Of a stretch of 64,000 nucleotides of DNA, positions 1 through 64,000 are shown one piece after another (the first letter of the stretch is position 1; each line of letters starts with the position of its first letter). The stretch is taken from IMG/VR virus record IMGVR_UViG_3300047323_000361, positions 16,075 through 80,074 of that record. One strand, given 5' to 3'. The notes under the pieces are model-generated. The model did no database searches and had not been told where the DNA came from. It saw nothing but the letters and a program-made list of their open reading frames with translations. Origin of the DNA: a virus. Both the position numbers and the translations under genes were made by a program.

Positions 1-602
1 AGGCGCAGCTCGCGCTCCAGGTCGGCCGTCAGCGGCATCTCGTCCTCCTCCCGCGTCTTGACCACGGTCACGAAGACTTCCGACCGCGCGAAGTCGACGT
101 CCCCGACGCGCATGCCCGTGATCTCCGAGGCCCGGCAGGCGGTGTTGATCGCGGTGGCCAGGTAGGCACGGTGCATCGCGCACTCCGCCTGGTCCAGGAG
201 CTGGAGCAGAAGCGAGGGTGGAGGCTGCTGGCGGCGCCTCTTCGGCTCCGGCAGCGGCTCGACGCCGGTCAGGTAGTTGTCCAGCGCGGTGAATCCGCTG
301 TTCTTGCAGTAGGTGAAGAACACCTTGAGCCGGGCGCGGTAGTTGTTGTGGGTGCTGGGGCCGACGGCCTCGCGGATCGGCTGGCCCTTGATGCGGGTGG
401 AGTGGGCGTCCATGATCCCGCCCGGCCCGTAGAAGAAGTCACGCACCTGCTTGGCGGAGAGCTGGGAGAAGTCGGGGTTGCCCAGGTGCTCGGCGAACCG
501 GGGCAGCAAGGTGGTGTCGACGCGCATGGTGTTGTCGGCCTTGCCGGAGCGCTCCCGGGTCTCCAGGTACTCCTCGACGGCGCTGCGCAGTGCGATGGTC
601 AC
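1..602 (-). CDS. Tyrosine recombinase/integrase, cut by window start
   Basis: This gene runs off the left edge, so only the N-terminal ~200 residues are seen. The start is a GTG at 602 preceded by AGGAGGAAGC. Residues ~5-110 look like the SAM-like core-binding domain of phage-type tyrosine recombinases (segments EEYLETRERSGKADNT and TRIKGQPIREAVGPSTHNNY). The catalytic domain begins near residue 150, and the segment TACRASEITGMRVGDVDF carries the first catalytic arginine (CRASEI) in its usual context. The rest of the R-H-R-Y set lies outside the window. It is divergent from the small plus-strand gene at 708. The family role is site-specific integration, excision or resolution; which one cannot be told from this fragment. 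Confidence 0.85.
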   Translation of the reverse strand, partial: MTIALRSAVEEYLETRERSGKADNTMRVDTTLLPRFAEHLGNPDFSQLSAKQVRDFFYGPGGIMDAHSTRIKGQPIREAVGPSTHNNYRARLKVFFTYCKNSGFTALDNYLTGVEPLPEPKRRRQQPPPSLLLQLLDQAECAMHRAYLATAINTACRASEITGMRVGDVDFARSEVFVTVVKTREEDEMPLTADLERELR

Positions 603-667
603 GCTTCCTCCTTGTGTGGTGGCTGCGGGTCTGACTCTATCGTCGTCAAGTGCATACATCAAGGCGC

Positions 668-696
668 TTGCATAGCGATTCCCGGGAATCGATAGT
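668..696 (+). promoter_or_regulatory. Plus-strand promoter with palindromic operator; possible leaderless transcript
   Basis: TTGCAT (668-673) and GATAGT (691-696) are separated by 17 bp. The spacer is occupied by a perfect 16-bp palindrome, CGATTCCCGGGAATCG (676-691), an obvious repressor site. The start codon at 708 lies about where transcription should begin and no Shine-Dalgarno precedes it, so a leaderless message is inferred. Confidence 0.55.
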
Positions 697-707
697 ACGG
701 TTCCCGT

Positions 708-854
708 ATGACGATGACAGAGATCAGCCCGGCACCGCTTCATACTTCCGCCCCGACAGCAGAGGAGGCGTGGCTGGCCGCATGGACGGCCCGAGCGCCC
801 GTCCTGGAGCCCGAGAAGGCCGACGAGGTCCTGGAGTTGATGGGCCTGCTGTAG
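708..854 (+). CDS. Small plus-strand protein (48 aa) with LHT tag
   Basis: A 48-codon gene opposite to its neighbours. Its core AWLAAWTARAPVLEPEKADE resembles the 41-aa product at 2593 (DWIAHWVSAAPTLSSEVLET), following the pattern W-[LI]-A-x-W-x-x-x-AP-x-L, so the two look like paralogues. Similar short W-rich proteins occur beside recombinase genes in actinobacterial mobile elements; function unknown. Residues 11-13 are Leu-His-Thr encoded CTT-CAT-ACT, a plus-strand version of the repeated motif found in minus-strand genes. No Shine-Dalgarno is visible; the palindromic promoter at 668-696 immediately precedes it. Confidence 0.65.
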   Translation: MTMTEISPAPLHTSAPTAEEAWLAAWTARAPVLEPEKADEVLELMGLL

Positions 855-856
855 AC

Positions 857-892
857 GAAACCCCCGGTCGCCAGTGGCTTCCGGGGGTTTTC
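857..892. terminator. Bidirectional terminator
   Basis: GAAACCCCCGG pairs with CCGGGGGTTTTC around a short loop, giving T or A runs on both sides. It separates the convergent ends of the small gene at 708-854 and the serine recombinase. Confidence 0.85.
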
Positions 893-900
893 GCTGTCTG

Positions 901-2445
901 CTACGCGGCGAAGATCGGCTCTATCCTCGCGGGGTCGAAACCGCCGCCCCTCTTACCGTCCCGCGCGGGGTGGATGACCACTGCGGTCAGGACGGTGCGG
1001 GCCACGATGCGCTGACGCTCGACCGACATGCCATCCCAGCCGACGCGCAGCAGCTCGGGAGTGACGGCCCGGACGGCGGCAGGGGCCGAGTAGGCGCGCA
1101 GGGCGCGGAGGTCCTTCTTCTCGGCCTCCAGGTCGTCGAGGGTCGTCATGTAGGTGACGGCCTTGACCTTCTTCGCATCCCACAGGACCTTGATGTCCTT
1201 GATCTCCTGCTCGACCTCGGCCAGTCGGGCCTCCTTCTCCGGCGTCCAGTCGCTGTGAACCTGCTCGGGAACCTTCTTCTCCTTCGTGGACTTCTCCACG
1301 ATGTTCCAGATCAGCTTCTTGATGAGTTCGTCGACCCGGGGGCCGGTGACGCCCATCCGCCCGCAGGCGTCGGGGTTGGAGGAGGTCTTGTTGCAGTTGT
1401 AGCCGAAGGAGTCGGACTTCTTTCCCCGGATCCATACGGGCTTTCCGACCATGGGGTATCCGCACCGGCCGCAGCGGCAGATCCGGGACAGGAAGTACTT
1501 CACCGCCACCTTCTGGTCGTAGGCGGCGTAGTTACGCGGCTGGGCCTTCTCTCGCTCCTTCTTCGCGCCCAGGACGGCCTCGTACTTCTCTACCGGGCAG
1601 AGCGGCTCCCACGGGCCCATGACGTAATTGCCTTCGGCGTCGTACTGCACCTCTCCGAGGTATATCCGGATCCCGGCGTTGCGCGGTCGCATGATGATCG
1701 TCTTCACACCGGCCCACGTGTAGGGCTTTCCGGTGTCCTTGTTGAGCACGCCGGAGTCGAGGAAGAACTTGGCGATGGTGGTGTTCTTGTCTCCGGCGAT
1801 GTACATGTCCATCGCCTTGTTGACGATGTCCTTGGCTACCGGGTCGACCTTGTCCCTGTCCTCTTCCATCCAGCCGTAGGGGTGCGTGCCGCCGTGGTAG
1901 CGCCCCTTTTCGGCACGGTACTTGTTGTCACGTTTGATTCGCCGGGAGGTGTCCTCGGAGGACTTATTGGCGATGGAGACGTAGAGGCGTGCGGAGAACC
2001 GGCCGTCGGAAGTGGTGAGGTCGAAGTTCTGTCCGGAGAGGGTGTCGAAGACCAGCCGCTTCTTCTTCCTCTCGATGAAGTCCTCGTAGACGTCGATGTA
2101 CTTCTCAAGGTCGCGCGGCTGGCGAGCGAACCGGTCGATGTCGTAGGCGAGGACTCCGGCGATGCGCTCGGCCTTGAGGTCGGCGAGCATGCGGAGGAAG
2201 TCCACGCGTTTGACGTTGCGCTTGAAGGCGGACAGCCGGTGGTCCTCGTACCAGACCACGGTGCGCTCGTGCTTCTCGGCGAGGAAACGCAGGTCCTCCT
2301 TCTGCTTGACAATCGCCTTGCGCTCCTCCTCGGCGGCCTCCTCCTCGGTGATGCGACCGGCCTTCACGGCCCGCCGGAGTTCAGCTACGTCCACGTCAGA
2401 GATGCGGAGGTAGCCCCCCAACGGGCGGTCGTCCCTGATACCCAC
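901..2445 (-). CDS. int: Large serine recombinase (integrase)
   Basis: Large serine recombinase of about 514 aa. The N-terminal resolvase domain has the catalytic serine in GGYLRISDVD and the arginine-rich DIDRFARQPRDLEKYID segment. It is followed by a recombinase domain (DNKYRAEKGRYHGGTHPYGW), a zinc-ribbon region with CRCGRCGYPMVG and later cysteines (YNCNKTSSNPDACGR), then a coiled-coil-like C-terminus rich in E and K. These match the phiC31/R4-type family that joins attP and attB. The open frame extends upstream to 2622, but a TTGACA promoter lies across that part, so the GTG at 2445, a few bases after the -10, is preferred; this implies a leaderless mRNA. The TTG at PLGGYL is an alternative start. 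No attP was identified. Confidence 0.9.
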   Translation of the reverse strand: MGIRDDRPLGGYLRISDVDVAELRRAVKAGRITEEEAAEEERKAIVKQKEDLRFLAEKHERTVVWYEDHRLSAFKRNVKRVDFLRMLADLKAERIAGVLAYDIDRFARQPRDLEKYIDVYEDFIERKKKRLVFDTLSGQNFDLTTSDGRFSARLYVSIANKSSEDTSRRIKRDNKYRAEKGRYHGGTHPYGWMEEDRDKVDPVAKDIVNKAMDMYIAGDKNTTIAKFFLDSGVLNKDTGKPYTWAGVKTIIMRPRNAGIRIYLGEVQYDAEGNYVMGPWEPLCPVEKYEAVLGAKKEREKAQPRNYAAYDQKVAVKYFLSRICRCGRCGYPMVGKPVWIRGKKSDSFGYNCNKTSSNPDACGRMGVTGPRVDELIKKLIWNIVEKSTKEKKVPEQVHSDWTPEKEARLAEVEQEIKDIKVLWDAKKVKAVTYMTTLDDLEAEKKDLRALRAYSAPAAVRAVTPELLRVGWDGMSVERQRIVARTVLTAVVIHPARDGKRGGGFDPARIEPIFAA

Positions 2446-2449
2446 TCCT

Positions 2450-2478
2450 CGTACCCCAGCTTCAGCTACCCTTGTCAA
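2450..2478 (-). promoter_or_regulatory. Promoter of serine recombinase
   Basis: Minus strand: TTGACA (2473-2478), 17 bp, GGTACG (2450-2455). The -35 is perfect and the -10 weak. The predicted start site falls at or next to the GTG at 2445. On the plus strand the same bases read TTGTCA, so divergent use is possible. Confidence 0.5.
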
Positions 2479-2592
2479 ACGGTCTGGGGTACACCCTAGA
2501 CGAAGCGTATGTAGTTCTGTCAAAGTTGGGACATGCGGAGTTCGACGTAACTCCGTACAGCGGACAGGCAGTCGACAGAGAGGTGACCTGCA

Positions 2593-2718
2593 ATGATGAC
2601 GGACAGCGACTGGATCGCTCACTGGGTGTCAGCGGCCCCGACCCTCAGCTCCGAGGTCCTGGAGACCATCGCCGACGCCGTCGAGGCAGAGGACGACGAG
2701 GAACTGCTGGCAGCCTGA
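2593..2718 (+). CDS. Small plus-strand protein (41 aa), paralogue of the 708 gene
   Basis: A 41-codon gene with a good ribosome site (GAGAGGTG before ATG at 2593; a second ATG follows at 2596). The product is acidic at its C-terminus (VEAEDDEE) and has the W-I-A-H-W-V-x-x-AP-T-L core shared with the gene at 708. It is divergent from the serine recombinase and ends at a bidirectional terminator. Its position next to the integrase suggests a regulatory or excision-accessory role, but nothing proves this. Confidence 0.65.
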   Translation: MMTDSDWIAHWVSAAPTLSSEVLETIADAVEAEDDEELLAA

Positions 2719-2727
2719 CACCATACG

Positions 2728-2764
2728 AAAAGGCCCCCACCGGGTGACCGGGAGGGGGCCTTCG
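2728..2764. terminator. Bidirectional terminator
   Basis: AAAAGGCCCCC and GGGGGCCTT form a GC stem with A and T runs at either end. It separates the plus gene at 2593-2718 from the minus operon ending at 2765. Confidence 0.85.
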
Positions 2765-3025
2765 TCATGCCTCGCGCCTACTCAGGACGTCCAGGACGCC
2801 GAGGAGGCTCTGCGCCCCCTGGTGGGCCTCCAGCAGGCTCTCGGGGGTCGCCTGCTTGCGGTAGTCGTCCAGGGCCTTGGCGAGGCCACTGCCGACCGCG
2901 TCGGCCCAGTCGAGCACGTCGACCGTGGACAGCCGGTCCAGCCTCTTGGCCGCCTTCGCCCGGACGGGGTCGACCCGCTCCTCGCCACCGCGAAGCCGGT
3001 TCTTCACATCAGTCCAAGAGCGCAT
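2765..3025 (-). CDS. Hypothetical protein (86 aa)
   Basis: Not recognised. Charged, helix-rich protein (VRAKAAKRLDRLSTVDVLDW). Its ATG overlaps the end of the 39-aa gene upstream by 22 bases, so translation is probably coupled. Last gene of a three-gene minus operon. Confidence 0.7.
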   Translation of the reverse strand: MRSWTDVKNRLRGGEERVDPVRAKAAKRLDRLSTVDVLDWADAVGSGLAKALDDYRKQATPESLLEAHQGAQSLLGVLDVLSRREA

Positions 3026-3123
3026 AGCGCGTCGTACTCCTCGTCCATGTCGTCGGTCTTCTGGGCCACCATCCGCCGGGCCGCTGCCTTCTCTTCCTCG
3101 GTGTTCTCAGATGACGAGTTCAT
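3004..3123 (-). CDS. Hypothetical small protein (39 aa)
   Basis: Starts with ATG inside the last codons of the upstream gene (17-base overlap) and ends inside the next one. The product begins MNSSSENTEEEKAAARRM and is highly acidic. It is supported only by the overlapping operon layout; no family recognised. Confidence 0.6.
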   Translation of the reverse strand: MNSSSENTEEEKAAARRMVAQKTDDMDEEYDALCALGLM

Positions 3124-3409
3124 CGAGGTCCTCATCGAATCGGTGGGCGTTGTCGCGGATATCGTCGGTGGAGAGCGCGTTGCCGTATCCCTGGATGGCG
3201 GTGTACAGGGCGTCGTTCTCATTCCGGTATGTGTTGCGCCACCGGCCGAGGACGATCCCCTTTCCGGCCCACACCTTGATGATGAGCGACTTCGAGCGCC
3301 GGTAGGGCGGCTCGATTTCGTCAGTGGGCGCGGTATGAAGGAACGGCGCCCCAGGCTTGAGGTTGAGTGTGTGGGTGAAGAAAGGCCCCACCCCATGAGT
3401 GTTAGGCAT
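3107..3409 (-). CDS. Hypothetical protein (100 aa) with LHT tag
   Basis: First gene of a three-gene minus operon. The product contains KSLIIKVWAGKGIVLGRW, a likely beta-rich core, and the sequence FLHTA from CTT-CAT-ACC (3332-3340). No family recognised. Confidence 0.7.
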   Translation of the reverse strand: MPNTHGVGPFFTHTLNLKPGAPFLHTAPTDEIEPPYRRSKSLIIKVWAGKGIVLGRWRNTYRNENDALYTAIQGYGNALSTDDIRDNAHRFDEDLDELVI

Positions 3410-3448
3410 GAGATGGAGCCTATTCTCCGGACGGCCGGAAATGGTAAA

Positions 3449-3916
3449 TCAGTCGACGCCGGTCGGGGAATCGAGGTCGTGCTCGGGCGCGTAGGAGAAG
3501 TTGTTCAGCACCCGGTTGATTCCGCGCCCCGGGGACTTCCAGCGCTTGAAGTTCCGCCAGACATTCGGCGGGACGTTGTAGTACCCGTAGACCTGCCCAT
3601 TCCGGAATCGGACCCGCAGCGTCTGAGCATCCCTGTCATAACCTGCGGCAAGAGTCCTCGGGCGCGGCGGATTGATAGACGGAGTCGGCTGGTAGGGCAG
3701 GAGGTCGAAGTCGTCGCCGTCCTTGGCCAACTGGATTGCGTCGGAAGTTTCCTGGCTGAGGATTCGCCGGGATCCTGCTCGGGCGGCGGGGTTGGCATTG
3801 CTGGCGGGTATCTCGACGGCTGGCCTTGGCGGGGTCAGATCCCCGAAGTCGAAGGACAACTGCTCGTAGGCGTTGTTGCGGCTTCTCCCCCCGCCTCGGG
3901 GGTTTCTGGATGCCAC
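3449..3916 (-). CDS. KTSC-domain protein
   Basis: 155-aa protein with a disordered, R/P-rich N-terminus and a C-terminal KTSC domain: LRVRFRNGQVYGYYNVPPNV followed by a K/R-rich loop (KRWKSPGRGINRVL). This ~60-residue domain also occurs at the C-terminus of some lysyl-tRNA synthetases and in many phage proteins; its role is unknown. RBS GGAGAGAC precedes the ATG. It is separated from the upstream gene by a terminator. Confidence 0.7.
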   Translation of the reverse strand: MASRNPRGGGRSRNNAYEQLSFDFGDLTPPRPAVEIPASNANPAARAGSRRILSQETSDAIQLAKDGDDFDLLPYQPTPSINPPRPRTLAAGYDRDAQTLRVRFRNGQVYGYYNVPPNVWRNFKRWKSPGRGINRVLNNFSYAPEHDLDSPTGVD

Positions 3917-3934
3917 TGTCTCTCCTTACGCAGC

Positions 3935-3970
3935 AGCCCCTGCCCCGGTGACGGGAAGCAGGGGCTTTGG
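3935..3970 (-). terminator. Terminator downstream of 3982 gene
   Basis: AGCCCCTGC (3935-3943) pairs with GCAGGGGCT (3958-3966). It lies directly after the stop codon of the minus gene ending at 3982. Confidence 0.7.
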
Positions 3971-3981
3971 GGCTGCTTGGA

Positions 3982-4380
3982 TCAGGCTGGGACGTTGTCG
4001 ACCGTGGAGGCCGTCGCCGGGGCCTTGTCACCCGCGCCGGGGGCCGTGGAGGCCGCAGCGTTGATGGTGCCCTCGTAGACGGAGGTACCGGCGAGACGGT
4101 CGTCGGCCTCGGGGCCACCCGGGTGCTTGGCCGCCTCGTCGTCGCTCAGGACGATGAGACCGGCGTTCGCGGTCGCCGGGTCGATGCCAGCCGCGACCTG
4201 GAGGGCCGGGACGGGCAACTGCTTGGCGACGAAGACCTGGCCGGGGACCGGGTCGGTGTTCTCGAACTTGACGCCGCTCTGGACGGTCCAGCCGAGGTTG
4301 GGGGCGTCCCAGTCGGACGAACGGCCGGGGACGGGAGCCGGGACGGTGACCTGCTCGGCAGCGCTCTTGGATGCAGCCAC
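3982..4380 (-). CDS. Hypothetical protein (132 aa)
   Basis: Low-complexity A/P-rich termini flank a central segment (DWDAPNLGWTVQSGVKFENT). RBS AGGAAGAAAG. Not recognised. A GWTVQ peptide and the underlying CTGGACGGTCCAG palindrome are shared with the small gene just upstream, suggesting a local duplication. Confidence 0.65.
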   Translation of the reverse strand: MAASKSAAEQVTVPAPVPGRSSDWDAPNLGWTVQSGVKFENTDPVPGQVFVAKQLPVPALQVAAGIDPATANAGLIVLSDDEAAKHPGGPEADDRLAGTSVYEGTINAAASTAPGAGDKAPATASTVDNVPA

Positions 4381-4410
4381 TTTCTTCCTCTTTCGTACAG
4401 GGGTTAAGGG

Positions 4411-4542
4411 TTACCGGTTTTGCTGGACGGTCCAGCCCGGTTCCTTCACCGGACCCTCTTCGTCCTCTGTTTGATTATGAGGGCAATCGGGGCCGGAATA
4501 GACATGCTGACCCTCATGGAAGATGCAGCTTGATACATACAT
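4411..4542 (-). CDS. Hypothetical small Cys/His protein (43 aa)
   Basis: ATG at 4542 is preceded by TAGGAGCACACCC. The product has Cys and His in CIFHEGQHVYSGPDCPH, possibly binding zinc, and ends PGWTVQQNR, echoing its downstream neighbour. No family recognised. Confidence 0.55.
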   Translation of the reverse strand: MYVSSCIFHEGQHVYSGPDCPHNQTEDEEGPVKEPGWTVQQNR

Positions 4543-4552
4543 GGGTGTGCTC

Positions 4553-4741
4553 CTACAGGGAACTGCCTGCCTCGGTAAATGAGCCTACCGGCATTCCTCC
4601 GGGACTTTCCCATGGCTGGGCTCCGGCGAATTGGTCGGCGGAGAGAAGGGCGCTGCGGAAGGGTGAGCCGCCCACGGTGAAGGCGTAGCCTCCGGCGTAG
4701 GCGTCTCCGGTGGCGGGGATGGGCTCAGGTGTCTTGGGCAT
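4553..4741 (-). CDS. Hypothetical protein (62 aa)
   Basis: Overlaps the end of the 68-aa gene upstream by 17 bases. G/A/P-rich product beginning MPKTPEPIPATGDAYAGGY; no domain seen. Last gene of the 4553-5272 operon. Confidence 0.6.
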   Translation of the reverse strand: MPKTPEPIPATGDAYAGGYAFTVGGSPFRSALLSADQFAGAQPWESPGGMPVGSFTEAGSSL

Positions 4742-4931
4742 CGGGCTCCTCCCGGGCGGCGTCGAAGCCGGAGCGCAGGCGGGCCATCTTGCCCTTGTAG
4801 GTGCGCAGGCGGGACATGTGCTCGCAGGCCGACTCCACGATGGCGCCTACCTCTTCGAGGCAGCGGTCCACCAGGTCTTCGATGTCGGCGATGTCGTCGC
4901 GCGTCTCGCGTGTCTGGGGAAGCAGTGGCAT
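4725..4931 (-). CDS. Hypothetical helical protein (68 aa)
   Basis: Helical, likely coiled-coil product (TRDDIADIEDLVDRCLEEVG). The start overlaps the upstream stop as TGATG. Middle gene of a three-gene operon whose first product is membrane-anchored; partner function unknown. Confidence 0.7.
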   Translation of the reverse strand: MPLLPQTRETRDDIADIEDLVDRCLEEVGAIVESACEHMSRLRTYKGKMARLRSGFDAAREEPDAQDT

Positions 4932-5272
4932 CAGGGACTCCTCCTCCGGCGAGGCCGGGGAGCCGCGTCGCTCTGGAACAGGTCCAGGACGTCTTCGAGG
5001 ACGTCCGTCACGGTTGCCTGTGCGGCGACACTGTCCCTGGTGGCCTGCACCAGGTCTCGGGCGGTGGTGACCATCTGCTCGGCAAGGGGGACGACCTTCT
5101 CGGTCAGTGCCCGCAGGCGCCTGTTCTCTTCCACCTCACGGCGGTAGGCCTTACCGGAGACGACTACCTCGGTGACGAAAACCGCGAAGATGAAAGCCGC
5201 GATCGGTCCGAGCACGAGTGGGTTGTCGACGGACAGCCCTCCGCTATCGGCCGATGCCAGAAAAACAAACAT
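4931..5272 (-). CDS. Membrane-anchored coiled-coil protein (113 aa)
   Basis: One N-terminal membrane segment (residues ~18-38, LVLGPIAAFIFAVFVTEVVV) is followed by a long charged helix (YRREVEENRRLRALTEKVV) and an R/P-rich tail. Overall shape resembles small phage membrane proteins of the spanin or holin-accessory kind, but no family is recognised. The ATG at 5272 lies inside one arm of a 14-bp inverted repeat (5269-5327), so translation may depend on RNA folding. Confidence 0.7.
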   Translation of the reverse strand: MFVFLASADSGGLSVDNPLVLGPIAAFIFAVFVTEVVVSGKAYRREVEENRRLRALTEKVVPLAEQMVTTARDLVQATRDSVAAQATVTDVLEDVLDLFQSDAAPRPRRRRSP

Positions 5273-5327
5273 CCCGGGTACCGCCCGTCGCTGTATTGTG
5301 CTTGCGACTTAATGGTACCCGGGATGT
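5269..5327 (-). promoter_or_regulatory. 14-bp inverted repeat enclosing a start codon
   Basis: ACATCCCGGGTACC (5269-5282) and GGTACCCGGGATGT (5314-5327) are perfect inverse copies 31 bp apart. In minus-strand RNA the 3' arm contains the ATG at 5272 and is followed by a T-rich run, so it could be a terminator with a large loop, a start-codon-masking hairpin, or a pair of CCCGGG-centred operators. Confidence 0.55.
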
Positions 5328-5339
5328 GCTATTCGGTTA

Positions 5340-5585
5340 TTAGTTGATATGAAGTCCGGCCTTCTTAAGCTGATTCTTGGCCTTGACCCAGCCTGGCGTG
5401 GCTCCGGTCAGCCCGCTGATGCAGACCGTGTTTCCGTCCGGGTCGACCCACTTGATGTGGTTCCCTCCAGTTACAGACACCTCCCATCCGTCCTTGCGGG
5501 CCTTCTTGGCCACCTTCTCGATCTCCTTGTCGGCTCCGAGTCGGTCAGAGCCGGTCTTGGCTACTGGCGCTCCCCTGCGGGCCAT
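5340..5585 (-). CDS. Solitary HicA-like protein
   Basis: 81-aa basic protein. The segment KKARKDGWEVSVTGGNHIKW followed by VDPDGNTVCISG fits the HicA fold, a dsRBD-like mRNA interferase in which the His of the G-N/S-H stretch is catalytic. No HicB antitoxin lies beside it, so a toxin role is uncertain. RBS GAGGAGTACCTG. It ends GLHIN, with Leu-His-Ile from CTT-CAT-ATC at 5346-5354, a variant of the repeated in-frame motif. Confidence 0.55.
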   Translation of the reverse strand: MARRGAPVAKTGSDRLGADKEIEKVAKKARKDGWEVSVTGGNHIKWVDPDGNTVCISGLTGATPGWVKAKNQLKKAGLHIN

Positions 5586-5665
5586 CAGGTACTCCTCGGT
5601 GTTCAGTTAGGTTCTGCTCTTTTTGCTCGGTAGGTACAGAGTAGTGTGACGGATTATCAGTTAGC

Positions 5666-5687
5666 AAGCAGTTCCATGGAAGTGCTT
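5666..5687. promoter_or_regulatory. Near-perfect 22-bp palindrome upstream of HicA-like gene
   Basis: AAGCA-N-TTCCATGGAA-N-TGCTT, with only the two N positions unpaired. It lies ~80 bp upstream of the HicA-like start and is a likely operator. The surrounding 5586-5800 stretch has no gene but holds several GGTAAC/GGTTACC words (near 5716, 5734, 5778). Confidence 0.45.
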
Positions 5688-5800
5688 GACGTGACCTAGG
5701 CCACATGTGGGCAGGTAACCCTTGACTCACCTGCCGGTAACACTCGGTTATCCGGAGGGATCGTCCCGAGAGTCTCCGGTTACCCGCAGGCACCCAGCAC

Positions 5801-5834
5801 GAAGCCCCGACCGCCAGTGTGGCAGCCGGGGCTC
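5801..5834 (-). terminator. Terminator after the 5849-6988 gene
   Basis: AGCCCCG (5803-5809) and CGGGGCT (5827-5833) form a stem just past the minus-strand stop codon at 5849. Confidence 0.6.
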
Positions 5835-5848
5835 GGTACAGCGAGGTA

Positions 5849-6988
5849 CTACCTGCCGACGGTCTTGCGGCGCCGCAGCGGGTCACCGCGCTGGGCATCG
5901 ACGGGGACGATCTGCGTGGGCGCGTCCTCACCCTCCGGCAAGTCCTCCAACTTCGTCCAGTACGGCTCGACCCAGGTGGTCGTGGACTGCGTGCGCTGGC
6001 CGGACTTCCCGGGACCGATCCAGACGGTCTTGAAATGACCTGCGCGGTGCTGGGGACCGTACTCCACGCCGGAGGGGATGGAGATGCCGGAGCGGTTGGT
6101 CGAGGCAGCGCGCTGGCGGGCGGTGTGAAGCTGCGGACCCACATACCAGCCGACGCGGACCCAGAAGGGGTCGCGGCTGGGCCTGCGGTTCTTGCCGGTC
6201 TTCTTCTTGCGCTGCGCCATCGTCCACTCCGGGGGCTGCTCGATGTCCCGGTTGTCGGTGCACAGGTAGGTCAGGACGGCGAAGGCCTTCTGGAGGATGG
6301 GGCGGAAGGTCTTCACCGCCTCGCTGCGGTCCTTCCCGTCGGCACTGCCTCCCTGCCACTCCTCGGCGAAGCGGATGGCCTCTTCGGCGGTGAAGGACTT
6401 CTTGTCCATCGGAAGCGGCATGAGGTCCCGGAACCCTCCGGCGACGATCTCCCCCGTGTCCTCGTCGACCACGTCGTAGCAGAAGAGGAGCGCCATGCCG
6501 TCACGGTCGGGGTCGTTGGAGTTGCACAGCCCCTTGCCGGTGAAGCCGACGATGAAGAAGCAGCGCACGTAGCCCTCCGCCAGACCGCCCCGACCCTTTC
6601 CGGCGGGCCACGGGTCGGGGAGGACGACCATCGGGTTGATGTGCGGCAGCTTGTTGAACAGGTCGCCGGGGACCTTGGTCATCTTCGAGCGGTAGAGGGC
6701 GTCCGCCAGCTCGTGATGGAGGTCGTAGACGACACGGCCGTTGCGCTTCCACAGCTCGCAGGCGGCGATCTCGCCCATGAGGTCGCCGGTCCGCTCCAGC
6801 GTCGCCGCGTCGAACTGCTGGCGGTCGGACATGTCCCAGCCCGGGGCGATCCCCCGCATCATCGCGTCGATACGCCGCGAGATCTTCGGGACGCTGCGCA
6901 GCTCCATCGAAGCCTCGGTGAGCTTGTCCACGTGCGCCATGGCCGCCTTGTGCGCTTCGGCCGCGCGACGGGTCCTGTCCTGTGCCAT
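5849..6988 (-). CDS. Hypothetical protein (379 aa)
   Basis: Starts at the ATG following GGAGGGACCA; an ATG 21 bases upstream lacks such a site. Soluble mixed-fold protein with an Arg-rich N-terminus, a Trp/Pro-rich middle (NPMVVLPDPWPAGKGRGG) and a basic C-terminus. No family recognised. It has its own promoter and terminator. Leu-His-Thr occurs once but as CTT-CAC-ACC (6122-6130), one base off the repeated motif. Confidence 0.75.
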   Translation of the reverse strand: MAQDRTRRAAEAHKAAMAHVDKLTEASMELRSVPKISRRIDAMMRGIAPGWDMSDRQQFDAATLERTGDLMGEIAACELWKRNGRVVYDLHHELADALYRSKMTKVPGDLFNKLPHINPMVVLPDPWPAGKGRGGLAEGYVRCFFIVGFTGKGLCNSNDPDRDGMALLFCYDVVDEDTGEIVAGGFRDLMPLPMDKKSFTAEEAIRFAEEWQGGSADGKDRSEAVKTFRPILQKAFAVLTYLCTDNRDIEQPPEWTMAQRKKKTGKNRRPSRDPFWVRVGWYVGPQLHTARQRAASTNRSGISIPSGVEYGPQHRAGHFKTVWIGPGKSGQRTQSTTTWVEPYWTKLEDLPEGEDAPTQIVPVDAQRGDPLRRRKTVGR

Positions 6989-7023
6989 TGGTCCCTCCCT
7001 GACGTGCAAATCCTACGGGCAAG

Positions 7024-7052
7024 AACCTATGCCGACCGTTACCGCTTGTCAA
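7024..7052 (-). promoter_or_regulatory. TTGACA promoter
   Basis: TTGACA (7047-7052), 17 bp, TAGGTT (7024-7029), reading toward the gene at 5849-6988. The AGCGGTA after the -35 recurs at other promoters in the window. Confidence 0.75.
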
Positions 7053-7094
7053 GTTGTTTCATAGACTTACTTGACGAGATGTCCCGGGACGCAC

Positions 7095-7140
7095 GAAACC
7101 CCGGCCACTGCCACGGGGGGAGCAGTATTGCCGGGGTTTC
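7095..7140 (-). terminator. Terminator after the 7196-7930 operon
   Basis: GAAACCCCGGC and GCCGGGGTTTC bracket a 24-base loop. A separate perfect palindrome, GTCCCGGGAC, is at 7081-7090. Confidence 0.75.
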
Positions 7141-7195
7141 GCTTCACCCGCGCCAACCCTCGACCTGTCCAGGGTTGGCAGTTGGCGCGGGGGCT

Positions 7196-7438
7196 TCAGG
7201 GGTGTTGCTGCGGTGCGTCCATGTGCCGGGTGACGAGGTAGTAGTTCGTGGTCTGGAGCCGGAAGCCGAAGTGGTGAGTCCTCCCGGCGTGCCGCATCGC
7301 CCAGTCTTGCGCTTCCGCGATGGGCAGGCACCCGGAGGCCTCGTTGCAGGAGGTGCAGAACATCTCCTCCATGTCGACCTCGGCCTGGGGATCCCGGCTG
7401 ATCGAGTGGGTGACGTACCGCATCACCGCCCTCGTCAC
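7196..7438 (-). CDS. Small Cys/His protein, DUF7848-like (80 aa)
   Basis: GTG at 7438 overlaps the upstream stop (GTGA). The product has the layout I associate with Streptomyces DUF7848 proteins: TRAVMRYVTHSI at the start, CTSCNEASGC in the middle, then W-x-x-x-HAGRTHHFGFR. The Cys/His set suggests zinc binding. Such genes are common near XRE/DUF397 loci, as here. The family name is from memory and moderate in certainty. Confidence 0.6.
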   Translation of the reverse strand: MTRAVMRYVTHSISRDPQAEVDMEEMFCTSCNEASGCLPIAEAQDWAMRHAGRTHHFGFRLQTTNYYLVTRHMDAPQQHP

Positions 7439-7674
7439 GGGCCCACCGGACGATTCGCGATCTCGCCGTTGATCGCGGCCACGCGAGGGCTCAACGTCTC
7501 GCTCACGGTCGGACGGCGGATCTGACTCTTCGATCGATCCCACTCCTTGCCGCCACCCTGTGGGTTGCGCAACGTCACGTACGTCAGACCGATCTCGACG
7601 ACCTCGGCCACGCACTGCCGGATCGTGTCGTAGGCGAGGTCGTGCTCCTGCGGCTCGAACCACTGCTCACTCAT
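7435..7674 (-). CDS. Hypothetical protein (79 aa)
   Basis: Middle gene of a minus operon, overlapping its neighbours at both ends. Contains EQWFEPQEHDLAYDTIRQC. No family recognised; the C-terminal half is basic. Confidence 0.65.
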   Translation of the reverse strand: MSEQWFEPQEHDLAYDTIRQCVAEVVEIGLTYVTLRNPQGGGKEWDRSKSQIRRPTVSETLSPRVAAINGEIANRPVGP

Positions 7675-7930
7675 CGGTCTCCTCCGCGATCTTCGCGCGC
7701 AGCGCTACGAGTTCGTCCAGGGCGTCGGCCAGCTTCTCGACGACGTCCGGACGCATGCGACCCATCTCGACCAGTGGGCAGTCGATGGAGAAGTGCTCCC
7801 TGTCCAGCGACGGGAAGGTGACGCCGATCGCTCCGGAAGCCTTCTTGAGGTGCTCCACGGCGTTTGTGGCATCCGACGTCTTCCAGAACTTCGGAGGCGA
7901 ACTCTTCTTGTTGGTTCCGGTATTTGACAT
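7667..7930 (-). CDS. Hypothetical protein (87 aa)
   Basis: Begins after AGGAGAGGCGGACGG and is divergent from the XRE gene. Contains REHFSIDCPLVEMGRMRPDV then a C-terminal helix (LADALDELVALRAKIAEE). No family recognised. First gene of the 7196-7930 operon. Confidence 0.65.
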   Translation of the reverse strand: MSNTGTNKKSSPPKFWKTSDATNAVEHLKKASGAIGVTFPSLDREHFSIDCPLVEMGRMRPDVVEKLADALDELVALRAKIAEETDE

Positions 7931-8059
7931 CCGTCCGCCTCTCCTTGGTCTGACGTACCTTCACCCGTCCGCCCGAACAGGCGTTCCACGACGTGCAGTT
8001 GCAGAACGCAGTGACGGCACCACCACGCTCTGCAAGTAGCATCCTCCCGATCGCGCCGT

Positions 8060-8073
8060 CATGCAAGTGCATG
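8060..8073. promoter_or_regulatory. Inverted repeat between divergent operons
   Basis: CATGCA-AG-TGCATG with a further CATGCA ~12 bp to the right. It lies between the 7667-7930 gene and the XRE gene and is a plausible autoregulatory operator. Confidence 0.4.
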
Positions 8074-8164
8074 AACTGAGCACATGCACGAAAGAATGAT
8101 GGGTGTCCCGTGCTAAGAGGGGGTGGCAGACTGTGCGGTGGTACCCGCAACCAGGGAGGTCACG

Positions 8165-9022
8165 TTGGCAGCCAGTCCGACCGTGCTGAGGCGCAGGCTC
8201 GGCCAGGAGCTGCGCAACTTGCGTGAGGCGAAGAAACTCACAGCCGCGCAGGTGGCCAAGTCGCTCACGTGGTCCGAGTCCAAGGTGAGCCGGATCGAGG
8301 GTGGCAAGTCACCGCTGTCCGACAAGGATGCCAAACTCCTGCTCAATGAGTACGGAGTTCAGGATCCCCAGGAGATCCGGCAGTTCGTCGACCTGGTCCG
8401 CCGCAGCCGTCAGAATGGCTGGTGGCACTCCTACGGCGACGCCCTCCCGGAGTGGTTCAAGCCCTACCTCGGGTTCGAGGCCGACGCCGCACAGATGCTC
8501 ATCTACGAGACCGAGCTGGTTCACGGGCTGCTCCAGACGGAGCGCTACGCCCAGGCAGTGATCCGCTCCATGTCTCAGGCCCCGTCGGCCGATGAAATCG
8601 ACCGCCGTGCAAGTGCACGGCTCCAGCGGCAGGAAATCCTCACCCGGGATGTTCCCCCGAAAGTGTGGGTGGTCCTCAACGAGGCAGTGATACACCGGGT
8701 GATCGCCTCCCGCGACGTGATGCGCGAGCAGTTGCACCACCTCGCTGACGTGGTGGAATCGAACCCAAGTGTCACTGTCCAGATTCTGCCTTTTGAGGCC
8801 GGGGCACACGCGAGTATGGGCTACTCGTTCTCGATCCTGTCGTTCGACGACGTCCCAGGATCGCTGGTCTACTCCGAGCAGTTGACGAGCGCGGTGTACA
8901 TGGACAAGACCACAGATGTAAGTCGCCACGAGGAGATCTTTCAGCAGCTCGTGGCGGCTTCAACGCGACCGGATAGCTCCGTCGCTTGGTTGAAGGAAAC
9001 AGCAGAGAGGTTCGGAAAATGA
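8165..9022 (+). CDS. XRE-family regulator with DUF5753 (Scr1-like) domain
   Basis: The N-terminal helix-turn-helix is RLGQELRNLREAKKLTAAQV then SLTWSESKVSRIEGGK. The remainder is the DUF5753 effector region typical of Streptomyces regulators, with YETELVHGLLQTERYAQAVI and VWVVLNEAVIHRVI. The TTG at 8165 follows AGGGAGGTCACG and is preferred over GTG/ATG codons further up. These regulators pair with a small DUF397 protein, as here (ATGA overlap), like WhiJ/AbaA-type gene pairs in Streptomyces chromosomes. One of few plus-strand genes, so likely acquired from a host. Confidence 0.9.
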   Translation: MAASPTVLRRRLGQELRNLREAKKLTAAQVAKSLTWSESKVSRIEGGKSPLSDKDAKLLLNEYGVQDPQEIRQFVDLVRRSRQNGWWHSYGDALPEWFKPYLGFEADAAQMLIYETELVHGLLQTERYAQAVIRSMSQAPSADEIDRRASARLQRQEILTRDVPPKVWVVLNEAVIHRVIASRDVMREQLHHLADVVESNPSVTVQILPFEAGAHASMGYSFSILSFDDVPGSLVYSEQLTSAVYMDKTTDVSRHEEIFQQLVAASTRPDSSVAWLKETAERFGK

Positions 9023-9222
9023 ACGAGACGAGCGGCGAGCTGCACTGGTTCACGTCCAGCTACAGCAACGGCGAGGGGAGCTGCGTCGAGTTCGCCGTTA
9101 CCCCTGGAGGAGCTGGCGCGGTACGTGACACCAAGGACCGCGAGGTCGGCACGCACGTCTTCACCCCGGCCGGGTGGACGACGTTCCTTGAGGCCGTGAA
9201 GTCCGGCGCGTTCAGCGCCTGA
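9019..9222 (+). CDS. DUF397 protein
   Basis: 67-aa protein. ATGA overlaps the stop of the XRE gene. WFTSSYSNGEGSCVEFA and VRDTKDREVGTHVFTPAGW followed by FLEAVKSGAF are the hallmark DUF397 sequence. It probably binds or modulates the adjacent XRE regulator. Followed by a strong terminator. Confidence 0.93.
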   Translation: MNETSGELHWFTSSYSNGEGSCVEFAVTPGGAGAVRDTKDREVGTHVFTPAGWTTFLEAVKSGAFSA

Positions 9223-9229
9223 CAAGCCA

Positions 9230-9263
9230 GAAGCCCCCGGCTCCGTTGGGAGTCGGGGGCTTC
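9230..9263. terminator. Bidirectional terminator
   Basis: GAAGCCCCCG and CGGGGGCTTC, between the convergent DUF397 gene and the minus operon ending at 9271. Confidence 0.85.
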
Positions 9264-9270
9264 GTCGTAC

Positions 9271-9378
9271 CTACAGCCAGGTGAAGGGCGAGGCGAGGGC
9301 TTCGAGCGCCGCGAGGAGGAGGCGGATCAGTCCCTCGAAGAAGGCTCCCGCAGCCCGTCGCAGGCGCTTCACAGCCAC
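9271..9378 (-). CDS. Small hydrophobic protein (35 aa)
   Basis: GTG at 9378 lies inside the end of the MazG-like gene. The product has a basic N-terminus (VKRLRRAAG) and one hydrophobic helix (LIRLLLAALEALASPF), consistent with a small membrane peptide. Supported mainly by overlap and composition. Confidence 0.5.
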   Translation of the reverse strand: MAVKRLRRAAGAFFEGLIRLLLAALEALASPFTWL

Positions 9379-9884
9379 TCTCCGGTGAGGGCTCCGTGGA
9401 CGTCGGCCTCGCGGTAGGTGGCGGGCTTGAGGACCTTGCCGTCCTCGCGCCGGATGACCTTGCCGTCGACCACCTTGCTCATGTTCGAGCGATGCACTTC
9501 GGCGAAGACGGCCTCCAGGGGGATCTCCAGGAGGTCGGCGGTGCCGTAGACGACGTACAGCACGTCGGCGAGTTCCTTGGCCAGGGCCTCGTACCAGCGC
9601 GGTCCCTCGGGTGCCGACTCTCCCCGGCCGGGCAGGAAGTGGCTCGTGGGCGACGACTCGATGAAGTCGTCCATGATCTGGGCCTTGCGGTAGTTCAGCA
9701 GGGCCTCCAGGGCCTCCTGGACCTCCTCGGCGATGAGGGTGGACCGCAGGGCGATCAGGTCGTCTCGTCCGGCCTCGTCGCGCTCGATGAAGGGCTTCTC
9801 CCCCACGGCGCGGTGCCACTGTCCCAGCGCCCGCATGGGGCGGTGGGTGGAGGTATGAAGCAGGGTCTTCGGGATGCTGCTCAA
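9369..9884 (-). CDS. MazG-like nucleotide pyrophosphohydrolase
   Basis: 171-aa all-alpha NTP-PPase. The metal-binding pairs are visible: EEVQEALEAL (E-x-x-E) and KELADVLYVVYGTAD (E-x-x-D), followed by the substrate-side HRSNMSK. The family hydrolyses dNTPs or (p)ppGpp-like nucleotides and is common in phages. The start is the TTG in CCCCTTGAGC after GGAGA, the same start context as two neighbouring genes. LLHTS near the N-terminus is encoded CTT-CAT-ACC (9852-9860). Confidence 0.85.
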   Translation of the reverse strand: MSSIPKTLLHTSTHRPMRALGQWHRAVGEKPFIERDEAGRDDLIALRSTLIAEEVQEALEALLNYRKAQIMDDFIESSPTSHFLPGRGESAPEGPRWYEALAKELADVLYVVYGTADLLEIPLEAVFAEVHRSNMSKVVDGKVIRREDGKVLKPATYREADVHGALTGEWL

Positions 9885-9892
9885 GGGGTCTC

Positions 9893-10387
9893 CTAGAAGG
9901 TTTCGGCGATGTCGCCGGGGTCGACGGCCAGCGGGAGGCGTCCGTCCTCGAAGAGGTGGATCCCGTTGCGGCTGTAGGCCAGGTCGCACAGTTGCGCGCA
10001 CTGGAGCCGGTCCGTTCGGGAGATGCGTTCGGCTACCCAGTCGCTCCAGAAGCCGAAGAAGCGGAGCCCGAGCGCGATGTCGTCGAGCCAGTTGTAACCG
10101 ATGCCCCTGCCGTTGTTGGCCTGGGCGAAGCCGAGGGCGGTCTCCCAGATGGCGAGGCGGGTCTCGTCGGGGATGATGACGTCGGAGTTGTACTTCGCGT
10201 TCGGGTACATCGAGATGTGGCCGAGGCGGGCGCCGCCCGGCTGTGCCTCGACGAGGAGACCGGCCGGGCCGACGATGAAGGCGTGGTTGTACCGAGAGAA
10301 GGTCAGCAGCCGGATGCCCCAGCCGAGGATGCCACCGGTCGCGGTGACGCCGATGGTGCCGATGGGCGGCGGGGTTCCCTTAGCCAT
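9893..10387 (-). CDS. Permuted NlpC/P60-like (YiiX/YebB-type) cysteine hydrolase
   Basis: 164-aa protein. The likely catalytic His comes first (FSRYNHAFIVGPAGLLVEA) and the Cys follows late (RTDRLQCAQLCDLAYSRNG), the order of circularly permuted papain-fold NlpC/P60 enzymes. Members cleave peptide or acyl bonds in cell wall or lipids. No signal peptide is seen, so it may act in the cytoplasm or via lysis. The ATG overlaps the upstream stop. Confidence 0.7.
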   Translation of the reverse strand: MAKGTPPPIGTIGVTATGGILGWGIRLLTFSRYNHAFIVGPAGLLVEAQPGGARLGHISMYPNAKYNSDVIIPDETRLAIWETALGFAQANNGRGIGYNWLDDIALGLRFFGFWSDWVAERISRTDRLQCAQLCDLAYSRNGIHLFEDGRLPLAVDPGDIAETF

Positions 10388-10619
10388 TCTGGCCGTCCTC
10401 CTGGTCCGTGGGCTTGCTGCGGCGTCCCAGGTAGTCCCAGGAGAAGTAGGGGCCGTAGCCGTAGGGGCTGAGGCCCTTGGGGAGCGGTACGGGGCCGTAG
10501 GGGTATCCCTCGTCGTCCCGCTCGACCACGGTGGTGATGGTCTTGGAGAACTCGCTCCAGTTGCCGTCCGCGTCCTTCTCGCTGTGGACCACGGTCGTGG
10601 TTGTCGTCTTACGCGACAC
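10380..10619 (-). CDS. Hypothetical Thr-rich protein (79 aa)
   Basis: GTG start overlaps the upstream gene. Thr-rich N-terminus (SRKTTTTTVVHSEK), then a Tyr/Pro/Gly-rich tail (YGPVPLPKGLSPYGYGP). No family recognised. Confidence 0.65.
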   Translation of the reverse strand: MSRKTTTTTVVHSEKDADGNWSEFSKTITTVVERDDEGYPYGPVPLPKGLSPYGYGPYFSWDYLGRRSKPTDQEDGQNG

Positions 10620-10803
10620 TGTCTTCCTCCAGGGTGTATTTGCCGTAGAAGTCGATGTGCAGGCTGTCGTTGTTCTGGGCGCGCTCCAGCCAGCGGTCGG
10701 CGAAGACCTGGCGGGCGTAGAAGAAGGTCTTGGCGGTCCAGGTGCCGTCCTTGTGGATCAGCACCCGGACCTTCCACAGGTGGTTGTCCCTAGGCGTTCG
10801 CAC
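10609..10803 (-). CDS. Hypothetical protein (64 aa)
   Basis: GTG start overlaps the upstream stop. Beta-like repeat of WKVRVLIHKDGTWTAKTFFY. Not recognised. Part of the 9271-12320 operon. Confidence 0.65.
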   Translation of the reverse strand: MRTPRDNHLWKVRVLIHKDGTWTAKTFFYARQVFADRWLERAQNNDSLHIDFYGKYTLEEDSVA

Positions 10804-11059
10804 CGGCAGCCCCTCCGGGCAAGATATGAAGCGCGCCGGGCTGGTCGAGGTCCATGAAGGGGTCGGCCAACTGGACGGCGACCTGGGTGAAGGCGTTGCC
10901 GATGATCTCCTGGATGCCTCCGAGGCCCTCCAACTTGTCGGCGAGTTCGAGGAGGGTGCCGACGACGTCCTTGATCGCGACGAAGTACTCGCCGTCGTCG
11001 TCCTGGATGTAGCGGTAGGACGCCTCGTGCTCGGACGCGGTCTCGGTGAGGACGCTCAA
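10790..11059 (-). CDS. Hypothetical protein (89 aa) with LHI variant
   Basis: TTG start in CCCCTTGAGC after TGGAGAA, matching the start context of the MazG-like and phosphoesterase genes; a GTG at 11107 without a ribosome site is the alternative. Acidic helical protein (IKDVVGTLLELADKLEGL). ALHIL from CTT-CAT-ATC at 10823-10831 is a variant of the repeated motif. Confidence 0.65.
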   Translation of the reverse strand: MSVLTETASEHEASYRYIQDDDGEYFVAIKDVVGTLLELADKLEGLGGIQEIIGNAFTQVAVQLADPFMDLDQPGALHILPGGAAGANA

Positions 11060-11084
11060 GGGGTTCTCCAGGGTCTTGGTGGTG

Positions 11085-12320
11085 TCAGAGCCAGACGCGG
11101 TACTCACTGGTGACTCGTCCCTTCTCGGGGTTGATGAAGTGCAGGCGCTGGGAGGGGTCTCCCGTGGCCGCGACGAACTCGTGGGCGTAGATGTTGTCGC
11201 TCTCGGGGCTGCCGGTCATGAAGACGGAGCCGCCGTTGGCCAACTGGAGTTGCATCGACTGGTGGTAGTGGCCGATGTAGAGGTCGCGGAAGGCCGGGAG
11301 GACGCCGGAGGCCCACTGGTTGGCCTTGCGGAGGATGCCGTAGGCGGGGATGTTGCCGCCGAAGGACTTGATCTCGTCGCCGTGGATGGCCATGGCCTTG
11401 TAGTTGCCGATGGTGAAGTTCTGGTACCAGCCGCCGTCCGTCTGGAAGCGGGTCAGCCGGTCCTCGTCGGCGAGGCGCTGGCGCACGATGTTGTAGACCA
11501 TGCGGTCGACGTTGTCGGAGGCCTTGATGCCGTCGCCCTTGCGGCCGAGACGTCCGTGGTTGCCGTACTCGGCGACGACCTCGACCGTCTCGTAGGTATG
11601 AAGCGCCTGCTTGATCGTCCAGATCATCAGGTCGGCGACGTCGAACATCTGCTCGTAGAGGGTGCCGTCGAGTTCCCACACCTGCCCGGGGAAGATCGAG
11701 ACGCCTTCGACCATGTCTCCGGTGAACAGCAGGACGCCGTGCTTGACCGGGTGGTCGGCGCGCTGGATGTCGGTGATCTCGTTGGCCTTCTCGACGTAGC
11801 GCATGATGCGGGTCCGCATGATGGTGCGGTCGTACGTCTCGGTCTTCTTGCCGCCCTGCCAGTCCGTGAGGTGCCACAGGGCGACCTCGGACGGCTTGGT
11901 ACGGCGGTCACGCGCTGGAGGCTCGACGGGGGTCACTCCGACGTACTGCGCGGCGTCGCTGGCGGCACGGTAGACGGCCTCGATGTACTCGTCGCCGCGC
12001 GCCTTCGCCTTCTTGAACTGCTGGAACAGTCGGCGGTTGTCAGCCTCCAGGGCCTGTATCCGCTCGATCTGCTCCTCGTTCTCGGCCACTGCCTCGGCCG
12101 TGCCCTCCTCGGGCAGGGTATGAAGCCCCTTCTCCTTGCCCGGCTCGACCAGGATGTTGCGCTTGTAGCCGTTGGCCTTGCGCCAGCGCCGGACGGCGGT
12201 CTCGGAGGTCTCCACACCGTTGAAGTTGAGGTCGTCGGAGGCGGCCTGGTGGCCGACGTTGGGGTCCATCAGGATCTCGCGGACCCAGTCGACCTCGATG
12301 TACTCAGCGAGCGTGCTCAA
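11085..12320 (-). CDS. Calcineurin-like metallophosphoesterase
   Basis: 411 aa. N-terminal ~50 residues look like a helix-turn-helix (TSETAVRRWRKANGY), then a helical linker, then a metallophosphoesterase domain with the metal ligands in WHLTDWQGG (~149), FTGDMVEG (~199), YGNHGR (~252), AIHGDEI and IGHYHQ near the C-terminus. The family hydrolyses phosphodiesters on nucleic acids or nucleotides. TTG start in CCCCTTGAGC. Two copies of CTT-CAT-ACC lie in the gene: GLHTLP at 66-68 (12117-12125) and ALHTYE at 240-242 (11595-11603). Confidence 0.9.
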   Translation of the reverse strand: MSTLAEYIEVDWVREILMDPNVGHQAASDDLNFNGVETSETAVRRWRKANGYKRNILVEPGKEKGLHTLPEEGTAEAVAENEEQIERIQALEADNRRLFQQFKKAKARGDEYIEAVYRAASDAAQYVGVTPVEPPARDRRTKPSEVALWHLTDWQGGKKTETYDRTIMRTRIMRYVEKANEITDIQRADHPVKHGVLLFTGDMVEGVSIFPGQVWELDGTLYEQMFDVADLMIWTIKQALHTYETVEVVAEYGNHGRLGRKGDGIKASDNVDRMVYNIVRQRLADEDRLTRFQTDGGWYQNFTIGNYKAMAIHGDEIKSFGGNIPAYGILRKANQWASGVLPAFRDLYIGHYHQSMQLQLANGGSVFMTGSPESDNIYAHEFVAATGDPSQRLHFINPEKGRVTSEYRVWL

Positions 12321-12379
12321 GGGGTGTTCCTCTCGGAGGAGATGGTGGCCGCCGGACCGTTCCCGGCCCGACTCCGAGT

Positions 12380-12408
12380 ACGGTATCAGTGTTATCGCTT
12401 CCTAGCAA
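12380..12408 (-). promoter_or_regulatory. Promoter of the 9271-12320 operon
   Basis: TTGCTA (12403-12408), 17 bp, TACCGT (12380-12385). A 15-bp imperfect palindrome, TCACTTCGGAAGTGA (12413-12427), sits just upstream of the -35 and may bind a regulator. Confidence 0.5.
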
Positions 12409-12530
12409 TACTTCACTTCGGAAGTGAGAAGACTTCACCACAGGAGTGAGGCGCACCCGTCACTGACGTCCTACCAGGTCAACCGGCATGGACACCTAGA
12501 CTGGAACCCTTCCAAAGCGATAACAAAGAA

Positions 12531-12560
12531 GACCCCGGCCACTGTTCGTGAGCCGGGGCT
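12531..12560 (-). terminator. Terminator of the tRNA operon
   Basis: CCCCGGC and GCCGGGG stem followed on the minus strand by TCTTCTTTG. It ends transcripts that pass through the tRNA genes and antisense to the plus-strand gene at 12579. Confidence 0.65.
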
Positions 12561-12578
12561 GAAGCCTGGGGTGGGGTC

Positions 12579-12878
12579 ATGTTCTGGTTCTGTGAGACGT
12601 GCAACGACTGGGGTGTTGCGGACACCGAGGTCGACGTCGTGGTGGACCGCCAGCGGCACATGGGCGCTCACGTCGAGCGGGCCCTGGAGATGACAGAGCC
12701 CCAGGAAGAGTCCGTGGCTGAGGTTGAGGACACTGTCCTCCGCGCCAAATACCTGGCGTGGGGTAGCACGGCTCTGCTGGGGCTACTGTCTGCTCGTTGG
12801 CACGCGCTGGCGGGGGTAGTGCCGTTCGCGGCCTTGCTCGTCTGGGTGGTGACCCAGTCGGGCAATGAGGGTGAATGA
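12579..12878 (+). CDS. Plus-strand zinc-finger-like membrane protein (99 aa)
   Basis: ATG preceded by GGGGTGGGGTC. N-terminal CETC with a following His suggests a small zinc site. The C-terminal half has two hydrophobic stretches (WGSTALLGLLSARW and VVPFAALLVWVV). It faces the minus-strand tRNA operon and its last codons overlap tRNA-His. No better coding frame exists on the other strand. Function unknown. Confidence 0.6.
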   Translation: MFWFCETCNDWGVADTEVDVVVDRQRHMGAHVERALEMTEPQEESVAEVEDTVLRAKYLAWGSTALLGLLSARWHALAGVVPFAALLVWVVTQSGNEGE

Positions 12879-12955
12879 CGGGGGTTGAACCCGCACGCTC
12901 CTTTCGGAACACCGGGGTCACAGCCCGGCGCGGCTACCATTTCGCCACACTCACC
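12870..12955 (-). tRNA. tRNA-His (GUG) with an unusual long variable arm
   Basis: Acceptor stem GTGAGTG/CATTCAC, anticodon stem CCGGG/CCCGG with loop CTGTGAC (anticodon GUG), T loop TTCAACC. G(-1) opposite C73 is present, the identity mark of tRNA-His. The variable region is 17 nt and folds as GTTCC-GAAA-GGAGC, like a class II tRNA, whereas bacterial tRNA-His normally has about 5 nt here. No CCA is encoded. Confidence 0.8.
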
Positions 12956-13030
12956 ATGAGAAGGTCTCGACCACGCGCCACCCACCCGGAATCTCACCGG
13001 CCTAAGCCTTGTCCGTCGGCCCTTCCCTCG

Positions 13031-13103
13031 CTCCCCGACCTGGATTCGAACCAGGAACCAGCGGATTAACAGTCCGCTGCTCTGCCGATTGAGCTATCGA
13101 GGA
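13031..13103 (-). tRNA. tRNA-Asn (GUU)
   Basis: Acceptor TCCTCGA/TCGGGGA, D arm GCTCAATCGGCAGAGC, anticodon loop CTGTTAA between GCGGA and TCCGC, T arm CCTGG-TTCGAAT-CCAGG. Confidence 0.95.
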
Positions 13104-13168
13104 ATGCATCAGTGTTTGCACTGACCCTACTGGACTCCACGCCCAGACAGGTAACTGACCCCAGACCG

Positions 13169-13251
13169 TAGCCAAGGTGGGACTCGAACCCACACGCTCT
13201 TACGAGCACCGTCTTTTGAGGACGGCGTGGCTGCCTTTTCACCACTCGGCC
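13169..13251 (-). tRNA. tRNA-Leu (CAA)
   Basis: Acceptor GGCCGAG/CTTGGCT with A73, anticodon loop CTCAAAA, long variable arm TGCTCGTAAGAGCG and T arm GTGGG-TTCGAGT-CCCAC. Class II tRNA reading UUG. Confidence 0.92.
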
Positions 13252-13255
13252 TTGC

Positions 13256-13281
13256 GCCGGAGGGTTTTCAGGCCCTCCGGC
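13256..13281 (-). other. Stem-loop between NlpC/P60 gene and tRNA-Leu
   Basis: GCCGGAGGG and CCCTCCGGC. It lacks a clear U tract, so it may be a weak terminator or a processing signal. Confidence 0.5.
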
Positions 13282-13297
13282 CTTTCCTACGTGAAGC

Positions 13298-13795
13298 CTA
13301 CTTCACGGTGTAGCGGCCGTAGTAAACGGACTTCGTCCAGGGCTTGTAGTAGTTGACACCCTTGCCCGGCCGCTCGCTTTCCAGCCAGGTGTGGGAATTG
13401 ACGTATATACCGACGTGGTAGACGTAGCCGCGCGAGTCGTGGGCGAAGACGAGGTCCCCGGCCCGGGGGCTCTTGACGTGCAGGCTGTGCCTGTACTGGT
13501 CGTTCGCGACCCGGGGAATGCTCTTCCCCAGCTTCTTCAGGGTGTACTGGGTCAGGCCCGAGCAGTCGAACCCCCTGGACGGCGAGGATCCTCCCCACAC
13601 GTACCGGACTCCCTTGTACTTGGCGCCCTGCTTCACGATCTTCGTTCCGGACGACACCGTAGTGGTGGACTTTACGGCGACCGGTGCGGCGATCTTCGTG
13701 GATGCGACCGGTGTATTCGCCTGCGCGCTTGATGTAGCGAGCGGGGAAAATGCCACGGCCACTGCGAGCAGAAGTCCAGCGATCCTCTTATTCAT
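13298..13795 (-). CDS. Secreted NlpC/P60 cell-wall endopeptidase
   Basis: 165 aa. ATG at 13795 follows GGAGTGCTGTC. Signal peptide MNKRIAGLLLAVAVAFSPLA with an AQA-type cleavage site, a short linker, then an NlpC/P60 domain with catalytic Cys in GFDCSGLTQYTLKKLGK and His in VYHVGIYVNSHTW. Family enzymes cut gamma-D-Glu/diamino acid bonds in peptidoglycan. A host-like secreted hydrolase located among the tRNA genes; it could be released on expression to alter the host wall. Confidence 0.88.
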   Translation of the reverse strand: MNKRIAGLLLAVAVAFSPLATSSAQANTPVASTKIAAPVAVKSTTTVSSGTKIVKQGAKYKGVRYVWGGSSPSRGFDCSGLTQYTLKKLGKSIPRVANDQYRHSLHVKSPRAGDLVFAHDSRGYVYHVGIYVNSHTWLESERPGKGVNYYKPWTKSVYYGRYTVK

Positions 13796-13959
13796 GACAG
13801 CACTCCGCACGCTTACGAGATTAGGTGACGGGCTCGGGTAAGTGCCTTTCCCTACCACAAATAAGTCTGCGGATTCGCCCCAAAAGATTCGGTCTCCCGC
13901 CCCTGTTCAGGGTTGAGTTCAGGATTTGTCCAGGAACAGGGCTCAGCGTCTGGACAAAG

Positions 13960-14032
13960 TGGCCCCCTCTGGAATCGCACCAGAATCTCCCGCTTTTCAG
14001 GCGGGCGCATTAACTGCCTCTGCCAAAGGGCC
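13960..14032 (-). tRNA. tRNA-Phe (GAA)
   Basis: Acceptor GGCCCTT/GGGGGCC with A73, anticodon loop CTGAAAA between CCCGC and GCGGG, T arm TCTGG-TGCGATT-CCAGA (T loop slightly atypical). Confidence 0.9.
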
Positions 14033-14038
14033 GTGAAG

Positions 14039-14112
14039 TCTGGACGGCAGGATTTGAACCTGCGACCCCCTGAATCCAAATCAGGCGCGCTACCAGGCTG
14101 CGCTACGTCCAG
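14039..14112 (-). tRNA. tRNA-Pro (UGG)
   Basis: Acceptor CTGGACG/CGTCCAG, anticodon loop TTTGGAT between CCTGA and TCAGG, T arm GCAGG-TTCAAAT-CCTGC. Confidence 0.95.
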
Positions 14113-14129
14113 AAGTTGATGTCTTCGAC

Positions 14130-14158
14130 ACTACCGTATCAGGGATACCCGTTGTCAA
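14130..14158 (-). promoter_or_regulatory. Promoter of tRNA/NlpC operon
   Basis: TTGACA (14153-14158), 17 bp, GGTAGT (14130-14135), pointing at tRNA-Pro. Confidence 0.6.
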
Positions 14159-14189
14159 GCCACAAACTGAATTAGCTTGCATTGGGCGG

Positions 14190-14440
14190 GAAGAGTTCCC
14201 CGCCGGGTCTTACGCGGTCGCGTCATGGCGACGGCAGCCCGGTCAGGCGGGGAACGGAAAGCGGCCGAGGCAGAACGCCTGCAAGGCCGGGATGAGCGCG
14301 GGCATGCTGGCGGAGGGGAGGTGGTTCCCCTGGCCCGGCCGTCGCTCGCTCATCGTGTTCATGCATCCATTGAAGCGGATCCCGACTACGGGTTTGTAAT
14401 CGCTTCAGGCCACTGCCTGGAAGCCCTCGCGCGAGGCGGG
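14190..14440. other. Gene-free, strongly self-complementary segment
   Basis: No convincing gene between the tRNA promoter and the terminator at 14464. It holds nested inverted repeats: GTTCCCCGCC (14195-14204) with GGCGGGGAAC (14246-14255), AGGGGA/TCCCCT near 14314-14331, CTTCAGGC/GCCTGGAAG near 14403-14423 and CCTCGCGCGAGG near 14426. A structured RNA is possible; strand unknown. Confidence 0.4.
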
Positions 14441-14463
14441 GGTAGGGCACTGTCCGGACATGC

Positions 14464-14499
14464 CGAAGGGGCCGGGGATGTACTCCCTCGGCCCCTTTC
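14464..14499 (-). terminator. Terminator after Lsr2-like gene
   Basis: GAAGGGGCCGGGG and CCCTCGGCCCCTTTC form a long stem 3' of the minus gene ending at 14515. Confidence 0.75.
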
Positions 14500-14514
14500 A
14501 GTGCTCGGGTCGGC

Positions 14515-14880
14515 CTACTTGTGCGCGTCCTCGTACTCACGGATCAGGTCCTCGGGCAGGCGTCCCGTGTGGGAGACCTCCCGGCCCTGCTCCTGCAACC
14601 ACTTCCGCACGTCGGCCGTGGTGAAGGCGCCACGCTTGCCTCGCAGCGCCTTACGCACCTGGGTTCCCGTGCGCTTTTGAGCTTCATGGGCGACCGAGAT
14701 GAAGGGGAGCAGCACGTCGTTCAGCTTGTCCTGGTGCTCCTGGCACAGGTCCATGAGGTACCGCGTGGTCCCCACCGTGACCGGCGTGGCCTCGTCGTCG
14801 GGTACCGGCTTGCCACAAGCTGCCTCAGAGCGGCCCCGCTTCACCTTGATATCGCAGAACTTGCTCACTCGCTCACCCAT
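14515..14880 (-). CDS. Lsr2-type DNA-binding protein with N-terminal zinc-like module
   Basis: 121 aa. The C-terminal ~40 residues match the Lsr2 DNA-binding domain (FTTADVRKWLQEQGREVS then HTGRLPEDLIREYEDAHK), with the GRLP segment at the AT-hook-like minor-groove contact. The usual Lsr2 oligomerisation domain is absent. Instead residues 9-49 carry Cys9, Cys22, Cys46 and His49, probably one zinc site. Lsr2 silences AT-rich foreign DNA in actinobacteria; phage-borne versions may counter or mimic this. RBS TTAGGAGTGCTTT. Own promoter and terminator. Confidence 0.85.
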   Translation of the reverse strand: MGERVSKFCDIKVKRGRSEAACGKPVPDDEATPVTVGTTRYLMDLCQEHQDKLNDVLLPFISVAHEAQKRTGTQVRKALRGKRGAFTTADVRKWLQEQGREVSHTGRLPEDLIREYEDAHK

Positions 14881-14939
14881 AAAGCACTCCTAAGCAACGG
14901 CACCTCCGGCTGCGACACTGCAACCTCAGAACGGTGCCA

Positions 14940-14969
14940 ATACTGCTACCCGACTACTGCTTCTGTCAA
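14940..14969 (-). promoter_or_regulatory. Promoter of Lsr2-like gene
   Basis: TTGACA (14964-14969), 18 bp, CAGTAT (14940-14945). Confidence 0.65.
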
Positions 14970-15012
14970 GCGCATGCGTCTCGACGCTCGACAAGCCGGA
15001 TTTGTAAAGCAC

Positions 15013-15867
15013 TTACCCACCGAGCAGGCTGACGACCGGGCTGAGGATGGTGTGGACCGTCGCGCCGACCGCTCCGGGGTGGCTCGTGGACGTCGGGGAC
15101 GCGCTGGGTGTCGCGGATGGCAGTTTCACCGTATGCGCGGGAGCCTTCGACGGCACGGCGGACGGCGCCGGAGCGGACCCGACCTTGCGGTGCTTGCCCG
15201 TGGGGGCCTTGGTGGTGACCTTCTCGGGCTTCGAGTACGTCTTGGCGTGCTTGCCCTTGGTGACGGGACCTGCGGCGTAGGAGGTGGTCATCGGAGCGGG
15301 TGAACGGTCGTCCATCTCGTGCGGGGCGACGTTGACCGTGTCCTCGGAGGTGAGGTCGGGCCGGTCCATCTCGTGGTGGGCACGGTGTTCGCCCTCTTCC
15401 GCCGCGTAGGAGCACACACCGATGGCGAAGGGGGCCGTCACGGTCGCGGCGATGGCCAGAACGACCCTCTTGAGCAGGGGACGCTTGGGTCGGCGCCGGG
15501 AGACCCTCTTCGTCTCCTGCAAGGGGGTGTCGGGGATGATCAGAGGACGGCCTGCGGGCTCTTCGTCCGGGAACCAGAAGCCGAACTCCTGGCGGTCTTC
15601 CAGCCAGCCGAAGCACAGCTCGCCGTCTTCGACCATCTGGAGCAGCTCTTCCGTGACCTCGTCGTCTTCGGTGGAACCGTTGTCAAGGCCGTAGAAGTCC
15701 GGGATGGCATCCTCGTGGGGAACGTCTTCCTTGTGCCGTACGAAGGGGCCGGAGTCACTGAGCGGACGTGTGGGGGTGTCGTCCGGGCCCTCTCCGAGAA
15801 GGCGGCGCAGCTCGCGGACATCCTGCTCCCCTGTGTCGTCCGAACCGTCGCGCCTCTTGGTGTTCAT
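15013..15867 (-). CDS. Single-pass membrane protein with long Pro/Ser/Thr tail (284 aa)
   Basis: ATG at 15867 follows GGAGGGGTACGCAACGAAC. Acidic cytoplasmic N-terminus (~1-120), Arg-rich stop segment (VSRRRPKRPLLKR), one membrane helix (~134-155) and an outer K/P/S/T-rich tail. The architecture resembles actinobacterial anti-sigma or wall-spanning proteins but no domain is recognised. A 10-bp inverted repeat lies just upstream. Confidence 0.7.
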   Translation of the reverse strand: MNTKRRDGSDDTGEQDVRELRRLLGEGPDDTPTRPLSDSGPFVRHKEDVPHEDAIPDFYGLDNGSTEDDEVTEELLQMVEDGELCFGWLEDRQEFGFWFPDEEPAGRPLIIPDTPLQETKRVSRRRPKRPLLKRVVLAIAATVTAPFAIGVCSYAAEEGEHRAHHEMDRPDLTSEDTVNVAPHEMDDRSPAPMTTSYAAGPVTKGKHAKTYSKPEKVTTKAPTGKHRKVGSAPAPSAVPSKAPAHTVKLPSATPSASPTSTSHPGAVGATVHTILSPVVSLLGG

Positions 15868-15892
15868 GTTCGTTGCGTACCCCTCCAACATG

Positions 15893-15922
15893 ACGTACGC
15901 GACGATGAGGGTTCGCGTACGT
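15893..15922. promoter_or_regulatory. Inverted repeat upstream of membrane protein gene
   Basis: ACGTACGCGA (15893-15902) and TCGCGTACGT (15913-15922), perfect 10-bp arms separated by 10 bp, about 30 bp upstream of the ATG at 15867. Typical spacing for a dimeric repressor operator. Confidence 0.5.
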
Positions 15923-15924
15923 GA

Positions 15925-16289
15925 TCATCTCGTTGATCTGGTCTCTTGGATCGCGAGGGAGGCGTGCGACTGCTGCACAGCAGGTCGCGTGGGGACGCTC
16001 GGCCGTGTGATTCCTGGTCAACCAGTTGTTGAAACGTAGCACTGGTAACTCACAGGGACCAGGGGTCACACAACTTCCGAAACAGCGTTGCTTTACTATT
16101 CAACGGCGTTTCTTGGGCATTTCTTTGCCTCTGCGAGTACAACTCATTGTGTTACCGCAGGTTACCTGCATTGCGCACCTACGGTTAGGCATATGTGAAC
16201 GTTCAGTGTCGTGACCCAGATCACAGGGTAATTTCGGCCAAGCGGGAAGGCCGTGTCGACAACTTGTCAAGCTACCAATTGGTATGACT
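15925..16289. other. Gene-free stretch, lower GC
   Basis: About 360 bp without a convincing gene. AT-richer than its surroundings at 16060-16260. Contains GGTAAC-type words (16046, 16154, 16164), the imperfect palindrome GCAGGTTACCTGC near 16161 and a TTGACA on the minus strand near 16264. Possibly regulatory or replicative; nothing decisive is seen. Confidence 0.35.
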
Positions 16290-16322
16290 TGACCCCGCCA
16301 CGGGATGCCGTAGCGGGGTCAG
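16290..16322 (-). terminator. Terminator after polynucleotide kinase
   Basis: GACCCCGC (16291-16298) pairs with GCGGGGTC (16313-16320) with extra pairs inside (ACGG/CCGT). Confidence 0.8.
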
Positions 16323-16358
16323 AAGTCAATGCTTCAGATTTCATATAGTGAACTGCGG

Positions 16359-17234
16359 TCAGAAGGCTCCAGGAGCCACCTGAAGGCACCGCAGACCGAG
16401 CAGGCGCCACATCTCCACGACCTGGTCACGGTCGTCGAGGACGAACCACACGTTGTAGAACGGCTCGATCTTCGACCGGTAGATCTCCTCCTTGACGATG
16501 GAGTCCTTGCGCATGTCGTCGGGCGCCCGCATATGCAGGTACGCCTCCCGCGTCCACTTGCCCACGTGCAGTTCCAGCCAGGCCCGCGTCTGGTCGTAGC
16601 AGCAGCCGTCACGGCCGGACAGGAACACGATCTCCGCGCCGCTGTCCCGCAGGGTGTTCACCAGGTCGATGACCTCGCTGATCGGCTCGTCCTCGCCGAC
16701 CCGGTCCCACTCGAACGGACTGCGGCCGACCATCCGCGCCAGCGTGCCGTCGATGTCGACCAGGACCATGTTCGGCTTCGCCGGGTCGTACGGGGGCGCC
16801 TCGGCAGGCTTCGGGGCCAGGTACTGGTTGTACATGTCCCGGATGACCTTCTCGCCGACGCTCCGATCCCGCTGGAGGTCACGCTTGATGCAGGTATGAA
16901 GCGGCACGGCCGTGTGGTCGGAGACCTTGAACTCCGCACCGTGGTACGCGGCCAGCCGCCGCAGTTCCTTCTCGTGGTTGGGGTTGAGGTTGGTGTCGTC
17001 CACGATGACGCTCACACCGTCGCCCAGGAACGCCTCGACGAGGGCGTTGCGGGCCCGCACGACCCGGCGTTCGTTCTTCCCGTGCCAGACGCTGTCGTGC
17101 AGCATCGTGCGCAGGTCGTCCTTGTTGATCCGGACCAGCGTGCCGGGCTGGGCCTTGGCCACGATCCGCTTCGCCTCGGTGCTCTTGCCGGAGCCGGGCA
17201 GTCCCTTGGTCATGGTCAGCGTCAGCATCGTCAC
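16359..17234 (-). CDS. pnk: Polynucleotide kinase-phosphatase (T4 PseT type)
   Basis: 291 aa, close to the 301 aa of T4 Pnkp and in the same order. The N-terminal 5'-kinase has P-loop GLPGSGKST (11-19) and INKDDLR. The C-terminal HAD 3'-phosphatase has D160 and D162 in LVDIDGTLARM, FLSGRDG and later DDRDQV. It restores 5'-phosphate and 3'-OH ends for an RNA ligase. GTG at 17234 follows AAGGAGAAGCCC; a GTG at 17288 overlapping the upstream stop would add a Cys-rich N-terminus. PLHTC at 112-114 is CTT-CAT-ACC (16893-16901). The Rnl1-like ligase is two genes upstream. Confidence 0.93.
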   Translation of the reverse strand: MTMLTLTMTKGLPGSGKSTEAKRIVAKAQPGTLVRINKDDLRTMLHDSVWHGKNERRVVRARNALVEAFLGDGVSVIVDDTNLNPNHEKELRRLAAYHGAEFKVSDHTAVPLHTCIKRDLQRDRSVGEKVIRDMYNQYLAPKPAEAPPYDPAKPNMVLVDIDGTLARMVGRSPFEWDRVGEDEPISEVIDLVNTLRDSGAEIVFLSGRDGCCYDQTRAWLELHVGKWTREAYLHMRAPDDMRKDSIVKEEIYRSKIEPFYNVWFVLDDRDQVVEMWRLLGLRCLQVAPGAF

Positions 17235-17281
17235 GGGCTTCTCCTTGTTCTTCGGGCCGCAGCACCTGCACTTGTAGGCGC

Positions 17282-17581
17282 TCACTGGCAGCACCCGTCG
17301 CAGCCGTGCAGGCTCTCGTAGGGGTGGTAGTCCTCGCCCTGGATCAGGCGCTTGTAGGCGAGGTCGTCCGGGTCGGGGTGACCCACGCCGTGGGGACAGG
17401 TCCGCTCCATCAGCGCCCGGTCCATGCGGAAGTGCTGAGGGAAGGCGGCCATGGAGTGGGCGGAGGGGTTGTGAACGCAGCAGTGGCGGCCGATGCAGTC
17501 CTTGCGGGGGTGGGCGAGGATCTCCTCCCCGCCCACCAGCTCGGCCCGCTCGAACCACCCGCCGAAGTCGTCGGGCTCCAT
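17282..17581 (-). CDS. Cys/His-rich hypothetical protein (99 aa)
   Basis: Overlaps the ligase gene stop as TGATG. Metal-binding-like DCIGRHCCVHNPSAHSM and RTCPHGVGHPDPDD, ending in a CDGCC cluster. Such proteins recur in actinophages without known function. Its place between the RNA kinase and RNA ligase suggests co-expression. Confidence 0.7.
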   Translation of the reverse strand: MEPDDFGGWFERAELVGGEEILAHPRKDCIGRHCCVHNPSAHSMAAFPQHFRMDRALMERTCPHGVGHPDPDDLAYKRLIQGEDYHPYESLHGCDGCCQ

Positions 17582-18681
17582 CAGGCAGCCGCCTCCGGGA
17601 CCGACGCGAACGGGACCTCGTAGGCGGGCTTGACCCGCTTCCACACCCGGGAGGTGATGTCCTGGCCGCCGTACAGGCCGAACAGGATGTCCCTGTAGGG
17701 GCTCTCGCAGGCCAGGAGGGCGAACTCCTTGCGGCGCTTCTGCGCGTCGTCCTCCGGCCGCACCAGGCGGCGCAGGATCCAGTCGAACTCCTCGCGCGCC
17801 TCCACCAGGGTGTCGGTGTACGCAGCCTGCAAGCCGCTGACCTTCGCGCGGACCCAGTCGTAGAACTCGTCCGGGACGCTGTCGATGATCGCCTCGATCC
17901 CGTCGCCCTCGGCCAGCGCCTCCCACAGGGTGAGCGTCGAGGTGTTCGTCAGGATGCGGTGCAGCCGCACGTACTCGTCGAACTTGAACTTCACCCGCAG
18001 GTCGTGGCCGGGGAAGTGGACGACGAAGCCCTCCTGGTTCTCCTCCTGCGGCGCCGCCAGCACCTCGGAGAGGGACTCGAAGCCGACCGGCTGGTTGACC
18101 GGCCCCGGCCAGTCGTAGGGCCCCCACGGCAGCGAGCGACCGGTCTGGGTGTCGACCACCGCGAGCAGGACCAGGTCGTCCAGGCCCTTGTAGTCGACGA
18201 CGATCCGGTTGGACGGGAAGACGATCTCGAAGAGGTACGTCAGACCCAGGATCGGCTCGAACGTCGGGTAGCGCGTCTCCAGGATCTTGTTCGCGTGCTG
18301 CGCCTGCGGGCTGGTGAAGGAGCCCCGCGTGGCGATGCGGAACTCCCCGGTATGAAGCAGGTAGCCGACGCCCAAGGAGCCGTCCCACTTCACGTACGTC
18401 TTGACCGGCTCGTTGATCAGTCGCGCCTGCTGGTCGGCGGGGATCTGCGACCAGTTGAAGAACTTCTCGAACGGCCGGGCTACGACCTTCTCGGTGGTCG
18501 TGTCGATGATCAGCCCCCGGGTCTTCTTGGTGACCTCGTTCCACTCGTTGTCGAACTGGGCCTTGTTCGTGTAGTTGAAGATGGCCCGGCTGCCGTCGGG
18601 GTGGGTCTGGTGGCGGACGTAGCCCTTGGTGATGTTGTCGAGCAGGGCCTTCTCCGGAAGGACATCGTGCAGGTGCACCAT
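17581..18681 (-). CDS. T4 Rnl1-like RNA ligase
   Basis: 366 aa. Nucleotidyltransferase motif I KWDGS with the adenylated Lys at 98 (T4 Rnl1 uses Lys99), preceded by RPFEKFFNW. Motif IV-like FEIVFPSNRIVVDY and motif V-like FVVHFPGHDLRVKFKFDEYV follow. The family reseals tRNA anticodon breaks together with Pnkp. LLHTG at 109-111 from CTT-CAT-ACC (18349-18357). First of the Pnkp-ligase gene string, after GAGGAGCGCACAC. Confidence 0.92.
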   Translation of the reverse strand: MVHLHDVLPEKALLDNITKGYVRHQTHPDGSRAIFNYTNKAQFDNEWNEVTKKTRGLIIDTTTEKVVARPFEKFFNWSQIPADQQARLINEPVKTYVKWDGSLGVGYLLHTGEFRIATRGSFTSPQAQHANKILETRYPTFEPILGLTYLFEIVFPSNRIVVDYKGLDDLVLLAVVDTQTGRSLPWGPYDWPGPVNQPVGFESLSEVLAAPQEENQEGFVVHFPGHDLRVKFKFDEYVRLHRILTNTSTLTLWEALAEGDGIEAIIDSVPDEFYDWVRAKVSGLQAAYTDTLVEAREEFDWILRRLVRPEDDAQKRRKEFALLACESPYRDILFGLYGGQDITSRVWKRVKPAYEVPFASVPEAAA

Positions 18682-18705
18682 GTGTGCGCTCCTCGGTGGT
18701 GGTGG

Positions 18706-18927
18706 TCAGATTCGCTGGTCGATGGCGGCCACGACGCGCTGAGCGAAGTTCTCGTAGGCGCTGTCCGGCAGGTTCAGTCCGAACCACTTCTTCGCCTCAA
18801 GGGCGACGATCTCGACGGCGGCCTCGCGCTGCTCTCCCTGGCGCTTGAGCCAGTCCTGGGCGGCGCTCTCGCGGGGGATGACGAGGTGGCCGAGGTACAT
18901 GGTGGGGCGGTCGTCCGTGGCGGTCAT
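18706..18927 (-). CDS. Hypothetical protein (73 aa)
   Basis: Two helical segments (ESAAQDWLKRQGEQREAAVE and SAYENFAQRVVAAIDQRI). Not recognised; lies between the RNA ligase and the 133-aa gene in one transcription unit. Confidence 0.65.
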   Translation of the reverse strand: MTATDDRPTMYLGHLVIPRESAAQDWLKRQGEQREAAVEIVALEAKKWFGLNLPDSAYENFAQRVVAAIDQRI

Positions 18928-18929
18928 GT

Positions 18930-19331
18930 TCAGCCCTTCTTCGCGGCCTTCTTGGCCTTCTTGTTCTTCTTGGCCTTGCGGTCCCGCTGGTCGAGGTCGG
19001 TCTCGACGTCGCTCAGGGCCTCGTCCAACTTCTCGATGAAGAGGTAGACGGCGCCCTTGAGGCGGTCGGCCTTCGCGCGGGCGTTCTCCAGGTCCTTGCG
19101 GAGCTGGTCGCGGTCTTCCTCGGTGTTCGTCTGGCCGTAGACACCGAAGTCGAGAGTCACGCTGCGGGAGCAGTCCTGTATCTGGAGCGTGGCGCCGAAG
19201 TCCAGGTAGTCGTCGCTGGCGTCGCCGTCGTTGATCTCCGCGAGCACCGCGCCGAGGCCGTGGTGGCCCTGGTTGTTCAGGAACTCGCGGATGTAGAGGC
19301 GGCGCTGCTCGTCGGTGGTGGCGGTGCTCAT
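18930..19331 (-). CDS. Hypothetical coiled-coil protein (133 aa)
   Basis: ATG at 19331 after TAGGAGCCGCAAC. Mixed N-terminal half (YLDFGATLQIQDCSRSVTLD), then a long charged helix and a Lys/Ala-rich tail (KAKKNKKAKKAAKKG) that could bind nucleic acid. First gene after the promoter at 19391, upstream of the RNA ligase. Confidence 0.7.
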   Translation of the reverse strand: MSTATTDEQRRLYIREFLNNQGHHGLGAVLAEINDGDASDDYLDFGATLQIQDCSRSVTLDFGVYGQTNTEEDRDQLRKDLENARAKADRLKGAVYLFIEKLDEALSDVETDLDQRDRKAKKNKKAKKAAKKG

Positions 19332-19390
19332 GTTGCGGCTCCTAGCAGGTGTTGCTCTAGCGCCGGGTGGGGCGCCTTCCAATAACCAAG

Positions 19391-19419
19391 AACCTATAAC
19401 GAGGAAGACGTAATCGCAA
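19391..19419 (-). promoter_or_regulatory. Promoter of the RNA-repair operon
   Basis: TTGCGA (19414-19419), 17 bp, TAGGTT (19391-19396). The same TAGGTT -10 serves the 7024 and 34111 promoters. Confidence 0.55.
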
Positions 19420-19473
19420 GCGGTTTCGCTCAAGCGATTTACAAGCAACACTATGGCGCGCATCACACAACAC

Positions 19474-19512
19474 GAAGACCCCCGCCGGGAGGGTGTCCCG
19501 AAGGGGGTCTTC
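19474..19512 (-). terminator. Terminator after RlaP-like gene
   Basis: GAAGACCCCC and GGGGGTCTTC with extra internal pairing. Confidence 0.8.
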
Positions 19513-19525
19513 GCAGGTCAGGCCG

Positions 19526-20179
19526 CTACAGCCGCCGCACGTAGTTGATGAAGTCCTGGAGCCGGTCCGTCCGAGGCTGCGCTGGAAGGATCCCGACGCG
19601 GTCGTTGAAGGTGTCGAAAGCCTTCCAGAACTCCTTCTCGATCTGCTCGGCGGTCATCTCGTCGAACGCCCAGTAGAACTCCGGGTCCGGCACCTTCACC
19701 GTCAGCGTGCCGAAGTCGAGCAACTGCTGGCCCTGCCGCAGCAGACGGAAGCAGTGCCGGGCGTGCTTCGCCACACGCTTCTGTCGGCCGTCGTTGGCCA
19801 GCTCCTGCTTGATGCGCTTGATCTGACCCATGGCGTACCCGCCGTACGCCGAGCGCACGTAGGGCTCAGAGAGGAAATCCTCCCGGATGTCGAGGAGCCA
19901 CTCCCCCTCCCAGGACTGCTGCTCGTACTCCTCCAGGTACATCAGATCCATGATCGTCGGGTTGCACTTCAGCGCGAGGTTCACGTACTTGCCGACCTCG
20001 TGCAGGGTGACGTCCGGAGCCGTGGACACGAGCGAGTCCTGGTGCTTAGCACCAATACGGAAGAACTCCGGAGTCGGACGGATGAAGATGCCCAGCCGGT
20101 CGATGTCCGACCCGACCCGGGCCAGGCCGAAGGCAGTCGAGCCCACGACCCCGCTCAGCAGAATGTTCGGCGTCGTCAT
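19526..20179 (-). CDS. RlaP-like Pol-beta nucleotidyltransferase
   Basis: 217 aa. GSTAFGLARVGSDIDRLG holds the G-S and D25-x-D27 of the Pol-beta superfamily. The whole-protein layout, with a helical C-terminus (KHARHCFRLLRQGQQLLDFG), fits the RlaP family, named for genomic association with RNA ligases, and here the ligase and kinase are adjacent. It may add or trim nucleotides on broken RNA ends; the exact reaction is not established. TGATG-type overlap with its upstream gene. Confidence 0.8.
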   Translation of the reverse strand: MTTPNILLSGVVGSTAFGLARVGSDIDRLGIFIRPTPEFFRIGAKHQDSLVSTAPDVTLHEVGKYVNLALKCNPTIMDLMYLEEYEQQSWEGEWLLDIREDFLSEPYVRSAYGGYAMGQIKRIKQELANDGRQKRVAKHARHCFRLLRQGQQLLDFGTLTVKVPDPEFYWAFDEMTAEQIEKEFWKAFDTFNDRVGILPAQPRTDRLQDFINYVRRL

Positions 20180-20697
20180 CAGAACCAGTAGTCCTCAGAC
20201 GGGTCGTCGCGGCCGTCGGTCTCCATGGCCTCGGCGGACTCCTCGTACGTCGCCAGCGCCTCCTCCAGCGCCCTTCCCCACGTCTGTCCCTGGTCCTGCT
20301 CGACCTGAGCCACGGTGAGCAAGGCGAGCGTCTCGTTGTCGACCCTGAGATGCCCCTCCTCGACCAGGCTCTGGACCTCCGTGATGGTGCTGTCCGTGGC
20401 CGCCAGGTCCTCGTACGTCACGCCCTTGTAGGACAGCACGTAGCCGACCATGCAGGACGGCGCCTTGTCGGCCGGGCTGAAGTAGACGCACGGATTGGCG
20501 CCCGTCTCCGGGTCCAGGGGAGGCGCGTAGACGTAATCCTCCCCGCGCTCCTTCACTGCGCGGCCCAGCAGTTCCTTCGCCTCGTCCAGGGAGATCTCGA
20601 CGGTGGCGGGCTTGGGCTTGGAGGTCTCGGCCTCCGGGGTATGAAGCGCGTCGTCGAGGGAGGGAACGGAGTCGATGATCTCGGTGAAGTTGAGCAT
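20179..20697 (-). CDS. Hypothetical protein (172 aa) with LHT tag
   Basis: ATG at 20697 with only a weak ribosome site. Contains YVYAPPLDPETGANPCVYFS and an acidic C-terminus. ALHTP at 18-20 from CTT-CAT-ACC (20638-20646) lies in a likely flexible N-terminal segment. Overlaps the RlaP-like start by one base. Function unknown; possibly linked to RNA repair by position. Confidence 0.7.
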   Translation of the reverse strand: MLNFTEIIDSVPSLDDALHTPEAETSKPKPATVEISLDEAKELLGRAVKERGEDYVYAPPLDPETGANPCVYFSPADKAPSCMVGYVLSYKGVTYEDLAATDSTITEVQSLVEEGHLRVDNETLALLTVAQVEQDQGQTWGRALEEALATYEESAEAMETDGRDDPSEDYWF

Positions 20698-20723
20698 GGC
20701 GTTCTCGTTTCGTGTGGTGTTGG

Positions 20724-20867
20724 TCAGCCGTTGATCAGGTGGGCCGCGATGTAGAGCCCGGCGGCGACGCACAGGACGCGGAAGATGACGCGCCCGAGGG
20801 ACTGGAACCACAGGTCGGCCTTCGACGGCCTCGGGCACGGGGCGTGGTTCTGGTCGAGGTTCTTCAC
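20724..20867 (-). CDS. Small membrane protein (47 aa)
   Basis: GTG at 20867 after GAAAGGCATCCC. Hydrophilic N-terminus, then one membrane helix (RVIFRVLCVAAGLYIAAHLI). No family. Confidence 0.55.
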   Translation of the reverse strand: MKNLDQNHAPCPRPSKADLWFQSLGRVIFRVLCVAAGLYIAAHLING

Positions 20868-20877
20868 GGGATGCCTT

Positions 20878-20997
20878 TCAGGAGCAGTCGAATTCGGGGG
20901 CGTCGGTCTCCGGCTCTTCGTCCAGGGCGACGCCGTTGATGAAGATGACGTCGCCGACGTCGATGCCGACGTGTTCCAGCAGGGAACGGATGCTCAC
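20878..20997 (-). CDS. Small acidic protein (39 aa)
   Basis: GTG at 20997 after AAGGAGGACCA. Product SIRSLLEHVGIDVGDVIFIN with an acidic tail. Not recognised. Confidence 0.55.
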   Translation of the reverse strand: MSIRSLLEHVGIDVGDVIFINGVALDEEPETDAPEFDCS

Positions 20998-21014
20998 TGG
21001 TCCTCCTTGGGGAG

Positions 21015-21044
21015 CGGTGGGGCCCGGCGTTCCGAGCCCCACCG
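21015..21044 (-). terminator. Terminator after 21050 gene
   Basis: CGGTGGGGC (21015-21023) with GCCCCACCG (21036-21044), directly after the stop codon at 21050. Confidence 0.65.
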
Positions 21045-21049
21045 AGACG

Positions 21050-21736
21050 TCACAGAGACGCGGGGTTGAACAGGTTGCGTCCGCTGTCGTCCTTCGAGAC
21101 AGGGGTGAGTTTGCCCCTGTCGACCCATGTGGTGATCGTGCTCGGACTCACCTCAAGGATCTTGGCCAGCTCCCTGGCCGTGACCAGGGTGACCTCGCTG
21201 CTGTCTCGCCGCTGTCTCAGCACTCCCGCCAGCCGGTGGAAGGTGAGCGCGGCCAGGTGCGTACCGAGCGCGATGCAGATGGTCGGGGCGGCCGACGCGA
21301 GGATCACGTGCCCCCACGTCGTCGCCGCTGACTGCCCGGTCACCCTGGCGTACGCGGAGCCGTGAGCGACGTTGAGGACGAGTGAGACAGCGGTGAGACC
21401 GACCACCGTGCCGATCGCCCACCGGTATCCCGGGGAGCCGACCAACGCCAGCGAGGCCACCACCCCCAGGCCGTCGAGACCGTCGATGACCAGAGGGTAG
21501 AACTGCCGCACCTCGTGCAGGCCGATCCCATCGGCGGTGTCTCGAAGGGGCACCCAGCTCACCCTCATACCGACCAGCGCCACGAACGCCAGCGCCACCA
21601 GGATCGTGGTGAACCCGATGACCAGACCGGTCGCGTGCAGGCCCGTGAGCGGGTGAGACGAGGGTGAGACAGACCCCGTCTCACGGTTACTCGCGCGTCT
21701 TGCTCGCCAGCTCTGGATACGATTCGGGAGTCCCAT
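21050..21736 (-). CDS. Membrane protein (DUF2637-like) fused to excisionase/MerR-type HTH
   Basis: 228 aa. Four hydrophobic segments (for example LVIGFTTILVALAFVALVG and YRWAIGTVVGLTAVSLVLNV) with the FYPLVIDGLDGLGVVASLA stretch typical of DUF2637 proteins of Streptomyces plasmids (SpdB-like transfer proteins). The last ~45 residues form a winged-helix DNA-binding module (TARELAKILEVSPSTITTWV then DRGKLTPVSKDDSGR). A membrane-tethered DNA-binding protein is implied; its role in a phage is unclear. Start chosen at the ATG after CGAGAGG. Confidence 0.65.
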   Translation of the reverse strand: MGLPNRIQSWRARRASNRETGSVSPSSHPLTGLHATGLVIGFTTILVALAFVALVGMRVSWVPLRDTADGIGLHEVRQFYPLVIDGLDGLGVVASLALVGSPGYRWAIGTVVGLTAVSLVLNVAHGSAYARVTGQSAATTWGHVILASAAPTICIALGTHLAALTFHRLAGVLRQRRDSSEVTLVTARELAKILEVSPSTITTWVDRGKLTPVSKDDSGRNLFNPASL

Positions 21737-21767
21737 GGAGAGTCGATACCTCTCGTAGGTGGGACAG

Positions 21768-21797
21768 GTGCCCAGTGGGTCGCACCCCGCTGGGCAC
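21768..21797 (-). terminator. Stem-loop after 21810 gene
   Basis: GTGCCCAG (21768-21775) and CTGGGCAC (21790-21797), between the stop at 21810 and the next start. Confidence 0.55.
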
Positions 21798-21809
21798 CCG
21801 CATACCCGA

Positions 21810-22070
21810 CTAGGTATGAAGCCGTTCACGCTCGTCGAGATAGTCAGAGACGCCGTTGTCCCAGAACGGACCGAACACGTACTGCGCCGTCGCGTCGTAC
21901 AGAGCGCTGCTGGCGACCGCCCCGCCATGAGGCAGCAGCTCCTCCGCCTGGACCGAGTTCTGCTGACCGGTGAGCAACGCCACCAGCGCGGCCTCGTCAG
22001 CCGACAGCCGGAGCGTCACCGCCTCGGGCGACCCGTCGTCTCGGAACTCGATGCTCTTGACCAAGGCCAT
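21810..22070 (-). CDS. Hypothetical protein ending in LHT (86 aa)
   Basis: ATG at 22070 with GAGGAG nine bases upstream; an ATG at 22079 is less well placed. Helical product (LRLSADEAALVALLTGQQNS). The last three residues are Leu-His-Thr (CTT-CAT-ACC, 21813-21821) directly before the stop codon. Not recognised. Confidence 0.65.
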   Translation of the reverse strand: MALVKSIEFRDDGSPEAVTLRLSADEAALVALLTGQQNSVQAEELLPHGGAVASSALYDATAQYVFGPFWDNGVSDYLDERERLHT

Positions 22071-22172
22071 CTCGGCCATCTCCTCTTCTTGTGCTCCGGC
22101 CGGGACAGCTCCCGGTACCGGTCCAGTACTCGTTGCTCGAACTTGCTCAGGTGTCTCAGCGGCGCTCCCGCC

Positions 22173-22547
22173 TCATCGGTCGTTCAGGGAGATCTCGATG
22201 CTGTTGCCGGACTTCGGGTGGAGAAGCAGGCTGCTGCTGCCGTGGACCGTCAGCCGGTTGTCCTCTTGCAGCGTCACGTGGAAGTACGACCACCAGTCCG
22301 GGTGGCGCTCCGGCTTGTACCGGAACTCGATCGGCGTCCACTGGTCGACCGCGAGGCGGCGCCGGTTCACGCTGTGCGGGTCGACGACGACGGGGGCGTT
22401 CTCCGCGACGTCGTTGTTGAGCAAGGCCCGCACGGAGGCCAGCTCCTGCTCCAGCCGGATGATCCGCTCACCCCTCGCCCGCAGGCGGTCCTTCACCCAC
22501 TTCGGCAGGCGCTCGAACCTCGGGTCCTCTTCGATCGGTGTGTTCAC
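22173..22547 (-). CDS. Hypothetical protein (124 aa)
   Basis: GTG at 22547 after AAGGAGCAGCC. N-terminal helix with coiled-coil character (RLEQELASVRALLNND), then a beta-rich half (WTPIEFRYKPERHPDWWSYF). Not recognised. Confidence 0.65.
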   Translation of the reverse strand: MNTPIEEDPRFERLPKWVKDRLRARGERIIRLEQELASVRALLNNDVAENAPVVVDPHSVNRRRLAVDQWTPIEFRYKPERHPDWWSYFHVTLQEDNRLTVHGSSSLLLHPKSGNSIEISLNDR

Positions 22548-22573
22548 GGCTGCTCCTTGTAACGTTGGCCGGG

Positions 22574-22620
22574 CCCCGGTGGGCGCCCGCACTAGACCTG
22601 CGGACGGCCACCGGGGTTTC
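22574..22620. terminator. Stem-loop between small genes
   Basis: CCCCGGTGG (22574-22582) and CCACCGGGG (22608-22616); T-run only on the plus strand. Confidence 0.5.
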
Positions 22621-22626
22621 GTTCAG

Positions 22627-22782
22627 CTAGCTGCGGTCGGCGCACTTCTCGCCGTTGGGGCACTCCTCGCGCGGGAAGCCATCCCCGCACAGGCGCGGGT
22701 CGATACCGATACCGGCGCCCAGCTCACCCAGTTCCAGCGGGCCTTCGTCCTGCACCCACCGGTCGGCGCTGTTCTCGTACAT
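22627..22782 (-). CDS. Hypothetical small protein (51 aa)
   Basis: TGATG overlap with the upstream gene. Three cysteines near the C-terminus (LCGDGFPREECPNGEKCAD), possibly zinc-binding. Not recognised. Confidence 0.55.
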   Translation of the reverse strand: MYENSADRWVQDEGPLELGELGAGIGIDPRLCGDGFPREECPNGEKCADRS

Positions 22783-23039
22783 CAGATGTCCACCTTCTCC
22801 AGTCGCTCCCAGACCGGGCCCCAGCCGTCGCGGGTACCGTCCAGCAGGCCCGAGGCCTTGATGACGTAGTCCCGGTGCAGGGAGCGGTTCTCCAGGAGGC
22901 CATCCTCGGTGAGCACGTCCCCACGCCAGGCGCCGGACGACCCCTGCGTGACCGAGCGGATGATCCCCGGGGCCAGGGAGTGGTTGTACATGATCGAGAC
23001 ACGGTCGCCGACCCTGTACGGTGCGCGCTGCTTAGCCAT
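22782..23039 (-). CDS. Hypothetical SH3-like protein (85 aa)
   Basis: RBS GAAGGAGGAACC. Beta-barrel-like YRVGDRVSIMYNHSLAPGII then SSGAWRGDVLTEDG, resembling small SH3 or KOW-type domains. Its leader carries a 10-bp-arm inverted repeat. Confidence 0.6.
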   Translation of the reverse strand: MAKQRAPYRVGDRVSIMYNHSLAPGIIRSVTQGSSGAWRGDVLTEDGLLENRSLHRDYVIKASGLLDGTRDGWGPVWERLEKVDI

Positions 23040-23055
23040 GGTTCCTCCTTCTGCG

Positions 23056-23076
23056 TTACTGCTTCGGAAGCAGTAA
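23056..23076 (-). promoter_or_regulatory. 10-bp-arm palindrome in the leader of the 22782 gene
   Basis: TTACTGCTTC and GAAGCAGTAA around one central base, 6 bp past the -10 of the adjacent promoter. A half site GGAAGCAGTAA recurs at 40057. Likely operator or RNA hairpin. Confidence 0.5.
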
Positions 23077-23081
23077 GAGGA

Positions 23082-23110
23082 ATCTATCCCGAGCTACTAC
23101 GTCTCGTCAA
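23082..23110 (-). promoter_or_regulatory. Promoter for 22627-23039 genes
   Basis: TTGACG (23105-23110), 17 bp, ATAGAT (23082-23087). Confidence 0.6.
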
Positions 23111-23143
23111 GCCGTATCGCTAATCGACTTTCCAAGCATGAAG

Positions 23144-23178
23144 AAGGCCCCCACCCGGTCTCCCAGGCAGGGGCCTAC
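23144..23178 (-). terminator. Terminator of the 23194-26704 operon
   Basis: AGGCCCC and GGGGCCT arms; on the minus strand followed by TTCTTC. It closes a long string of overlapping genes. Confidence 0.7.
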
Positions 23179-23193
23179 AACACCGCTACGTAG

Positions 23194-23358
23194 CTACTCA
23201 GTTCGCGTGATCGTGATCCTTGAGGTGACGTCGTCGCTCAGCAGGGACTCCACGGTCTGCGCCACCTGCTCCGGAGCCTCGACCTCGATCTGGGACGACT
23301 GCGCCCGCCGCTGCCCCGTCTTCAGGGGGTGCTGGTACTTGACTACGTACTTCGACAC
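23194..23358 (-). CDS. Hypothetical small protein (54 aa)
   Basis: GTG at 23358 after AGGAGGGGTATGAC. Product SKYVVKYQHPLKTGQRRAQS with a beta/alpha look, last gene of the operon. Not recognised. Confidence 0.55.
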   Translation of the reverse strand: MSKYVVKYQHPLKTGQRRAQSSQIEVEAPEQVAQTVESLLSDDVTSRITITRTE

Positions 23359-23359
23359 G

Positions 23360-23791
23360 TCATACCCCTCCTACGAGTGCCTGCACCACCTTGTTCAGCG
23401 CACGCTGCGCCGACCGCTTCCCTGACTCGATGCTGGAGCACGTGAGGAACCGCTCGTCGTCTCCCCCACCGAGGAACAGGGAGTAGTTGCACGAGTCCAT
23501 GGCTGAACTCTCGTATGTGTACCTGAAGACGTCAGCCACCTTCCGATCGCCGATGTAGCCGACCCACAGTTCCCCCTTGGGGTGCGCCTCCTGGCGCCAC
23601 TCGATCGACTGCGCCTTGATGGGTGGCTTCTTCTTGGGCTCCGCTGGATGCCCCCTGCGGACCGCCTCAACCCGAGTGCATCCCTGATTGTCGATGGCGT
23701 GCTGAAGGTCAGCACCAATGCCCCGGTCGTCGTAAACCTCGATCACCGTGGGGCGTGGCTGCTCTGGCTCCCAGTAACGCAGCTTCCACAT
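23360..23791 (-). CDS. Hypothetical protein (143 aa)
   Basis: ATG at 23791, two bases past the upstream stop. Contains WKLRYWEPEQPRPTVIEVYD and GELWVGYIGDRKVADVFRYT, then a conserved-looking SIESGKRSAQRALNK tail. Not recognised. Confidence 0.65.
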   Translation of the reverse strand: MWKLRYWEPEQPRPTVIEVYDDRGIGADLQHAIDNQGCTRVEAVRRGHPAEPKKKPPIKAQSIEWRQEAHPKGELWVGYIGDRKVADVFRYTYESSAMDSCNYSLFLGGGDDERFLTCSSIESGKRSAQRALNKVVQALVGGV

Positions 23792-23792
23792 G

Positions 23793-23981
23793 TCAGTTCT
23801 CCCGCACCCTCTCGTAGACCCCGTGATAGATGGCTTCGGCCACCTCAACCGGCATCTTCAACGCCATCTCCCCGCCGACGGTCTCCACCAGCACAACGAC
23901 CCCCGCGTCCCCAGGTTCGCGCTCGGAGGGGTCCACAGCCACCAACTTGGTGATCTCCAGCGGGATGGGCAACTTTGGCAT
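23793..23981 (-). CDS. Hypothetical protein (62 aa)
   Basis: Begins MPKLPIPLEITKLVAVD; beta strand plus one helix (MPVEVAEAIYHGVYER). RBS precedes in the upstream gene end. Not recognised. Confidence 0.6.
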   Translation of the reverse strand: MPKLPIPLEITKLVAVDPSEREPGDAGVVVLVETVGGEMALKMPVEVAEAIYHGVYERVREN

Positions 23982-23982
23982 G

Positions 23983-24600
23983 TCAGTTCTCCCTCGTGGC
24001 CAGCTCGGCCGCGCGCTTGTCGAGGTCCTTCTCCAGGTTCTCGGCGGCCAGCCGAAGGGTCCGCTCGATGTCCTCGAAGCCCTGCTTAGGCGTGGCCTCG
24101 GCCGCCTCGGCCGCCGCAGCGGCGGACTCCCGCAGGCGCTCGATGGCCCACTCGGTGCCGTCCAGGTTCTCGCGGATCAGCAGCACGTTCAGCGCCATGT
24201 CGAAGGAGGCCCGCTGCGCGCTACGTCGGACCCTCCGGCTGATCTCCACCGAGGACACCGGCTTCTCCGCGCCCCCGTTGGCGCGGTCGGTCCACTCCTT
24301 GGCGATCTCGCGCACCCACTCCGGCGCCACGCTGTCCGGCCCCAGCGGCTCCATGAAGGTGACGGTGTAGTCCCGCTTCGTGGCAACCTGTCCGTCCCGG
24401 ACCTTGGGGCCCACCACACCTACCGACGACACCTCCCACACGCCCGTCTCCGTGTGCGGGAACAGGCCCACGCCCATAGCAGTCGGGCGCACCGTCCCGA
24501 GGCTGGGTACCTCCGGGTTCGACGTGTCCGGCGCTCCCGTCACGTCCAGCGAGATCTGCCAGTTCGAGTGATCCCGGACGGTGGACTCCACAGCGCTCAT
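23983..24600 (-). CDS. Hypothetical protein (205 aa)
   Basis: TGATG overlap with the upstream gene. N-terminal beta-rich region and C-terminal helices with an Ala run (ESAAAAAEAAEATP). No family recognised. Confidence 0.65.
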   Translation of the reverse strand: MSAVESTVRDHSNWQISLDVTGAPDTSNPEVPSLGTVRPTAMGVGLFPHTETGVWEVSSVGVVGPKVRDGQVATKRDYTVTFMEPLGPDSVAPEWVREIAKEWTDRANGGAEKPVSSVEISRRVRRSAQRASFDMALNVLLIRENLDGTEWAIERLRESAAAAAEAAEATPKQGFEDIERTLRLAAENLEKDLDKRAAELATREN

Positions 24601-25019
24601 CAGTCGTCTTCCTCGTCTTCCTCGTTCATCACGTGCATGTAGTCAATCGCGTCCTGGTCACCGGCCGCAGCGGCTTTGGCCCACCAGACGCGCGCCACGT
24701 CGTCGCCGTGCAGGACCTCCACCAGCTCGGCGATGCGGCGCAACTGACGCGGCTCCGGACCCTCGACCGCCAGCAGCTCGGCCAACTCGGGCTCCGTAGT
24801 CCGCCCCGGATTTTCAAATGCCTGATATTCGCCGGCGAGTTCCCCCTCGATTCGCCGTCGCGAGTCCACGATGTCCTGCGGCGTGTAGCCGAAGTTCAGG
24901 CGGGCCCGGCTGAGCAGCTCATCGATGGTCGGGGCCGGGCCCGGCCGGGGCCGGGAAGTGTGGGCGCACTCCCGGCAGCCTTCCTCGGGTTCCGGGTGTT
25001 CGTCAGCATGAGAGGTCAC
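24600..25019 (-). CDS. Hypothetical protein (139 aa)
   Basis: GTG at 25019 overlaps the upstream stop. Starts with a His/Cys cluster (SHADEHPEPEEGCRECAH), possibly metal-binding; the C-terminus is acidic (NEEDEEDD). Not recognised. Confidence 0.6.
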   Translation of the reverse strand: MTSHADEHPEPEEGCRECAHTSRPRPGPAPTIDELLSRARLNFGYTPQDIVDSRRRIEGELAGEYQAFENPGRTTEPELAELLAVEGPEPRQLRRIAELVEVLHGDDVARVWWAKAAAAGDQDAIDYMHVMNEEDEEDD

Positions 25020-25126
25020 GACCCGGCGCTCCGCGCCTCCGCCGAACCCTTGAAGAAGGACTCGTAGCTCTCGAACGCGCGCGAGACCCCGGCCTCCTCG
25101 TCGCGGTACCACTTCGGGTCGCTCAT
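25016..25126 (-). CDS. Small hypothetical protein (36 aa)
   Basis: ATGA overlap upstream and GTGA overlap downstream. MSDPKWYRDEEAGVSRAFES; nothing more can be said. Confidence 0.5.
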   Translation of the reverse strand: MSDPKWYRDEEAGVSRAFESYESFFKGSAEARSAGS

Positions 25127-25368
25127 CCCTGCGCCCTCCACTTCCGGATCTGGCGCTGGATCTTATGGACAGCCGAGGAGTTCGCGTCCCGCGTCATAAC
25201 GATGTTTCGATCGCCGTCCACGGTCCGGCGCTCCAGTCGCTGCCAGACCTCCTCCCAGTCGATGGTTCCTGTGGGGAAGTAGCCCGTAATGATGTCCTGG
25301 ACGTATTCCATAACTCGGGGGGTGACGTCGCCCGCCTCGACGATCCGGTGATCCTCGGTCTCGTTCAC
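25123..25368 (-). CDS. Hypothetical protein (81 aa)
   Basis: Overlaps both neighbours by four bases. Charged helical product (EEVWQRLERRTVDGDRNIV). Not recognised. Confidence 0.65.
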   Translation of the reverse strand: MNETEDHRIVEAGDVTPRVMEYVQDIITGYFPTGTIDWEEVWQRLERRTVDGDRNIVMTRDANSSAVHKIQRQIRKWRAQG

Positions 25369-25970
25369 TTCTCCCCCTCGCGCAGGTGCTCCGGCAGTTC
25401 CAGGCTCCAGCCCAACACGTCCGGGTGCAGCATGCGTGCCGCCTCCGTGAACACCGCGCGGCTGGTCGTCCCACCCTTGGGGGCCGGAGCCTTCGGCGCC
25501 CGGTCCGCGTTCTTCTGCATGAGTTCGGCGTCCACCTGGGCCTGGTCCCGTCGGGTGTCCGCCACGACCTTGTCCAGCAGCCGGATCATCTCGGCCGCCG
25601 TGTCCTCGGGGTGCCCGACCTTGATCCGCTGCACCAACTGCTCGTAAGCCGTAGCCACTGCCGCTCCACCCTTCTCTTGCGTCTGCTGCTTGTAGATCTC
25701 GTGGAGTTGCCGAGAGGCTTCGGACAGGCTGTACGTCTCGTCCGGGTGGGCTTCACCCTTCGGGTCGCTCGCCAACCAGAAGAACCACTGGAGTTCCTTC
25801 TTCTTGGAGTAGGACCCCGCAGCGTTGCCACTCTGGACCACCGGCCAGTTGCTTTCGATATACCCGATCAACGTGCCGTCCGCATAAATCGCGTATTTAG
25901 TCAGCGCCTTCATGGTGTCGAATGGCTTCTTGCGCCAAAGCACCTTGCGGGTGATCGTGTGGTCGCTCAC
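25365..25970 (-). CDS. Hypothetical protein (201 aa)
   Basis: GTG at 25970 after GAGGAGGAAGAGAA. N-terminal beta region (KYAIYADGTLIGYIESNW), then a W-rich patch and long helices. Not recognised. Confidence 0.65.
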   Translation of the reverse strand: MSDHTITRKVLWRKKPFDTMKALTKYAIYADGTLIGYIESNWPVVQSGNAAGSYSKKKELQWFFWLASDPKGEAHPDETYSLSEASRQLHEIYKQQTQEKGGAAVATAYEQLVQRIKVGHPEDTAAEMIRLLDKVVADTRRDQAQVDAELMQKNADRAPKAPAPKGGTTSRAVFTEAARMLHPDVLGWSLELPEHLREGEK

Positions 25971-26053
25971 TTCTCTTCCTCCTCCCTCATGGGACCAACG
26001 AGCAGTGGCCGTTCCTGGCACAGGTAGTACGGGCACGGCCAGCGCTCCTTCAC
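25967..26053 (-). CDS. Very small hypothetical protein (28 aa)
   Basis: GTGA overlap with the upstream stop and GTGA overlap downstream. Product MKERWPCPYYLCQERP with a C-x4-C pair. Supported only by layout. Confidence 0.4.
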   Translation of the reverse strand: MKERWPCPYYLCQERPLLVGPMREEEEK

Positions 26054-26433
26054 TTGATCTCCCCGCGCTCGGCACGCTCCATCACGTCGAGCAGCGCCTC
26101 CAGGACCGCGATCGGCTTCGGCCCGCCGCGCCACGCCTCAATACCGTGACGCCGCAGCGACTCCTCCAGCGACTCGCGGCTCTTCTCCGCCTCGTAGTCC
26201 TCGCGGGTCATCACCTGGGTGTGGCCGTAGTTGTCGTTCCGGACCCCGTTCTCGATCCGGTAGGCCAGCGTCTTACCCTCGGGGCTGCGCTCGCTCACCG
26301 GGATGTGCAGCAGCGTGCGGCCGACCTTGACGACGGTCACCTCCTCGGGCGTCTGCTCCCTCTCGCGCCTGCCACCCATCTTCGTCAGCAGCAGCAGCTT
26401 GTCCCCGACCTTCACACCCTCAAGACTCGGCAT
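26050..26433 (-). CDS. Hypothetical protein (127 aa)
   Basis: SH3-like N-terminus (GVKVGDKLLLLTKMGGR and VTVVKVGRTLLHIPV), then charged helices (TREDYEAEKSRESLEESL). LLHI here uses CTG-CTG-CAC-ATC, so it is not a copy of the repeated motif. Not recognised. Confidence 0.65.
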   Translation of the reverse strand: MPSLEGVKVGDKLLLLTKMGGRREREQTPEEVTVVKVGRTLLHIPVSERSPEGKTLAYRIENGVRNDNYGHTQVMTREDYEAEKSRESLEESLRRHGIEAWRGGPKPIAVLEALLDVMERAERGEIK

Positions 26434-26434
26434 C

Positions 26435-26704
26435 TCAGGCACCCGCCTTCTTCTTGTCCGCCACCACGGGCACCTCGTCGATGAAGTTCTTGACGTAGAT
26501 CCAGCGACCGCTGGTCCGGTTCCTGCGGTGCAGTCCCAGCCGGGTGCTCGGCTCGTCCTCGGACTCCTCGACCTTTTCCCACTTGTACTCGTTGTCGCCC
26601 GTGATCCCGGTGATCGACTTCTCGGCACGAGCCTTCAACGCGTCCAGGTCGCCAGCCGCGATCGGCCCGCTGCCGCTCGACAGTACGTACGTCTTCGCTG
26701 CCAT
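26435..26704 (-). CDS. Hypothetical protein (89 aa)
   Basis: First gene of the 23194-26704 operon; RBS GGGAGTTGGG. Contains SGSGPIAAGDLDALKARAEK and RWIYVKNFIDEVPVV. Not recognised. Confidence 0.65.
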   Translation of the reverse strand: MAAKTYVLSSGSGPIAAGDLDALKARAEKSITGITGDNEYKWEKVEESEDEPSTRLGLHRRNRTSGRWIYVKNFIDEVPVVADKKKAGA

Positions 26705-26739
26705 CCCAACTCCCCTTCCGTCGTTCTCAATTACGGGAT

Positions 26740-26768
26740 AAGACTATGCGCTACCCGACCCCATGTCA
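26740..26768 (-). promoter_or_regulatory. Promoter of the 23194-26704 operon
   Basis: TTGACA (26763-26768), 17 bp, TAGTCT (26740-26745). Confidence 0.75.
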
Positions 26769-26796
26769 AGCACTTTCACCCACTCGCTTGCGTGGC

Positions 26797-26811
26797 AGGA
26801 ACCGCTGGTTC
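26797..26811 (+). promoter_or_regulatory. Inverted repeat before plus-strand gene
   Basis: GGAACC-GCT-GGTTCC, 17 bp upstream of the plus ATG at 26828, with TACTCT at 26815-26820 as a possible -10. Confidence 0.4.
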
Positions 26812-26827
26812 CGCTTACTCTCAAATC

Positions 26828-27046
26828 ATGCGAAACGTGCGTGACGCCCTGATGTGGCGTACTACCCGAGCCGCCGCGCTCGCCGAAGCCAAGAAGCTGA
26901 AGGCCTCCGCCCGCCGCATGGGCTACGACATCGTGGTGCGCAGCACCCTCCGCAGGCTCGGTCCGGACTACACCTTCAAGGGCCCGCCCTACGGCCTGTT
27001 CCTCGAACCCCACAGCACCTCGGACTCGTCGTCCAGCAGTCCCTAA
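26828..27046 (+). CDS. Plus-strand hypothetical protein (72 aa)
   Basis: Basic N-terminal helix (RDALMWRTTRAAALAEAKKL) and KASARRMGYDIVVR, ending in a Ser run. No Shine-Dalgarno; a possible -10 lies just 8 bp upstream, so leaderless. Divergent from the 26704 operon and closed by a 17-bp-stem terminator. Possibly a small regulator; unrecognised. Confidence 0.6.
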   Translation: MRNVRDALMWRTTRAAALAEAKKLKASARRMGYDIVVRSTLRRLGPDYTFKGPPYGLFLEPHSTSDSSSSSP

Positions 27047-27051
27047 AATGC

Positions 27052-27108
27052 AGCGAGCCCCACCGTCACCTGGCGTCCAGGCCAGACTGCATGACGGTGG
27101 GGCTCGCT
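27052..27108. terminator. Long-stem bidirectional terminator
   Basis: AGCGAGCCCCACCGTCA pairs perfectly with TGACGGTGGGGCTCGCT (17 bp), between convergent genes. Confidence 0.85.
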
Positions 27109-27180
27109 ACTTCCGCACTCGGTTCCCTACCGGAAACCAACCGCAGGCATCGTAGCGCACCCCTACGTCCCGAGCGGCCC

Positions 27181-27306
27181 CTAGCCGTCACGCTCGACCA
27201 GCGTCTGCTCGTACTCCGGCGGCAGCTCCCCGTGCTCCTCGTAGTACCTCCGCAGCTTCTCGATGCTCTCGTCCGTCACACCGTTCGGACCATGCTCAAT
27301 CTCCAT
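27181..27306 (-). CDS. Small hypothetical protein (41 aa)
   Basis: ATG at 27306 after GGGAGGTCGGC. Product EIEHGPNGVTDESIEKLRRY with a Pro-Glu tail. Not recognised. Confidence 0.6.
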   Translation of the reverse strand: MEIEHGPNGVTDESIEKLRRYYEEHGELPPEYEQTLVERDG

Positions 27307-27309
27307 GCC

Positions 27310-27940
27310 GACCTCCCTTGAGTCGGTCGATCCTCCCACTCCCCCGGCGCCCCGATCCCCCAATTCCCCGAATCCCCCGGCCACTGTGACACTGTCCGGT
27401 TCCTACATTCGGTGCGCTGCGCGGCTGTCCGGGCCCCCTAGGTCTGGAATTTATGCGTTTAAGGGTAGGGGGGTGCATATTTATTCATTTGCTAGCACAC
27501 TTGACAGCCCTTTGTCAACTCGGACACATGGGACGCACCCTAGGCATCGCGCTTCTGACCAGTATGTGCACCCTTCACCCCTGGAGTGAGGTACGTCACA
27601 ATGGGGCGCAGCGTGGCCCTATGCACACGGCCGGGCATCTGTCAATAGGCAGTTTCTATGCATGCCTATTCAGCGTTATTCATGCGCGGCCACTGCCCTA
27701 TTCACCGAATTGCGCCCCTGTTTATATGTCCCGAGATATGGAGAGCGGGGCGCGACTGTAGCAACTCGACAACCAGGGGGCCGGAGAGTTTCACGGCATT
27801 GGGTGTGCGGTCGCATGGTGGGCGGTCGCATGGCCAGAGGGGTTGACGTAGCTGTGTCTCATGTGCAGTAGCCAGCAGTGGGGAGCCTTCCCCCGGCCCC
27901 GGATCCCTGGCCTGTTGTCGGCGGCGGGCGCATGCTGGAG
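27310..27940. other. AT-rich intergenic region, candidate origin or genome-end region
   Basis: About 630 bp with no convincing gene. Lower GC than the rest. Holds TATTCA four times (27480, 27668, 27678, 27699), AATAGGCA/TGCCTATT inverted arms (27644-27651, 27663-27670), a direct repeat GCGGTCGCATGG near 27810 and 27826, and the divergent promoter at 27501-27518. Confidence 0.45.
27501..27518. promoter_or_regulatory. Overlapping divergent promoter core
   Basis: TTGACAGCCCTTTGTCAA gives one -35 on each strand facing opposite ways: plus -35 at 27501-27506 with ACACAT 17 bp on, minus -35 at 27513-27518 with CTAGCA 17 bp on. Confidence 0.5.
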
Positions 27941-27954
27941 GGGTGACTATCGGC

Positions 27955-28269
27955 ATGTCGTGGGGTGCCCTGGAACACGGGCAGGCGTGGGGAGAGTTCC
28001 CGGACGTTGAACAGTGCGCGCGGGCCCTGAACAGCTCTCTACGGCGCACGCTGGGCAGGATGCCGCCCGGGTGGCGGGGGTGCATGCTGAAGAACTCAGT
28101 TCACGTGCTGCGCGTCGACATGTGCACGGCGGGGCTGCACGCGGTGGCGCATGGGCGGACGTGGCACGGGGCCCATGGGGGCGTCTGGGTGTCCCTGTAT
28201 CCACGTGGTGGAGGCAAACACGAGAAACCCCCCACCGGCCCGGTATTGGGGCGGTGGGGGGCTGCGTAG
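27955..28269 (+). CDS. Possible plus-strand hypothetical protein (104 aa)
   Basis: High GC at third positions and a protein-like N-terminus (SWGALEHGQAWGEFPDVEQC) favour coding; the tail runs through the terminator hairpin at 28224-28263, which argues against it. GTG at 27943 is an alternative start. Not recognised. Confidence 0.45.
   Translation: MSWGALEHGQAWGEFPDVEQCARALNSSLRRTLGRMPPGWRGCMLKNSVHVLRVDMCTAGLHAVAHGRTWHGAHGGVWVSLYPRGGGKHEKPPTGPVLGRWGAA
28224..28263 (-). terminator. Terminator after 28281 gene
   Basis: CCCCCCACCG and CGGTGGGGGG arms flanking a 16-base loop. Confidence 0.75.
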
Positions 28270-28280
28270 GGCCGTTGGGG

Positions 28281-28802
28281 TTACAGGTCTGCGTCCGCTT
28301 CGGCCTGCGCGATACACGGGCAGGTGTCAGCGTGATACGCGCTCCCATTGGCCGCGCGGGGCGTGCCGTCCTCGTAGAACCCGGCGACGGTGTAGACCAT
28401 GCGGTGACCGTTGGTCGCAATGCCGGTGTATTCGTCGCCGACGGCGAGGGGCGCGGCTGCGTTGGGGCGAGCGGCGGTGCCATCCTCACGGCCCCAACGC
28501 AGCGCGTCGGACAGTTCGGGGCGGTAGGCGAGCACGCGGCGCAGGTCGGCCAGGAACGGAGTACGGTCGAACGCTTCCCCGTCGGTGTAGGCGTCGATTG
28601 CTCCGAGCATGTACGCCACGGCCTTACGTCCCTCGTTGCGCGCGGACTCCCACATGTACTGATGTCCCGAGGGACTGGCGGCCAGGATCACGCGGTACCC
28701 CTTACCGTCGTGGCCGGTGCCGACCATGACGGATACCTCTTCTTTGGTGAGCGCTCCCAGGTGGGCGGCGACGGTGGCGGCGACAGTGTGTGTGATGCGC
28801 AT
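28281..28802 (-). CDS. Hypothetical protein (173 aa)
   Basis: Contains SVMVGTGHDGKGYRVILAAS, GEAFDRTPFLADLRRVLAYR and a C-terminal TCPCIAQ. RBS ACAGGAGGACAC within the shared leader sequence. Not recognised. Confidence 0.65.
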   Translation of the reverse strand: MRITHTVAATVAAHLGALTKEEVSVMVGTGHDGKGYRVILAASPSGHQYMWESARNEGRKAVAYMLGAIDAYTDGEAFDRTPFLADLRRVLAYRPELSDALRWGREDGTAARPNAAAPLAVGDEYTGIATNGHRMVYTVAGFYEDGTPRAANGSAYHADTCPCIAQAEADADL

Positions 28803-28853
28803 GGGGTGTGTCCTCCTGTTGCGGGGGCGGTTGGTGGGGTGTGGGGCGGGTGC

Positions 28854-29213
28854 CTACAGGCCCAACAGCGTTTCTACGGCCGTAGCAAGGTCCATCGCGG
28901 CGGTGTGCTCGTCGTCGTCGCTGCCCGCTTCGGATGCGGCGTGCAGGGCGGCCAGGGCGTCGCGGACGGCGCGGACGGGGTCGGGGGCGGATCCCTCCTG
29001 GTCCTCTACGTTCTCGTCGTCCACCTCGAACAGGTGCAGGGGCGCACCTTCGTTGTAGCTGACTTCCGTCAGGACGACGGGCGCGCCGTTGCCGAGTCGG
29101 GCGTTAACGTCGTACGCGATGATCTCCCGCACGGCCGCTTCCGCTTCCTCACGGGTGGGGGCGTCGGCGCGGACGACGGCGGACAGGGTGACGTCAAAGG
29201 CGTACTCAGACAT
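28854..29213 (-). CDS. Hypothetical acidic protein (119 aa)
   Basis: Beta-alpha N-terminus (YAFDVTLSAVVRADAPTREE) and an acidic C-terminal half. Not recognised; transcribed with the 29285 gene unless the stem at 29241 stops it. Confidence 0.65.
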   Translation of the reverse strand: MSEYAFDVTLSAVVRADAPTREEAEAAVREIIAYDVNARLGNGAPVVLTEVSYNEGAPLHLFEVDDENVEDQEGSAPDPVRAVRDALAALHAASEAGSDDDEHTAAMDLATAVETLLGL

Positions 29214-29240
29214 GGGGGTGACCTTTCGGTTTGGTGGGAG

Positions 29241-29267
29241 GGGGGCCGGAGCGTTTCCCCGGCCCCC
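29241..29267 (-). terminator. Stem-loop after 29285 gene
   Basis: GGGGGCCGG (29241-29249) and CCGGCCCCC (29259-29267). Confidence 0.55.
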
Positions 29268-29284
29268 GGGGGTTGGGGCGGGTG

Positions 29285-30028
29285 CTACTCGGCGAGGCCC
29301 TGGGCGGCGTGCATGGCGGCGGCCTGCTTGAGCGTGGCGCGGTACTCGGCGAGCGTGGCCGGGCGGACCGCTTCGAAGTCACGGGCCCACTTGGGGAGGA
29401 CGGCAACCTTCTGGTCCTGGAAGACTCCCCCGGCCGCGATCATCGCGTGATTCTGGCCGCGCGTCTCAGTGGCGAGCGCCTTACGGGCGAGCGGGGAGAA
29501 CATCAGGGAGTGCTTACGGTAGGCCGCTTCCTCACCGTGGCGGTCGACGCCGCGACCGGTGCCCGCGTGGCCGAAGACGTCGTGAACGGCGCGGAACATG
29601 TCGTTCACGTCGTCGCTGAAGAAGAAGTGAGAGCCGGTGACGGCGGTGGACAGGACGCGCATTCGACCGGCGGCGACGTCGTCGAAGAACGCGCGGGTGC
29701 CCTGGGCGTTCATGTCGTAGGGGTCGGTGTCCTCGACGCTCACGGAGATGCCCAGACCGCCGCGCGAGGCGGGGGCCGTCATGAACTCGAACTGTCGGGC
29801 GACTTCCTGCGCCATGGCCTTCCAGGCGGCCGGGGCGGTGTTGTCGATGAAGGGGAGCGCGTTGTATGCCTCCGCGACCTTGGCGACGGCCGACGGGGCG
29901 ACGACGACGCGGGAGTAGTCCCAGTGGTCGCGAGTGGTCAGACCGTGGCGGGCGTTGAAGCGGCGCGCACCTTCGGCGACGGCGACGACGGGGCGGAGGG
30001 ACAGGGCGGGGATGTTGGTGGTGCGCAT
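29285..30028 (-). CDS. Conserved phage hypothetical protein (247 aa)
   Basis: Contains NDMFRAVHDVFGHAGTGRG and RKHSLMFSPLARKALATETR followed by GQNHAM, a pattern I recall from other phage genomes as a conserved protein of unknown function. The H-D-x-x-G-H cluster with later His could bind metal. Leader has the shared CCACACCAGGAGG ribosome site. Confidence 0.75.
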   Translation of the reverse strand: MRTTNIPALSLRPVVAVAEGARRFNARHGLTTRDHWDYSRVVVAPSAVAKVAEAYNALPFIDNTAPAAWKAMAQEVARQFEFMTAPASRGGLGISVSVEDTDPYDMNAQGTRAFFDDVAAGRMRVLSTAVTGSHFFFSDDVNDMFRAVHDVFGHAGTGRGVDRHGEEAAYRKHSLMFSPLARKALATETRGQNHAMIAAGGVFQDQKVAVLPKWARDFEAVRPATLAEYRATLKQAAAMHAAQGLAE

Positions 30029-30073
30029 TGGGGCCTCCTGGTGTGGGGCGGTTGGTGTGTTGTTGTGTGACCA

Positions 30074-30101
30074 ACTTACCCCGGGACTACGGCTTGTAAA
30101 G
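30074..30101 (-). promoter_or_regulatory. Promoter for 28281-30028 genes
   Basis: TTTACA (30096-30101), 16 bp, TAAGTT (30074-30079). Confidence 0.55.
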
Positions 30102-30157
30102 CCAGTTTCCGGGATCGCTAGACAAGTCTTTATAAAGCCGTAACCTACGGGGCGCGG

Positions 30158-31129
30158 CTAGCGGGCGGTCGACACGTCGCGGAAGTGGGGCACGGCGCGG
30201 GCGTCGGACAGGAAACGGGCGACGCGGTCGGGGTCACCGTTGGGCACGTGGGCGTAGTTGATGCGCTCCCCGCTCTCCGTGGTCGCCCAGACGGTCACGG
30301 GCGCGGGGGCGGCCTCCTGGGGGGCCTCCTGGGGGGCCTCGGCGAAGCGGCCGACGGCGTGCACGACGGTGTGAACGTCGGTCCAGTTGCGGCCTACCGT
30401 GTCGAAGCGCTCCGGGGTGCGGTCGGTGCGGATGACCTCACCGGCCCCCACCGTGTCGACGATGCCCCGGCAGTACGCTTCGGCGCTCTTGCCGGTGGCG
30501 GCGAACTCCGCGTCGGAATACGGGCCCACGACGTACCCGGCGTGATTGCGGTAGCTCCAAAGGGTGCGGTACTCGGCGGCCCACACGTACCCGGTGGCGT
30601 ACTGACGCACCCAGGGGGCTACGTCGCCGTTACCCGTGATGCCCGTGGGCATGTCGCCCTCAAAGATGATCTTTCCGCCAAGGAAGACGTAAAGCCGGGT
30701 GCCGTTGCCCTCGACGACGGCCGAGACACGCTCACCGGCCAGCCACAGCGGGCGGGCCTGCGCCTCACGCCAGGTACGGCAACCCTCCTCCGAGGGGTAG
30801 TAAGTGGCGTCGTCGGGGCGGGGTGCGGGCTCCTCCTGGGCGTCCTCCTCGGCCGCAGCCGCAACGATGCTCGCGACGGTGTCCAGTCGGGGCAGGTAGT
30901 CCGGCAGGTCCGTGATTGCGCGGACGGTGTACCCGGCGCGGGTGAGCACGTGCTGCCCTTCGATCTCCTCGGCCAGGCCCAGGCGGACCAGGGACGCGAC
31001 GGTGTTCGTGCGGGCACTGATGACCATGTGACCGCGCAGGGCGTCCGTGGGGCGCAACAGCTCTTCCGGCAGCTCTTCCGCGTGGCGGAGGGCGAGGGCC
31101 TGCGGGCGGGTGATCGTCTTGCTGTTCAT
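30158..31129 (-). CDS. Hypothetical protein (323 aa)
   Basis: ATG at 31129 after GAGCGCACGAC. N-terminal ~70 residues look like a winged helix (TNTVASLVRLGLAEEIEGQ with VLTRAGYTVRAI). The remainder is W/Y-rich and unrecognised, with an EAPQEAPQEAAPAP linker near the C-terminus. Confidence 0.7.
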   Translation of the reverse strand: MNSKTITRPQALALRHAEELPEELLRPTDALRGHMVISARTNTVASLVRLGLAEEIEGQHVLTRAGYTVRAITDLPDYLPRLDTVASIVAAAAEEDAQEEPAPRPDDATYYPSEEGCRTWREAQARPLWLAGERVSAVVEGNGTRLYVFLGGKIIFEGDMPTGITGNGDVAPWVRQYATGYVWAAEYRTLWSYRNHAGYVVGPYSDAEFAATGKSAEAYCRGIVDTVGAGEVIRTDRTPERFDTVGRNWTDVHTVVHAVGRFAEAPQEAPQEAAPAPVTVWATTESGERINYAHVPNGDPDRVARFLSDARAVPHFRDVSTAR

Positions 31130-31167
31130 GTCGTGCGCTCCTTCGTGCGGGTGTGTTGGGAGTGCCG

Positions 31168-31196
31168 ATCTTTCCGAAGGGGGCACCTCTTGTCAA
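31168..31196 (-). promoter_or_regulatory. Promoter of 30158-31129 gene
   Basis: TTGACA (31191-31196), 17 bp, AAAGAT (31168-31173). A GTTATGAAG word, one base off the repeated motif, lies upstream at 31225-31233. Confidence 0.7.
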
Positions 31197-31276
31197 GCCC
31201 ATTCGGCACATCCATTTACAAGACGTTATGAAGCTGTGACCGGCGGCCGGGGCGGGCCGTGTTCCCATGGATGCCG

Positions 31277-31319
31277 AAGGGCCCCCACCGGCCAGCGGTA
31301 CGCGGTGGGGGCCTTTTGC
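31277..31319 (-). terminator. Terminator after 31330 gene (duplicated type)
   Basis: GGCCCCCACCG and CGGTGGGGGCC followed by TTTTGC. Nearly identical to the terminator at 33119-33160. Confidence 0.85.
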
Positions 31320-31329
31320 ATGCCCGGGG

Positions 31330-33006
31330 TCAGACGGTGGGCGCGGGGGCGTCACGGCCGACGGCCAGCAGCAGACCGCCCCAGCGGGCGGCACCGATGC
31401 CGTCGTTGTCCAGCCAGTCGGCACCCTCGGCGTAGGCCGTGCCGAGCAGGTCGTAGGAGTCGGCCAGGGTCATGCGCTCGACGTCGTCGCCGAGGCGCAC
31501 CCACGCGTATTTGGAATTCAGTACCGCGCGGTACCGGTTTTCCTCCTCGGCGTCCTCGGCCATGAGCCGGGCGATTCCGACCGCTCCGCCGTCGAAGTAC
31601 TCCAGCGGATTCCGGCCGTCGTTGCGGCTGTTGTCCGTAGCAGAATCCGACTTGGTGTTCTGCGGGGTCTCCTCGGCGATTTCCGGGGCGATCTCCTCGA
31701 CGACGGGCGCGGGGGCCGGGGTCTCCTCGACGGGGGCCGGGGCGGGCGTCTCCGCCTTCTTGCGGGGGGTGCGCGGCTTCTTGGCCGGGTCGATCTCGTA
31801 GGCCTTGGGCTCCGGCACGGCGGTCTCGACGAGGGTGCAGCGGGTGAGGACGGTTGCCTTGATGCCCCTGTACTCGTCGTGCTCCTTGACCGTGCCACGG
31901 AAGGTGACGCGCACGCCCGTGTTCTCGCCGAGGGCGTTGTTGGACGCGAACCACTTCACGATGACGCCGGACAGTTCGTCGCGGACCTGGTAGATGGTGG
32001 TCGCGCCGTACAGGCCGTCGGTGTAGCGGATGGACTCGATCATGCCGGTGAAGGTGATCCGGGAGCCCTTGATGCCCTTGGCCTTGTCGGGCACGGTGCC
32101 GATCCACTCGGAGGGCTTCTCGTTGCGCGCCTTGCGGATCAGGGTCTGCTCGTTGAAGCGGGCCCAGGCCTGCGGGGCGGAGACGAGGATGCCGAAGTTG
32201 CGCGAGGAGACGCGCTTGCCGCCCGCGATGGCCTTCAGGTTGAGGACGTACTCCGAGGTGCCGCTGAAGTCGTCGGAGAGGATGAACGCGCGGATCTCGG
32301 CGGCCTTGCCCTTGGCCTCCGCAGCGAGCGGGCGCATGGCGTCGGCGAACTCCTTGTCGCGGCGGGCCTTGCCGGGGTTGATGGCGTTGCGCACGAGCGT
32401 CACGGTGGGGGTGGCGTGGTAGTCCTGGGAGCGGACGAAGCCGAAGGCCTTGACGCACGCCCAGGCGTAGGCGAGGACGGTCTCGGTGGACACGTCGCGG
32501 TCGCCTCCGCCGAAGCCGAAGAACTCCTTCTCCTCGTCGTCGTCGGCGGGGGTGGAGGGCCACGAGATGCCGGTCTCCCAGCCGAGGAAGTCCTTGATGC
32601 ACTGGCGGCCGATCTGCTTCTCCTCGCCGGTCTCCTCGCTCTTGACCAGGAAGGTCTCGCGGCGCGTGCGCTTCTTCTGGCAGTGGTCGCACCAGCCCTC
32701 GCGCAGGCCGTCGCGGTCGACGGAGTGGACGCCGGGCGCGGTGCGCACGATCAGGCCCGCGTTCTCGTCCCAGTCCAGGGTGGCGAGGAAGGTCCAGCCG
32801 TTGTGCTTGGGGGCCTCGCCCGTGAACTCGACGTCGTACATGATCTCGACGACCTCGAAGCCCATGTCGTCCTTGGTCTTCACCTCGACCTCGGTGACCT
32901 TGAGGTCCAGGCGGCCGGTCAGGCCCTTCTTCGACGCGCGGGCGTTGATCTTCTCGATCTTCTCCAGCGTGTTGGTGAGCTGGAAGTGGTCGATGCGAGC
33001 AGTCAC
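31330..33006 (-). CDS. Hypothetical protein with zinc ribbon and possible OB-fold (558 aa)
   Basis: Start after GGAGGCCCCCC. Residues ~100-140 hold CDHCQKKRTRRETFLV and IGRQCIKDFLG, a four-Cys module followed by a KDFLG signature typical of large actinophage proteins. Around 320-410, ITFTGMIESIRYTDGLYGAT and VRVTFRGTVKEHDEYRGI look like an OB-type beta barrel. A P/A/E-rich linker precedes an acidic C-terminal domain. Nucleic-acid binding is plausible but unproven. Confidence 0.75.
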   Translation of the reverse strand: MTARIDHFQLTNTLEKIEKINARASKKGLTGRLDLKVTEVEVKTKDDMGFEVVEIMYDVEFTGEAPKHNGWTFLATLDWDENAGLIVRTAPGVHSVDRDGLREGWCDHCQKKRTRRETFLVKSEETGEEKQIGRQCIKDFLGWETGISWPSTPADDDEEKEFFGFGGGDRDVSTETVLAYAWACVKAFGFVRSQDYHATPTVTLVRNAINPGKARRDKEFADAMRPLAAEAKGKAAEIRAFILSDDFSGTSEYVLNLKAIAGGKRVSSRNFGILVSAPQAWARFNEQTLIRKARNEKPSEWIGTVPDKAKGIKGSRITFTGMIESIRYTDGLYGATTIYQVRDELSGVIVKWFASNNALGENTGVRVTFRGTVKEHDEYRGIKATVLTRCTLVETAVPEPKAYEIDPAKKPRTPRKKAETPAPAPVEETPAPAPVVEEIAPEIAEETPQNTKSDSATDNSRNDGRNPLEYFDGGAVGIARLMAEDAEEENRYRAVLNSKYAWVRLGDDVERMTLADSYDLLGTAYAEGADWLDNDGIGAARWGGLLLAVGRDAPAPTV

Positions 33007-33045
33007 GGGGGGCCTCCTGTTGCGGGGCGGTTGTTGACGGGCACG

Positions 33046-33074
33046 ACGTTACGGGTACGCATACCGCTTGTCAA
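33046..33074 (-). promoter_or_regulatory. Promoter of 31330-33006 gene
   Basis: TTGACA (33069-33074), 17 bp, TAACGT (33046-33051); AGCGGTA follows the -35. Confidence 0.78.
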
Positions 33075-33118
33075 CCGCTTCCGCTCAGCGGCTTTCCATG
33101 CTTCTATGTGCGGACACG

Positions 33119-33160
33119 AAAGGCCCCCACCGGCCAGCTCGACACGGTGGGGGCCTTTTG
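33119..33160 (-). terminator. Terminator after 33173 gene (duplicated type)
   Basis: GGCCCCCACCG and CGGTGGGGGCC then TTTTGCATGCC; shares long identity with 31277-31319 including the flank. Confidence 0.85.
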
Positions 33161-33172
33161 CATGCCCGGGGA

Positions 33173-33664
33173 CTACTCGACCCGATACAGCGACCCGCTG
33201 ATGTTGCGGCGCACGAGGCGTTGCAGGTGACGCCAGCCGGTGATCCTGTCCTGCGGGGCAGGGACGGCGTGGGCGGCCTCCCACACCGTCTGAGTGCGCC
33301 GGGCCAGCGCGGACCACTGGTTTGCGTCGATCAGCGAAGCGCAGTCCGGGCAGGCGGCCCAGTCATCCTTGTAGGCCTGCATCCGACCGGTCCTCGGGTC
33401 GATCCCGGCGAGAAATTCCGACACGGGCAGGAACCAGATTTCCGTCTCCAGATCCGTGTTGCAGAAGTCGCAGCGGCCCAGCAGTTTTCCGGTTTTCGCG
33501 TTGACCGGAACCGCCTTATGGCCCACCAGCGAATCCTGCGCGAAGTGCTCCCAGGATTCCGATCCGTCCTTGGCCTTGATGAACGCCAGCGCCCGGTGGC
33601 AGATCTTGCAGACCATGCTCTCGTCGGGCGCGGTGTCCAGCATCCGCCGCTCTTCCTCGGTCAC
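33173..33664 (-). CDS. Multi-zinc-ribbon hypothetical protein (163 aa)
   Basis: GTGA overlap with the upstream stop. Three Cys pairs: VCKICH, RCDFCN and ACPDCA, likely two zinc sites. Otherwise hydrophilic. No family recognised. Confidence 0.7.
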   Translation of the reverse strand: MTEEERRMLDTAPDESMVCKICHRALAFIKAKDGSESWEHFAQDSLVGHKAVPVNAKTGKLLGRCDFCNTDLETEIWFLPVSEFLAGIDPRTGRMQAYKDDWAACPDCASLIDANQWSALARRTQTVWEAAHAVPAPQDRITGWRHLQRLVRRNISGSLYRVE

Positions 33665-34068
33665 CGGGTGATCTCCTGGCCCGGCTTGAGGATGCGGAAC
33701 TGGGTGCCGTCCTCGGCCATCAGCTCCTCGCCGTTCTCCATGTCGGTGATGTGCGCGGCCAGCTCGCCGTAGCGGAAGTCCCGGCGCTGCATCTCGTTGG
33801 TGAGGGCGCCCCAGGCGGCGTCGTGGCCGCTCTTCTCCGAGGTGCCCACCGTGCGCCATCCGGCGCCCTCGTGGTTGTCCTTGATCTGGGCCCAGTGCAC
33901 CGGGGCGGTGCTCGGCGCGTTGTCGAGGTACCAGCTCCTGGCGTCCTGGAACAGCTTGGTCGTGAAGTCGGAGCTGTCCAGCGTCGGGAACTTCTCGCGG
34001 TGGCCGTCGATCAGCAGGGCGGAGACCTGCGCGAGGGTGAGGCTGATGTCGAACGTCGGCTCGCTCAT
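33661..34068 (-). CDS. Hypothetical protein (135 aa)
   Basis: Begins EPTFDISLTLAQVSALLIDG. Mostly helical with a beta C-terminus (EDGTQFRILKPGQEITR). RBS AAGGAGCGAACG. Not recognised. Confidence 0.7.
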   Translation of the reverse strand: MSEPTFDISLTLAQVSALLIDGHREKFPTLDSSDFTTKLFQDARSWYLDNAPSTAPVHWAQIKDNHEGAGWRTVGTSEKSGHDAAWGALTNEMQRRDFRYGELAAHITDMENGEELMAEDGTQFRILKPGQEITR

Positions 34069-34110
34069 CGTTCGCTCCTTGTTAGGGCGGGGTGGTTGGT
34101 GACGAGGACG

Positions 34111-34139
34111 AACCTAGTCACTGCAATACGCATTGTCAA
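34111..34139 (-). promoter_or_regulatory. Promoter of 33173-34068 genes
   Basis: TTGACA (34134-34139), 17 bp, TAGGTT (34111-34116). Confidence 0.8.
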
Positions 34140-34153
34140 GCGATCTCGTAAAA

Positions 34154-34372
34154 CTACTTGTCAGCGGTGTACTTCCGGCGCACGATTCGGACCGGGGGCT
34201 TCTGCACGACCATGACGTCCTGGCCGGGCTTGACGGCGACGGTCTCGACGTCCGTGGCACCGTCGGCCCGGAGCTGGTCGACGCGGTGCTGGGCGCTGGC
34301 CTTGTCGTAGCCGCATACGGACACATGCCGTACGCCCTTGGTGTCGGTCCACAGGACCTTGATGTTGATCAC
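34154..34372 (-). CDS. Hypothetical protein (72 aa)
   Basis: NIKVLWTDTKGVRHVSVCGY with a helix and a basic tail (RIVRRKYTADK). Downstream of the 34388 gene. Not recognised. Confidence 0.65.
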   Translation of the reverse strand: MINIKVLWTDTKGVRHVSVCGYDKASAQHRVDQLRADGATDVETVAVKPGQDVMVVQKPPVRIVRRKYTADK

Positions 34373-34387
34373 GGAGTGCTCTCCTGC

Positions 34388-34792
34388 TCAAGTGGTCTTG
34401 GACCAGCGGGTGTTCGAGTAGCGCTGGTACTCCTCGGGGGTCAGCCGCTCCTCGATGCGGTTGTATCCCTTGGTGCCCACCTGGGTGAAGTCGATGACCC
34501 ACTCCAGGCCCTCGCGGATCAATTTCTCGCGGGTGGACACACCTCTGATGATCAGGCTGTTGGCCGTCCGGTGCCCGAGCGCGTCGTGGCCGAGGAGGTC
34601 GTGCAGCTCGGTGCCAGCGCACGAGGAACAACCGGCGTCGGACACGTACTGCTGCTCGGCCATCTGCTCGCGGATGCGCGGGGCGAGGAAGTCGAACCAC
34701 ATGTGGGCTTGCGCTTTGGCCTTGGGCCTGCTCCAGCCGTGCGCAACCATGTACGCGCGCAGCTCCTCGACGATCTCAGCGTCGGTGGCCAT
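34388..34792 (-). CDS. Hypothetical protein (134 aa)
   Basis: ATG at 34792 after GAGCAGGAGCACATC. Helical N-terminus (AEIVEELRAYMVAHGWSRPK) and one CSSC pair. Not recognised. Confidence 0.65.
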   Translation of the reverse strand: MATDAEIVEELRAYMVAHGWSRPKAKAQAHMWFDFLAPRIREQMAEQQYVSDAGCSSCAGTELHDLLGHDALGHRTANSLIIRGVSTREKLIREGLEWVIDFTQVGTKGYNRIEERLTPEEYQRYSNTRWSKTT

Positions 34793-34805
34793 GATGTGCT
34801 CCTGC

Positions 34806-35048
34806 TCAGACAAGGGTGGTGGCGTTGGCGACGTGCGGGCAGCCCTGCGCAATGTAGTCCTGCCAACTGACAATGTTGTTCCGCGTGGCCTGGATGCGGG
34901 TCATGAACAGCCGCTGCTTGCGGGCGGTCTTCTCTCCGCGCCAGCGGCGCTCCAGGGCGGCCAGTTCGCATGTGCGCTGGGAGATCAGCTTGTCCGCTGC
35001 CTTCTGCCGGTCGGCGAGGCGGTGGGAACGGAACGGGCTGGTGGCCAT
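34806..35048 (-). CDS. Hypothetical basic protein (80 aa)
   Basis: Arg/Lys-rich helical product (ERRWRGEKTARKQRLFMTRI). Leader has the CCACACCAGGAGG ribosome site. Possible nucleic-acid binding; unrecognised. Confidence 0.65.
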   Translation of the reverse strand: MATSPFRSHRLADRQKAADKLISQRTCELAALERRWRGEKTARKQRLFMTRIQATRNNIVSWQDYIAQGCPHVANATTLV

Positions 35049-35087
35049 CTGCGGCGCCTCCTGGTGTGGGGTGCTCTTGCAGGAGAA

Positions 35088-35116
35088 ACGCTAAGGGGAC
35101 CGCTTGAGGTTGTCAA
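35088..35116 (-). promoter_or_regulatory. Promoter of 34154-35048 genes
   Basis: TTGACA (35111-35116), 17 bp, TAGCGT (35088-35093). Confidence 0.8.
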
Positions 35117-35139
35117 GCGATCCCCTGATATTGCTTGCG

Positions 35140-35460
35140 TCAGTTGCCGACCAGCCTTGCGCGTGCCTCCAGCGCTCGCTGGAGCAGTGCCTGCTCGCCT
35201 TCGTCGACCATCTGCTGTTCCGCGATGAGTTGCTCAAGGGGCGGAAGCGCCAGCCGGATGCCGTCCGGCAGGCCGTCGGTCAGCTCCTTGAGCGGGGCGC
35301 CTTCGAGCGGGATCCGAACGTTGAGCCCCACGTCGGCGACGGTGATATCGAAGGACAGCACGTCGGTCAAGTAGACCGAGACGGTGCCCCCTGTGGACAG
35401 CAATTCGGTCAGCTCGTCCGTGGTGAGTTCGACCTGATCGAACTCTTCGTCGTCCGGCAT
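35140..35460 (-). CDS. Hypothetical protein (106 aa)
   Basis: TGATG overlap with the upstream gene. Acidic; contains TVSVYLTDVLSFDITVADVG and a C-terminal coiled helix. Not recognised. Confidence 0.65.
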   Translation of the reverse strand: MPDDEEFDQVELTTDELTELLSTGGTVSVYLTDVLSFDITVADVGLNVRIPLEGAPLKELTDGLPDGIRLALPPLEQLIAEQQMVDEGEQALLQRALEARARLVGN

Positions 35461-35798
35461 CACTCGCTCATCAGTTGTTCGGTCTCGTCGACCGTCTCGC
35501 TGACGGCGTCGAAGGCGGCCGTCCAGGCGGCGTTGACGGCCTCGTAGGGCAGCGGGTGGTCCGCGAGGTCGACGCCGGGGGGAACGGGGCCGTCAAGGGC
35601 GAACGTGCCGTCCAGCGGGTCCCACTTCAGCCCGGCCGCCGCCAGCTCCGCGTTGAACCGTGCGGAGTGCTGTCGGGCCAGCTCAGCGACCAGGGCGGCC
35701 GGAGGGCTGTCGTACCCCGCCTGGGTCTCCAGGAAGCCCGTCCACTCCTGCTGGAGGGTGGGGAGGTCGAAGCCGGGGAGTTGGTGGTTGATGCTCAT
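35460..35798 (-). CDS. Hypothetical protein (112 aa)
   Basis: Helical, Ala-rich (AALVAELARQHSARFNAELA), ending QLMSE. Part of an overlapping operon 35140-36836. Not recognised. Confidence 0.65.
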   Translation of the reverse strand: MSINHQLPGFDLPTLQQEWTGFLETQAGYDSPPAALVAELARQHSARFNAELAAAGLKWDPLDGTFALDGPVPPGVDLADHPLPYEAVNAAWTAAFDAVSETVDETEQLMSE

Positions 35799-35800
35799 GG

Positions 35801-36043
35801 TCAGTAGTCCTCATCCCATCGCTCCCCCGCGTACGTGGGGTCGAAGCCTGCCGGGGGCACGTCGGAGAAGGGGGCGTACTTGCGTACGATCTCCTCCTGC
35901 TTCTTCAGCCGCGCCGTCCAGTGGGTGGCGCAGCGCGGGAAGGACTGGCCGGTGCCGGACAGCGGGTCGCGGTACTCCACGGGGCCGCTGCACTCGCCCG
36001 TGTGGTCCTCCAGGCACTTCGGCTCTTCGTGCTGCTCGCTCAC
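35801..36043 (-). CDS. Hypothetical protein (80 aa)
   Basis: GTGA overlap upstream. Three Cys and a His in CLEDHTGECSGPVEYR and PRCATHW, possibly metal-binding. Not recognised. Confidence 0.65.
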   Translation of the reverse strand: MSEQHEEPKCLEDHTGECSGPVEYRDPLSGTGQSFPRCATHWTARLKKQEEIVRKYAPFSDVPPAGFDPTYAGERWDEDY

Positions 36044-36282
36044 TTCGGCTCCGTCTCGCGCAGGTGCTGCTCTCCGGCCGCGACGTCGCCCCACTGGGCA
36101 CCGTTCTCGGCGTGGGCCAGGATCTCCTCGGCGGGGGCGTAGCCGGTCTGCTCGTCCACGCTCTTGAAGACGCCCGCGTTGTCCAACGTCTCCAGTGCGG
36201 TGATGGCGCGCTCGCTGTTGTCGCCGTCCCAGCCCTTGCGCAGCCAGGCCAGCGCCTCGATGACGTCGTTGCTGTATGTCAT
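36040..36282 (-). CDS. Hypothetical protein (80 aa)
   Basis: Acidic helical product (NDVIEALAWLRKGWDGDNSE). RBS GAGGAGAACTGACC. Not recognised. Confidence 0.65.
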   Translation of the reverse strand: MTYSNDVIEALAWLRKGWDGDNSERAITALETLDNAGVFKSVDEQTGYAPAEEILAHAENGAQWGDVAAGEQHLRETEPK

Positions 36283-36284
36283 GG

Positions 36285-36689
36285 TCAGTTCTCCTCGTCG
36301 ATGATCTCGATGACGTCCGTGCGGGACAGCATCTTCGTCGCCGCGTTGTGTCGGGCGTTCGCCTGTACCTGCACGATGCCGCCGTTCTCGACGCGGGACG
36401 TACGCAGCCAGGAGAAGGTGTCTCCGCGTACCTTGCGAACGGCCGCGAGGAACGCGTCGAAGCCGACCTGCTCCAGGGTGCCTCCGGCGGCGTCGCGGAT
36501 CTCCAGGAACGCCACTGCGGTCGCTTCGGCGTTGGTGACGGCGTCCAGCACGTGCGGGGAGGTCATGCGGCTGCCGATGTTGAGCGGCGCGCGCAGCAGC
36601 TCAGCGAAGTCGTTGCGGGCCTTCTCGGCCTCCTTGACGGCGTCGCTGATGGTCCGCTCGATGTACCCGGCGGTGGCCTTGGCGTCCAT
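36285..36689 (-). CDS. Hypothetical protein (134 aa)
   Basis: Helical N-terminus (AGYIERTISDAVKEAEKARN) and SWLRTSRVENGGIVQVQANA in the C-terminal half. Not recognised. Confidence 0.65.
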   Translation of the reverse strand: MDAKATAGYIERTISDAVKEAEKARNDFAELLRAPLNIGSRMTSPHVLDAVTNAEATAVAFLEIRDAAGGTLEQVGFDAFLAAVRKVRGDTFSWLRTSRVENGGIVQVQANARHNAATKMLSRTDVIEIIDEEN

Positions 36690-36692
36690 GGG

Positions 36693-36836
36693 TTACTCCT
36701 GGTCTCGTATCGCTGCGTGCTTGGCAGTCTTGCGGGTGCGCTGCTTGCGGGGGCGGGAATCGTGTCCTCCGGCCGCTCCGCTGCGCCGACGTTCCTGCAC
36801 GGCGCGGATGTGCTCGGGGTCCTGCTGGGCATGCAT
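36693..36836 (-). CDS. Small basic protein (47 aa)
   Basis: ATG at 36836 after CCCAGGAGGCACCC. Arg/Lys-rich (HDSRPRKQRTRKTAKH), suggesting nucleic-acid contact. First gene after the promoter at 36871. Confidence 0.55.
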   Translation of the reverse strand: MHAQQDPEHIRAVQERRRSGAAGGHDSRPRKQRTRKTAKHAAIRDQE

Positions 36837-36870
36837 GGGTGCCTCCTGGGGCTGGTACGGGAGATACCAG

Positions 36871-36899
36871 GTTATTGGTCCTCCCGTACCGCTTCCCAA
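36871..36899 (-). promoter_or_regulatory. Promoter with inverted repeat across the spacer
   Basis: TTGGGA (36894-36899), 17 bp, AATAAC (36871-36876). GGTACGGGAG (36854-36863) and CTCCCGTACC (36881-36890) form a perfect 10-bp inverted repeat reaching into the spacer, so it is likely regulated. Confidence 0.5.
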
Positions 36900-36905
36900 C
36901 TACGG

Positions 36906-37772
36906 CTACCTGCGGTCGGCGCGCTTCTTGGCCTCGGCGAGGACGGTCTCGGTGTCCTTGCCCTCCTTGTGGGCGACGGCCTTGGCGACGTCGTCCAGGG
37001 ACTCCTTGCGGTAGGAGGGGTGCGCGCCGCCCTTGTTCCAGAAGTAGTAGTCCGTGAGCCAGCCACGGGCCGCGTGCAGGGTCTCCAGGGTGTCGTACGC
37101 GTCGTGGGCCGGGTGGACCTTGACGACCACGCCGTTGCGGACGACCTGGCGCTCGGGGTAGTGGCCCTTGAAGACCTTCAGCGGGGTGCCGTCGGGGTTG
37201 GCGATGGCCTTGGCGGCCTTCTTCGCCTCGCGCTCGGCCTTCTTGGCTTCGCGCTCCAGGCGGGCGGCCTTCTTGTCGACGGACTCCAGAAGGGTCTTGC
37301 GCTTGAGCGTGTCGGTGGGGGCCCAGGGGAAGCAGCGGGTGCAGGCCTTCTCCCCGGCCAGCTCGACGAGGTCCTCGGCCGTCATGCCGGACTGCTCGAC
37401 CAGCCAGGCGTACTGGGTGGTGGGGAAGCAGGTGTCGCAGTACTGGTCCTTGTGGACGTGGCCGTTGGTGTTGTCGACGAGGTAGTACCGGGTCCAGCGG
37501 CGCGAGTGGTACCTGGCCTCGCGGGGGTAGATCTCGCCCTGGAGGATCTCCTGGATGCGCTCCTGGAGGGTCTCGATCTCGGCGACCAGCTCGGCGCGGC
37601 GCTCCGGCGAGCGGCTCGGCAGGAGGGAGTCGTAGGAGCCGGGCTCGGTGTCGTCGATGATGTTGATGAACTGCTGGGCGCGGTGCTGCTGGGCGGTCAG
37701 GTCGGCGGTCTTGACGTAGGCCGCGTACAGCGCGGTGTCGATCTCGGCCGGGGTGGCGTTGGTGAGGTCCAT
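36906..37772 (-). CDS. Hypothetical protein with Cys pairs and Lys-rich coil (288 aa)
   Basis: ATG at 37772 in the shared leader (CACACCAGGAGGCAACACG). HVHKDQYCDTCFP and KACTRCFP form a probable zinc site (~125-165). A K/E/A-rich helix (AARLEREAKKAEREAKKAAK) and a basic C-terminus follow. Not recognised. Confidence 0.7.
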   Translation of the reverse strand: MDLTNATPAEIDTALYAAYVKTADLTAQQHRAQQFINIIDDTEPGSYDSLLPSRSPERRAELVAEIETLQERIQEILQGEIYPREARYHSRRWTRYYLVDNTNGHVHKDQYCDTCFPTTQYAWLVEQSGMTAEDLVELAGEKACTRCFPWAPTDTLKRKTLLESVDKKAARLEREAKKAEREAKKAAKAIANPDGTPLKVFKGHYPERQVVRNGVVVKVHPAHDAYDTLETLHAARGWLTDYYFWNKGGAHPSYRKESLDDVAKAVAHKEGKDTETVLAEAKKRADRR

Positions 37773-37812
37773 CGTGTTGCCTCCTGGTGTGGAGCGGTTG
37801 GTGACAGGTACG

Positions 37813-37841
37813 ACCTTACGGGGGCGCCTACTGCTTGTCAA
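37813..37841 (-). promoter_or_regulatory. Promoter embedded in the end of the upstream gene
   Basis: TTGACA (37836-37841), 17 bp, TAAGGT (37813-37818). The -35 is also the coding sequence for the last residues (LDKQ) of the 37828 gene. Confidence 0.78.
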
Positions 37842-38163
37842 GCGAAATGGGGTTACCGCTTGCGTCGATGTACTGCTCGATGTCGTAGCCCATGTTCAGG
37901 CTGTTCAGCCGCTTCGCGCCGATCGACTTCACACGCAGTTCCAGGCGCTTGGTCCAGTCGGCGACATCGGCCGGGGAGACCGGGCCGATCTCGCACTGGC
38001 GCAGCCAGAGGATGGGGTCGAAGCGGTCGCTGGTGCCGGTGAGGGCGTCGGCGATGTTGAAGGCGATGTTGCGGCGGGCGTTGAAGTCCTGGTCGTCGGA
38101 GTCGGCGATGGCTGCGGACAGGGTCTCGTAGTCGCTGCGGCTCATGTTGCGGGGCGCGGGCAT
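37828..38163 (-). CDS. Hypothetical protein (111 aa)
   Basis: Helical, basic protein (SDYETLSAAIADSDDQDFNA and WTKRLELRVKSIGAKRLNSL). RBS CAGGAGGAGCCCGCC. Its final codons double as the -35 of the next promoter. Not recognised. Confidence 0.65.
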   Translation of the reverse strand: MPAPRNMSRSDYETLSAAIADSDDQDFNARRNIAFNIADALTGTSDRFDPILWLRQCEIGPVSPADVADWTKRLELRVKSIGAKRLNSLNMGYDIEQYIDASGNPISLDKQ

Positions 38164-38205
38164 GGCGGGCTCCTCCTGGTGCGGGGATTGATGTTCGCGG
38201 GAACA

Positions 38206-38248
38206 GTACGGGCCGCCCGGCTCAGGTGTCGAGTCGGACGGCCCGTAC
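38206..38248 (-). terminator. Stem-loop after 38267 gene
   Basis: GTACGGGCCG (38206-38215) and CGGCCCGTAC (38239-38248). No obvious U tract. Confidence 0.55.
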
Positions 38249-38266
38249 GCAGAGGGTGCGTATGGA

Positions 38267-38500
38267 TCACGTGGTGGGGCGGGTCAGGTGGTAGAACTTG
38301 CTGCCGTGGACGCGGATGGTGTAGCGGGTCGCGTCGGAGGACTCCACGAGCCGCGCCCTGTCGTAGATGGCGAGGTCCTTCCAGGCCTGCTCGGCGTCGG
38401 CCGGGACCATCTGGGCCGAGCTGGGGTCGTAGCCCAGGATCTCGGTGAACTCAGCCTTGATCTGGAGCATCTTCTTCGAGCCCCGGGGGATGGTGCGCAT
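38267..38500 (-). CDS. Hypothetical protein (77 aa)
   Basis: ATG at 38500 after GGAGACACCC. Contains KKMLQIKAEFTEILGYDPSS and TRYTIRVHGSKFYHLTR. Not recognised. Confidence 0.65.
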   Translation of the reverse strand: MRTIPRGSKKMLQIKAEFTEILGYDPSSAQMVPADAEQAWKDLAIYDRARLVESSDATRYTIRVHGSKFYHLTRPTT

Positions 38501-38517
38501 GGGTGTCTCCTGTCTGG

Positions 38518-39372
38518 TCAGGCGGCGATGCGGGTGCGGCTGCCGCCGATGGCGTGCTGGCTGCTGAGGCGGGCGGACTGCGCGGCGCTGTCTCCGGCCT
38601 GGCGGGCGGAGGTGCTGTAGGTGCTGCTGGTGGCGCCCTTCCAGGAGCCGCGCGCCCTGGAGGTCTTCGAGTAGTAGTCGCGGACCTCCTGCACCTTGTC
38701 CGCGAGGACCAGGGCGGCGGAGACCTCGATCTCGTACTCGACGCCGTTGTCCTTGCCGATGCTGGGCACGGTGTAGGTGTTCTTCTTGGCCTCCTCCAGT
38801 GCCTCCTGGCGGGCCGACCACAGGCGGGAGGAGATGCGGAGGGTGAAGGCGTCGTAGAAGTTGGCGCGGGCGGTGCGGCCGTCCATGGGCTTGGTGACGG
38901 TCTGGTAGTCCCACTCGCCCCAGTACGCGTCCCAGACCTTCTTCTTGCCGGTCACCTGCTCCTTCTTGTACTCACCGGTCTTCAGCCAGGCGTTGGCGGA
39001 CTCGGTCATCTGCACGAGCAGGGAGGCGTAGAGGGCCTCGACCACCTCGATGTCGCTGGGCATCCCGAACGCGATGACGAAGGTGGAGTTCATCGCGATG
39101 TTCAACTGGACGTCGTTGTTGTCGGCGACGGCCATGAACAGTTCGACCAGGCGGGCGTTGTTGTTCTTGCGGGGCTGGCCGATGGAGATGCGCTTGTGGG
39201 TGGGCTGCTCGCGCTGCTCCCGCTTGGCGGTGTGCTGGCGGGCTACGGCCAGGTCGATGCTGGTGAGGGTGGCCATGGCCTGCGCCTTGCGCATGTATGC
39301 CTCGGCCTCTTCGGGGGTGGAGGCGTTCTCGGCCTTGTTGAGGATCTTGGCCAGCTTGTCGAGGGTGCTCAT
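38518..39372 (-). CDS. DUF2786-containing protein (284 aa)
   Basis: ATG at 39372 after AGGAGGAGCACC. The N-terminal KLAKILNKAENASTPEEAEA and YMRKAQAMAT is the DUF2786 signature found in many actinobacterial and phage proteins. The middle is helical; the C-terminus is Ser/Ala-rich. Function unknown. Confidence 0.85.
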   Translation of the reverse strand: MSTLDKLAKILNKAENASTPEEAEAYMRKAQAMATLTSIDLAVARQHTAKREQREQPTHKRISIGQPRKNNNARLVELFMAVADNNDVQLNIAMNSTFVIAFGMPSDIEVVEALYASLLVQMTESANAWLKTGEYKKEQVTGKKKVWDAYWGEWDYQTVTKPMDGRTARANFYDAFTLRISSRLWSARQEALEEAKKNTYTVPSIGKDNGVEYEIEVSAALVLADKVQEVRDYYSKTSRARGSWKGATSSTYSTSARQAGDSAAQSARLSSQHAIGGSRTRIAA

Positions 39373-39412
39373 GTGGTGCTCCTCCTGGTGTGAGGCGGTT
39401 GGTGTGTGTTGA

Positions 39413-39441
39413 ACGCTACGGACTCGGGGAACCCTTGTCAA
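39413..39441 (-). promoter_or_regulatory. Promoter of 38267-39372 genes
   Basis: TTGACA (39436-39441), 17 bp, TAGCGT (39413-39418). Confidence 0.8.
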
Positions 39442-39460
39442 GCGATTCCCTGAAGCCGTT

Positions 39461-39976
39461 TTACACGCTGGCGAGGCTGCCGAAGCGGACGCCGTGCTGG
39501 GCGTACGAGTCGGTGAGCAGCAGGCCGACCTCGGGGCCCATGACCTCGCGCACCATGTACAGGAAGGTGCTGGCGAACGCGGGGCCGTGGGCCTCGCCAT
39601 GGTTGGCCAGGTGGTGGCTCAGTTCGTGCAGGATGACGATCTCCCGCAGGGCCCAGCCGCTGCTGGTCGTGCGGTCGGGGATGACCAGGGTGCGGGTCAG
39701 GGGCTCGTAGTGGGCGAAGCGCCGCCCCGCCCGGCGTCGTACGCGGACCGGCAGGACGGTGCGCTCGGGCCACATGTCCTTGACCCAGTTGAGGCCGAGG
39801 ACGGCGTCGATGTAGCGCTGGATGGACTCCAGGTCGCCGAACTTGCGCTCCAGGGGCACCAGCAGGCTGGAGCCGTAGAAGTCGAAGGTGGGCACGTCGG
39901 CCTTGGCGAGGGATGCGAGGGTGTCGCGGACGAGGTACTCGGCGTCGTAGACGCGCTGGCGCTGGTTGTCTCGCAT
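39461..39976 (-). CDS. Zinc metallohydrolase, TIGR04338-like
   Basis: 171 aa. HELSHH (in IVILHELSHHLANHGEAHG) supplies the zinc and catalytic residues of the gluzincin type, with HGPAFASTFLYMVREVMGPE after it, as in the small actinobacterial TIGR04338 family. Substrate unknown. Shared leader with CCACACCAGGAGG. Confidence 0.8.
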   Translation of the reverse strand: MRDNQRQRVYDAEYLVRDTLASLAKADVPTFDFYGSSLLVPLERKFGDLESIQRYIDAVLGLNWVKDMWPERTVLPVRVRRRAGRRFAHYEPLTRTLVIPDRTTSSGWALREIVILHELSHHLANHGEAHGPAFASTFLYMVREVMGPEVGLLLTDSYAQHGVRFGSLASV

Positions 39977-40018
39977 GGGGTGCTCCTCCTGGTGTGGGGG
40001 CGGGTGGTGATGAGGGAA

Positions 40019-40046
40019 ACAATACTCAGGAAGCGATACTCGTCAA
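40019..40046 (-). promoter_or_regulatory. Promoter of metallohydrolase gene
   Basis: TTGACG (40041-40046), 16 bp, TATTGT (40019-40024). A half-site GGAAGCAGTAA follows upstream at 40057. Confidence 0.6.
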
Positions 40047-40063
40047 GCCGTATCCAGGAAGCA

Positions 40064-40102
40064 GTAAGCCGTGAGCTGCGTCACACGCGGCCCACGGCTT
40101 AC
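40064..40102 (-). terminator. Terminator after 40123 gene
   Basis: GTAAGCCGTG (40064-40073) and CACGGCTTAC (40093-40102). Confidence 0.65.
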
Positions 40103-40122
40103 CTGGTTGACTTGCTCTGGAA

Positions 40123-40521
40123 TTACTTGCTAGATGTTGGCGTTTCCGTGACCGTTTCCTTCGGGCACGGAATCTTGACCTGCACGGAATGCGTGTGCGC
40201 CAGCCCGTATACGGGGGCGTACGGCGTGGCCGAGGACGTAGGTGCGGGTATTGCGGGCGAAGGCCCGACCACGAGCGATACCTTGCACGTACCCGAGGAT
40301 TGCGACTTCGTCGCTTCCGGTGTCGGTGCGGACAGATACCTGGTCACCGTAGGCACGGGCTGCGGCGAGGAATCCCCTTCGTATGCCGGAGAATCCGACT
40401 GGGGATTCTCGGTATGAAGCCCGGAGAAATCCGACTGGGCAACCGCCGAGATCCCGAATGCCGGTACGGCGAGAATTCCGATTGCCGCAAGGGCGACTTT
40501 GATGCGCTGGATTCCGTTCAT
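40123..40521 (-). CDS. Secreted hypothetical protein (132 aa) with LHT tag
   Basis: Signal peptide GIQRIKVALAAIGILAVPAF, then a Pro/Ser/Thr-rich region and two Cys (GTCKVS, IPCPKE) that could form a disulfide. SGLHTENPQ near residue 35 is CTT-CAT-ACC (40411-40419), in a likely flexible linker. ATGA overlap with the zinc-finger gene upstream. Not recognised. Confidence 0.7.
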   Translation of the reverse strand: MNGIQRIKVALAAIGILAVPAFGISAVAQSDFSGLHTENPQSDSPAYEGDSSPQPVPTVTRYLSAPTPEATKSQSSGTCKVSLVVGPSPAIPAPTSSATPYAPVYGLAHTHSVQVKIPCPKETVTETPTSSK

Positions 40522-40667
40522 ACCAGCACCGTACCGAAGCCCTCGCAGTGGACACAGTCGGCGCCATCCCGGTCCTCACCGGACCCGTAGCACCTCTTGC
40601 AGTCGATCTCCTCTGCCGCGCCCTCGCCGGTTTCGGCGGGAGACACTGCATGCACGTGTGCGCTCAT
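40518..40667 (-). CDS. DnaJ-type zinc-finger small protein (49 aa)
   Basis: Two C-x-x-C-x-G repeats: CKRCYGSG and CVHCEGFG, the pattern of DnaJ central zinc fingers and of small stand-alone proteins common in phages. ATG at 40667; stop overlaps the next ATG. Confidence 0.7.
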   Translation of the reverse strand: MSAHVHAVSPAETGEGAAEEIDCKRCYGSGEDRDGADCVHCEGFGTVLV

Positions 40668-40679
40668 GAGAAGTACTAA

Positions 40680-42218
40680 CTAACCTTCCTGGTTGATGTA
40701 AGTTGGTACGTCGACGATTTCGGCGTCGATGAAACCGGTAGAGGCCTCGATCATCCGGTCCGCAGAGACGGGCCTGTCGAGCGCTGTCATCTGTTCCCCG
40801 GCGTCCCGGCCGAAGATACGGCTGATCATACCGGCCCCGCCGCCATTCCCCTTAGCCTCCAGTTTCACGGAGAAGGAGTCCTGCTCCAGTTCCGTCTTCA
40901 CCTTCACGAGTTTCTGGAGCCGGTCGATCTCGCCGGAGAGGTTCGGATCCGCGTAGCCACCGGTCATATCCTCGACCATCTTCATGAAGAGGACCCGCTG
41001 CGCCTGCATCTCGATGAGTGAATTCTGGAGCGACTGCATCTGCTGCTTGCTCTTCACTTCGACCGGGATGTCGTACGCGCAGTTGGCATTCTGGTCGAAG
41101 GCCGGGCACTTCGAGGACAGGAAGCAGGACGAACAGGCGCGCATGGACTGGCTGCGCACGGTCAGGAGAGGGATGTCCCGCTCCTTGTTCACACCGTCCT
41201 CGGGGTCGGTGTAGACCTCCTTCTCCTGCACCAGGCCGATGACCGGCAAGTTGGTACGCGGGCGGTCTCTGCGGACGGCCGGAGTTGTCACCGGGTTGAG
41301 CGTTTTTCCGTCCTCCGTATCAACTTCAGTGCCCTGCATTTGAGAGAAACTCGAAAGTACCCCTCCGGCAGAAGTAGTAACTGCTTGGGCTTCCTGCGGC
41401 CGGTGCTGGTCGATCGAGGTGGCCAACTGCTGCCACGACCAGATGGTGAACCGCAGGACTTCGTCGTTCTCTCCGGCCTCGATACGGTCGGCGTCGAAGC
41501 CCGCTTCGGTGAACAGAGTGCGGTGCCTTTTCCGCGCCTGGTCCTTGTACTTCTTCGGGTAGCGCTTCAATTCCCTGCCGTTCCACACAATGGTGTCACC
41601 GTACTGGGAAGGGGAAAGCCAGGACGTCGAGGCGACGCTGTCCCAGTTCACGGCAGCCATTTCCGCAGGCTTAGTCATCGCCACTCCGTGGAGTAGCGTG
41701 CCGTATTTCCGGGTGATCTCGTTGAGCACCGGGGTGAGATTCCGGCCGTCGAGATCTGTCTGCGGCACACCGACTCGCTTATACCGCTGGGCGAGTTTAT
41801 CGAGTTCGTCGACTCCCCATTCCGAATGCCATATCGGAAGGAACTTGTCTTCCGGCAGGTCCTCGTAGAAGTCCTCTCGCCGGGCCTCGATCCATTCCCG
41901 TCCGAGAACGACAGCGTCGAACTCGGACACCATATGAAGGGAATCGATGTTCTGCTGGACGAACGCCTCGTAATGCGCGGCGATGTCCTTCAGTTCGCCG
42001 ATCGAGTACTTGTCGTCGTCGGCCTTGTTGACCGTGTAGGCGCCGGAGTCCAGGAAGACCTTCTGGTTTTCGAGGTAGTTGTCCTCGATCAGCCAGGGCC
42101 TCGTGAACTTGGTCCGGCGCCGCAGGCCCATGTACGAGAGGGAGACGGTTTCGACGCCTTCCTCGGCCAGCATCTTGCGCCAGCCGGGAATCTCGGATCC
42201 GCCGAGGAAGAGGTGCAC
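40680..42218 (-). CDS. TGT/DpdA-like TIM-barrel candidate with Cys cluster (512 aa)
   Basis: N-terminal ~280 residues read like a tRNA-guanine transglycosylase-type barrel: HLFLGGSEIPGWRKML, QKVFLDSGAYTV, LPIWHSEWGVDELDKLA and LLHGVAMTKPAEMAAVNWDS. Some phages use such DpdA proteins to put 7-deazaguanine in DNA. A four-Cys cluster follows (CSSCFLSSKCPAFDQNANC), zinc or Fe-S, then coiled coil. No 7-deazaguanine synthesis gene is in the window, so this is a tentative assignment. DSLHMV uses CTT-CAT-ATG (41931-41939), a variant of the motif. Confidence 0.45.
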   Translation of the reverse strand: MHLFLGGSEIPGWRKMLAEEGVETVSLSYMGLRRRTKFTRPWLIEDNYLENQKVFLDSGAYTVNKADDDKYSIGELKDIAAHYEAFVQQNIDSLHMVSEFDAVVLGREWIEARREDFYEDLPEDKFLPIWHSEWGVDELDKLAQRYKRVGVPQTDLDGRNLTPVLNEITRKYGTLLHGVAMTKPAEMAAVNWDSVASTSWLSPSQYGDTIVWNGRELKRYPKKYKDQARKRHRTLFTEAGFDADRIEAGENDEVLRFTIWSWQQLATSIDQHRPQEAQAVTTSAGGVLSSFSQMQGTEVDTEDGKTLNPVTTPAVRRDRPRTNLPVIGLVQEKEVYTDPEDGVNKERDIPLLTVRSQSMRACSSCFLSSKCPAFDQNANCAYDIPVEVKSKQQMQSLQNSLIEMQAQRVLFMKMVEDMTGGYADPNLSGEIDRLQKLVKVKTELEQDSFSVKLEAKGNGGGAGMISRIFGRDAGEQMTALDRPVSADRMIEASTGFIDAEIVDVPTYINQEG

Positions 42219-42244
42219 GGTTGGGTTCTCCGAATCTGCTTGGG

Positions 42245-42928
42245 TTACTTCGGGGGCTGTACGGCGCTCTTCGGGAAGAGGCCGGGCTGAGTCACGCGGG
42301 GCTTCTTGGCGGCCGGAGCGCCGACGGCGGGCTTCTGCCGGGGGCCCGGCGAGGCAGCCATCCCGAACTGCTGCGGGGAGCGGACCTGGCTCGGGCCGAA
42401 CAGTCCGGCCTGGACGACGCGCTGCGGCTTGGCGGCCGGTGGCGGCGTCTGCGGGGCCGACTGGACGGGGGTGCCCGAGGTGGCGGCGTGGGTGCCGAAC
42501 GCGGCGTGGAAGTCGTCCCAGGCACCGCCGGAGGGCTTGCTCTGCGCCTGGATGCCGTTCATCCGGGCGTTGAAGGTATGAAGGAGGTCAGAGGCCGCGC
42601 TGGAGTGCTGGGCGTGCCAGGCGTCGAGGCTGGAGGAGTGGTCCTCGCGCACCCGCTGGATGTCTGCGTGGTTCTTGATGCCGTTGGCGATGCCCTCGCG
42701 GCTCATCACGCGGGCGTGCATGCTGCTGTCCTCGGCCGGGGCGCTCTGCTGGCCCTGTCCCTTGACGCGGATCTTGATGCGGGAGTTGGCGGGCTGCTGG
42801 CCGTTCTTGGCGTTCTCCAGGTCGCTGACGCGCTGCTCGACGCTGCGGCGCGAGCCGGGGAACTGGAGGGGCTGGAGGTAGCGGTCGCGGATCTGGGTCG
42901 CGATGGAATGGAAGACGGAGCCACTCAT
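42245..42928 (-). CDS. Hypothetical P/Q/A-rich protein (227 aa) with LHT tag
   Basis: Helical N-terminus, then low-complexity P/Q/A-rich C-terminus (QTPPPAAKPQRVVQAGLFGP). LLHTF from CTT-CAT-ACC at 42575-42583. AGLFGPS and PGLFPKS at the end look like a repeated short peptide. Possibly virion-associated; no family. Confidence 0.65.
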   Translation of the reverse strand: MSGSVFHSIATQIRDRYLQPLQFPGSRRSVEQRVSDLENAKNGQQPANSRIKIRVKGQGQQSAPAEDSSMHARVMSREGIANGIKNHADIQRVREDHSSSLDAWHAQHSSAASDLLHTFNARMNGIQAQSKPSGGAWDDFHAAFGTHAATSGTPVQSAPQTPPPAAKPQRVVQAGLFGPSQVRSPQQFGMAASPGPRQKPAVGAPAAKKPRVTQPGLFPKSAVQPPK

Positions 42929-43224
42929 GGCCGTATGTCCCTTCTCAGGAAGTAGAGGTAGCGGTGACCGGCCAGGAAGGAGGCCAGGAAGCCGACGCTG
43001 ATCAGCGACCGCGCGGACGCGCTCGACGCCAGGAAAATGGCGGTGAAGACGGTCACGTTGGTGCTGTAGACGAAGAGGGTGGCGGCGAGCCATCGCTCTG
43101 CGGCGCCGAGCTGGCGCCAGGCGGGGATCGTCGCGCGCAGAAGCAGGGCCGCGAACGCTGCTCCGGTGAGGACGGAGAGGATGCGGGCGATGCCGATGAA
43201 CAGGACATAGCCGTTGCTGGTCAC
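42925..43224 (-). CDS. Three-helix membrane protein (99 aa)
   Basis: GTGA overlap upstream. Hydrophobic segments ARILSVLTGAAFAALLL, WLAATLFVYSTNVTVFTAIF and SLISVGFLASFLAGHRYLYF. Size and topology fit a holin-like or unknown phage membrane protein; proximity to lysis genes is only moderate (endolysin 4 kb away). Confidence 0.65.
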   Translation of the reverse strand: MTSNGYVLFIGIARILSVLTGAAFAALLLRATIPAWRQLGAAERWLAATLFVYSTNVTVFTAIFLASSASARSLISVGFLASFLAGHRYLYFLRRDIRP

Positions 43225-43715
43225 AGGATCTCCATGTGTGGGCGCTGATCTTCTTCGCGTAGTGCTCGCTGCCTCTCCACTTCGTCCACCAGGGCGGACC
43301 AGGGGGTGACGCTCTCCTGGTAGTCGGGGCGGAAGCGTGGGGAGGAGTAGTTGGGGTGGAGGTAGTTGAGGACTCCGACCCCGTGGGCCATGACGTGGGC
43401 GGCGATCTCCGGGTCGGGCTCGATCAGCAGCTCGACGTGGCATCCGGCCTGCCGTAGCCGGGAGATCTGCCGCATCCTTCGTTCGGCCGGGTCCTCGGGA
43501 TCCCGCAGGTGTGCGGGGATGAGGTAGGGGTGCTTGTTGAAGCCGTTGACGCGCAGCCAGTGCTTGACCGGCTCGACGTCGGTGTTGTCGGTGATGAGGG
43601 CGACCCGGTAGGTCTCCATCAGGCCCCAGTACAGGCGCTGGCCCTGGTGGATGACGGCTTCGCCGACCTCCTTGGACAGCACGCCCTCAACGACGATGGC
43701 GACGGTTGCAGTCAT
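43221..43715 (-). CDS. Hypothetical protein, HAD-like fold (164 aa)
   Basis: TVAIVVEGVLSKEVGEAVIH at the start and YRVALITDNTDVEPVKHWL resemble the alternating strand/helix layout of HAD-type hydrolases, but the DxD nucleophile motif is not present (VEGVL instead). Not assigned. Confidence 0.55.
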   Translation of the reverse strand: MTATVAIVVEGVLSKEVGEAVIHQGQRLYWGLMETYRVALITDNTDVEPVKHWLRVNGFNKHPYLIPAHLRDPEDPAERRMRQISRLRQAGCHVELLIEPDPEIAAHVMAHGVGVLNYLHPNYSSPRFRPDYQESVTPWSALVDEVERQRALREEDQRPHMEIL

Positions 43716-43721
43716 CGTCGA

Positions 43722-44582
43722 TCACCCGTGCCGGTGTTCGATCAGGCCCTCGCGGTGGGCCTTGTCATGGGCGCGGACGGCCTTGCGCTGGTCGTGCTCC
43801 AGGAAGCGGGGGCTCATCCCGTGTGCCTGGATCAGGTGCTCGTGCACGGCGTCGAGGTCGGTATGGGTCTTGATCTTGGGTTCGACGGGGGCGGTCTTCT
43901 CGAACTGGTCGAGGTTGAGGACGTGGGCCCCGACATGGGTGTCTCCCCGGCCGCGCGCTTCGGCGAGCCGGTGGTGCGCGTCGGCGACGTACGGTGTGCC
44001 GCCCTGGATGACCACCTTCACGTGCGGGTGGTCGGGGGCCAGCGGGCCGGTGATGTAGGAGTGTGAGCCGGTCTCGTACGCGGTCTGGCCGGTGTGCAGG
44101 ACGGCGCTGGTGCTGATGCTCTGGAACTCGGCGTGCTTGTTCCAGAAGGCCTCGTTGCCGTGGCTCATCTGCGGGCCGTGCTTCTCGTACCACTTGTCGT
44201 CGATCTTGGTGTCGACGACGTTGCCGTGCCCGTCGAGGTGCCCGAACTGCTGCGGGTTGTGCGGCGGGCCCATGACCATCTGCCCCTCGGACTGGGGGTA
44301 GTTGGTGCGCTCCTCGTCATGGATGAGCGTCTCGTCGCGGGCGGCGCCGAGCGAGGTGACCTTGGTGAACATCCCGCCGCTGTGAGGCGTGGGATGCCCG
44401 ATATGAAGTGCGCCGGGCTTGGCCTGGAGGTGCAGCGGTGTGTCCTTGGTCAGGTGGTAGGCCGCGCGGAGCGCGGTCTGCTTCTGGCCTTGGGCTGAGA
44501 CCCTGCTGCCCAGGGGGACCGGGAGGGCGGTCTGTTCGAACTGTGGACCGGCGGTGTCCGGCTTACTGCGGGAAGGTGCCAT
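43722..44582 (-). CDS. ParB/Srx-like domain protein (286 aa)
   Basis: The segment VKVVIQGGTPYVADAHHRLA followed by EARGRGDTHVGAHVL matches the ParB-like fold core (dG...DGHHR) seen in several phage proteins. The rest is His-rich and unassigned. ALHIG near residue 60 is CTT-CAT-ATC (44400-44408); VLHTG further on uses CTG-CAC-ACC and is not a motif copy. TGATG overlap upstream. Confidence 0.65.
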   Translation of the reverse strand: MAPSRSKPDTAGPQFEQTALPVPLGSRVSAQGQKQTALRAAYHLTKDTPLHLQAKPGALHIGHPTPHSGGMFTKVTSLGAARDETLIHDEERTNYPQSEGQMVMGPPHNPQQFGHLDGHGNVVDTKIDDKWYEKHGPQMSHGNEAFWNKHAEFQSISTSAVLHTGQTAYETGSHSYITGPLAPDHPHVKVVIQGGTPYVADAHHRLAEARGRGDTHVGAHVLNLDQFEKTAPVEPKIKTHTDLDAVHEHLIQAHGMSPRFLEHDQRKAVRAHDKAHREGLIEHRHG

Positions 44583-45574
44583 CACGCTCTCCTGTAGGGG
44601 GTGTTCCAGAGGGCCGCCTTGGCCAGGGCCACGGCAGCGTCATCGAGGGGAGCCCCGTACAGATCCGTTTCTTGTGCTTTGCGGGCCTCGGTCTCCGCTG
44701 TGGCGAGGGCGCTCAGGGCCTGGACGGTCCCGGCTTCCTTGTGTGCCTGCCAGCGGAAGTTGTAGTAGTCGCCGTAGCCCTCGCCGGTCCCGGAGAAGGC
44801 CATGCGGCGGCTGAGGTGGATGTCGTCGAAGAGGGCCTTGGCCTGCTCGGTGACGATGCGCTGGGAGTCCATGGCGTTCTTCCAGGCCGGGCTGTTCTCC
44901 ACGGACTGGGCGGCCTGGGAGCGCAGGAGGCCGTAGCGCTTGACGAGCAGCTCGGCCTGCTTCTGTTCGGCTTCGACGGCGGTCTTCCACTCGGCCGGGT
45001 AGAGGCTGCGCGGGTCGTCCGGCAGCTCGGGCGGGGTGATGTCCCAGCGGTCGGCGGTGAGGTTGTAGGCCGCGTAGGGGTGAATTGCGGCGATGCTGTG
45101 CGAGGTCGTACCCGGGTTCAGGTAGTAGGTGACCTCGTACGTCTGGCCGTGGAAGTTTGTGTTCGCGGTGGACGGCCACAGGTTCCGCTTGAGGTCTGTG
45201 TTCAGGAGGTCCGCGAATTCCGTTTCGCTGATTCCCTGGAAGGTGGGATTGGCCTCGTAGAACTTGGGGAAGTCGACGCCGAAGAGAACGTCGAGGTCGC
45301 CGTTGCCTCGGTCTCCGGCCCACTGGTAGGAGATGCCGGAGCCTGCGAGCCAGGCCGCTGACCAGGTGCGAGCGCCCTTGTAGCGGGCGTCGAGGAAGTT
45401 GTTCAGGATGCCGAGGATGTGGTCACGCACGTCGGGCTTGATGTGCTTGCCGTCGAAGATGTGCGGGTCCAGTCCGCGCTGCGGCGTGCTGAAATAGCCG
45501 GATGCCCCCGAGTGAATGTCGGGCTGTGCTCCCTGGCTTACTGCTCGATTGAGGTAGAACTCGTATCCGGCCAT
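44582..45574 (-). CDS. Pol-beta-type nucleotidyltransferase-like protein (330 aa)
   Basis: AWLAGSGISYQWAGDRGNGD followed by LDVLFGVDF matches the G-S...D-x-D motif of nucleotidyltransferases. Similar proteins are annotated in other actinophages. C-terminal half is helical. Substrate unknown. Confidence 0.65.
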   Translation of the reverse strand: MAGYEFYLNRAVSQGAQPDIHSGASGYFSTPQRGLDPHIFDGKHIKPDVRDHILGILNNFLDARYKGARTWSAAWLAGSGISYQWAGDRGNGDLDVLFGVDFPKFYEANPTFQGISETEFADLLNTDLKRNLWPSTANTNFHGQTYEVTYYLNPGTTSHSIAAIHPYAAYNLTADRWDITPPELPDDPRSLYPAEWKTAVEAEQKQAELLVKRYGLLRSQAAQSVENSPAWKNAMDSQRIVTEQAKALFDDIHLSRRMAFSGTGEGYGDYYNFRWQAHKEAGTVQALSALATAETEARKAQETDLYGAPLDDAAVALAKAALWNTPYRRA

Positions 45575-45599
45575 GGTTTCGATTCTAGCTGGAATAGGG

Positions 45600-45634
45600 A
45601 AAGCCCCCGATTCTGCAATTGAATCGGGGGCTTT
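45600..45634. terminator. Terminator upstream of nucleotidyltransferase gene
   Basis: AAAGCCCCCGATT and AATCGGGGGCTTT, a 13-bp perfect stem with T run, ending the transcript from the 45652 gene. Confidence 0.9.
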
Positions 45635-45651
45635 AGTAGTTGCTATTTCTC

Positions 45652-46041
45652 TCAGAGTTTGAGAGAAGCGCGGAGTTGGGCCTCCTGGGCCTGCCGCTGC
45701 ATCGCCTGTCCGACCATCATCATCTGCTGCTGGGTGCGCTGGGCCGTCTCCATGACGGTGAGGTCCTTCTGGACCACGGCGACGGCGCCGTAGATGTCGT
45801 CCGGGGTGGCTCCTCGCCGGGGGACGAACTTCTGGGTCAGGTCGCTGGTGGCGACGACGGCGCCGTCCAGGCCGACGGCGACGAGGAACGCCGTGGTGAC
45901 CGGGGTGCCGATCTCGTCCTCGGCGGGCGGGTTCTCCTCCGCCATCTTGGCCAGGGCCTCACGCTGCTCGGGCGTGAGGTCGTCGGTATGAAGCGCGGTG
46001 CTGTCGCTGCTGGGGGTCTGACCGAGGATCGGGATGCTCAT
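45652..46041 (-). CDS. Hypothetical protein (129 aa) with LHT tag
   Basis: ALHTDDLTPEQREALAK near residue 17 contains CTT-CAT-ACC (45985-45993). C-terminal Gln/Met-rich helix (QRTQQQMMMVGQAMQRQAQE). Possibly a virion or scaffold-like helical protein; no family. Confidence 0.65.
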   Translation of the reverse strand: MSIPILGQTPSSDSTALHTDDLTPEQREALAKMAEENPPAEDEIGTPVTTAFLVAVGLDGAVVATSDLTQKFVPRRGATPDDIYGAVAVVQKDLTVMETAQRTQQQMMMVGQAMQRQAQEAQLRASLKL

Positions 46042-46069
46042 GTGTGCTCCAGGTATGTGTCGGGTGGGG

Positions 46070-46555
46070 TTACTTGTAGAGTCCGGCCTTCTCGCGGGCG
46101 CTCTGCACGACGAGGGAGTGGACCGGGCAGAACTCGCAGAGGTAGCGGTCCTGGGCGGACTTGTACTTCGGCAGGCCTGCCGCCTTGCGCTCGGCTGCGG
46201 TGTCCGGCGTGAGGCGCTTGGAGCCGGTCTTGTAGTCGCCGCAGCCGGGGTTGCGGGCGTGGGCCTTCCAGCAGGCGTGGGCGTCTTCCTGGAAGGTGTT
46301 CTTCGCCTCGTAGAAGGTGGTGTCGAAGCCGGTGTGGCCGGTCTTGTCCCTGATCTGGGCGATGATCGCGTCGCGGGTGCTGGGGCTGTCCCAGTGCTTC
46401 TTCTCCACGCGCAGCATCGGGTGCGCGATGTGGTTGGGGTGCTTCTGCACGAGTGCTTCCAGGAGGAAGTCGGCGCGGGGGTCGCCCTCGTAGTCGGGCA
46501 GTTCCTCCATCGTGCCGCAGGTTTTGCAGAGAAGAAGCCGTATGTGCTCGGCCAT
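46070..46555 (-). CDS. Zinc-ribbon hypothetical protein (161 aa)
   Basis: LLLCKTCGTMEELPDYEGDP at the start and RYLCEFCPVHS at the end give two C-x-x-C pairs; ACWKAHARNPGCGDYK lies between. Recurs in actinophages as an unknown protein. Confidence 0.7.
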   Translation of the reverse strand: MAEHIRLLLCKTCGTMEELPDYEGDPRADFLLEALVQKHPNHIAHPMLRVEKKHWDSPSTRDAIIAQIRDKTGHTGFDTTFYEAKNTFQEDAHACWKAHARNPGCGDYKTGSKRLTPDTAAERKAAGLPKYKSAQDRYLCEFCPVHSLVVQSAREKAGLYK

Positions 46556-46569
46556 GGTGTCCCTTCGAA

Positions 46570-47187
46570 TCAGTACCAGTTAGTGGCCTGGGAGTGTGCC
46601 CAGGCGGTGCAGGGTGTCCCGTATACCGCCTCGATGTATCCGAGTCCCCATCGTATCTGGGTTATTGCATTGGTTTGCCAATCCGAACCGGCGGAAGCCA
46701 TCTTCGAGGCCGGTAGTGCCTGGGGTATTCCGTAGGCTCCGGAGGAGGGGTTGGTGGCGGTGACGCGCCAGTTGGACTCCTTCTCCCACAGCAGGTCCAG
46801 GCAGGCGAACTGCGTGGCTCCGACCTTGGCGAGGGCGTAGGCCTTCGGGGAGGTCGGGGCGACGGCGGTGTGCGTCGGCGTTGGGGACGCACGCGGTGTC
46901 TTCGTTGGTTTCGGCTGGTGGGTGTGGGTGGCGCTGGCGGTCGGCTTGGGGGTCTTGGTGACCTTCGGGGAGGTTGCCGGAGCCGCCGAGGTATGAAGCG
47001 AGGGGCGCGTCAGGGACCGGTTGGCGGTGTCCGGAGCTGAGCGGGTGACAGTCGGCGCTGCGGCGATGCCGCTGTAGTCGACGGGCTGGTCCTGGCCGGT
47101 GATGGAGATTGCTGATACGGCAGAAGCCGTAATGAGGATGGCGGACGCTGCTGCTGCTGCGACGCGGTAGCGCATGCGGTGCCTCAC
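46570..47187 (-). CDS. Secreted SLT-type lytic transglycosylase-like protein
   Basis: ~205 aa. Signal peptide (RVAAAAASAILITASAVSAI), a Thr/Pro/Lys-rich wall-spanning linker, and a C-terminal domain with catalytic-type Glu in WEKESNWRVTATNPSSGAYG followed by IPQALPASKMASAG, as in Streptomyces transglycosylase-SLT proteins. It would cut glycan strands of the host wall. Start is GTG 47187 or ATG 47175. SLHTSAAP in the linker is CTT-CAT-ACC (46990-46998). Confidence 0.85.
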   Translation of the reverse strand: MRHRMRYRVAAAAASAILITASAVSAISITGQDQPVDYSGIAAAPTVTRSAPDTANRSLTRPSLHTSAAPATSPKVTKTPKPTASATHTHQPKPTKTPRASPTPTHTAVAPTSPKAYALAKVGATQFACLDLLWEKESNWRVTATNPSSGAYGIPQALPASKMASAGSDWQTNAITQIRWGLGYIEAVYGTPCTAWAHSQATNWY

Positions 47188-47218
47188 GTTCGGGGACGTT
47201 CTTGCTCTTAAAACGTAA

Positions 47219-47255
47219 CATCCCCACTACGGCATTGGAAGCCGTAGTGGGGATG
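47219..47255 (-). terminator. Terminator after endolysin
   Basis: CATCCCCACTACGGC (47219-47233) pairs perfectly with GCCGTAGTGGGGATG (47241-47255), followed on the minus strand by TTACGTTTT. Confidence 0.92.
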
Positions 47256-47267
47256 ACGTTGTTCAGA

Positions 47268-48134
47268 TCACGCCTTGACGGTGAACAGACCGCTGGCCTT
47301 GGCCAACTTCGTCAGCGACGCCAGGCCCGGAGCACCCTTGGCGTCGTCGCCCGTGTAGCCCTGCTTCCGGCGGAAGAGGTCGTAGGCGTCCTGCGTCTTG
47401 GTGCCCCAGGAGCCGTCCACCCACTTCGCGTCCAGGTAGCCCAGCGCCGACAGTGCCTTCTCGACGAGCAGCACGTCCGCCTTGTGGGTCGTGTGGCCGG
47501 TGGCCGCCGGAAGGTCCGCCTTGCGGGCCGCGACGACGTTGGAGACGTCCACGACCGGCTTCGCAGCAGGCTTCGGGGCCGGAGCCGGGGCGGCCGGAGC
47601 CGCCGGGGTATGAAGCGAAGGGTTCTGCGACTTCCACGCCGGGTCGGCCGACTCGATGCCGTCCGGGTATTCCGGGTAGCCGTACCCGTAGACGTGCGCG
47701 TCGGTCCGGACGTGGGTCTTGGTGTAAACGCCATCCCCTTCTGGCGAACCGTTCACGTTCGTATTGCCTTCTACGCTGTATACGTGAGTCGCGTCGAATC
47801 CGATGACGACCCCGGTGTGCTCACCTCCGCCCGGCCCGTAGAAGATCTGAGCGCCGATCGCGGGGTACCCACTGAATCGCTTCCGGGCCTTGTACCAGGA
47901 AACGCCGGTCGCGCACGAGGCGGTAACCGGGTAGGCACCCTTCGGCAGGCCCGCCGTCTGGAAGGCCCACGCCGCGAATACCGCGCACCAGGCACCTTCC
48001 ACGTCGTCGACCCACTCCAGGCCCGGGACCTTGTCGGCGTACTTCTCGTGGTTGTTCCAGTGGCCGTTGGAATAGCCCTCGTGGTATCCCACCTCGGCAT
48101 TTACGACCTTGGTGAGATTGTCGGTCAGAGACAT
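47268..48134 (-). CDS. lysA: Endolysin: CHAP peptidase plus peptidoglycan-binding domain
   Basis: 288 aa. N-terminal CHAP domain (~1-150) with catalytic Cys in GAWCAVFAAWAF and His in GEHTGVVIGF. An A/P-rich linker follows, then a C-terminal peptidoglycan-binding domain (LLVEKALSALGYLDAKWVDG and SWGTKTQDAYDLFRRKQG). No signal peptide, so it needs a holin. The linker carries SLHTPAAP from CTT-CAT-ACC (47607-47615), in the same type of linker as the SLT protein downstream. Confidence 0.92.
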   Translation of the reverse strand: MSLTDNLTKVVNAEVGYHEGYSNGHWNNHEKYADKVPGLEWVDDVEGAWCAVFAAWAFQTAGLPKGAYPVTASCATGVSWYKARKRFSGYPAIGAQIFYGPGGGEHTGVVIGFDATHVYSVEGNTNVNGSPEGDGVYTKTHVRTDAHVYGYGYPEYPDGIESADPAWKSQNPSLHTPAAPAAPAPAPKPAAKPVVDVSNVVAARKADLPAATGHTTHKADVLLVEKALSALGYLDAKWVDGSWGTKTQDAYDLFRRKQGYTGDDAKGAPGLASLTKLAKASGLFTVKA

Positions 48135-48136
48135 AT

Positions 48137-48385
48137 TCAGAATCCTGCCTGCGATGGTGGGGTCTGCACGTAGTTCGGGGTGTGGACCGGCTGGCCGTCG
48201 GGACGGATCTTGACCTCGTCCTCGTGGCGGCCGTACCACACGTCGCTGAGATCCAGGCGGGCCCGCGTCGTTGCGGACGTCGTCACGCCGATACCGCCAC
48301 GGTCGACGATGATCTTCTTGTACTTGCCGTCGGTCGCGCCCTCGTTGAGTTCCGCGTTCATGGACCGGGACTGGGCGTAAGCCAT
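48137..48385 (-). CDS. Hypothetical protein (82 aa)
   Basis: Starts at TAATG overlapping the upstream stop. Contains YKKIIVDRGGIGVTTSATTR and LDLSDVWYGRHEDEV. Not recognised; in a cluster of small, possibly structural proteins. Confidence 0.65.
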   Translation of the reverse strand: MAYAQSRSMNAELNEGATDGKYKKIIVDRGGIGVTTSATTRARLDLSDVWYGRHEDEVKIRPDGQPVHTPNYVQTPPSQAGF

Positions 48386-48549
48386 TACTTCGCTCGCTTT
48401 CCGTTACCGTTCGCGCCCCGGCGATCGTTGAAGATGGCCAGTGGCTTAGCGGCACCGGTCGAACCCTCTTGTACCGTGCGCTTGCTGTTGTCAGACATTC
48501 CAGGGCGCCGCTTGTCGTCTGCGCGGTGCGGCTTTCTGTGCTTGGCCAT
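48385..48549 (-). CDS. Small basic protein (54 aa)
   Basis: ATG at 48549 overlaps the upstream stop region. Lys/Arg-rich (KHRKPHRADDKRRPGMSDNS) without recognisable fold. Confidence 0.55.
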   Translation of the reverse strand: MAKHRKPHRADDKRRPGMSDNSKRTVQEGSTGAAKPLAIFNDRRGANGNGKRAK

Positions 48550-48839
48550 CAAAAGCCCCCAAGGGTCGGCCTTGAACTTCCAGAATAGCCACCTATACTG
48601 CCCACTCCGTTAGTCGGAGCTGCGAAGAGGCTATTCACGTCGAGCACGTCCTCAATTCCGAGGGCCGTGGTCCGGTATCCGTACTTCGGAGGAAACAAAG
48701 GACGGACGACAGGGGCGGGTGCTGCCTGCATGGCGAGCACGTCACCCGGGATATCGGCGACGCCGAGCGCGTCCGTGAGAATCCGCTCAGGAAGAGAGGC
48801 CCACGGACGCGTACGGTCGTATATGGAATCCGCTTGCAT
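48549..48839 (-). CDS. Hypothetical protein (96 aa)
   Basis: TGATG overlap upstream. RTRPWASLPERILTDALGVA then a Gly/Ser-rich end (SIGGYSGSSRPTLGGF). Not recognised. Confidence 0.65.
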   Translation of the reverse strand: MQADSIYDRTRPWASLPERILTDALGVADIPGDVLAMQAAPAPVVRPLFPPKYGYRTTALGIEDVLDVNSLFAAPTNGVGSIGGYSGSSRPTLGGF

Positions 48840-50098
48840 CAGAACAACTTCTGCTGGCCCGGGTGGACCTCGGTATGAAGTCCGTTGCCCTTGCCGTAGG
48901 TGTTCAGCGAGGAGTCGTGGTTGTCGCCTCGGCGGCGCTTCTCCTCCGACCACTGCGCGGACTGCATGTTGGTCAGGGAGTTGAGGCCGCGCTCCTGCAT
49001 CACGTTGCGGGCGACGTGGTCGTGGAAGGCGTGGATGCCCTTGATGCCCATGTAGGCCTGCTGGCTGCCGGAACCCTTCTTGTCCTCCAGGTGCGGGGCG
49101 AACGCGCCGCCACCGGAGTGGGTGTCGGACACCCAGAACTGCGAGGAGCCGTGGGGGTCGACCCACGAGTTGTGGTAGGCGCCGACCTTCTCACCGGCCG
49201 TCGGCTTCCACGCGTTCGACAACTGCTTGCCGTTGAGGACCTGGTTCGTCACGTCGATGGCGAGGGCGTGGTTACGCGGGTAGCCGTTGACCGGGTAGGC
49301 GCGGGTGTCGCCTTCCTTCTTCACCAGTTGCGTGAACTGCTTGCCCGACTTCGAGGTGACGGTCTTCTCGACCTTGTCCTCGCGCGGGACGTAGTAGTCC
49401 GGGTGGTAGTGGTAGTCGGCGCCGGTCTTCCCGGACTTCGCCCACTTGATCGCGTGGCTGGCCGCCTCGTCGTTGGGGTAGACCGCCTTGCCCGTCTCCT
49501 TGTCCGGCCGCACGAAGACGTTCTGCGGGGACGTGATGGCGTTCGCAGCGGCCTGGACGCCGAAGGGCACCCCGTTCTCCTTCGCGGACGTCTTCAGGCG
49601 CGCACGAGGGGACAGGGAGCCGTCACGGGTGTGATCCTGGGCCGGGCTGTAGAACGAGTCGTGGTGCCCGCCCTCGTGGGCGTAGGCACGGTCGACCTGC
49701 GCGGCCAGCGCGCGGTGCGCGGACTCGGGGGTGACACCGAACTTGGCGGCCGACCGCAGCACACGGGACTGCTCGGCAGGCGTGTGGTCCTCCCACCGAC
49801 GGTTGACCGGCATCATGTCCTTGACCGGGTTCATGGTGTGCTGGCCGTGCCAGACATCAGATCCCTCCGGGCCCGCCAACTCCATCTGGCCGTGCAGGTT
49901 CGGAGCCTTGTCGGTGTTGCCCATCAGCCGGTACGACTGGCGGGGACTGGCACCGGCACCGGGCTTGTCCTGGATGGTCTGGAACCGCTCGGGGTTGGCG
50001 GCCTCGTAGGACTGCCGCTTGGCCGACGCGTCCTTGACGGTCTTGTTGTAGGTGCGGGTATCCGCAGCCTTCTGTGCGGGGGTCTTGCTCGCAGCCAT
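48839..50098 (-). CDS. Hypothetical protein (419 aa) with C-terminal LHT tag
   Basis: Large hydrophilic, His-rich protein (AYAHEGGHHDSFYSP; SGKTGADYHYHPDYYV; NHALAIDVTNQVLNG). No recognised domain. Ends GLHTEVHPGQQKLF, with CTT-CAT-ACC at 48872-48880. Its size and setting among small proteins suggest a virion or processed structural component, unproven. Confidence 0.65.
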   Translation of the reverse strand: MAASKTPAQKAADTRTYNKTVKDASAKRQSYEAANPERFQTIQDKPGAGASPRQSYRLMGNTDKAPNLHGQMELAGPEGSDVWHGQHTMNPVKDMMPVNRRWEDHTPAEQSRVLRSAAKFGVTPESAHRALAAQVDRAYAHEGGHHDSFYSPAQDHTRDGSLSPRARLKTSAKENGVPFGVQAAANAITSPQNVFVRPDKETGKAVYPNDEAASHAIKWAKSGKTGADYHYHPDYYVPREDKVEKTVTSKSGKQFTQLVKKEGDTRAYPVNGYPRNHALAIDVTNQVLNGKQLSNAWKPTAGEKVGAYHNSWVDPHGSSQFWVSDTHSGGGAFAPHLEDKKGSGSQQAYMGIKGIHAFHDHVARNVMQERGLNSLTNMQSAQWSEEKRRRGDNHDSSLNTYGKGNGLHTEVHPGQQKLF

Positions 50099-50102
50099 CG
50101 GG

Positions 50103-50657
50103 CTACCTCCACTGGTCTGGGGAGTTGTGGGGGGACGCCGACGGCAGCAGCTTCCGCAGCCGTTCGGAGCGCACAGGGTCGATGTCGGCCATGACCTCGG
50201 CGACGCCGTACTTCTGCTGGAGAGCGGCCATCTCTGCCGGGGACAGGGCGTTGACCTTGCCGCCGTGGGCGAGGCGCTCGGTGATGTCGCCCTTCTGCGT
50301 CCACTTCAGGCCCCGGGCCTGGTAGACCAGACCGGCCTGCGGGTTGACGGATCCGACGTCGGGCCACACGTAGTCGCCGGGGTCGATCTTGTCGCCCTTG
50401 TGCACGCCCCTTTGATAGGAGCGGTCGGTGAGGCGCTTCTGGACGCCCTGGAGCACTCTGTCCTGGCGCCGGTCGTTGATGGTGCCGAGATATCCGTCGG
50501 GATACTCGGCGGAAGGGACGCGGGCACCCATGGCAGCACGCCGGGCGTCCAGCGGATCGCGGAAGGAAAGAGCATCTGTACCTGCTCCGCCATTCGCACG
50601 AACCGGGGCGCCCGGCTGACCTATGCCCATAGGTGGCAGGTATTGCCAGTTAGACAT
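50103..50657 (-). CDS. Hypothetical protein (184 aa)
   Basis: Starts SNWQYLPPMGIGQPGAPVR; the C-terminus has helices (EMAALQQKYGVAEVMADIDP). Not recognised. Confidence 0.65.
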   Translation of the reverse strand: MSNWQYLPPMGIGQPGAPVRANGGAGTDALSFRDPLDARRAAMGARVPSAEYPDGYLGTINDRRQDRVLQGVQKRLTDRSYQRGVHKGDKIDPGDYVWPDVGSVNPQAGLVYQARGLKWTQKGDITERLAHGGKVNALSPAEMAALQQKYGVAEVMADIDPVRSERLRKLLPSASPHNSPDQWR

Positions 50658-50670
50658 GGCTGCCTACGAC

Positions 50671-51012
50671 TCACATTCCCTGTCGGTACTGACGCCGGAG
50701 GTAGAAGTCGCGGTTACCGATGGCGGAAGGGACCGTCACGGTGTTGCGCTGGACGAGTCCAGCCTCGGCGGCATTCGCCTGGTAAAGGACAGCGGTCGGC
50801 CGCAGGGAGGCGCCGTTCCGCTCCAGGATGTTGGGGCGGTGGGAAGCGGTAGCCGCCTCCAGGAATCCACCCTTGGACTGGTTCTTCTTCGGGACGGACC
50901 GGCCCTTGATGGGCTTGGCCACATTCCCGACCCGGGACGCTGCGGTACCCATGGTCGGACGCAACGACGGGTCATTCGTCGTCACGAGGTTGTCGCTCTT
51001 CTTCTTCGCCAC
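50671..51012 (-). CDS. Hypothetical protein (113 aa)
   Basis: GTG at 51012 after AAGGAGCCAGAA. Basic N-terminus (AKKKSDNLVTTNDPSLRP) and extended sequence lacking clear secondary structure, as in small tail or capsid accessory proteins. Not recognised. Confidence 0.65.
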   Translation of the reverse strand: MAKKKSDNLVTTNDPSLRPTMGTAASRVGNVAKPIKGRSVPKKNQSKGGFLEAATASHRPNILERNGASLRPTAVLYQANAAEAGLVQRNTVTVPSAIGNRDFYLRRQYRQGM

Positions 51013-51022
51013 TTCTGGCTCC

Positions 51023-51301
51023 TTAGCCGCCGAGGGTTCGGTACGGGTTCTTGTCGATCCACAGCCGCTTGTCGTAGGTCTGGGAGGACGCGCCATTTGC
51101 AGACGGCGCGAATCCCCCGCCGATACGCTTTCGGTCGTAGTCCTGGGAGCCCAGACCGTTGGCGGAACCGCGTACCTGGGTCTCGTCGAAGACTGAGGTC
51201 GGCGTGAATCGCTGGGTATGGACCGGCTGGGCCGACGGGTACTTCGTTTCCATGGCACCGGTCGAAAAGGACCCATTTCGTCCGTCCGATACACCATTCA
51301 T
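51023..51301 (-). CDS. Hypothetical protein (92 aa)
   Basis: Two similar units: NGLGSQDYDRKRIGGG and NGASSQTYDKRLWIDK, an internal repeat of ~25 residues. Not recognised. Confidence 0.6.
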   Translation of the reverse strand: MNGVSDGRNGSFSTGAMETKYPSAQPVHTQRFTPTSVFDETQVRGSANGLGSQDYDRKRIGGGFAPSANGASSQTYDKRLWIDKNPYRTLGG

Positions 51302-51359
51302 TTCGCCTCCGTGGGATCCTTCCCAGTGTAAAGACGGAATGGCGGCGGTTTAGAACTCG

Positions 51360-51662
51360 TCAGTGGACGAGGATCCGCAGAAGGATCGCACTGATTTCTC
51401 CGGCATCGGGGGTGTTCACCGTGGTGAATCCGGGCCGGGTATCGAGGACGATTCCCCGGGGGGCGACGAAACTGTTGGCGATGGCGATTGCCTTGACGCC
51501 CTGGTTCACTGCTCCGGCTCCGATGGCCCGCAGGGTGACGCGCTTGCCGTCGTAGACGGCGTGAGAGATGGCGCTGGCCACGCTGGCGGCGGACGACGAA
51601 CTCTTGACCCGGAGGATGACCTCGTTACCGGCCCCCTCGTCGGCGTCGAACTGAACTCCCAT
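51360..51662 (-). CDS. SpoVS-like (Alba superfamily) protein
   Basis: 100 aa. EVILRVKSSSSAASVASAIS then VTLRAIGAGAVNQGVKAIAI and ANSFVAPRGIVLDTRPGFT is the SpoVS signature, including the AIGAGAVNQAVKA-like core. SpoVS is a small Alba-fold protein that affects sporulation in Bacillus and binds nucleic acid. A phage copy in a sporulating host is notable. No own operon partner is evident. Confidence 0.85.
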   Translation of the reverse strand: MGVQFDADEGAGNEVILRVKSSSSAASVASAISHAVYDGKRVTLRAIGAGAVNQGVKAIAIANSFVAPRGIVLDTRPGFTTVNTPDAGEISAILLRILVH

Positions 51663-51734
51663 TTGTTTCTCCTGTTGCTCCGATTTGCATCACATTTTGA
51701 GAATACGGAGCGGCAGGAATCTTGTGTTAATGAC

Positions 51735-51772
51735 AACAGGCCCCGGGGCGTCGTCTCCACCCGGGGCCTGTT
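51735..51772. terminator. Terminator after endonuclease VII gene
   Basis: AACAGGCCCCGG and CCGGGGCCTGTT, 12-bp stem. Confidence 0.85.
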
Positions 51773-51785
51773 GCGAATCGAGTTG

Positions 51786-52193
51786 CTACTTCTCTGCGTA
51801 CCAGGAACCTATTGCCTGTGCGGGTGGGGTTTCGAGGTACGACTTGGCCCGCTCGAAGAATGCAGGATCATCGCGGGCGTGGCCGAGGAGGTTGTTGCAG
51901 GGGCGGCATAGCAGTCCCCGGACAAGCAGGGTTTTGTGGTCGTGGTCGACCGAAAGGCGCCGGGTGGCTCCGGTGGCCCGTCGGCAGATCGCGCACTTCC
52001 CGCCCTGCGCCGCGTAAAGGGTGTCGTAGGTCCCGTCCCCGAGTCCGTACGTGGCCTGTACGCGCTTCTGGTGGGCGGCCGTGCTGCGGCGCTGCTTCTC
52101 TTCGCGCCAGTGCGTGGCGCACCGTGGGCCGGGGTTGGGCGCTGGGCGCTTGCTCCCCGGCTCGCAGTCCTTGCAGACCTTGGGGGCGGTCAC
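51786..52193 (-). CDS. Recombination endonuclease VII-like HNH nuclease
   Basis: 135 aa. Zinc Cys pairs KCAIC and LCRPCN flank LSVDHDHKTLLVRGL, the catalytic D-H-D-H of the T4 endonuclease VII family that resolves branched DNA. C-terminal helix follows. GTGA overlap with the kinase gene upstream. Confidence 0.88.
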   Translation of the reverse strand: MTAPKVCKDCEPGSKRPAPNPGPRCATHWREEKQRRSTAAHQKRVQATYGLGDGTYDTLYAAQGGKCAICRRATGATRRLSVDHDHKTLLVRGLLCRPCNNLLGHARDDPAFFERAKSYLETPPAQAIGSWYAEK

Positions 52194-52792
52194 GCGAAGG
52201 CCAGGATGTCCCTGACCTTGGTATGAAGGTCTTCGAGGGTGCCGTCGTTGACCAGGCGGACGTCGAACCACTTGTCGGGCAGGGGCTTCTCGGACTTGTG
52301 GTCGTTGACCGCACCGACGCCGGGCCGCTCGATCTTGACGAGCATGCCGAGGCGGGAGTCGATGGCGTGGTGCTCGTTCTCGAACCGCAGGTCGGTGAAG
52401 ACGTACTTCTTGTCCTTGTCCAGGCCCTTGAAGGCTGCGTCGACCCACACGTTCTGGTCGATCATCTCGCGGCCGACTTCGGTGCCGATGACCTGGAGCA
52501 TCCGGCGGATCTCCTCGTACTGGCGCTTGGCGTCGTCCCAGCCGAGGTTGTCGACCAGGTCCTGGACGCGGAGTTCGTAGCCGTACTCGTCGAAGACGAT
52601 GACCGGGTTGAGGACGTACAGGGCCTCGCGGAGTTTGTCGGCGAAGGCGACGCGGGTGTAGCCGTAGTCGGCGAGGATCTTGGCGACGGCGTCCTTGCCT
52701 GCGCCCGGGAAGCCGTGGAGGCCGATGAACTGCGGGAGCCAGGACTCGACGATGTCGTGGCCGTCGGTGGTGTTGGTGGTGGCGGTGCTCAC
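52190..52792 (-). CDS. Deoxynucleoside monophosphate kinase
   Basis: 200 aa. P-loop GFPGAGKD (~28), DKLREALYVLNP and the VQDLVDNLGWDDAKRQYEEI helix followed by RMLQVIGTEVGREMID resemble T4-gp1-type dNMP kinases that phosphorylate dGMP, dTMP and modified dCMP. Fits with ThyX and RNR nearby. DLHTK near the C-terminus is CTT-CAT-ACC (52220-52228). GTG start. Confidence 0.85.
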   Translation of the reverse strand: MSTATTNTTDGHDIVESWLPQFIGLHGFPGAGKDAVAKILADYGYTRVAFADKLREALYVLNPVIVFDEYGYELRVQDLVDNLGWDDAKRQYEEIRRMLQVIGTEVGREMIDQNVWVDAAFKGLDKDKKYVFTDLRFENEHHAIDSRLGMLVKIERPGVGAVNDHKSEKPLPDKWFDVRLVNDGTLEDLHTKVRDILAFA

Positions 52793-53160
52793 TGGTTTTC
52801 TCCGTTGTTCGTGCGGGGGTCGGTGATGCTGCGCTCGATGTGGTCGCGGACGATGGGGATCTCCCAGATCGCCCGGCGGGCGGTGTCGACCTTGGCGTTG
52901 CGCTTGTTCTCCAGGGCGACGAGGGTGCTGAACTGGCCCTGCCAGCGGCCCGTCATCCAGTCGGTCTTCTCGATCAGCGGGGTGACCTTGTCGACGAGGG
53001 CGAGGGCCTGCTCCTCGGTCTCCTTGAGGCGCCTGCGCTGCATGACCAGTTCGTCGAGGCGCTTGTCGAGTTCGGCCCGCGTGGTGACCAGGCCCCAGGC
53101 GGCGACCAGGACGACCGCGCTGTAGATGGTGACGATGAAGACGAGCACGTAGTTGTTCAT
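52789..53160 (-). CDS. Membrane-anchored coiled-coil protein (123 aa)
   Basis: N-terminal membrane helix (NNYVLVFIVTIYSAVVLVAA) and a long charged helix (RAELDKRLDELVMQRRRLKE). Not recognised. ATG at 53160 overlaps the upstream stop. Confidence 0.65.
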   Translation of the reverse strand: MNNYVLVFIVTIYSAVVLVAAWGLVTTRAELDKRLDELVMQRRRLKETEEQALALVDKVTPLIEKTDWMTGRWQGQFSTLVALENKRNAKVDTARRAIWEIPIVRDHIERSITDPRTNNGENQ

Positions 53161-53318
53161 CGGGCCATCACGCACCGGGCGGGCACGTCCTTGACGGGAA
53201 AGGGTCCGAACCATGAGCACGGGGCCGAGGCGTGGAACCAGATGCTTCCCAGGACGAAGACGGCGAGGACGGTCCCTACGAGGATCCCGCTCAGGGCGTC
53301 GTCGGATCTCCTGCTCAC
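53157..53318 (-). CDS. Small membrane protein (53 aa)
   Basis: GTG at 53318 overlaps the ThyX stop. One membrane helix (ALSGILVGTVLAVFVLGSIW), two Cys after it. Not recognised. Confidence 0.6.
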   Translation of the reverse strand: MSRRSDDALSGILVGTVLAVFVLGSIWFHASAPCSWFGPFPVKDVPARCVMAR

Positions 53319-54019
53319 GGGCAGACCCTTCCGTTGTTGGTGTACGCGATGTAGGTGAGGGGGAAGTGCTCGGCGAACGCCTCCTCCATGTCCTGCGCGA
53401 CCTTCTCGATCTCCTGCTGGGGGAAGGAGGGGAAGGTGGCGGAGGGGACGCGCGTTCGCAGGCTGAGGAAGTGCATCAGGCTGCGGGGGTTGCAGGTGGC
53501 GTAGAAGGAGGTGAACAGGCCGACCGGGAGGACGTCGCGGGCGATCTCCTTGGCGACTCCGGCCTTGAGCATCCGCTGGTACGCGGACCATGCGGTGCGG
53601 TAGGCCTGCTCGTGCTCCCAGCGGGTGATGCCGTACTGCTCGTAGGTGCCGTCCACGAAGGTGTAGGCGCCGGGCTTGCCCTCCTGCACGAGCGGGCGCT
53701 TGCGGTCGGGGATGTAGAAGACCGGCGCCAACTCCCTGTATCTGCCTGAAGTTTCGTTATAACTCCAACCAGCGCGGTGACGCATGAACTCGCGGGCCAC
53801 GAAGATCGGGGCCTCGACGAGGAAGGACAGTTGTCCGTGCTCGAAGGGGCTGCCGTGCCGGTCCCGCATCAGGTAGTTGATCAGGCCGGAGGCCTCCCCC
53901 GACTCCGCCGCAGCAGAGCCGAGGGTGGACACGCGGGCCGCCTGGCAGATCTTCGCGTCGGACCCGGCCAGGTTGTCCAGGTCGAGCGTCGCGGTGATCT
54001 CGGAGCGCTGGGCGATCAC
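53315..54019 (-). CDS. thyX: Flavin-dependent thymidylate synthase ThyX
   Basis: 234 aa. The ThyX motif R-H-R-x7-S appears as RHRAGWSYNETSGRY, preceded by EHGQLSFLVEAPIFVAREFM. FAD/NADPH-dependent synthesis of dTMP from dUMP. Overlaps the RNA ligase start and the small membrane gene by four bases each. Confidence 0.96.
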   Translation of the reverse strand: MIAQRSEITATLDLDNLAGSDAKICQAARVSTLGSAAAESGEASGLINYLMRDRHGSPFEHGQLSFLVEAPIFVAREFMRHRAGWSYNETSGRYRELAPVFYIPDRKRPLVQEGKPGAYTFVDGTYEQYGITRWEHEQAYRTAWSAYQRMLKAGVAKEIARDVLPVGLFTSFYATCNPRSLMHFLSLRTRVPSATFPSFPQQEIEKVAQDMEEAFAEHFPLTYIAYTNNGRVCP

Positions 54020-54699
54020 TTGGCGGACACCTTGCTCTTGGGCGCTTCGTCGTTCTTGATCGTGGCCTTGAAGAAGGCTCCGGCTGCGTCGTGCCAGACG
54101 ACGACACCTTCGGGGTCCTTGAAGCCGGGAGCGATGAAGGAGCCGTCCGACTCCAAGGTATGAAGTGCGATGTTCACGGCGTAGTTAAGGTCGTTGCCGT
54201 TGGCGACCAGGATGACCGGTACGACGGTGACCTCCGGCGGGGCGGGGACGGCCTTGGGGAAGGTCTCCAGGTACTTGTCGGTGACCTCGGCGTCGCGGAT
54301 GTCGTACCAGCGGTTTACGTTGAAGAGGGCGAAGCGCCGCTCGTCGAGGCCGTAGCCGGACTGGATGCCCTTGCCGAACCACTCGCCGTAGTGCTTGCCC
54401 TCGCCGAGCGCGGTGAGTGCGTCAGCGTTGTCGTAGACCCACTTGGCGAAGCCGAAGTTGTCGGCTTCCAGGGTCAGCCAGCGGTTCCGGCTTCCGGCCC
54501 GGACGAGGTAGGTGTTGCCGTCGCTGCCTCCGGCGAGGATGCCGGTGGGGTCGGTGGCCTGGAACAGGTCGGGCTCGTCGACCTTGGTGACCTCGATCAG
54601 GCCGTTGGTGCCGTCGATCTTCTCGGTGAGCACGACCTTGCGGTGCAGTCGCGGGATGGGCCGGAACTTCGGGTAGTCGCTGGACTTGAGGATGGTCAT
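54016..54699 (-). CDS. Rnl2-family RNA ligase
   Basis: 227 aa. Motif I TEKIDGTNG with the adenylated Lys at ~27, motif III-like GEWFGKGIQSGYG, motif IV-like FALFNVNRWYD and motif V-like PEGVVVWHDAAGAFFKATIK. Second ligase in the window, of the DRB0094/Rnl2 kind that seals nicks in duplex RNA. ALHTL at ~179 is CTT-CAT-ACC (54157-54165). Confidence 0.88.
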   Translation of the reverse strand: MTILKSSDYPKFRPIPRLHRKVVLTEKIDGTNGLIEVTKVDEPDLFQATDPTGILAGGSDGNTYLVRAGSRNRWLTLEADNFGFAKWVYDNADALTALGEGKHYGEWFGKGIQSGYGLDERRFALFNVNRWYDIRDAEVTDKYLETFPKAVPAPPEVTVVPVILVANGNDLNYAVNIALHTLESDGSFIAPGFKDPEGVVVWHDAAGAFFKATIKNDEAPKSKVSAK

Positions 54700-54706
54700 G
54701 TGGTGG

Positions 54707-55132
54707 TCAGTCCCCTTCGTGGGCCGTGTAGAGGTCGAGAGGTACTCCGAAGCGGAGGCCTTCGGGGGTGTCGATCTCCCGTCCGGCGCTTACCGCTTCC
54801 TTCTTACGGATACGAAACACTACTTCCCGACGGTTGTCAACGTACTCGATCCAATCGATTGACGAGCGGATCATTGGGAGTTCCACGTCCAGGTCGTACA
54901 GCACGTAGCCCTCCCACAGAACGGACGAGTCGGTGATGCCGACGTGCTGGTACAGCCGCAGCAGCCAGTCCTGCTGGCCGACCTTGTAGACGTGCCCGCC
55001 GTAGCGGATGTGGACCGGGTCGCGGTGGCTGGACAGGCAGGTACGCGGCGCTCCCGTACGGAACTGGGGGCGCCACGTCCACGGCGGCCGGGGCTGCTCG
55101 ATCCGGCTGATGGTCCTCTGCACGCGCCTCAT
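54707..55132 (-). CDS. Hypothetical protein (141 aa)
   Basis: Basic N-terminus, beta-rich middle (HIRYGGHVYKVGQQDWLLRL and VLYDLDVELPMIRSSIDWIE). Not recognised; in the nucleotide-metabolism operon. Confidence 0.65.
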   Translation of the reverse strand: MRRVQRTISRIEQPRPPWTWRPQFRTGAPRTCLSSHRDPVHIRYGGHVYKVGQQDWLLRLYQHVGITDSSVLWEGYVLYDLDVELPMIRSSIDWIEYVDNRREVVFRIRKKEAVSAGREIDTPEGLRFGVPLDLYTAHEGD

Positions 55133-55638
55133 GCGTTCATCCGCCCGGCGCGGTTCTCCCGGTCGCCACGGCCGACCCGGCGGGTCAGTTCACGGCTCAG
55201 GAGGGTGTTCTTGCGGTCGGCGCTGTCGTAGACGGCCTGGAGCATCTTCCGGTAGGCGTAGGCGGCCGTCTTGGCGTCCTGGGCGGCCACGTACTCCGGG
55301 TCCTCGTAGGCCATGGCCTTGGCGGCCGTCACTGTCTTCTGGTTGGAGTTGCGGACGGCGGATAGGGCCTTATGTGCTTCGAGTGTGTCGACGGACGACT
55401 TTTCGTCCACCTCCGCCGCTGCCAGCCGTGCTCCCGTGTACTCCACCCACGCGGTCGTCCTGGTGAACAGGCTCATCAGTTCGCTGTCGCTTAGTGCGGT
55501 GGGATCCTCCGGCAGTTCGGGCGCGTCGCCGTCCGGCTTCGGGGGCAGGTACAGGTCCTCGCGCTCCAGTTTCCTGGTCGCCTTCTGGCTGGGCGACTGC
55601 ACCGCTTCCCAGCCCTTCCTCGCTACCGCTCGTGTCAT
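55129..55638 (-). CDS. Hypothetical helical protein (169 aa)
   Basis: Helical protein (SVDTLEAHKALSAVRNSNQK and AAQDAKTAAYAYRKMLQAVY). Its first ~90 codons overlap the out-of-phase tail of the Cas4-like gene. The protein-like sequence here supports this frame. Not recognised. Confidence 0.7.
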   Translation of the reverse strand: MTRAVARKGWEAVQSPSQKATRKLEREDLYLPPKPDGDAPELPEDPTALSDSELMSLFTRTTAWVEYTGARLAAAEVDEKSSVDTLEAHKALSAVRNSNQKTVTAAKAMAYEDPEYVAAQDAKTAAYAYRKMLQAVYDSADRKNTLLSRELTRRVGRGDRENRAGRMNA

Positions 55639-56566
55639 CGGTGGTGGTCTCCCAGCAGGTGTTGAAGAACGGACAGTCCTTGCAGACCTTGGTGTCCTGG
55701 CCGGTGAACTCCGGCCGTGGTGGCGGCTTGCCCTTCTTCAGGGCGTATTTGATGTCGAGTGCCGTCTCGAACAGCGGCTCTGCGATCTCCGGGTTGTACT
55801 TGACGACGAATTCCTTGTGGGCCTGGGTCGCCTTGTACTCGTAGAGGAAGATCACCTTGTCGAACGGCAGGCCCATCTCCTTGCACAGCCGGAGATAGAT
55901 CTGCGTCTGGCGTATGTGGCTGCCGAAGGGGCGCCGGAGCGCCTTCCACAGGCCGTCGGTATCGATGACGGTCTTGCCGTCCTCGGTCTTCACGGTGAAC
56001 TGCCGCAGCAGCTCGGGGTTGTCGAACCGGACGGTGCCGTTACCGATGGACTTGACCTCGACGAGGGCGTTCAGGTCCTCGATGGCCCCGTCCTCGTGCC
56101 CGGCGATCAGGAACTCGCTCTCCGCCTGGAGCGGCACCTCGCGGTACTCCAGGTAGACCGGGAGGGTCGCGAGGTCGGTGCGGTCGCGGCAGGACGGGCA
56201 GGCGATGCGTCCGGCGGTGCCCATCTCCCAGTAGTCGCAGACGGGGCACTTCCACTTCCCCCACAGGCGGCCCATCTGCTGGAGCCACGTCTGCCACTTC
56301 GCGTGGATGGCGTGACCTTCCATGAAGACGGTCTCCAGTTGCGCGGAGAAGTTCCGGCTCTTCTCGGGGGAAGCCCCCGCCAGCCTGTAGTAGGTCTGAC
56401 GGGGGCACCAGTCGCTCTTGGCCATCTCGGAGGGGTGGATGATGTCCTGCCGCCGGTCGGTCGGCTTGTCGTGCTCTTCCAGGAGGTGCTTGTGGATGTC
56501 GCCGAGGAGGACGGAATTACTCTTCTTCGTCTCCGCCAGCGACGCGATCCGGCCAGATGGCTTCAA
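55370..56566 (-). CDS. Cas4/RecB-type PD-(D/E)XK exonuclease with Fe-S cysteines
   Basis: ~398 aa if read from TTG 56566; no ATG fits. HPSEMAKSDWCPRQTYYRL (first Fe-S Cys), GHEDGAIEDLNALVEVKSIG (D and E-x-K active site) and CKDCPFFNTCWE (three more Cys) define a Cas4-like nuclease. A zinc-ribbon insertion, WKCPVCDYWEMGTAGRIACP, is unusual. Residues after the last Cys overlap the 55129-55638 gene out of phase for 269 bp and are R/G-rich, so the true end may be earlier (frameshift) or the overlap real. Confidence 0.8.
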   Translation of the reverse strand: MKPSGRIASLAETKKSNSVLLGDIHKHLLEEHDKPTDRRQDIIHPSEMAKSDWCPRQTYYRLAGASPEKSRNFSAQLETVFMEGHAIHAKWQTWLQQMGRLWGKWKCPVCDYWEMGTAGRIACPSCRDRTDLATLPVYLEYREVPLQAESEFLIAGHEDGAIEDLNALVEVKSIGNGTVRFDNPELLRQFTVKTEDGKTVIDTDGLWKALRRPFGSHIRQTQIYLRLCKEMGLPFDKVIFLYEYKATQAHKEFVVKYNPEIAEPLFETALDIKYALKKGKPPPRPEFTGQDTKVCKDCPFFNTCWETTTDDTSGSEEGLGSGAVAQPEGDQETGARGPVPAPEAGRRRARTAGGSHRTKRQRTDEPVHQDDRVGGVHGSTAGSGGGGRKVVRRHTRST

Positions 56567-56891
56567 GGGTTTCTTTGCTCGGGGCACGGTCGAAACTCCA
56601 CTCGTTCTTGGGCACGAACCTCCGGATGTAGGCCCGCTCAAGGACGGTGAGGCCGCCCCAGATTCCGTAGTGCTCGTTGTTGACGAGCGCGAATTCCAGA
56701 CACTGTTCCCGGAGGGGGCAGACCCTTTCGGTATAGGTGCCATTGCAGATGTGCTTGGCCTGGGTCTCGCTCCCGTTACCGTCCCCGAAGAAGTCGTCGT
56801 GCTCCCGCGTCGGCCGGAACTTGCGGCACGAGGCTTCCTTTTCAGGATTACCTCCACCATCCCATTCAGGGGCATTCAGTCGGAGGTGCAT
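56517..56891 (-). CDS. WhiB-family Fe-S regulator with widened Cys spacing
   Basis: 124 aa. Cys in ASCRKF, then HICNGTYTERVCPLREQC, then GIWGG turn. WhiB proteins normally have C-x2-C-x5-C; here it is C-x8-C-x5-C, which should change cluster geometry. Phage WhiB proteins can block septation or host WhiB genes. ATG at TAATG overlap. Confidence 0.9.
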   Translation of the reverse strand: MHLRLNAPEWDGGGNPEKEASCRKFRPTREHDDFFGDGNGSETQAKHICNGTYTERVCPLREQCLEFALVNNEHYGIWGGLTVLERAYIRRFVPKNEWSFDRAPSKETLEAIWPDRVAGGDEEE

Positions 56892-57235
56892 TACCACGGC
56901 AGTATCTCCTCGGCGTCCATTTCCGGATGCGCCAAGGTATGAAGCGCCAGGAAAGTCTCTTCGGACATCGTGATCCAGTTTCTTCCACCGGACATCTGAG
57001 TCCCGAAGAGCATTTCCCTGCCGTCGACCAGGGCTTGCTTCTCTGCGGTGATCAGTTCCTTTTCCTTGAGCGAGTACGAGCCCTTACTGGTGACCTTGTA
57101 CTCGATCGAGTAATCCGGGGTGCGGACGTCGTTCTTTCGCACCCAACCGTTGCCGCTACCTGCGTTCACCGTCCCGCCGAGGAGTTGCGCTCCCCGCCGC
57201 TCCTGCCTCTGGCTCTTCTTCAACATGTCCGCCAT
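56891..57235 (-). CDS. PD-(D/E)XK nuclease (Holliday-junction-resolvase-like)
   Basis: 114 aa. ERRGAQLLGGTVNAGSGNGW then VRTPDYSIEYKVTSKGSYSL contains the D-x(n)-E-x-K catalytic pattern, followed by a helix with KQALVDGREMLFG, like small phage resolvases. FLALHTLAHPEM near the C-terminus is CTT-CAT-ACC (56936-56944). Confidence 0.78.
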   Translation of the reverse strand: MADMLKKSQRQERRGAQLLGGTVNAGSGNGWVRKNDVRTPDYSIEYKVTSKGSYSLKEKELITAEKQALVDGREMLFGTQMSGGRNWITMSEETFLALHTLAHPEMDAEEILPW

Positions 57236-57368
57236 AAGAGGCCTCCAGGAGTGTGGCGAGAAGCGTGAACTTCTCGTGGGACCGGTCCTGGCGCCGGGAG
57301 TACCGGACGCCGAGGACCAGGATGTAAACGGCTGCTACGACCAGCAGCGAGGAGAGCACGGCCACCAT
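57156..57368 (-). CDS. Small membrane protein (70 aa)
   Basis: TGATG overlap with recA; N-terminal membrane helix (VAVLSSLLVVAAVYILVLGV) and charged tail. It overlaps the nuclease gene by 80 bp. Not recognised. Confidence 0.55.
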   Translation of the reverse strand: MVAVLSSLLVVAAVYILVLGVRYSRRQDRSHEKFTLLATLLEASYGGHVEEEPEAGAAGSATPRRDGERR

Positions 57369-58552
57369 CAGGCGGCCTGGGTATGAAGCCCGTCGGCCTC
57401 TTCCGGCTTCGGCCGTCGGCTGACCTTCTTGGTGCCGGAATTCTCGGCGGCCTCCAGGTCCTCCTCGGAAATGGAGCGCTCGTCGGCGTGGAGAGAAGCG
57501 GCGAGCACCTTCTCGTACAGGAATTCCTGGAGGTCCAGGTCCTCGCGAATGGCGGCGAGGGTGTTTTCCTTGCTGTGCCAGCGAAGGACGGGCTTTCCCT
57601 TGTCGTCGTATTCGCCGTTGTCGATCTCGTAGTAAGCGCCCTTGCGCTTGATGACGTCGAAGAGGATCCCCATGATCATGATTTCCTTCGTGGTGTCGAA
57701 GTCACCACGGACGAAATTCAGGTACGGGGCGGAACGGAAGTAGGCGTCGATCGTGGCGATCTGCTGGGGGGCCGCCGACTTGTTCTTGATGGTCTTTACC
57801 TTGATGACCTGGCCGACGTTGACCTTGCCCTTTCCGGGCCGGGCTTCCTGAATCCATTCGTCGCGCCGGACTTCCACCCGGGTGTAGAACGCGTAGTTCT
57901 TGGCGTTTCCGCCGGGGGTCGTGGTCGGCGTGCCGTGCGGGGAGAACTTGCCGATGGCGTCGCGGTACTGGTTGATGACGATGCCGAGCAGCGGGCGGTC
58001 GTCGGGGTCGGTCATGCTGCGCTTCGTCGCCGCGCCGGACTTGCGGAAGAACTTGCCGGTGAGGCGTGCGCCGAGGGCCATGGTGGCCTCGTCCATGTCC
58101 TTCTCGGACTCCTCGTCCGGGATGAGCGCCGGGTAGGAGTCGAGGACGATCATGTCGACGGAGCGGGACGTCGCGAAGTCGAGCATGGTCTGGTAGGCGA
58201 ACTCCATGGCCTGGGTGGGGACGACGATCACGCGGTCGTTGTCGACGCCGAGGGCCTCGGCCTGGTCGGTGTCGTAGTGCTCGGCGGCGATCCACAAGCA
58301 GGTGAAGTTGGGGTCCTTCTTCTGGTTGGCGGCCAGCGTCTTGTAGACGATGAAGGTCTTGCCGTGGGACTCGCGGCCGATGACCTCGACCCACTGGTTG
58401 CCCGGCCAGCCTCCGCCGAGGGCGATGTCCAGGGAGAGGGAGCCGGAGGTGAAGCGCTTGGCGACGCGCATCTCGGAGGCGAAGCAGACGGCGCCCGGGT
58501 GGGTCTTGTTGATCTTTGCGAGGAGGGCGAGGGCTTCCTTGTTCACGCTCAA
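57368..58552 (-). CDS. recA: RecA-family recombinase
   Basis: 394 aa from TTG 58552. Walker A in EVIGRESHGKTFIVYKTLA, Walker B-like VDMIVLDSYPALIP, and the L2-region GNAKNYAFYTRVEVRR. Strand-exchange ATPase for recombination-dependent replication. The TTG overlaps the stop of a ten-codon leader ORF (TTGA). The protein ends GLHTQAA, with CTT-CAT-ACC at 57380-57388. A minus-one slip on GGGCCCC would fuse the leader in frame to RecA. Confidence 0.92.
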   Translation of the reverse strand: MSVNKEALALLAKINKTHPGAVCFASEMRVAKRFTSGSLSLDIALGGGWPGNQWVEVIGRESHGKTFIVYKTLAANQKKDPNFTCLWIAAEHYDTDQAEALGVDNDRVIVVPTQAMEFAYQTMLDFATSRSVDMIVLDSYPALIPDEESEKDMDEATMALGARLTGKFFRKSGAATKRSMTDPDDRPLLGIVINQYRDAIGKFSPHGTPTTTPGGNAKNYAFYTRVEVRRDEWIQEARPGKGKVNVGQVIKVKTIKNKSAAPQQIATIDAYFRSAPYLNFVRGDFDTTKEIMIMGILFDVIKRKGAYYEIDNGEYDDKGKPVLRWHSKENTLAAIREDLDLQEFLYEKVLAASLHADERSISEEDLEAAENSGTKKVSRRPKPEEADGLHTQAA

Positions 58553-58581
58553 CAGGGGCCCCCGTAGGTATGAAGTCGCAT
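58549..58581 (-). CDS. recA leader ORF (MRLHTYGGPC), LHT tag
   Basis: Ten codons with ATG preceded by CAGGAGTAACACCAC, a better ribosome site than that of recA itself. It contains CTT-CAT-ACC (58567-58575) in frame and ends with TGA overlapping the recA TTG. Just before the stop is GGG-GGC-CCC with the perfect heptamer G-GGC-CCC; a minus-one slip leads exactly into the recA frame. Confidence 0.55.
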   Translation of the reverse strand: MRLHTYGGPC

Positions 58582-58625
58582 GTGGTGTTACTCCTGATCC
58601 GATAACCGCGAAGCGGTAACGAAGA

Positions 58626-58666
58626 ACCGGTAGTTCCAATACCATATCGGTGAAGGAACTACCGGT
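58626..58666 (-). terminator. Stem-loop between SNase gene and recA leader
   Basis: ACCGGTAGTTCC (58626-58637) and GGAACTACCGGT (58655-58666). Then CTTCGTT, so a terminator; a smaller ACCGC-TTC-GCGGT hairpin follows just before the leader. Confidence 0.75.
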
Positions 58667-58699
58667 CCACTCATGTATCAACTAGTCAGACGAAGATCT

Positions 58700-59083
58700 T
58701 CAGGGAATTTGCCGAGGCCACGGCGGCAGAGGCTTCGGCCCGTTGCCGTCCCATGGGGCCAGCCACTGCTGCTCGATGAGGTGGGAGACCACGTCCCGAC
58801 CGTCCCGCAGGATGATGGTCGCGAGGTACCGGCCGCCGAACTTGTCCGGGTCGACGTCACGGCCCACCTTGTGCGAGCGGACAACCACCTGACTGCCCAC
58901 CGGCAGGAGAGCGGACAGGTTCGCTCGCGCCTCCTTGCCTCCCGGCTCCTTCAACTCGCGGGCGTTGCCGCCGTGCAGCCGGATGTGGAAGTCGTGTTTC
59001 CAGGTGTCGACGCCGAGGTCCAGGTTCACCGTCACCGTGTCGCCGTCGTGCACGTCGGTGACGACCGCGTTGTACTCGTACAT
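58700..59083 (-). CDS. Staphylococcal-nuclease-like (TNase) protein
   Basis: 127 aa. VTDVHDGDTVTVNLDLG and FHIRLHGGNARELKEPGGKE, then VSHLIEQQWLAPWDG match SNase family beta-barrel enzymes with the D-G-D and Arg pocket. Calcium-dependent DNA/RNA cleavage is typical. The ATG shares one base with the RNR stop. Confidence 0.85.
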   Translation of the reverse strand: MYEYNAVVTDVHDGDTVTVNLDLGVDTWKHDFHIRLHGGNARELKEPGGKEARANLSALLPVGSQVVVRSHKVGRDVDPDKFGGRYLATIILRDGRDVVSHLIEQQWLAPWDGNGPKPLPPWPRQIP

Positions 59084-61047
59084 CAGTTACTCACCAGGTC
59101 GACGACCTCACAGCCACCGGCCGCCGAGCACGCCAGTTCCTGGGAGCCCACGGTCTGGTCGTAGGTCTCGTAGAAGGCCAGGTCCGACCACTCGACGCGG
59201 TACTCCTGGGCGGCCAGCGCCTCGTACTCCTCCTGCGTGACCTCCTCGTACGGAGCCTGCACGTAGGTGTGGTCGCTGAAGGGGAGGAAGGAGACGCCGG
59301 AGATCTCGTCCAGGTGCTTCCAGACCCACTCGCCGACCTCGTCCCACTCGTGCTCGCGCACGGAGATCGTCACCGACGGCTTGTGCTCGCACCAGTACCG
59401 CTGGTACGCCAGCCAGATCTCCAGGTGCTCGATCGCCGAGACGTCCTCACGCACCAGAGCGTCCTCCCCGGCCCGCTGGACGAAGGTGAACACCCACGCG
59501 GCGGAGTTGTAGGAGTCCTCCTCGTGGGGGATCCCGGCGTCGATCAGAACGAACGCGATGGGGTCCTTCTTGTCCACCCGCACGCGCCGCTTGTAGAAGC
59601 GGGCGTGCTTGGTATGAAGCCCGGACTCGCAGTCCACCAACTGCGAGACGGTGCCGGAGGGCTTCACGCAGGTGATCGCATCCGAGGACGGGATGCCGAT
59701 GCGCCGGGCCTCGGTCTCGTTGGCGATGCGGGCCGTCAGGCGCAGGTCGGTCAGCGCGAGGGCGGTGAGCCCGTCACCCTTGCTGCCGTTGGTGATCTGG
59801 TTGCCGAACACTCCGGTGAGGGAGACACCGAGCAGCCGCTCCTCCTCCGCGTTCTTGCGCCACTCATCACGCAGGTACGGGTAGTCCGTCAGCGTGCTCT
59901 GCCAGGTGCCCAGGGTGGCTGCGAGGGCGACCTTGCGCTCCAGGTCCTCCACGGTGTCCTGCGGCCGGACGACGACCTCGGAGAGGTTGCAGAAGGAGAA
60001 CGGCCGGAGAATGATCTCCGAGCACGGGTTGGTCCCGTAGTCGGTGTCGGCCGAGCGGTGCCCGTACTTCGCGGCCTGCCGCTGGGCTGCACCACGGTGG
60101 AAGATGCCGCGCTCGCCGGAGCCGGACGCCACCAGCGACGCCCACTCCTTGTTGAAGTCCTCGTAGCGCAGGCCGTCGTCGTAGACGGCGGAGTTGTTGG
60201 CGAGGGCGCGGTAGCCGTGGTCCTTCCACCATTCGCCCGACTTGGCCTGCGCCATCTCCTGGTCGTCCAGGTCGGACAGGGAGATCATCGCGGACCGGCG
60301 GACGCCGCCGACCACCACGACGGAGGCGATCTTGCAGGCGATGTCGTGGACCTCGATCGGGCGGAACTGTCGGCCCTTGGCGCCCTCGAACATGTCGACG
60401 GTGAACTGGAAGAGGTCCTCCAGCGGACCCGGGCCGGAGGCTCGCCCTCCGAAGGTATGAAGTCGGGCCCCGGCCGGGCGCACCTTGGACAGGTCCCAGG
60501 CGACGCGCTTGCCGCTCCAGAGGTTGGTCAGCAGCGCCCGGAAGGCCAGCGCCCAGCCCTCCTTGGAGTCCTCGACGGGGATGTACTCGCGCTCCTCGAA
60601 CTCGATGACCTCGGGGACGGCGGGCAGTTGGTCGGTGTACCGGCGCTCGACGGAGTAACCCACGCCCGTGCCGTTCATGAGGATGTAGAGGAGTTCGTCC
60701 AGGGCGCGCGGGTCCTGGAGCGGGAGGTAGGAACAGTTGAAGCCCGCGATGTTCGAGCGGTCCAGGGCGGCACCGGCCGTCATCACCGCGCGCATGGACG
60801 GCATGACCTCGTGGTCGAGGACGGCCTGACGGACGGCTTCGACGACCCCCTGCTCGGGGGTGTAGTCGTGCTTGTTCTTCAACTGGCCGAGCATGAAGTC
60901 GATGTAGCGGTCGACGGTCTCGGTCCAGGTCTCGCGGCGGTTGCGCTCCTCGTCCCAGCGGGCGTACCGGGACTTGGCGATGAAGGAGCGGTAGGGGTCG
61001 GCGATGTCGCCGGTCGGAGTGAGCAGGGAGGTCACCAGGAAGTCCAT
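59083..61047 (-). CDS. nrdJ: Adenosylcobalamin-dependent class II ribonucleotide reductase
   Basis: 654 aa, monomeric RtpR-like length class. Substrate/radical-site NPCSEIILRPFSFCNLSEV, GGRASGPGPLEDLF, KPSGTVSQLVDCESG and C-terminal redox Cys ACSAAGGCEVVDLVSN. Reduces NTPs to dNTPs using B12. Two copies of CTT-CAT-ACC: ARLHTFGG (60454-60462), where other RNRs usually have K at the His position, and SGLHTKH (59611-59619), where the family has I-H. Precedes SNase and recA in the transcript. Confidence 0.95.
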   Translation of the reverse strand: MDFLVTSLLTPTGDIADPYRSFIAKSRYARWDEERNRRETWTETVDRYIDFMLGQLKNKHDYTPEQGVVEAVRQAVLDHEVMPSMRAVMTAGAALDRSNIAGFNCSYLPLQDPRALDELLYILMNGTGVGYSVERRYTDQLPAVPEVIEFEEREYIPVEDSKEGWALAFRALLTNLWSGKRVAWDLSKVRPAGARLHTFGGRASGPGPLEDLFQFTVDMFEGAKGRQFRPIEVHDIACKIASVVVVGGVRRSAMISLSDLDDQEMAQAKSGEWWKDHGYRALANNSAVYDDGLRYEDFNKEWASLVASGSGERGIFHRGAAQRQAAKYGHRSADTDYGTNPCSEIILRPFSFCNLSEVVVRPQDTVEDLERKVALAATLGTWQSTLTDYPYLRDEWRKNAEEERLLGVSLTGVFGNQITNGSKGDGLTALALTDLRLTARIANETEARRIGIPSSDAITCVKPSGTVSQLVDCESGLHTKHARFYKRRVRVDKKDPIAFVLIDAGIPHEEDSYNSAAWVFTFVQRAGEDALVREDVSAIEHLEIWLAYQRYWCEHKPSVTISVREHEWDEVGEWVWKHLDEISGVSFLPFSDHTYVQAPYEEVTQEEYEALAAQEYRVEWSDLAFYETYDQTVGSQELACSAAGGCEVVDLVSN

Positions 61048-61067
61048 TCAGTAGGTAAGGGGGGCGC

Positions 61068-61523
61068 TCAGACGGATCCGTCAGCCCGGATGAACGCGCC
61101 AGGGTTGTAGTTGCTCTGTCCGCCTCGGCCGCCAGCGGCGGTCTGCTTGGCGGGGGTGGCCGGTCCGTCTCCGGTGCTGCCGGACGGAAGGCCTGCGGTG
61201 CTCTGGGTGAAGCGCGGGTTGTATCCGCACGTGTAGCACTGGGCCATGGCGTTGGGCTGGCCGATGGGCTTGAAGTACTCGCCGCCCTGGCAGTCGGGGC
61301 AGCGGGTGTCCTGCTTGGTGACCATCGCACGGGCCGGAGCCTTGCCCTGGGGCTGCTCTGGCACTGTCTGCGGGGCTTGCGCCGGGGTGGGGTAGGGCTG
61401 CTGTCCGGAGGCCCACCAGGGGGCGCCGGACGGCTGCTGTGGTTGCTGCTGCGGCACCGGGGCCGGGGCCGGGGCGGCCGGTCGAGCAGCCGCCCCCAAC
61501 TTGTTAGCCCAGAAGTTGCTCAC
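61068..61523 (-). CDS. P/Q-rich zinc-ribbon protein (151 aa)
   Basis: Low-complexity P/Q/A N-terminal half (APVPQQQPQQPSGAPWW), then RCPDCQGGEYFKP and QCYTCGYNPRF (a four-Cys zinc ribbon) and a Gly-rich end. Not recognised; lies between RNR and polymerase genes. Confidence 0.7.
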   Translation of the reverse strand: MSNFWANKLGAAARPAAPAPAPVPQQQPQQPSGAPWWASGQQPYPTPAQAPQTVPEQPQGKAPARAMVTKQDTRCPDCQGGEYFKPIGQPNAMAQCYTCGYNPRFTQSTAGLPSGSTGDGPATPAKQTAAGGRGGQSNYNPGAFIRADGSV

Positions 61524-61968
61524 CGAACTGCACTCCTTCTGCGTACGTGATGATTCCCATGTCGAAGAGGTTGGCGAGAATTGCCACCACCCCGGCGCGC
61601 AGAACCGAGGAGTGATGCCGCTGGAGAGCGACGGCCGTTTCCTCGTCCGCTGAAATACCGGAGTTAACCAGCATAGCCGAGGCAGTAATGCCGGAAACCA
61701 ATGGGACGAGGAGGTCCAGCATTTCCTTGACCGGCCGGACCTCGTTGAGCCTTTCGTGGCTGGCCCGGTGCTCCATTTCGGAGACGTCGGGGCTGTCCGG
61801 GGTCAGTTTCATGAGGGGGATCATTCCCGGGACGTCGGGGCACGGGACGATGTCCCAGAGCAGCCGCTTGACGAGCATCTGCGGGGTGAAGATGTCGACC
61901 TGGGACTCCTCCTCCTCCCCGAATTCGCCCTCGTCGTCCTTGCCCTTGTTTCGGTTGAAGAATCCCAT
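61504..61968 (-). CDS. Hypothetical protein (154 aa)
   Basis: Acidic N-terminus (NKGKDDEGEFGEEEESQVD), hydrophobic central helices and a C-terminal helix. Next to DNA polymerase, possibly a replication accessory factor; unassigned. Confidence 0.65.
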   Translation of the reverse strand: MGFFNRNKGKDDEGEFGEEEESQVDIFTPQMLVKRLLWDIVPCPDVPGMIPLMKLTPDSPDVSEMEHRASHERLNEVRPVKEMLDLLVPLVSGITASAMLVNSGISADEETAVALQRHHSSVLRAGVVAILANLFDMGIITYAEGVQFGEQLLG

Positions 61969-63948
61969 TTACTTTGCCTCCGACCAGCGGTCCACGATCT
62001 TCACGTCGGAAGACAGCGGCACCTTGAGCAGTTTCTGGATGTCCTCGCCGAGCATGGCTTCCTTCACCAGAGCGGCGGCTTCCTCGGCGCGGTCCTCCGG
62101 AGCGAGCACCACGAGTTCGTCGTGCACGGAGAGGATCAGCCTGATCTCGTCCGGCAGGATGTTGTTCAGCCGGATCATCGCCAACTTGATCAGGTCGGCT
62201 GCGCTCCCCTGGATCAGGGAGTTCACCGCCTGGCGCTCGGCTCCCATCCGCAGCCCGTTGTTCTGCGAGAGGATGAGCGGCAGGCGACGCTTGCGGCCGA
62301 GCAGGGTGCGGATGTACGGAGGGCGCCGCGACCGGCAGACCCGTACGACTTCCTCCTTGAATCGGTAGATCTCGGGGAACAACTTCCGGTGCATCTCCAT
62401 GAAGCGCTTGGCGTCCTTGAGGGAGATCTTCGCCATGCTGGCGACCTTGTCCGGACCGGCGCCGTAGACGACAGCGAAGTTGATTCCCTTGGCGACCTGA
62501 CGGAAGTCGATGCACTCCCGGTCGCCTGCCTTCACTCGCCGGACGAATTCCTGCGGGTCTATTCCCATCAGCGCGGCAGCCGTGGCCGAGTGAGGGTCGA
62601 CGCCGTTGTGGAATCCCTTATACAGATCGCCTCGGCCGATGAAGTGCGCGAGCACCACGAGTTCGATCTGTCCGTAGTCCGCGACGACCAGTTTGTATCC
62701 GGCCGGTGCCACGAACAGTCCACGGATTCGCTTACCGAGTTCCGTGTCCGGACGGGGGATGTTCTGGAGGTTTGGTTCCCGGCAGGAGAATCGGCCCGTC
62801 ACCGTTCCGTACTGGACGAAGTCGGCGTGGATCCGGCCGTCGAATATCCGGCAGGGCTTCTTCGGGTCGTCCTCGATACCGAGGTAGGACAGCGGGTAGT
62901 CGAGCAGCTTGCTGACTTCGGCGTACTCCAGCAGCTTCTTGACGACCGCGTTGTTCTCGTGCTTTTCCAGGCTGTCGGCGTCGGTGGAGTAGTCCTTCCA
63001 CTCCAGCTCCTGCCCGGCGTCCCGCTTCTTCTTGCCGCCGTCGGTCGGCTTGGAAGGGCGCAGGCCCTGGCCGCCGTCCTTCTTGGGCGCGTACAGCACC
63101 TCGGCCTTCTGGGCCGGGGCGTTGAGGTTGAACTGCTTGCCCGCTGCGCGGTAGATGTCCGCTTCGATGTCCACCAGGCGCTCGGACATGTCGCGGACCA
63201 GCTCGCGCATGGCCTGCTCGTCGACCGGTGCTCCGGTGATGCCCATGTCGAGCAGCACGCCGAGGACGTCCTCTTCCAGGCGCCGGACGTTGACCAGGGA
63301 CTGGTCGTTGATCCGCTTCTGGAACTTCTTCCACAGCAGGTAGGTGTACTTCGCGTCCATGTACGCGTAGTGGGCGACCTTGGAGAAGGGGTGGGCCTCG
63401 ACGCACTTGCCGACGTTCTCGGTGTCGTAGTCGACCTTGTAGTAGCGCTTGACGAGTTCCTTGAGGCCCTTCTGTTTCATATTTTCGTCCAACAACCACT
63501 GCAAAACGATGGTGTCGGAGTACTTCGGGGGTGCGATCTCGCCCCAGTACTTCGCCGTGGAGATGAGGTCGAAGGTCGCGTTGTGCGCGATCTTGATCTT
63601 GTCCTCGGCGAAGAACAGCGGCTTGAGGATGGAGAACACCTCGGAGGGGAGCATCTGCTCCGGCGGGGCGTCGTAGACGGCCGGGATGGCGTCGAACTTC
63701 CCGGTGATCTTGTTCTTCTTCTTCGTGGCCTTGCTCAGCAGGACGTCACCGTTGGGGTGGCCGAACGGGATGGCGTAGGCCTCGCCGTCGGTGGCCAGGC
63801 TCAGCCAGTTGGCGACGTTCTGGGTCGGGACACCTCGGTTGGCGCCGAAGGTCTCGATGTCGAAGGAGAAGGCCGACGCGCTCATGAAGCGGTCGACCAC
63901 GGTATGAAGTCGGTCGGGGGTGAGGATGACGCTGTTGCGGATGGCCAC
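61969..63948 (-). CDS. polA: Family-A DNA polymerase with 3'-5' exonuclease domain
   Basis: 659 aa. Exonuclease motif I in AFSFDIETFG, motif III-like VAHYAYMDAKYTYLLWKKF; polymerase motif A in KLVVADYGQIELVVLAHFIG, motif B RQVAKGINFAVVYGAG and motif C LSVHDELVVLAPED. Typical phage replicative PolA. GTG start after AGGAGGTACCGCCC. RLHTV at residues 14-16 is CTT-CAT-ACC (63901-63909). Confidence 0.96.
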   Translation of the reverse strand: MAIRNSVILTPDRLHTVVDRFMSASAFSFDIETFGANRGVPTQNVANWLSLATDGEAYAIPFGHPNGDVLLSKATKKKNKITGKFDAIPAVYDAPPEQMLPSEVFSILKPLFFAEDKIKIAHNATFDLISTAKYWGEIAPPKYSDTIVLQWLLDENMKQKGLKELVKRYYKVDYDTENVGKCVEAHPFSKVAHYAYMDAKYTYLLWKKFQKRINDQSLVNVRRLEEDVLGVLLDMGITGAPVDEQAMRELVRDMSERLVDIEADIYRAAGKQFNLNAPAQKAEVLYAPKKDGGQGLRPSKPTDGGKKKRDAGQELEWKDYSTDADSLEKHENNAVVKKLLEYAEVSKLLDYPLSYLGIEDDPKKPCRIFDGRIHADFVQYGTVTGRFSCREPNLQNIPRPDTELGKRIRGLFVAPAGYKLVVADYGQIELVVLAHFIGRGDLYKGFHNGVDPHSATAAALMGIDPQEFVRRVKAGDRECIDFRQVAKGINFAVVYGAGPDKVASMAKISLKDAKRFMEMHRKLFPEIYRFKEEVVRVCRSRRPPYIRTLLGRKRRLPLILSQNNGLRMGAERQAVNSLIQGSAADLIKLAMIRLNNILPDEIRLILSVHDELVVLAPEDRAEEAAALVKEAMLGEDIQKLLKVPLSSDVKIVDRWSEAK

Positions 63949-64000
63949 GGGCGGTACCTCCTGGCGGTGTGGTGGGGAAGCTGAGGGGGAGGCCCCGGCG

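Follow-up and report, generated by a model that had tools for sequence, protein, structure and literature searches.

What does the non-coding interval at positions 27310-27940 do in the window, by which we mean the whole 64,000-nt stretch analysed here (bases 16075-80074 of an 80,074-bp virus record)? The first-pass annotation had put forward a replication origin, a packaging region or the boundary of a terminal repeat. Sequence comparison makes it highly probable that the interval contains the terminal repeat of a linear phage chromosome, collapsed to one copy, together with its terminase cut sites. The predicted repeat runs over 27432-27731 on the minus strand (300 bp, or 327 bp if its left edge lies at 27758). 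We favour this reading because of the exact direct terminal repeats (DTRs) of four related phages, synteny with them, the spacing of elements at the edges and an orthologous terminase.

The phage, its relatives and the non-coding interval

The proteins encoded in the window include a DNA polymerase, a ribonucleotide reductase, a UvsX-like recombinase, a Cas4-like exonuclease, a queuine tRNA-ribosyltransferase, an RNA ligase, a polynucleotide kinase and a serine integrase. Five tRNAs are also present, and the terminase and portal genes lie elsewhere in the record, to the left of the window. The large serine recombinase at 901-2367 (minus strand), with Resolvase, Recombinase and zinc ribbon, suggests a temperate phage. 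The nearest named phages are the Streptomyces phages BRock, Alone3, LuckySocke, pSt2308 and GiJojo (polymerase identity 51-52%), to which the record is, at the level of sequence, distantly related. GiJojo is assigned to cluster BS in its genome announcement, and from similarity we infer that the other four belong with it, hereafter referred to together as the BS phages. A protein search further retrieved five IMG/VR contigs, all of which aligned to the window across the region at 69-99% identity; one alignment (L004) stops at 27550, the end of that contig. No match in the phage collection was obtained for the region in nucleotide searches, nor for the flanking protein at 28281-28802.

The interval is non-coding, as first annotated, and sits between a possible 41-aa leftward ORF (27181-27306, minus strand) and a rightward gene on the plus strand that starts at 27943 or 27955 and ends at 28269. 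The leftward ORF is not conserved in relatives, and alignment identity drops there: in 25-nt bins of the non-coding interval from 27800 to 27351, mean identity was mostly 0.7-0.9 (one bin 0.37), and it fell to 0.45 from 27350 on. The rightward gene matched phrog_19898 (E = 5e-11), a phage family of unknown function, and the bin upstream of it at 27876-27900, which holds GGGGGAAGGCTCCCC, reached a mean identity of 0.95 across relatives. The AT-rich character ascribed to the interval is mild over 27310-27940 (GC 0.610 vs 0.654 for the window) and strong in the core at 27432-27731 (GC 0.543); just 25 of 7,978 sliding 300-nt segments of the record had a GC content below that of the segment nearest this core. 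Single-strand folding of the region was ordinary (z = -0.49), and an Rfam search returned no match. Nearby, a perfect 17-bp inverted repeat with a 23-nt loop at 27052-27108, between two convergent small ORFs, is probably a two-way terminator. Two 55-bp hairpin elements that are about 91% alike (GGCCCCCACCGGCCAG..GTGGGGGCCTTTTGCATGCCCGGGG) lie downstream of genes at 31275-31329 and 33117-33171, recur in relatives and look like terminators as well.

We then compared the short repeats of the interval with Markov controls. Four TATTCA words are present as annotated, all on the plus strand (27482, 27667, 27677 and 27699; 27482-27704), and they make up half of the eight plus-strand copies in 64 kb. 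Their clustering in 27310-27940 is significant, with none of 5,000 local first-order Markov sequences of this interval reaching four copies. TATTCA also occurs four times (both strands) in the BRock terminal repeat. As a general mark of terminal repeats, repeated words proved weak and were set aside: they differ between relatives, and the commonest 6-mer reached P of 0.01 or less in 4 of 20 sequences (GiJojo, LuckySocke, pSt2308 and L035), the value for the window sequence being 0.216. The inverted pair noted in the annotation (AATAGGCA at 27644 and TGCCTATT at 27663) exists but is not significant alone, because an 8-bp inverted pair within 30 bp arose in 0.30 of 1,000 Markov sequences. The 12-bp direct repeat GCGGTCGCATGG is likewise real (27807 and 27822) but only weakly significant (0.033 of 1,000 Markov sequences), and most relatives carry a single variant copy.

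The interval had also been credited with a divergent promoter built on a symmetric TTGACA/TGTCAA core. The hexamers are there as a dyad at 27501-27518 (no strand; TTGACA at 27501, TGTCAA at 27513), and the form TTGAC-N8/9-GTCAA recurs in relatives, but a complete promoter was not found. A sigma-70 scan (-35 and -10 hexamers at 16-18 nt) detected none in the interval. A search for TTGACA-N16-18-TANNNT gave seven minus-strand matches in the window, none of them in the interval, and no match on the plus strand. Neither search thus lends support to a divergent promoter; the genes nearest the interval may nonetheless diverge. The companion claim, that the gene blocks on the two sides have different leaders, holds, as five of the seven matches lie at 33.0-39.5 kb, right of the region. 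Likely phage promoters of the form TTGACA-N17-TANNNT were seen on the minus strand at 33074, 34139, 35116, 37841 and 39441, and several of these share a leader ending near CACCAGGAGG.

Terminal repeats of the BS phages and synteny with the window

Comparison of record ends revealed exact DTRs in all four related records whose two ends were compared (BRock, 221 bp; Alone3, 197 bp; GiJojo, 197 bp; LuckySocke, 344 bp). For GiJojo, the announcement independently describes, from sequencing, a linear chromosome whose direct terminal repeats measure 197 bp; among the papers searched for on these phages, it was the only relevant one. The DTRs of these four phages occupy the intergenic region that is syntenic to the window interval, between a polymerase/queuine arm and an RNA ligase/terminase arm, and the interval of the window has this same position. 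In Alone3 and BRock, the two arms matching the window meet at the record ends, and the pSt2308 record, opened at another point, has this junction as non-coding DNA in its interior. Gene-by-gene tblastn showed that gene order in the window is almost that of Alone3 both left and right of the region, with the junction falling between the queuine transferase and the RNA ligase. Three small proteins (g17, g23 and g89) were out of order, and the window genes between 28 and 40 kb had no match in the stretches used.

The terminase large subunit of the record matched Terminase_6C (E = 1.8e-7) and was 61-63% identical to those of the five BS phages (next best, 33%), of which it is an orthologue. Its matches in the phage collection comprised ten records, namely six records from the five BS phages (61-63%) and four others (33% or less). 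The earlier proposals of a packaging region and of a terminal-repeat boundary are both backed by synteny, by shared edge signals and by a terminase orthologous to that of phages with terminal repeats at this place. That the window phage has the same ends, that these have the exact edges given below and that the terminase reads the conserved elements is what we infer.

In the mechanism that we propose, the terminase would recognise a site on the concatemer through the inner right-edge element TACCCTTA and the outer ACAGT, and would make its two cuts at GGCC|CGG and at CG|GG, one on each side. The repeat of about 300 bp would be duplicated, such that both ends of the virion chromosome carry a copy, and metagenome assembly would have merged the two copies into the single one in the record. 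Assembly graphs tend to merge short terminal repeats. This would explain why the contig runs straight through the site in seven of eight related records, an outcome that a collapsed repeat would produce, but so would a site with no genome end. Contigs ending at the site were rejected as a line of evidence, as the loci were trimmed and only one of the eight related records (G001, at window position 27550) stops inside the predicted repeat. The prediction suggests that a linear genome was assembled across its joined ends to give this record.

Predicted edges of the repeat

The right-edge cut site is predicted at GGGGGCC|CGGACAG, between 27432 and 27431 (27420-27445, minus strand), 36 nt after the Y of TACCCTTA. 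In all five BS phages, the Y of YACCTTTA is followed by a CC|TAG right edge at 35 nt and by ACAGT at 71 nt; the pSt2308 edges in this comparison are predicted rather than observed. Among ten family members, the edge is CC|TAG at 35 nt in eight and CC|CGG at 36 nt in the window and L027. The distance from the Y of YACCYTTA to ACAGT is 72 nt in these two and 71 nt in the other four relatives tabulated. The window therefore matches the right-edge layout (YACCYTTA, edge 35 nt on, ACAGT 71 nt on) within 1 nt, and the window and nine relatives share the BS edge layout as a whole within the same tolerance. Two conserved elements flank the cut on the minus strand, CCCCTACCCTTA inside it (27460-27471) and GACAGT outside it (27391-27396). 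CCCCTACCCTTA has a single copy in the 80-kb record, both alone and in composite with GACAGT, and the composite right-edge motif occurs once.

We also searched IMG/VR with a pattern that allowed 62-90 nt from the Y to ACAGT and recovered 15 stretches. In 16 records (these 15 and that of L007), the distance, calculated from match coordinates, was 71 nt in 11 records and 72 nt in the other 5, and the spacing alone is informative here because the records were chosen by the pattern. The terminase was found in 11 of 17 motif-related records (89-97% identity in four, 60-64% in seven), and in the remaining six the contig is 36-76 kb long and may stop short of the gene. In the genome collection, neither a match to the motif nor a relative of the phage polymerase was found. 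With fair confidence, we place the predicted right edge at 27432. Four contigs of 110-113 kb (L036, L038, L040 and L041) have the same right-edge motif and carry GGACAT three to four times upstream on one strand; their left edges were not found by the 36-nt rule described next.

The left-edge cut site is predicted at CTCG|GGACAT, between 27732 and 27731 (27724-27740, minus strand), where GG lies exactly 36 nt before the conserved CAGTGGCC (27688-27695, minus strand; CAGTAGCC in BS phages). All five BS phages have an ACTA|GG left edge 36 nt before CAGTAGCC. A left-edge GG stands 36 nt before YAGTRGCC in all 15 tabulated sequences (the five BS phages and ten family members), an agreement that amounts to fewer than 15 independent observations, as ten of the 15 are closely related to each other. 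In the script, CC ahead of TAG or CGG defined the right edge and GG at a distance of 36 or 37 nt the left one; these rules were picked after viewing the alignments. The left edge is weaker than the right because GG-N34-YAGTRGCC occurs twice in the 80-kb record. Moreover, the strongly conserved GTTGTCGAGTTGCTACA just outside it (27757-27773, minus strand) holds an alternative edge (27759|27758), at which GCTA|CAG stands in place of ACTA|GGG and to which MAFFT aligns ACTA. At 27731, the window thus matches the BS layout in spacing and GG and lacks ACTA, and the GCTA|CAG alternative is 27 nt away. The position of the left edge is accordingly uncertain, with 27731 (36-nt rule) and 27758 as the candidate positions.

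The BS phages carry ACTA|GG at both edges as inverted copies, which the window does not. Its edges read CTCG|GG on the left and GTCCG|GG, the reverse complement of the right edge, and we therefore did not class the window with the BS cut sequence. Matched inverted cut sites were discarded as a universal rule, being present in all five BS phages, with the pSt2308 edges as predicted, and in rough form in two of ten family members, and absent in the other eight. We next examined the edges with profiles. A family profile (HMM) built from eight family sequences found the right edge of the LuckySocke DTR in both copies (E = 9.9e-5 and 2e-4) and hit GiJojo in the right places with non-significant E values of 2-3.4. 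The same profile matched Alone3 and pSt2308 at wrong places only, with weak scores, and left BRock unmatched. A BS profile found L028 at the right place (E = 0.016) as its sole match, the window itself not being matched at E <= 10. Sequence similarity to the BS phages is thus supported at the right edge and thin elsewhere.

Alternative explanations and wider meaning

Could the interval be just a conserved divergent regulatory region, with operators and leaders and no genome end in the window phage? The rightward gene is readable in five of nine relatives searched, the TTGAC..GTCAA dyad is conserved and so is a G-rich stretch between the edge and the leftward ORF, all as such a region would have it. 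Yet four related records have exact repeats at both ends in the same edge context, the GiJojo announcement gives terminal repeats from sequencing, and no promoter was found in the interval, and we regard this explanation as unlikely. Contigs cross the site in seven of eight records, as they would in a permuted headful genome, but the closest named relatives, with an orthologous terminase, have exact repeats of 197-344 bp with fixed edges; a cos site or a headful pac site in place of a fixed short terminal repeat is scarcely credible.

A replication origin in this intergenic region would suit its AT-rich core, its repeated words and a change in the sign of GC skew. We confirmed that change at ~27.5-28 kb, but the skew reverts at ~21 kb, and the change arises because the 21-27.3 kb block differs in composition. 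A joined pair of linear ends would account for it equally well as an origin. GC skew was therefore dropped as evidence for an origin. A tandem iteron array was looked for and none was seen, and the repeated words vary between relatives. The suggestion of an origin thus received no positive support, and we consider it very improbable. The minus-strand genes of the 21-27.3 kb block have a third-position skew of +0.07, vs -0.13 to -0.29 in the other six blocks.

The collapsed terminal repeat favoured here resembles the DTRs of BRock, Alone3, LuckySocke and GiJojo in its place in the gene order, in edge elements and spacing within 1 nt and in having an orthologous terminase. It differs from the BS DTRs in that the window shows one copy, with a right edge of CC|CGG vs CC|TAG, a left edge of CG|GG vs ACTA|GG and a mostly unalignable interior; GC content also differs (65% in the window vs 53.5% for GiJojo, as given in the announcement). 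If the prediction is true, fixed ends and a repeat of a few hundred bp would be shared with phages of the T7/T3 type, a likeness of layout only. The T3 terminal repeat is given as 230 bp (PMC3896407), whereas the window has the gene content of a ~110 kb phage. For fixed-DTR phages of the Bacillus cereus group, the terminal sequences AGAAAAACCT-3' and 5'-AGGTTTTGTG have been reported (PMC5418689); to our reading, these roughly resemble inverted versions of one another, a likeness also seen between the ACTA|GG edges of the BS phages. The Bacillus phages are different phages with different sequence, and the comparison, limited to the termini quoted from that source, concerns the edge pattern only.

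We lean towards a broader proposal, namely that a broad group of ~105-116 kb phages, uncultivated members included, has its ends defined by a terminase site of two parts at fixed spacing. In this somewhat likely scheme, one element would lie 35 nt inside the right cut and the other ~36 nt outside it, with the left cut 36 nt before YAGTRGCC. If true, the sequence alone could tell where a genome ends and how long its repeat is, despite interiors that have diverged beyond recognition. A short terminal repeat is a known kind of structure, and we did not find this edge layout described in the open-licence literature searched. An unexplained AT-rich gap in an uncultivated phage has thus become a specific prediction of chromosome ends and a packaging site, and the layout offers a means of locating true ends in related genomes from metagenomes as well as in the permuted record of pSt2308. 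In the latter (L013), the motif rule predicts a 313-bp terminal repeat at 16675-16987; the record was deposited as a complete linear genome opened elsewhere than at this predicted repeat.
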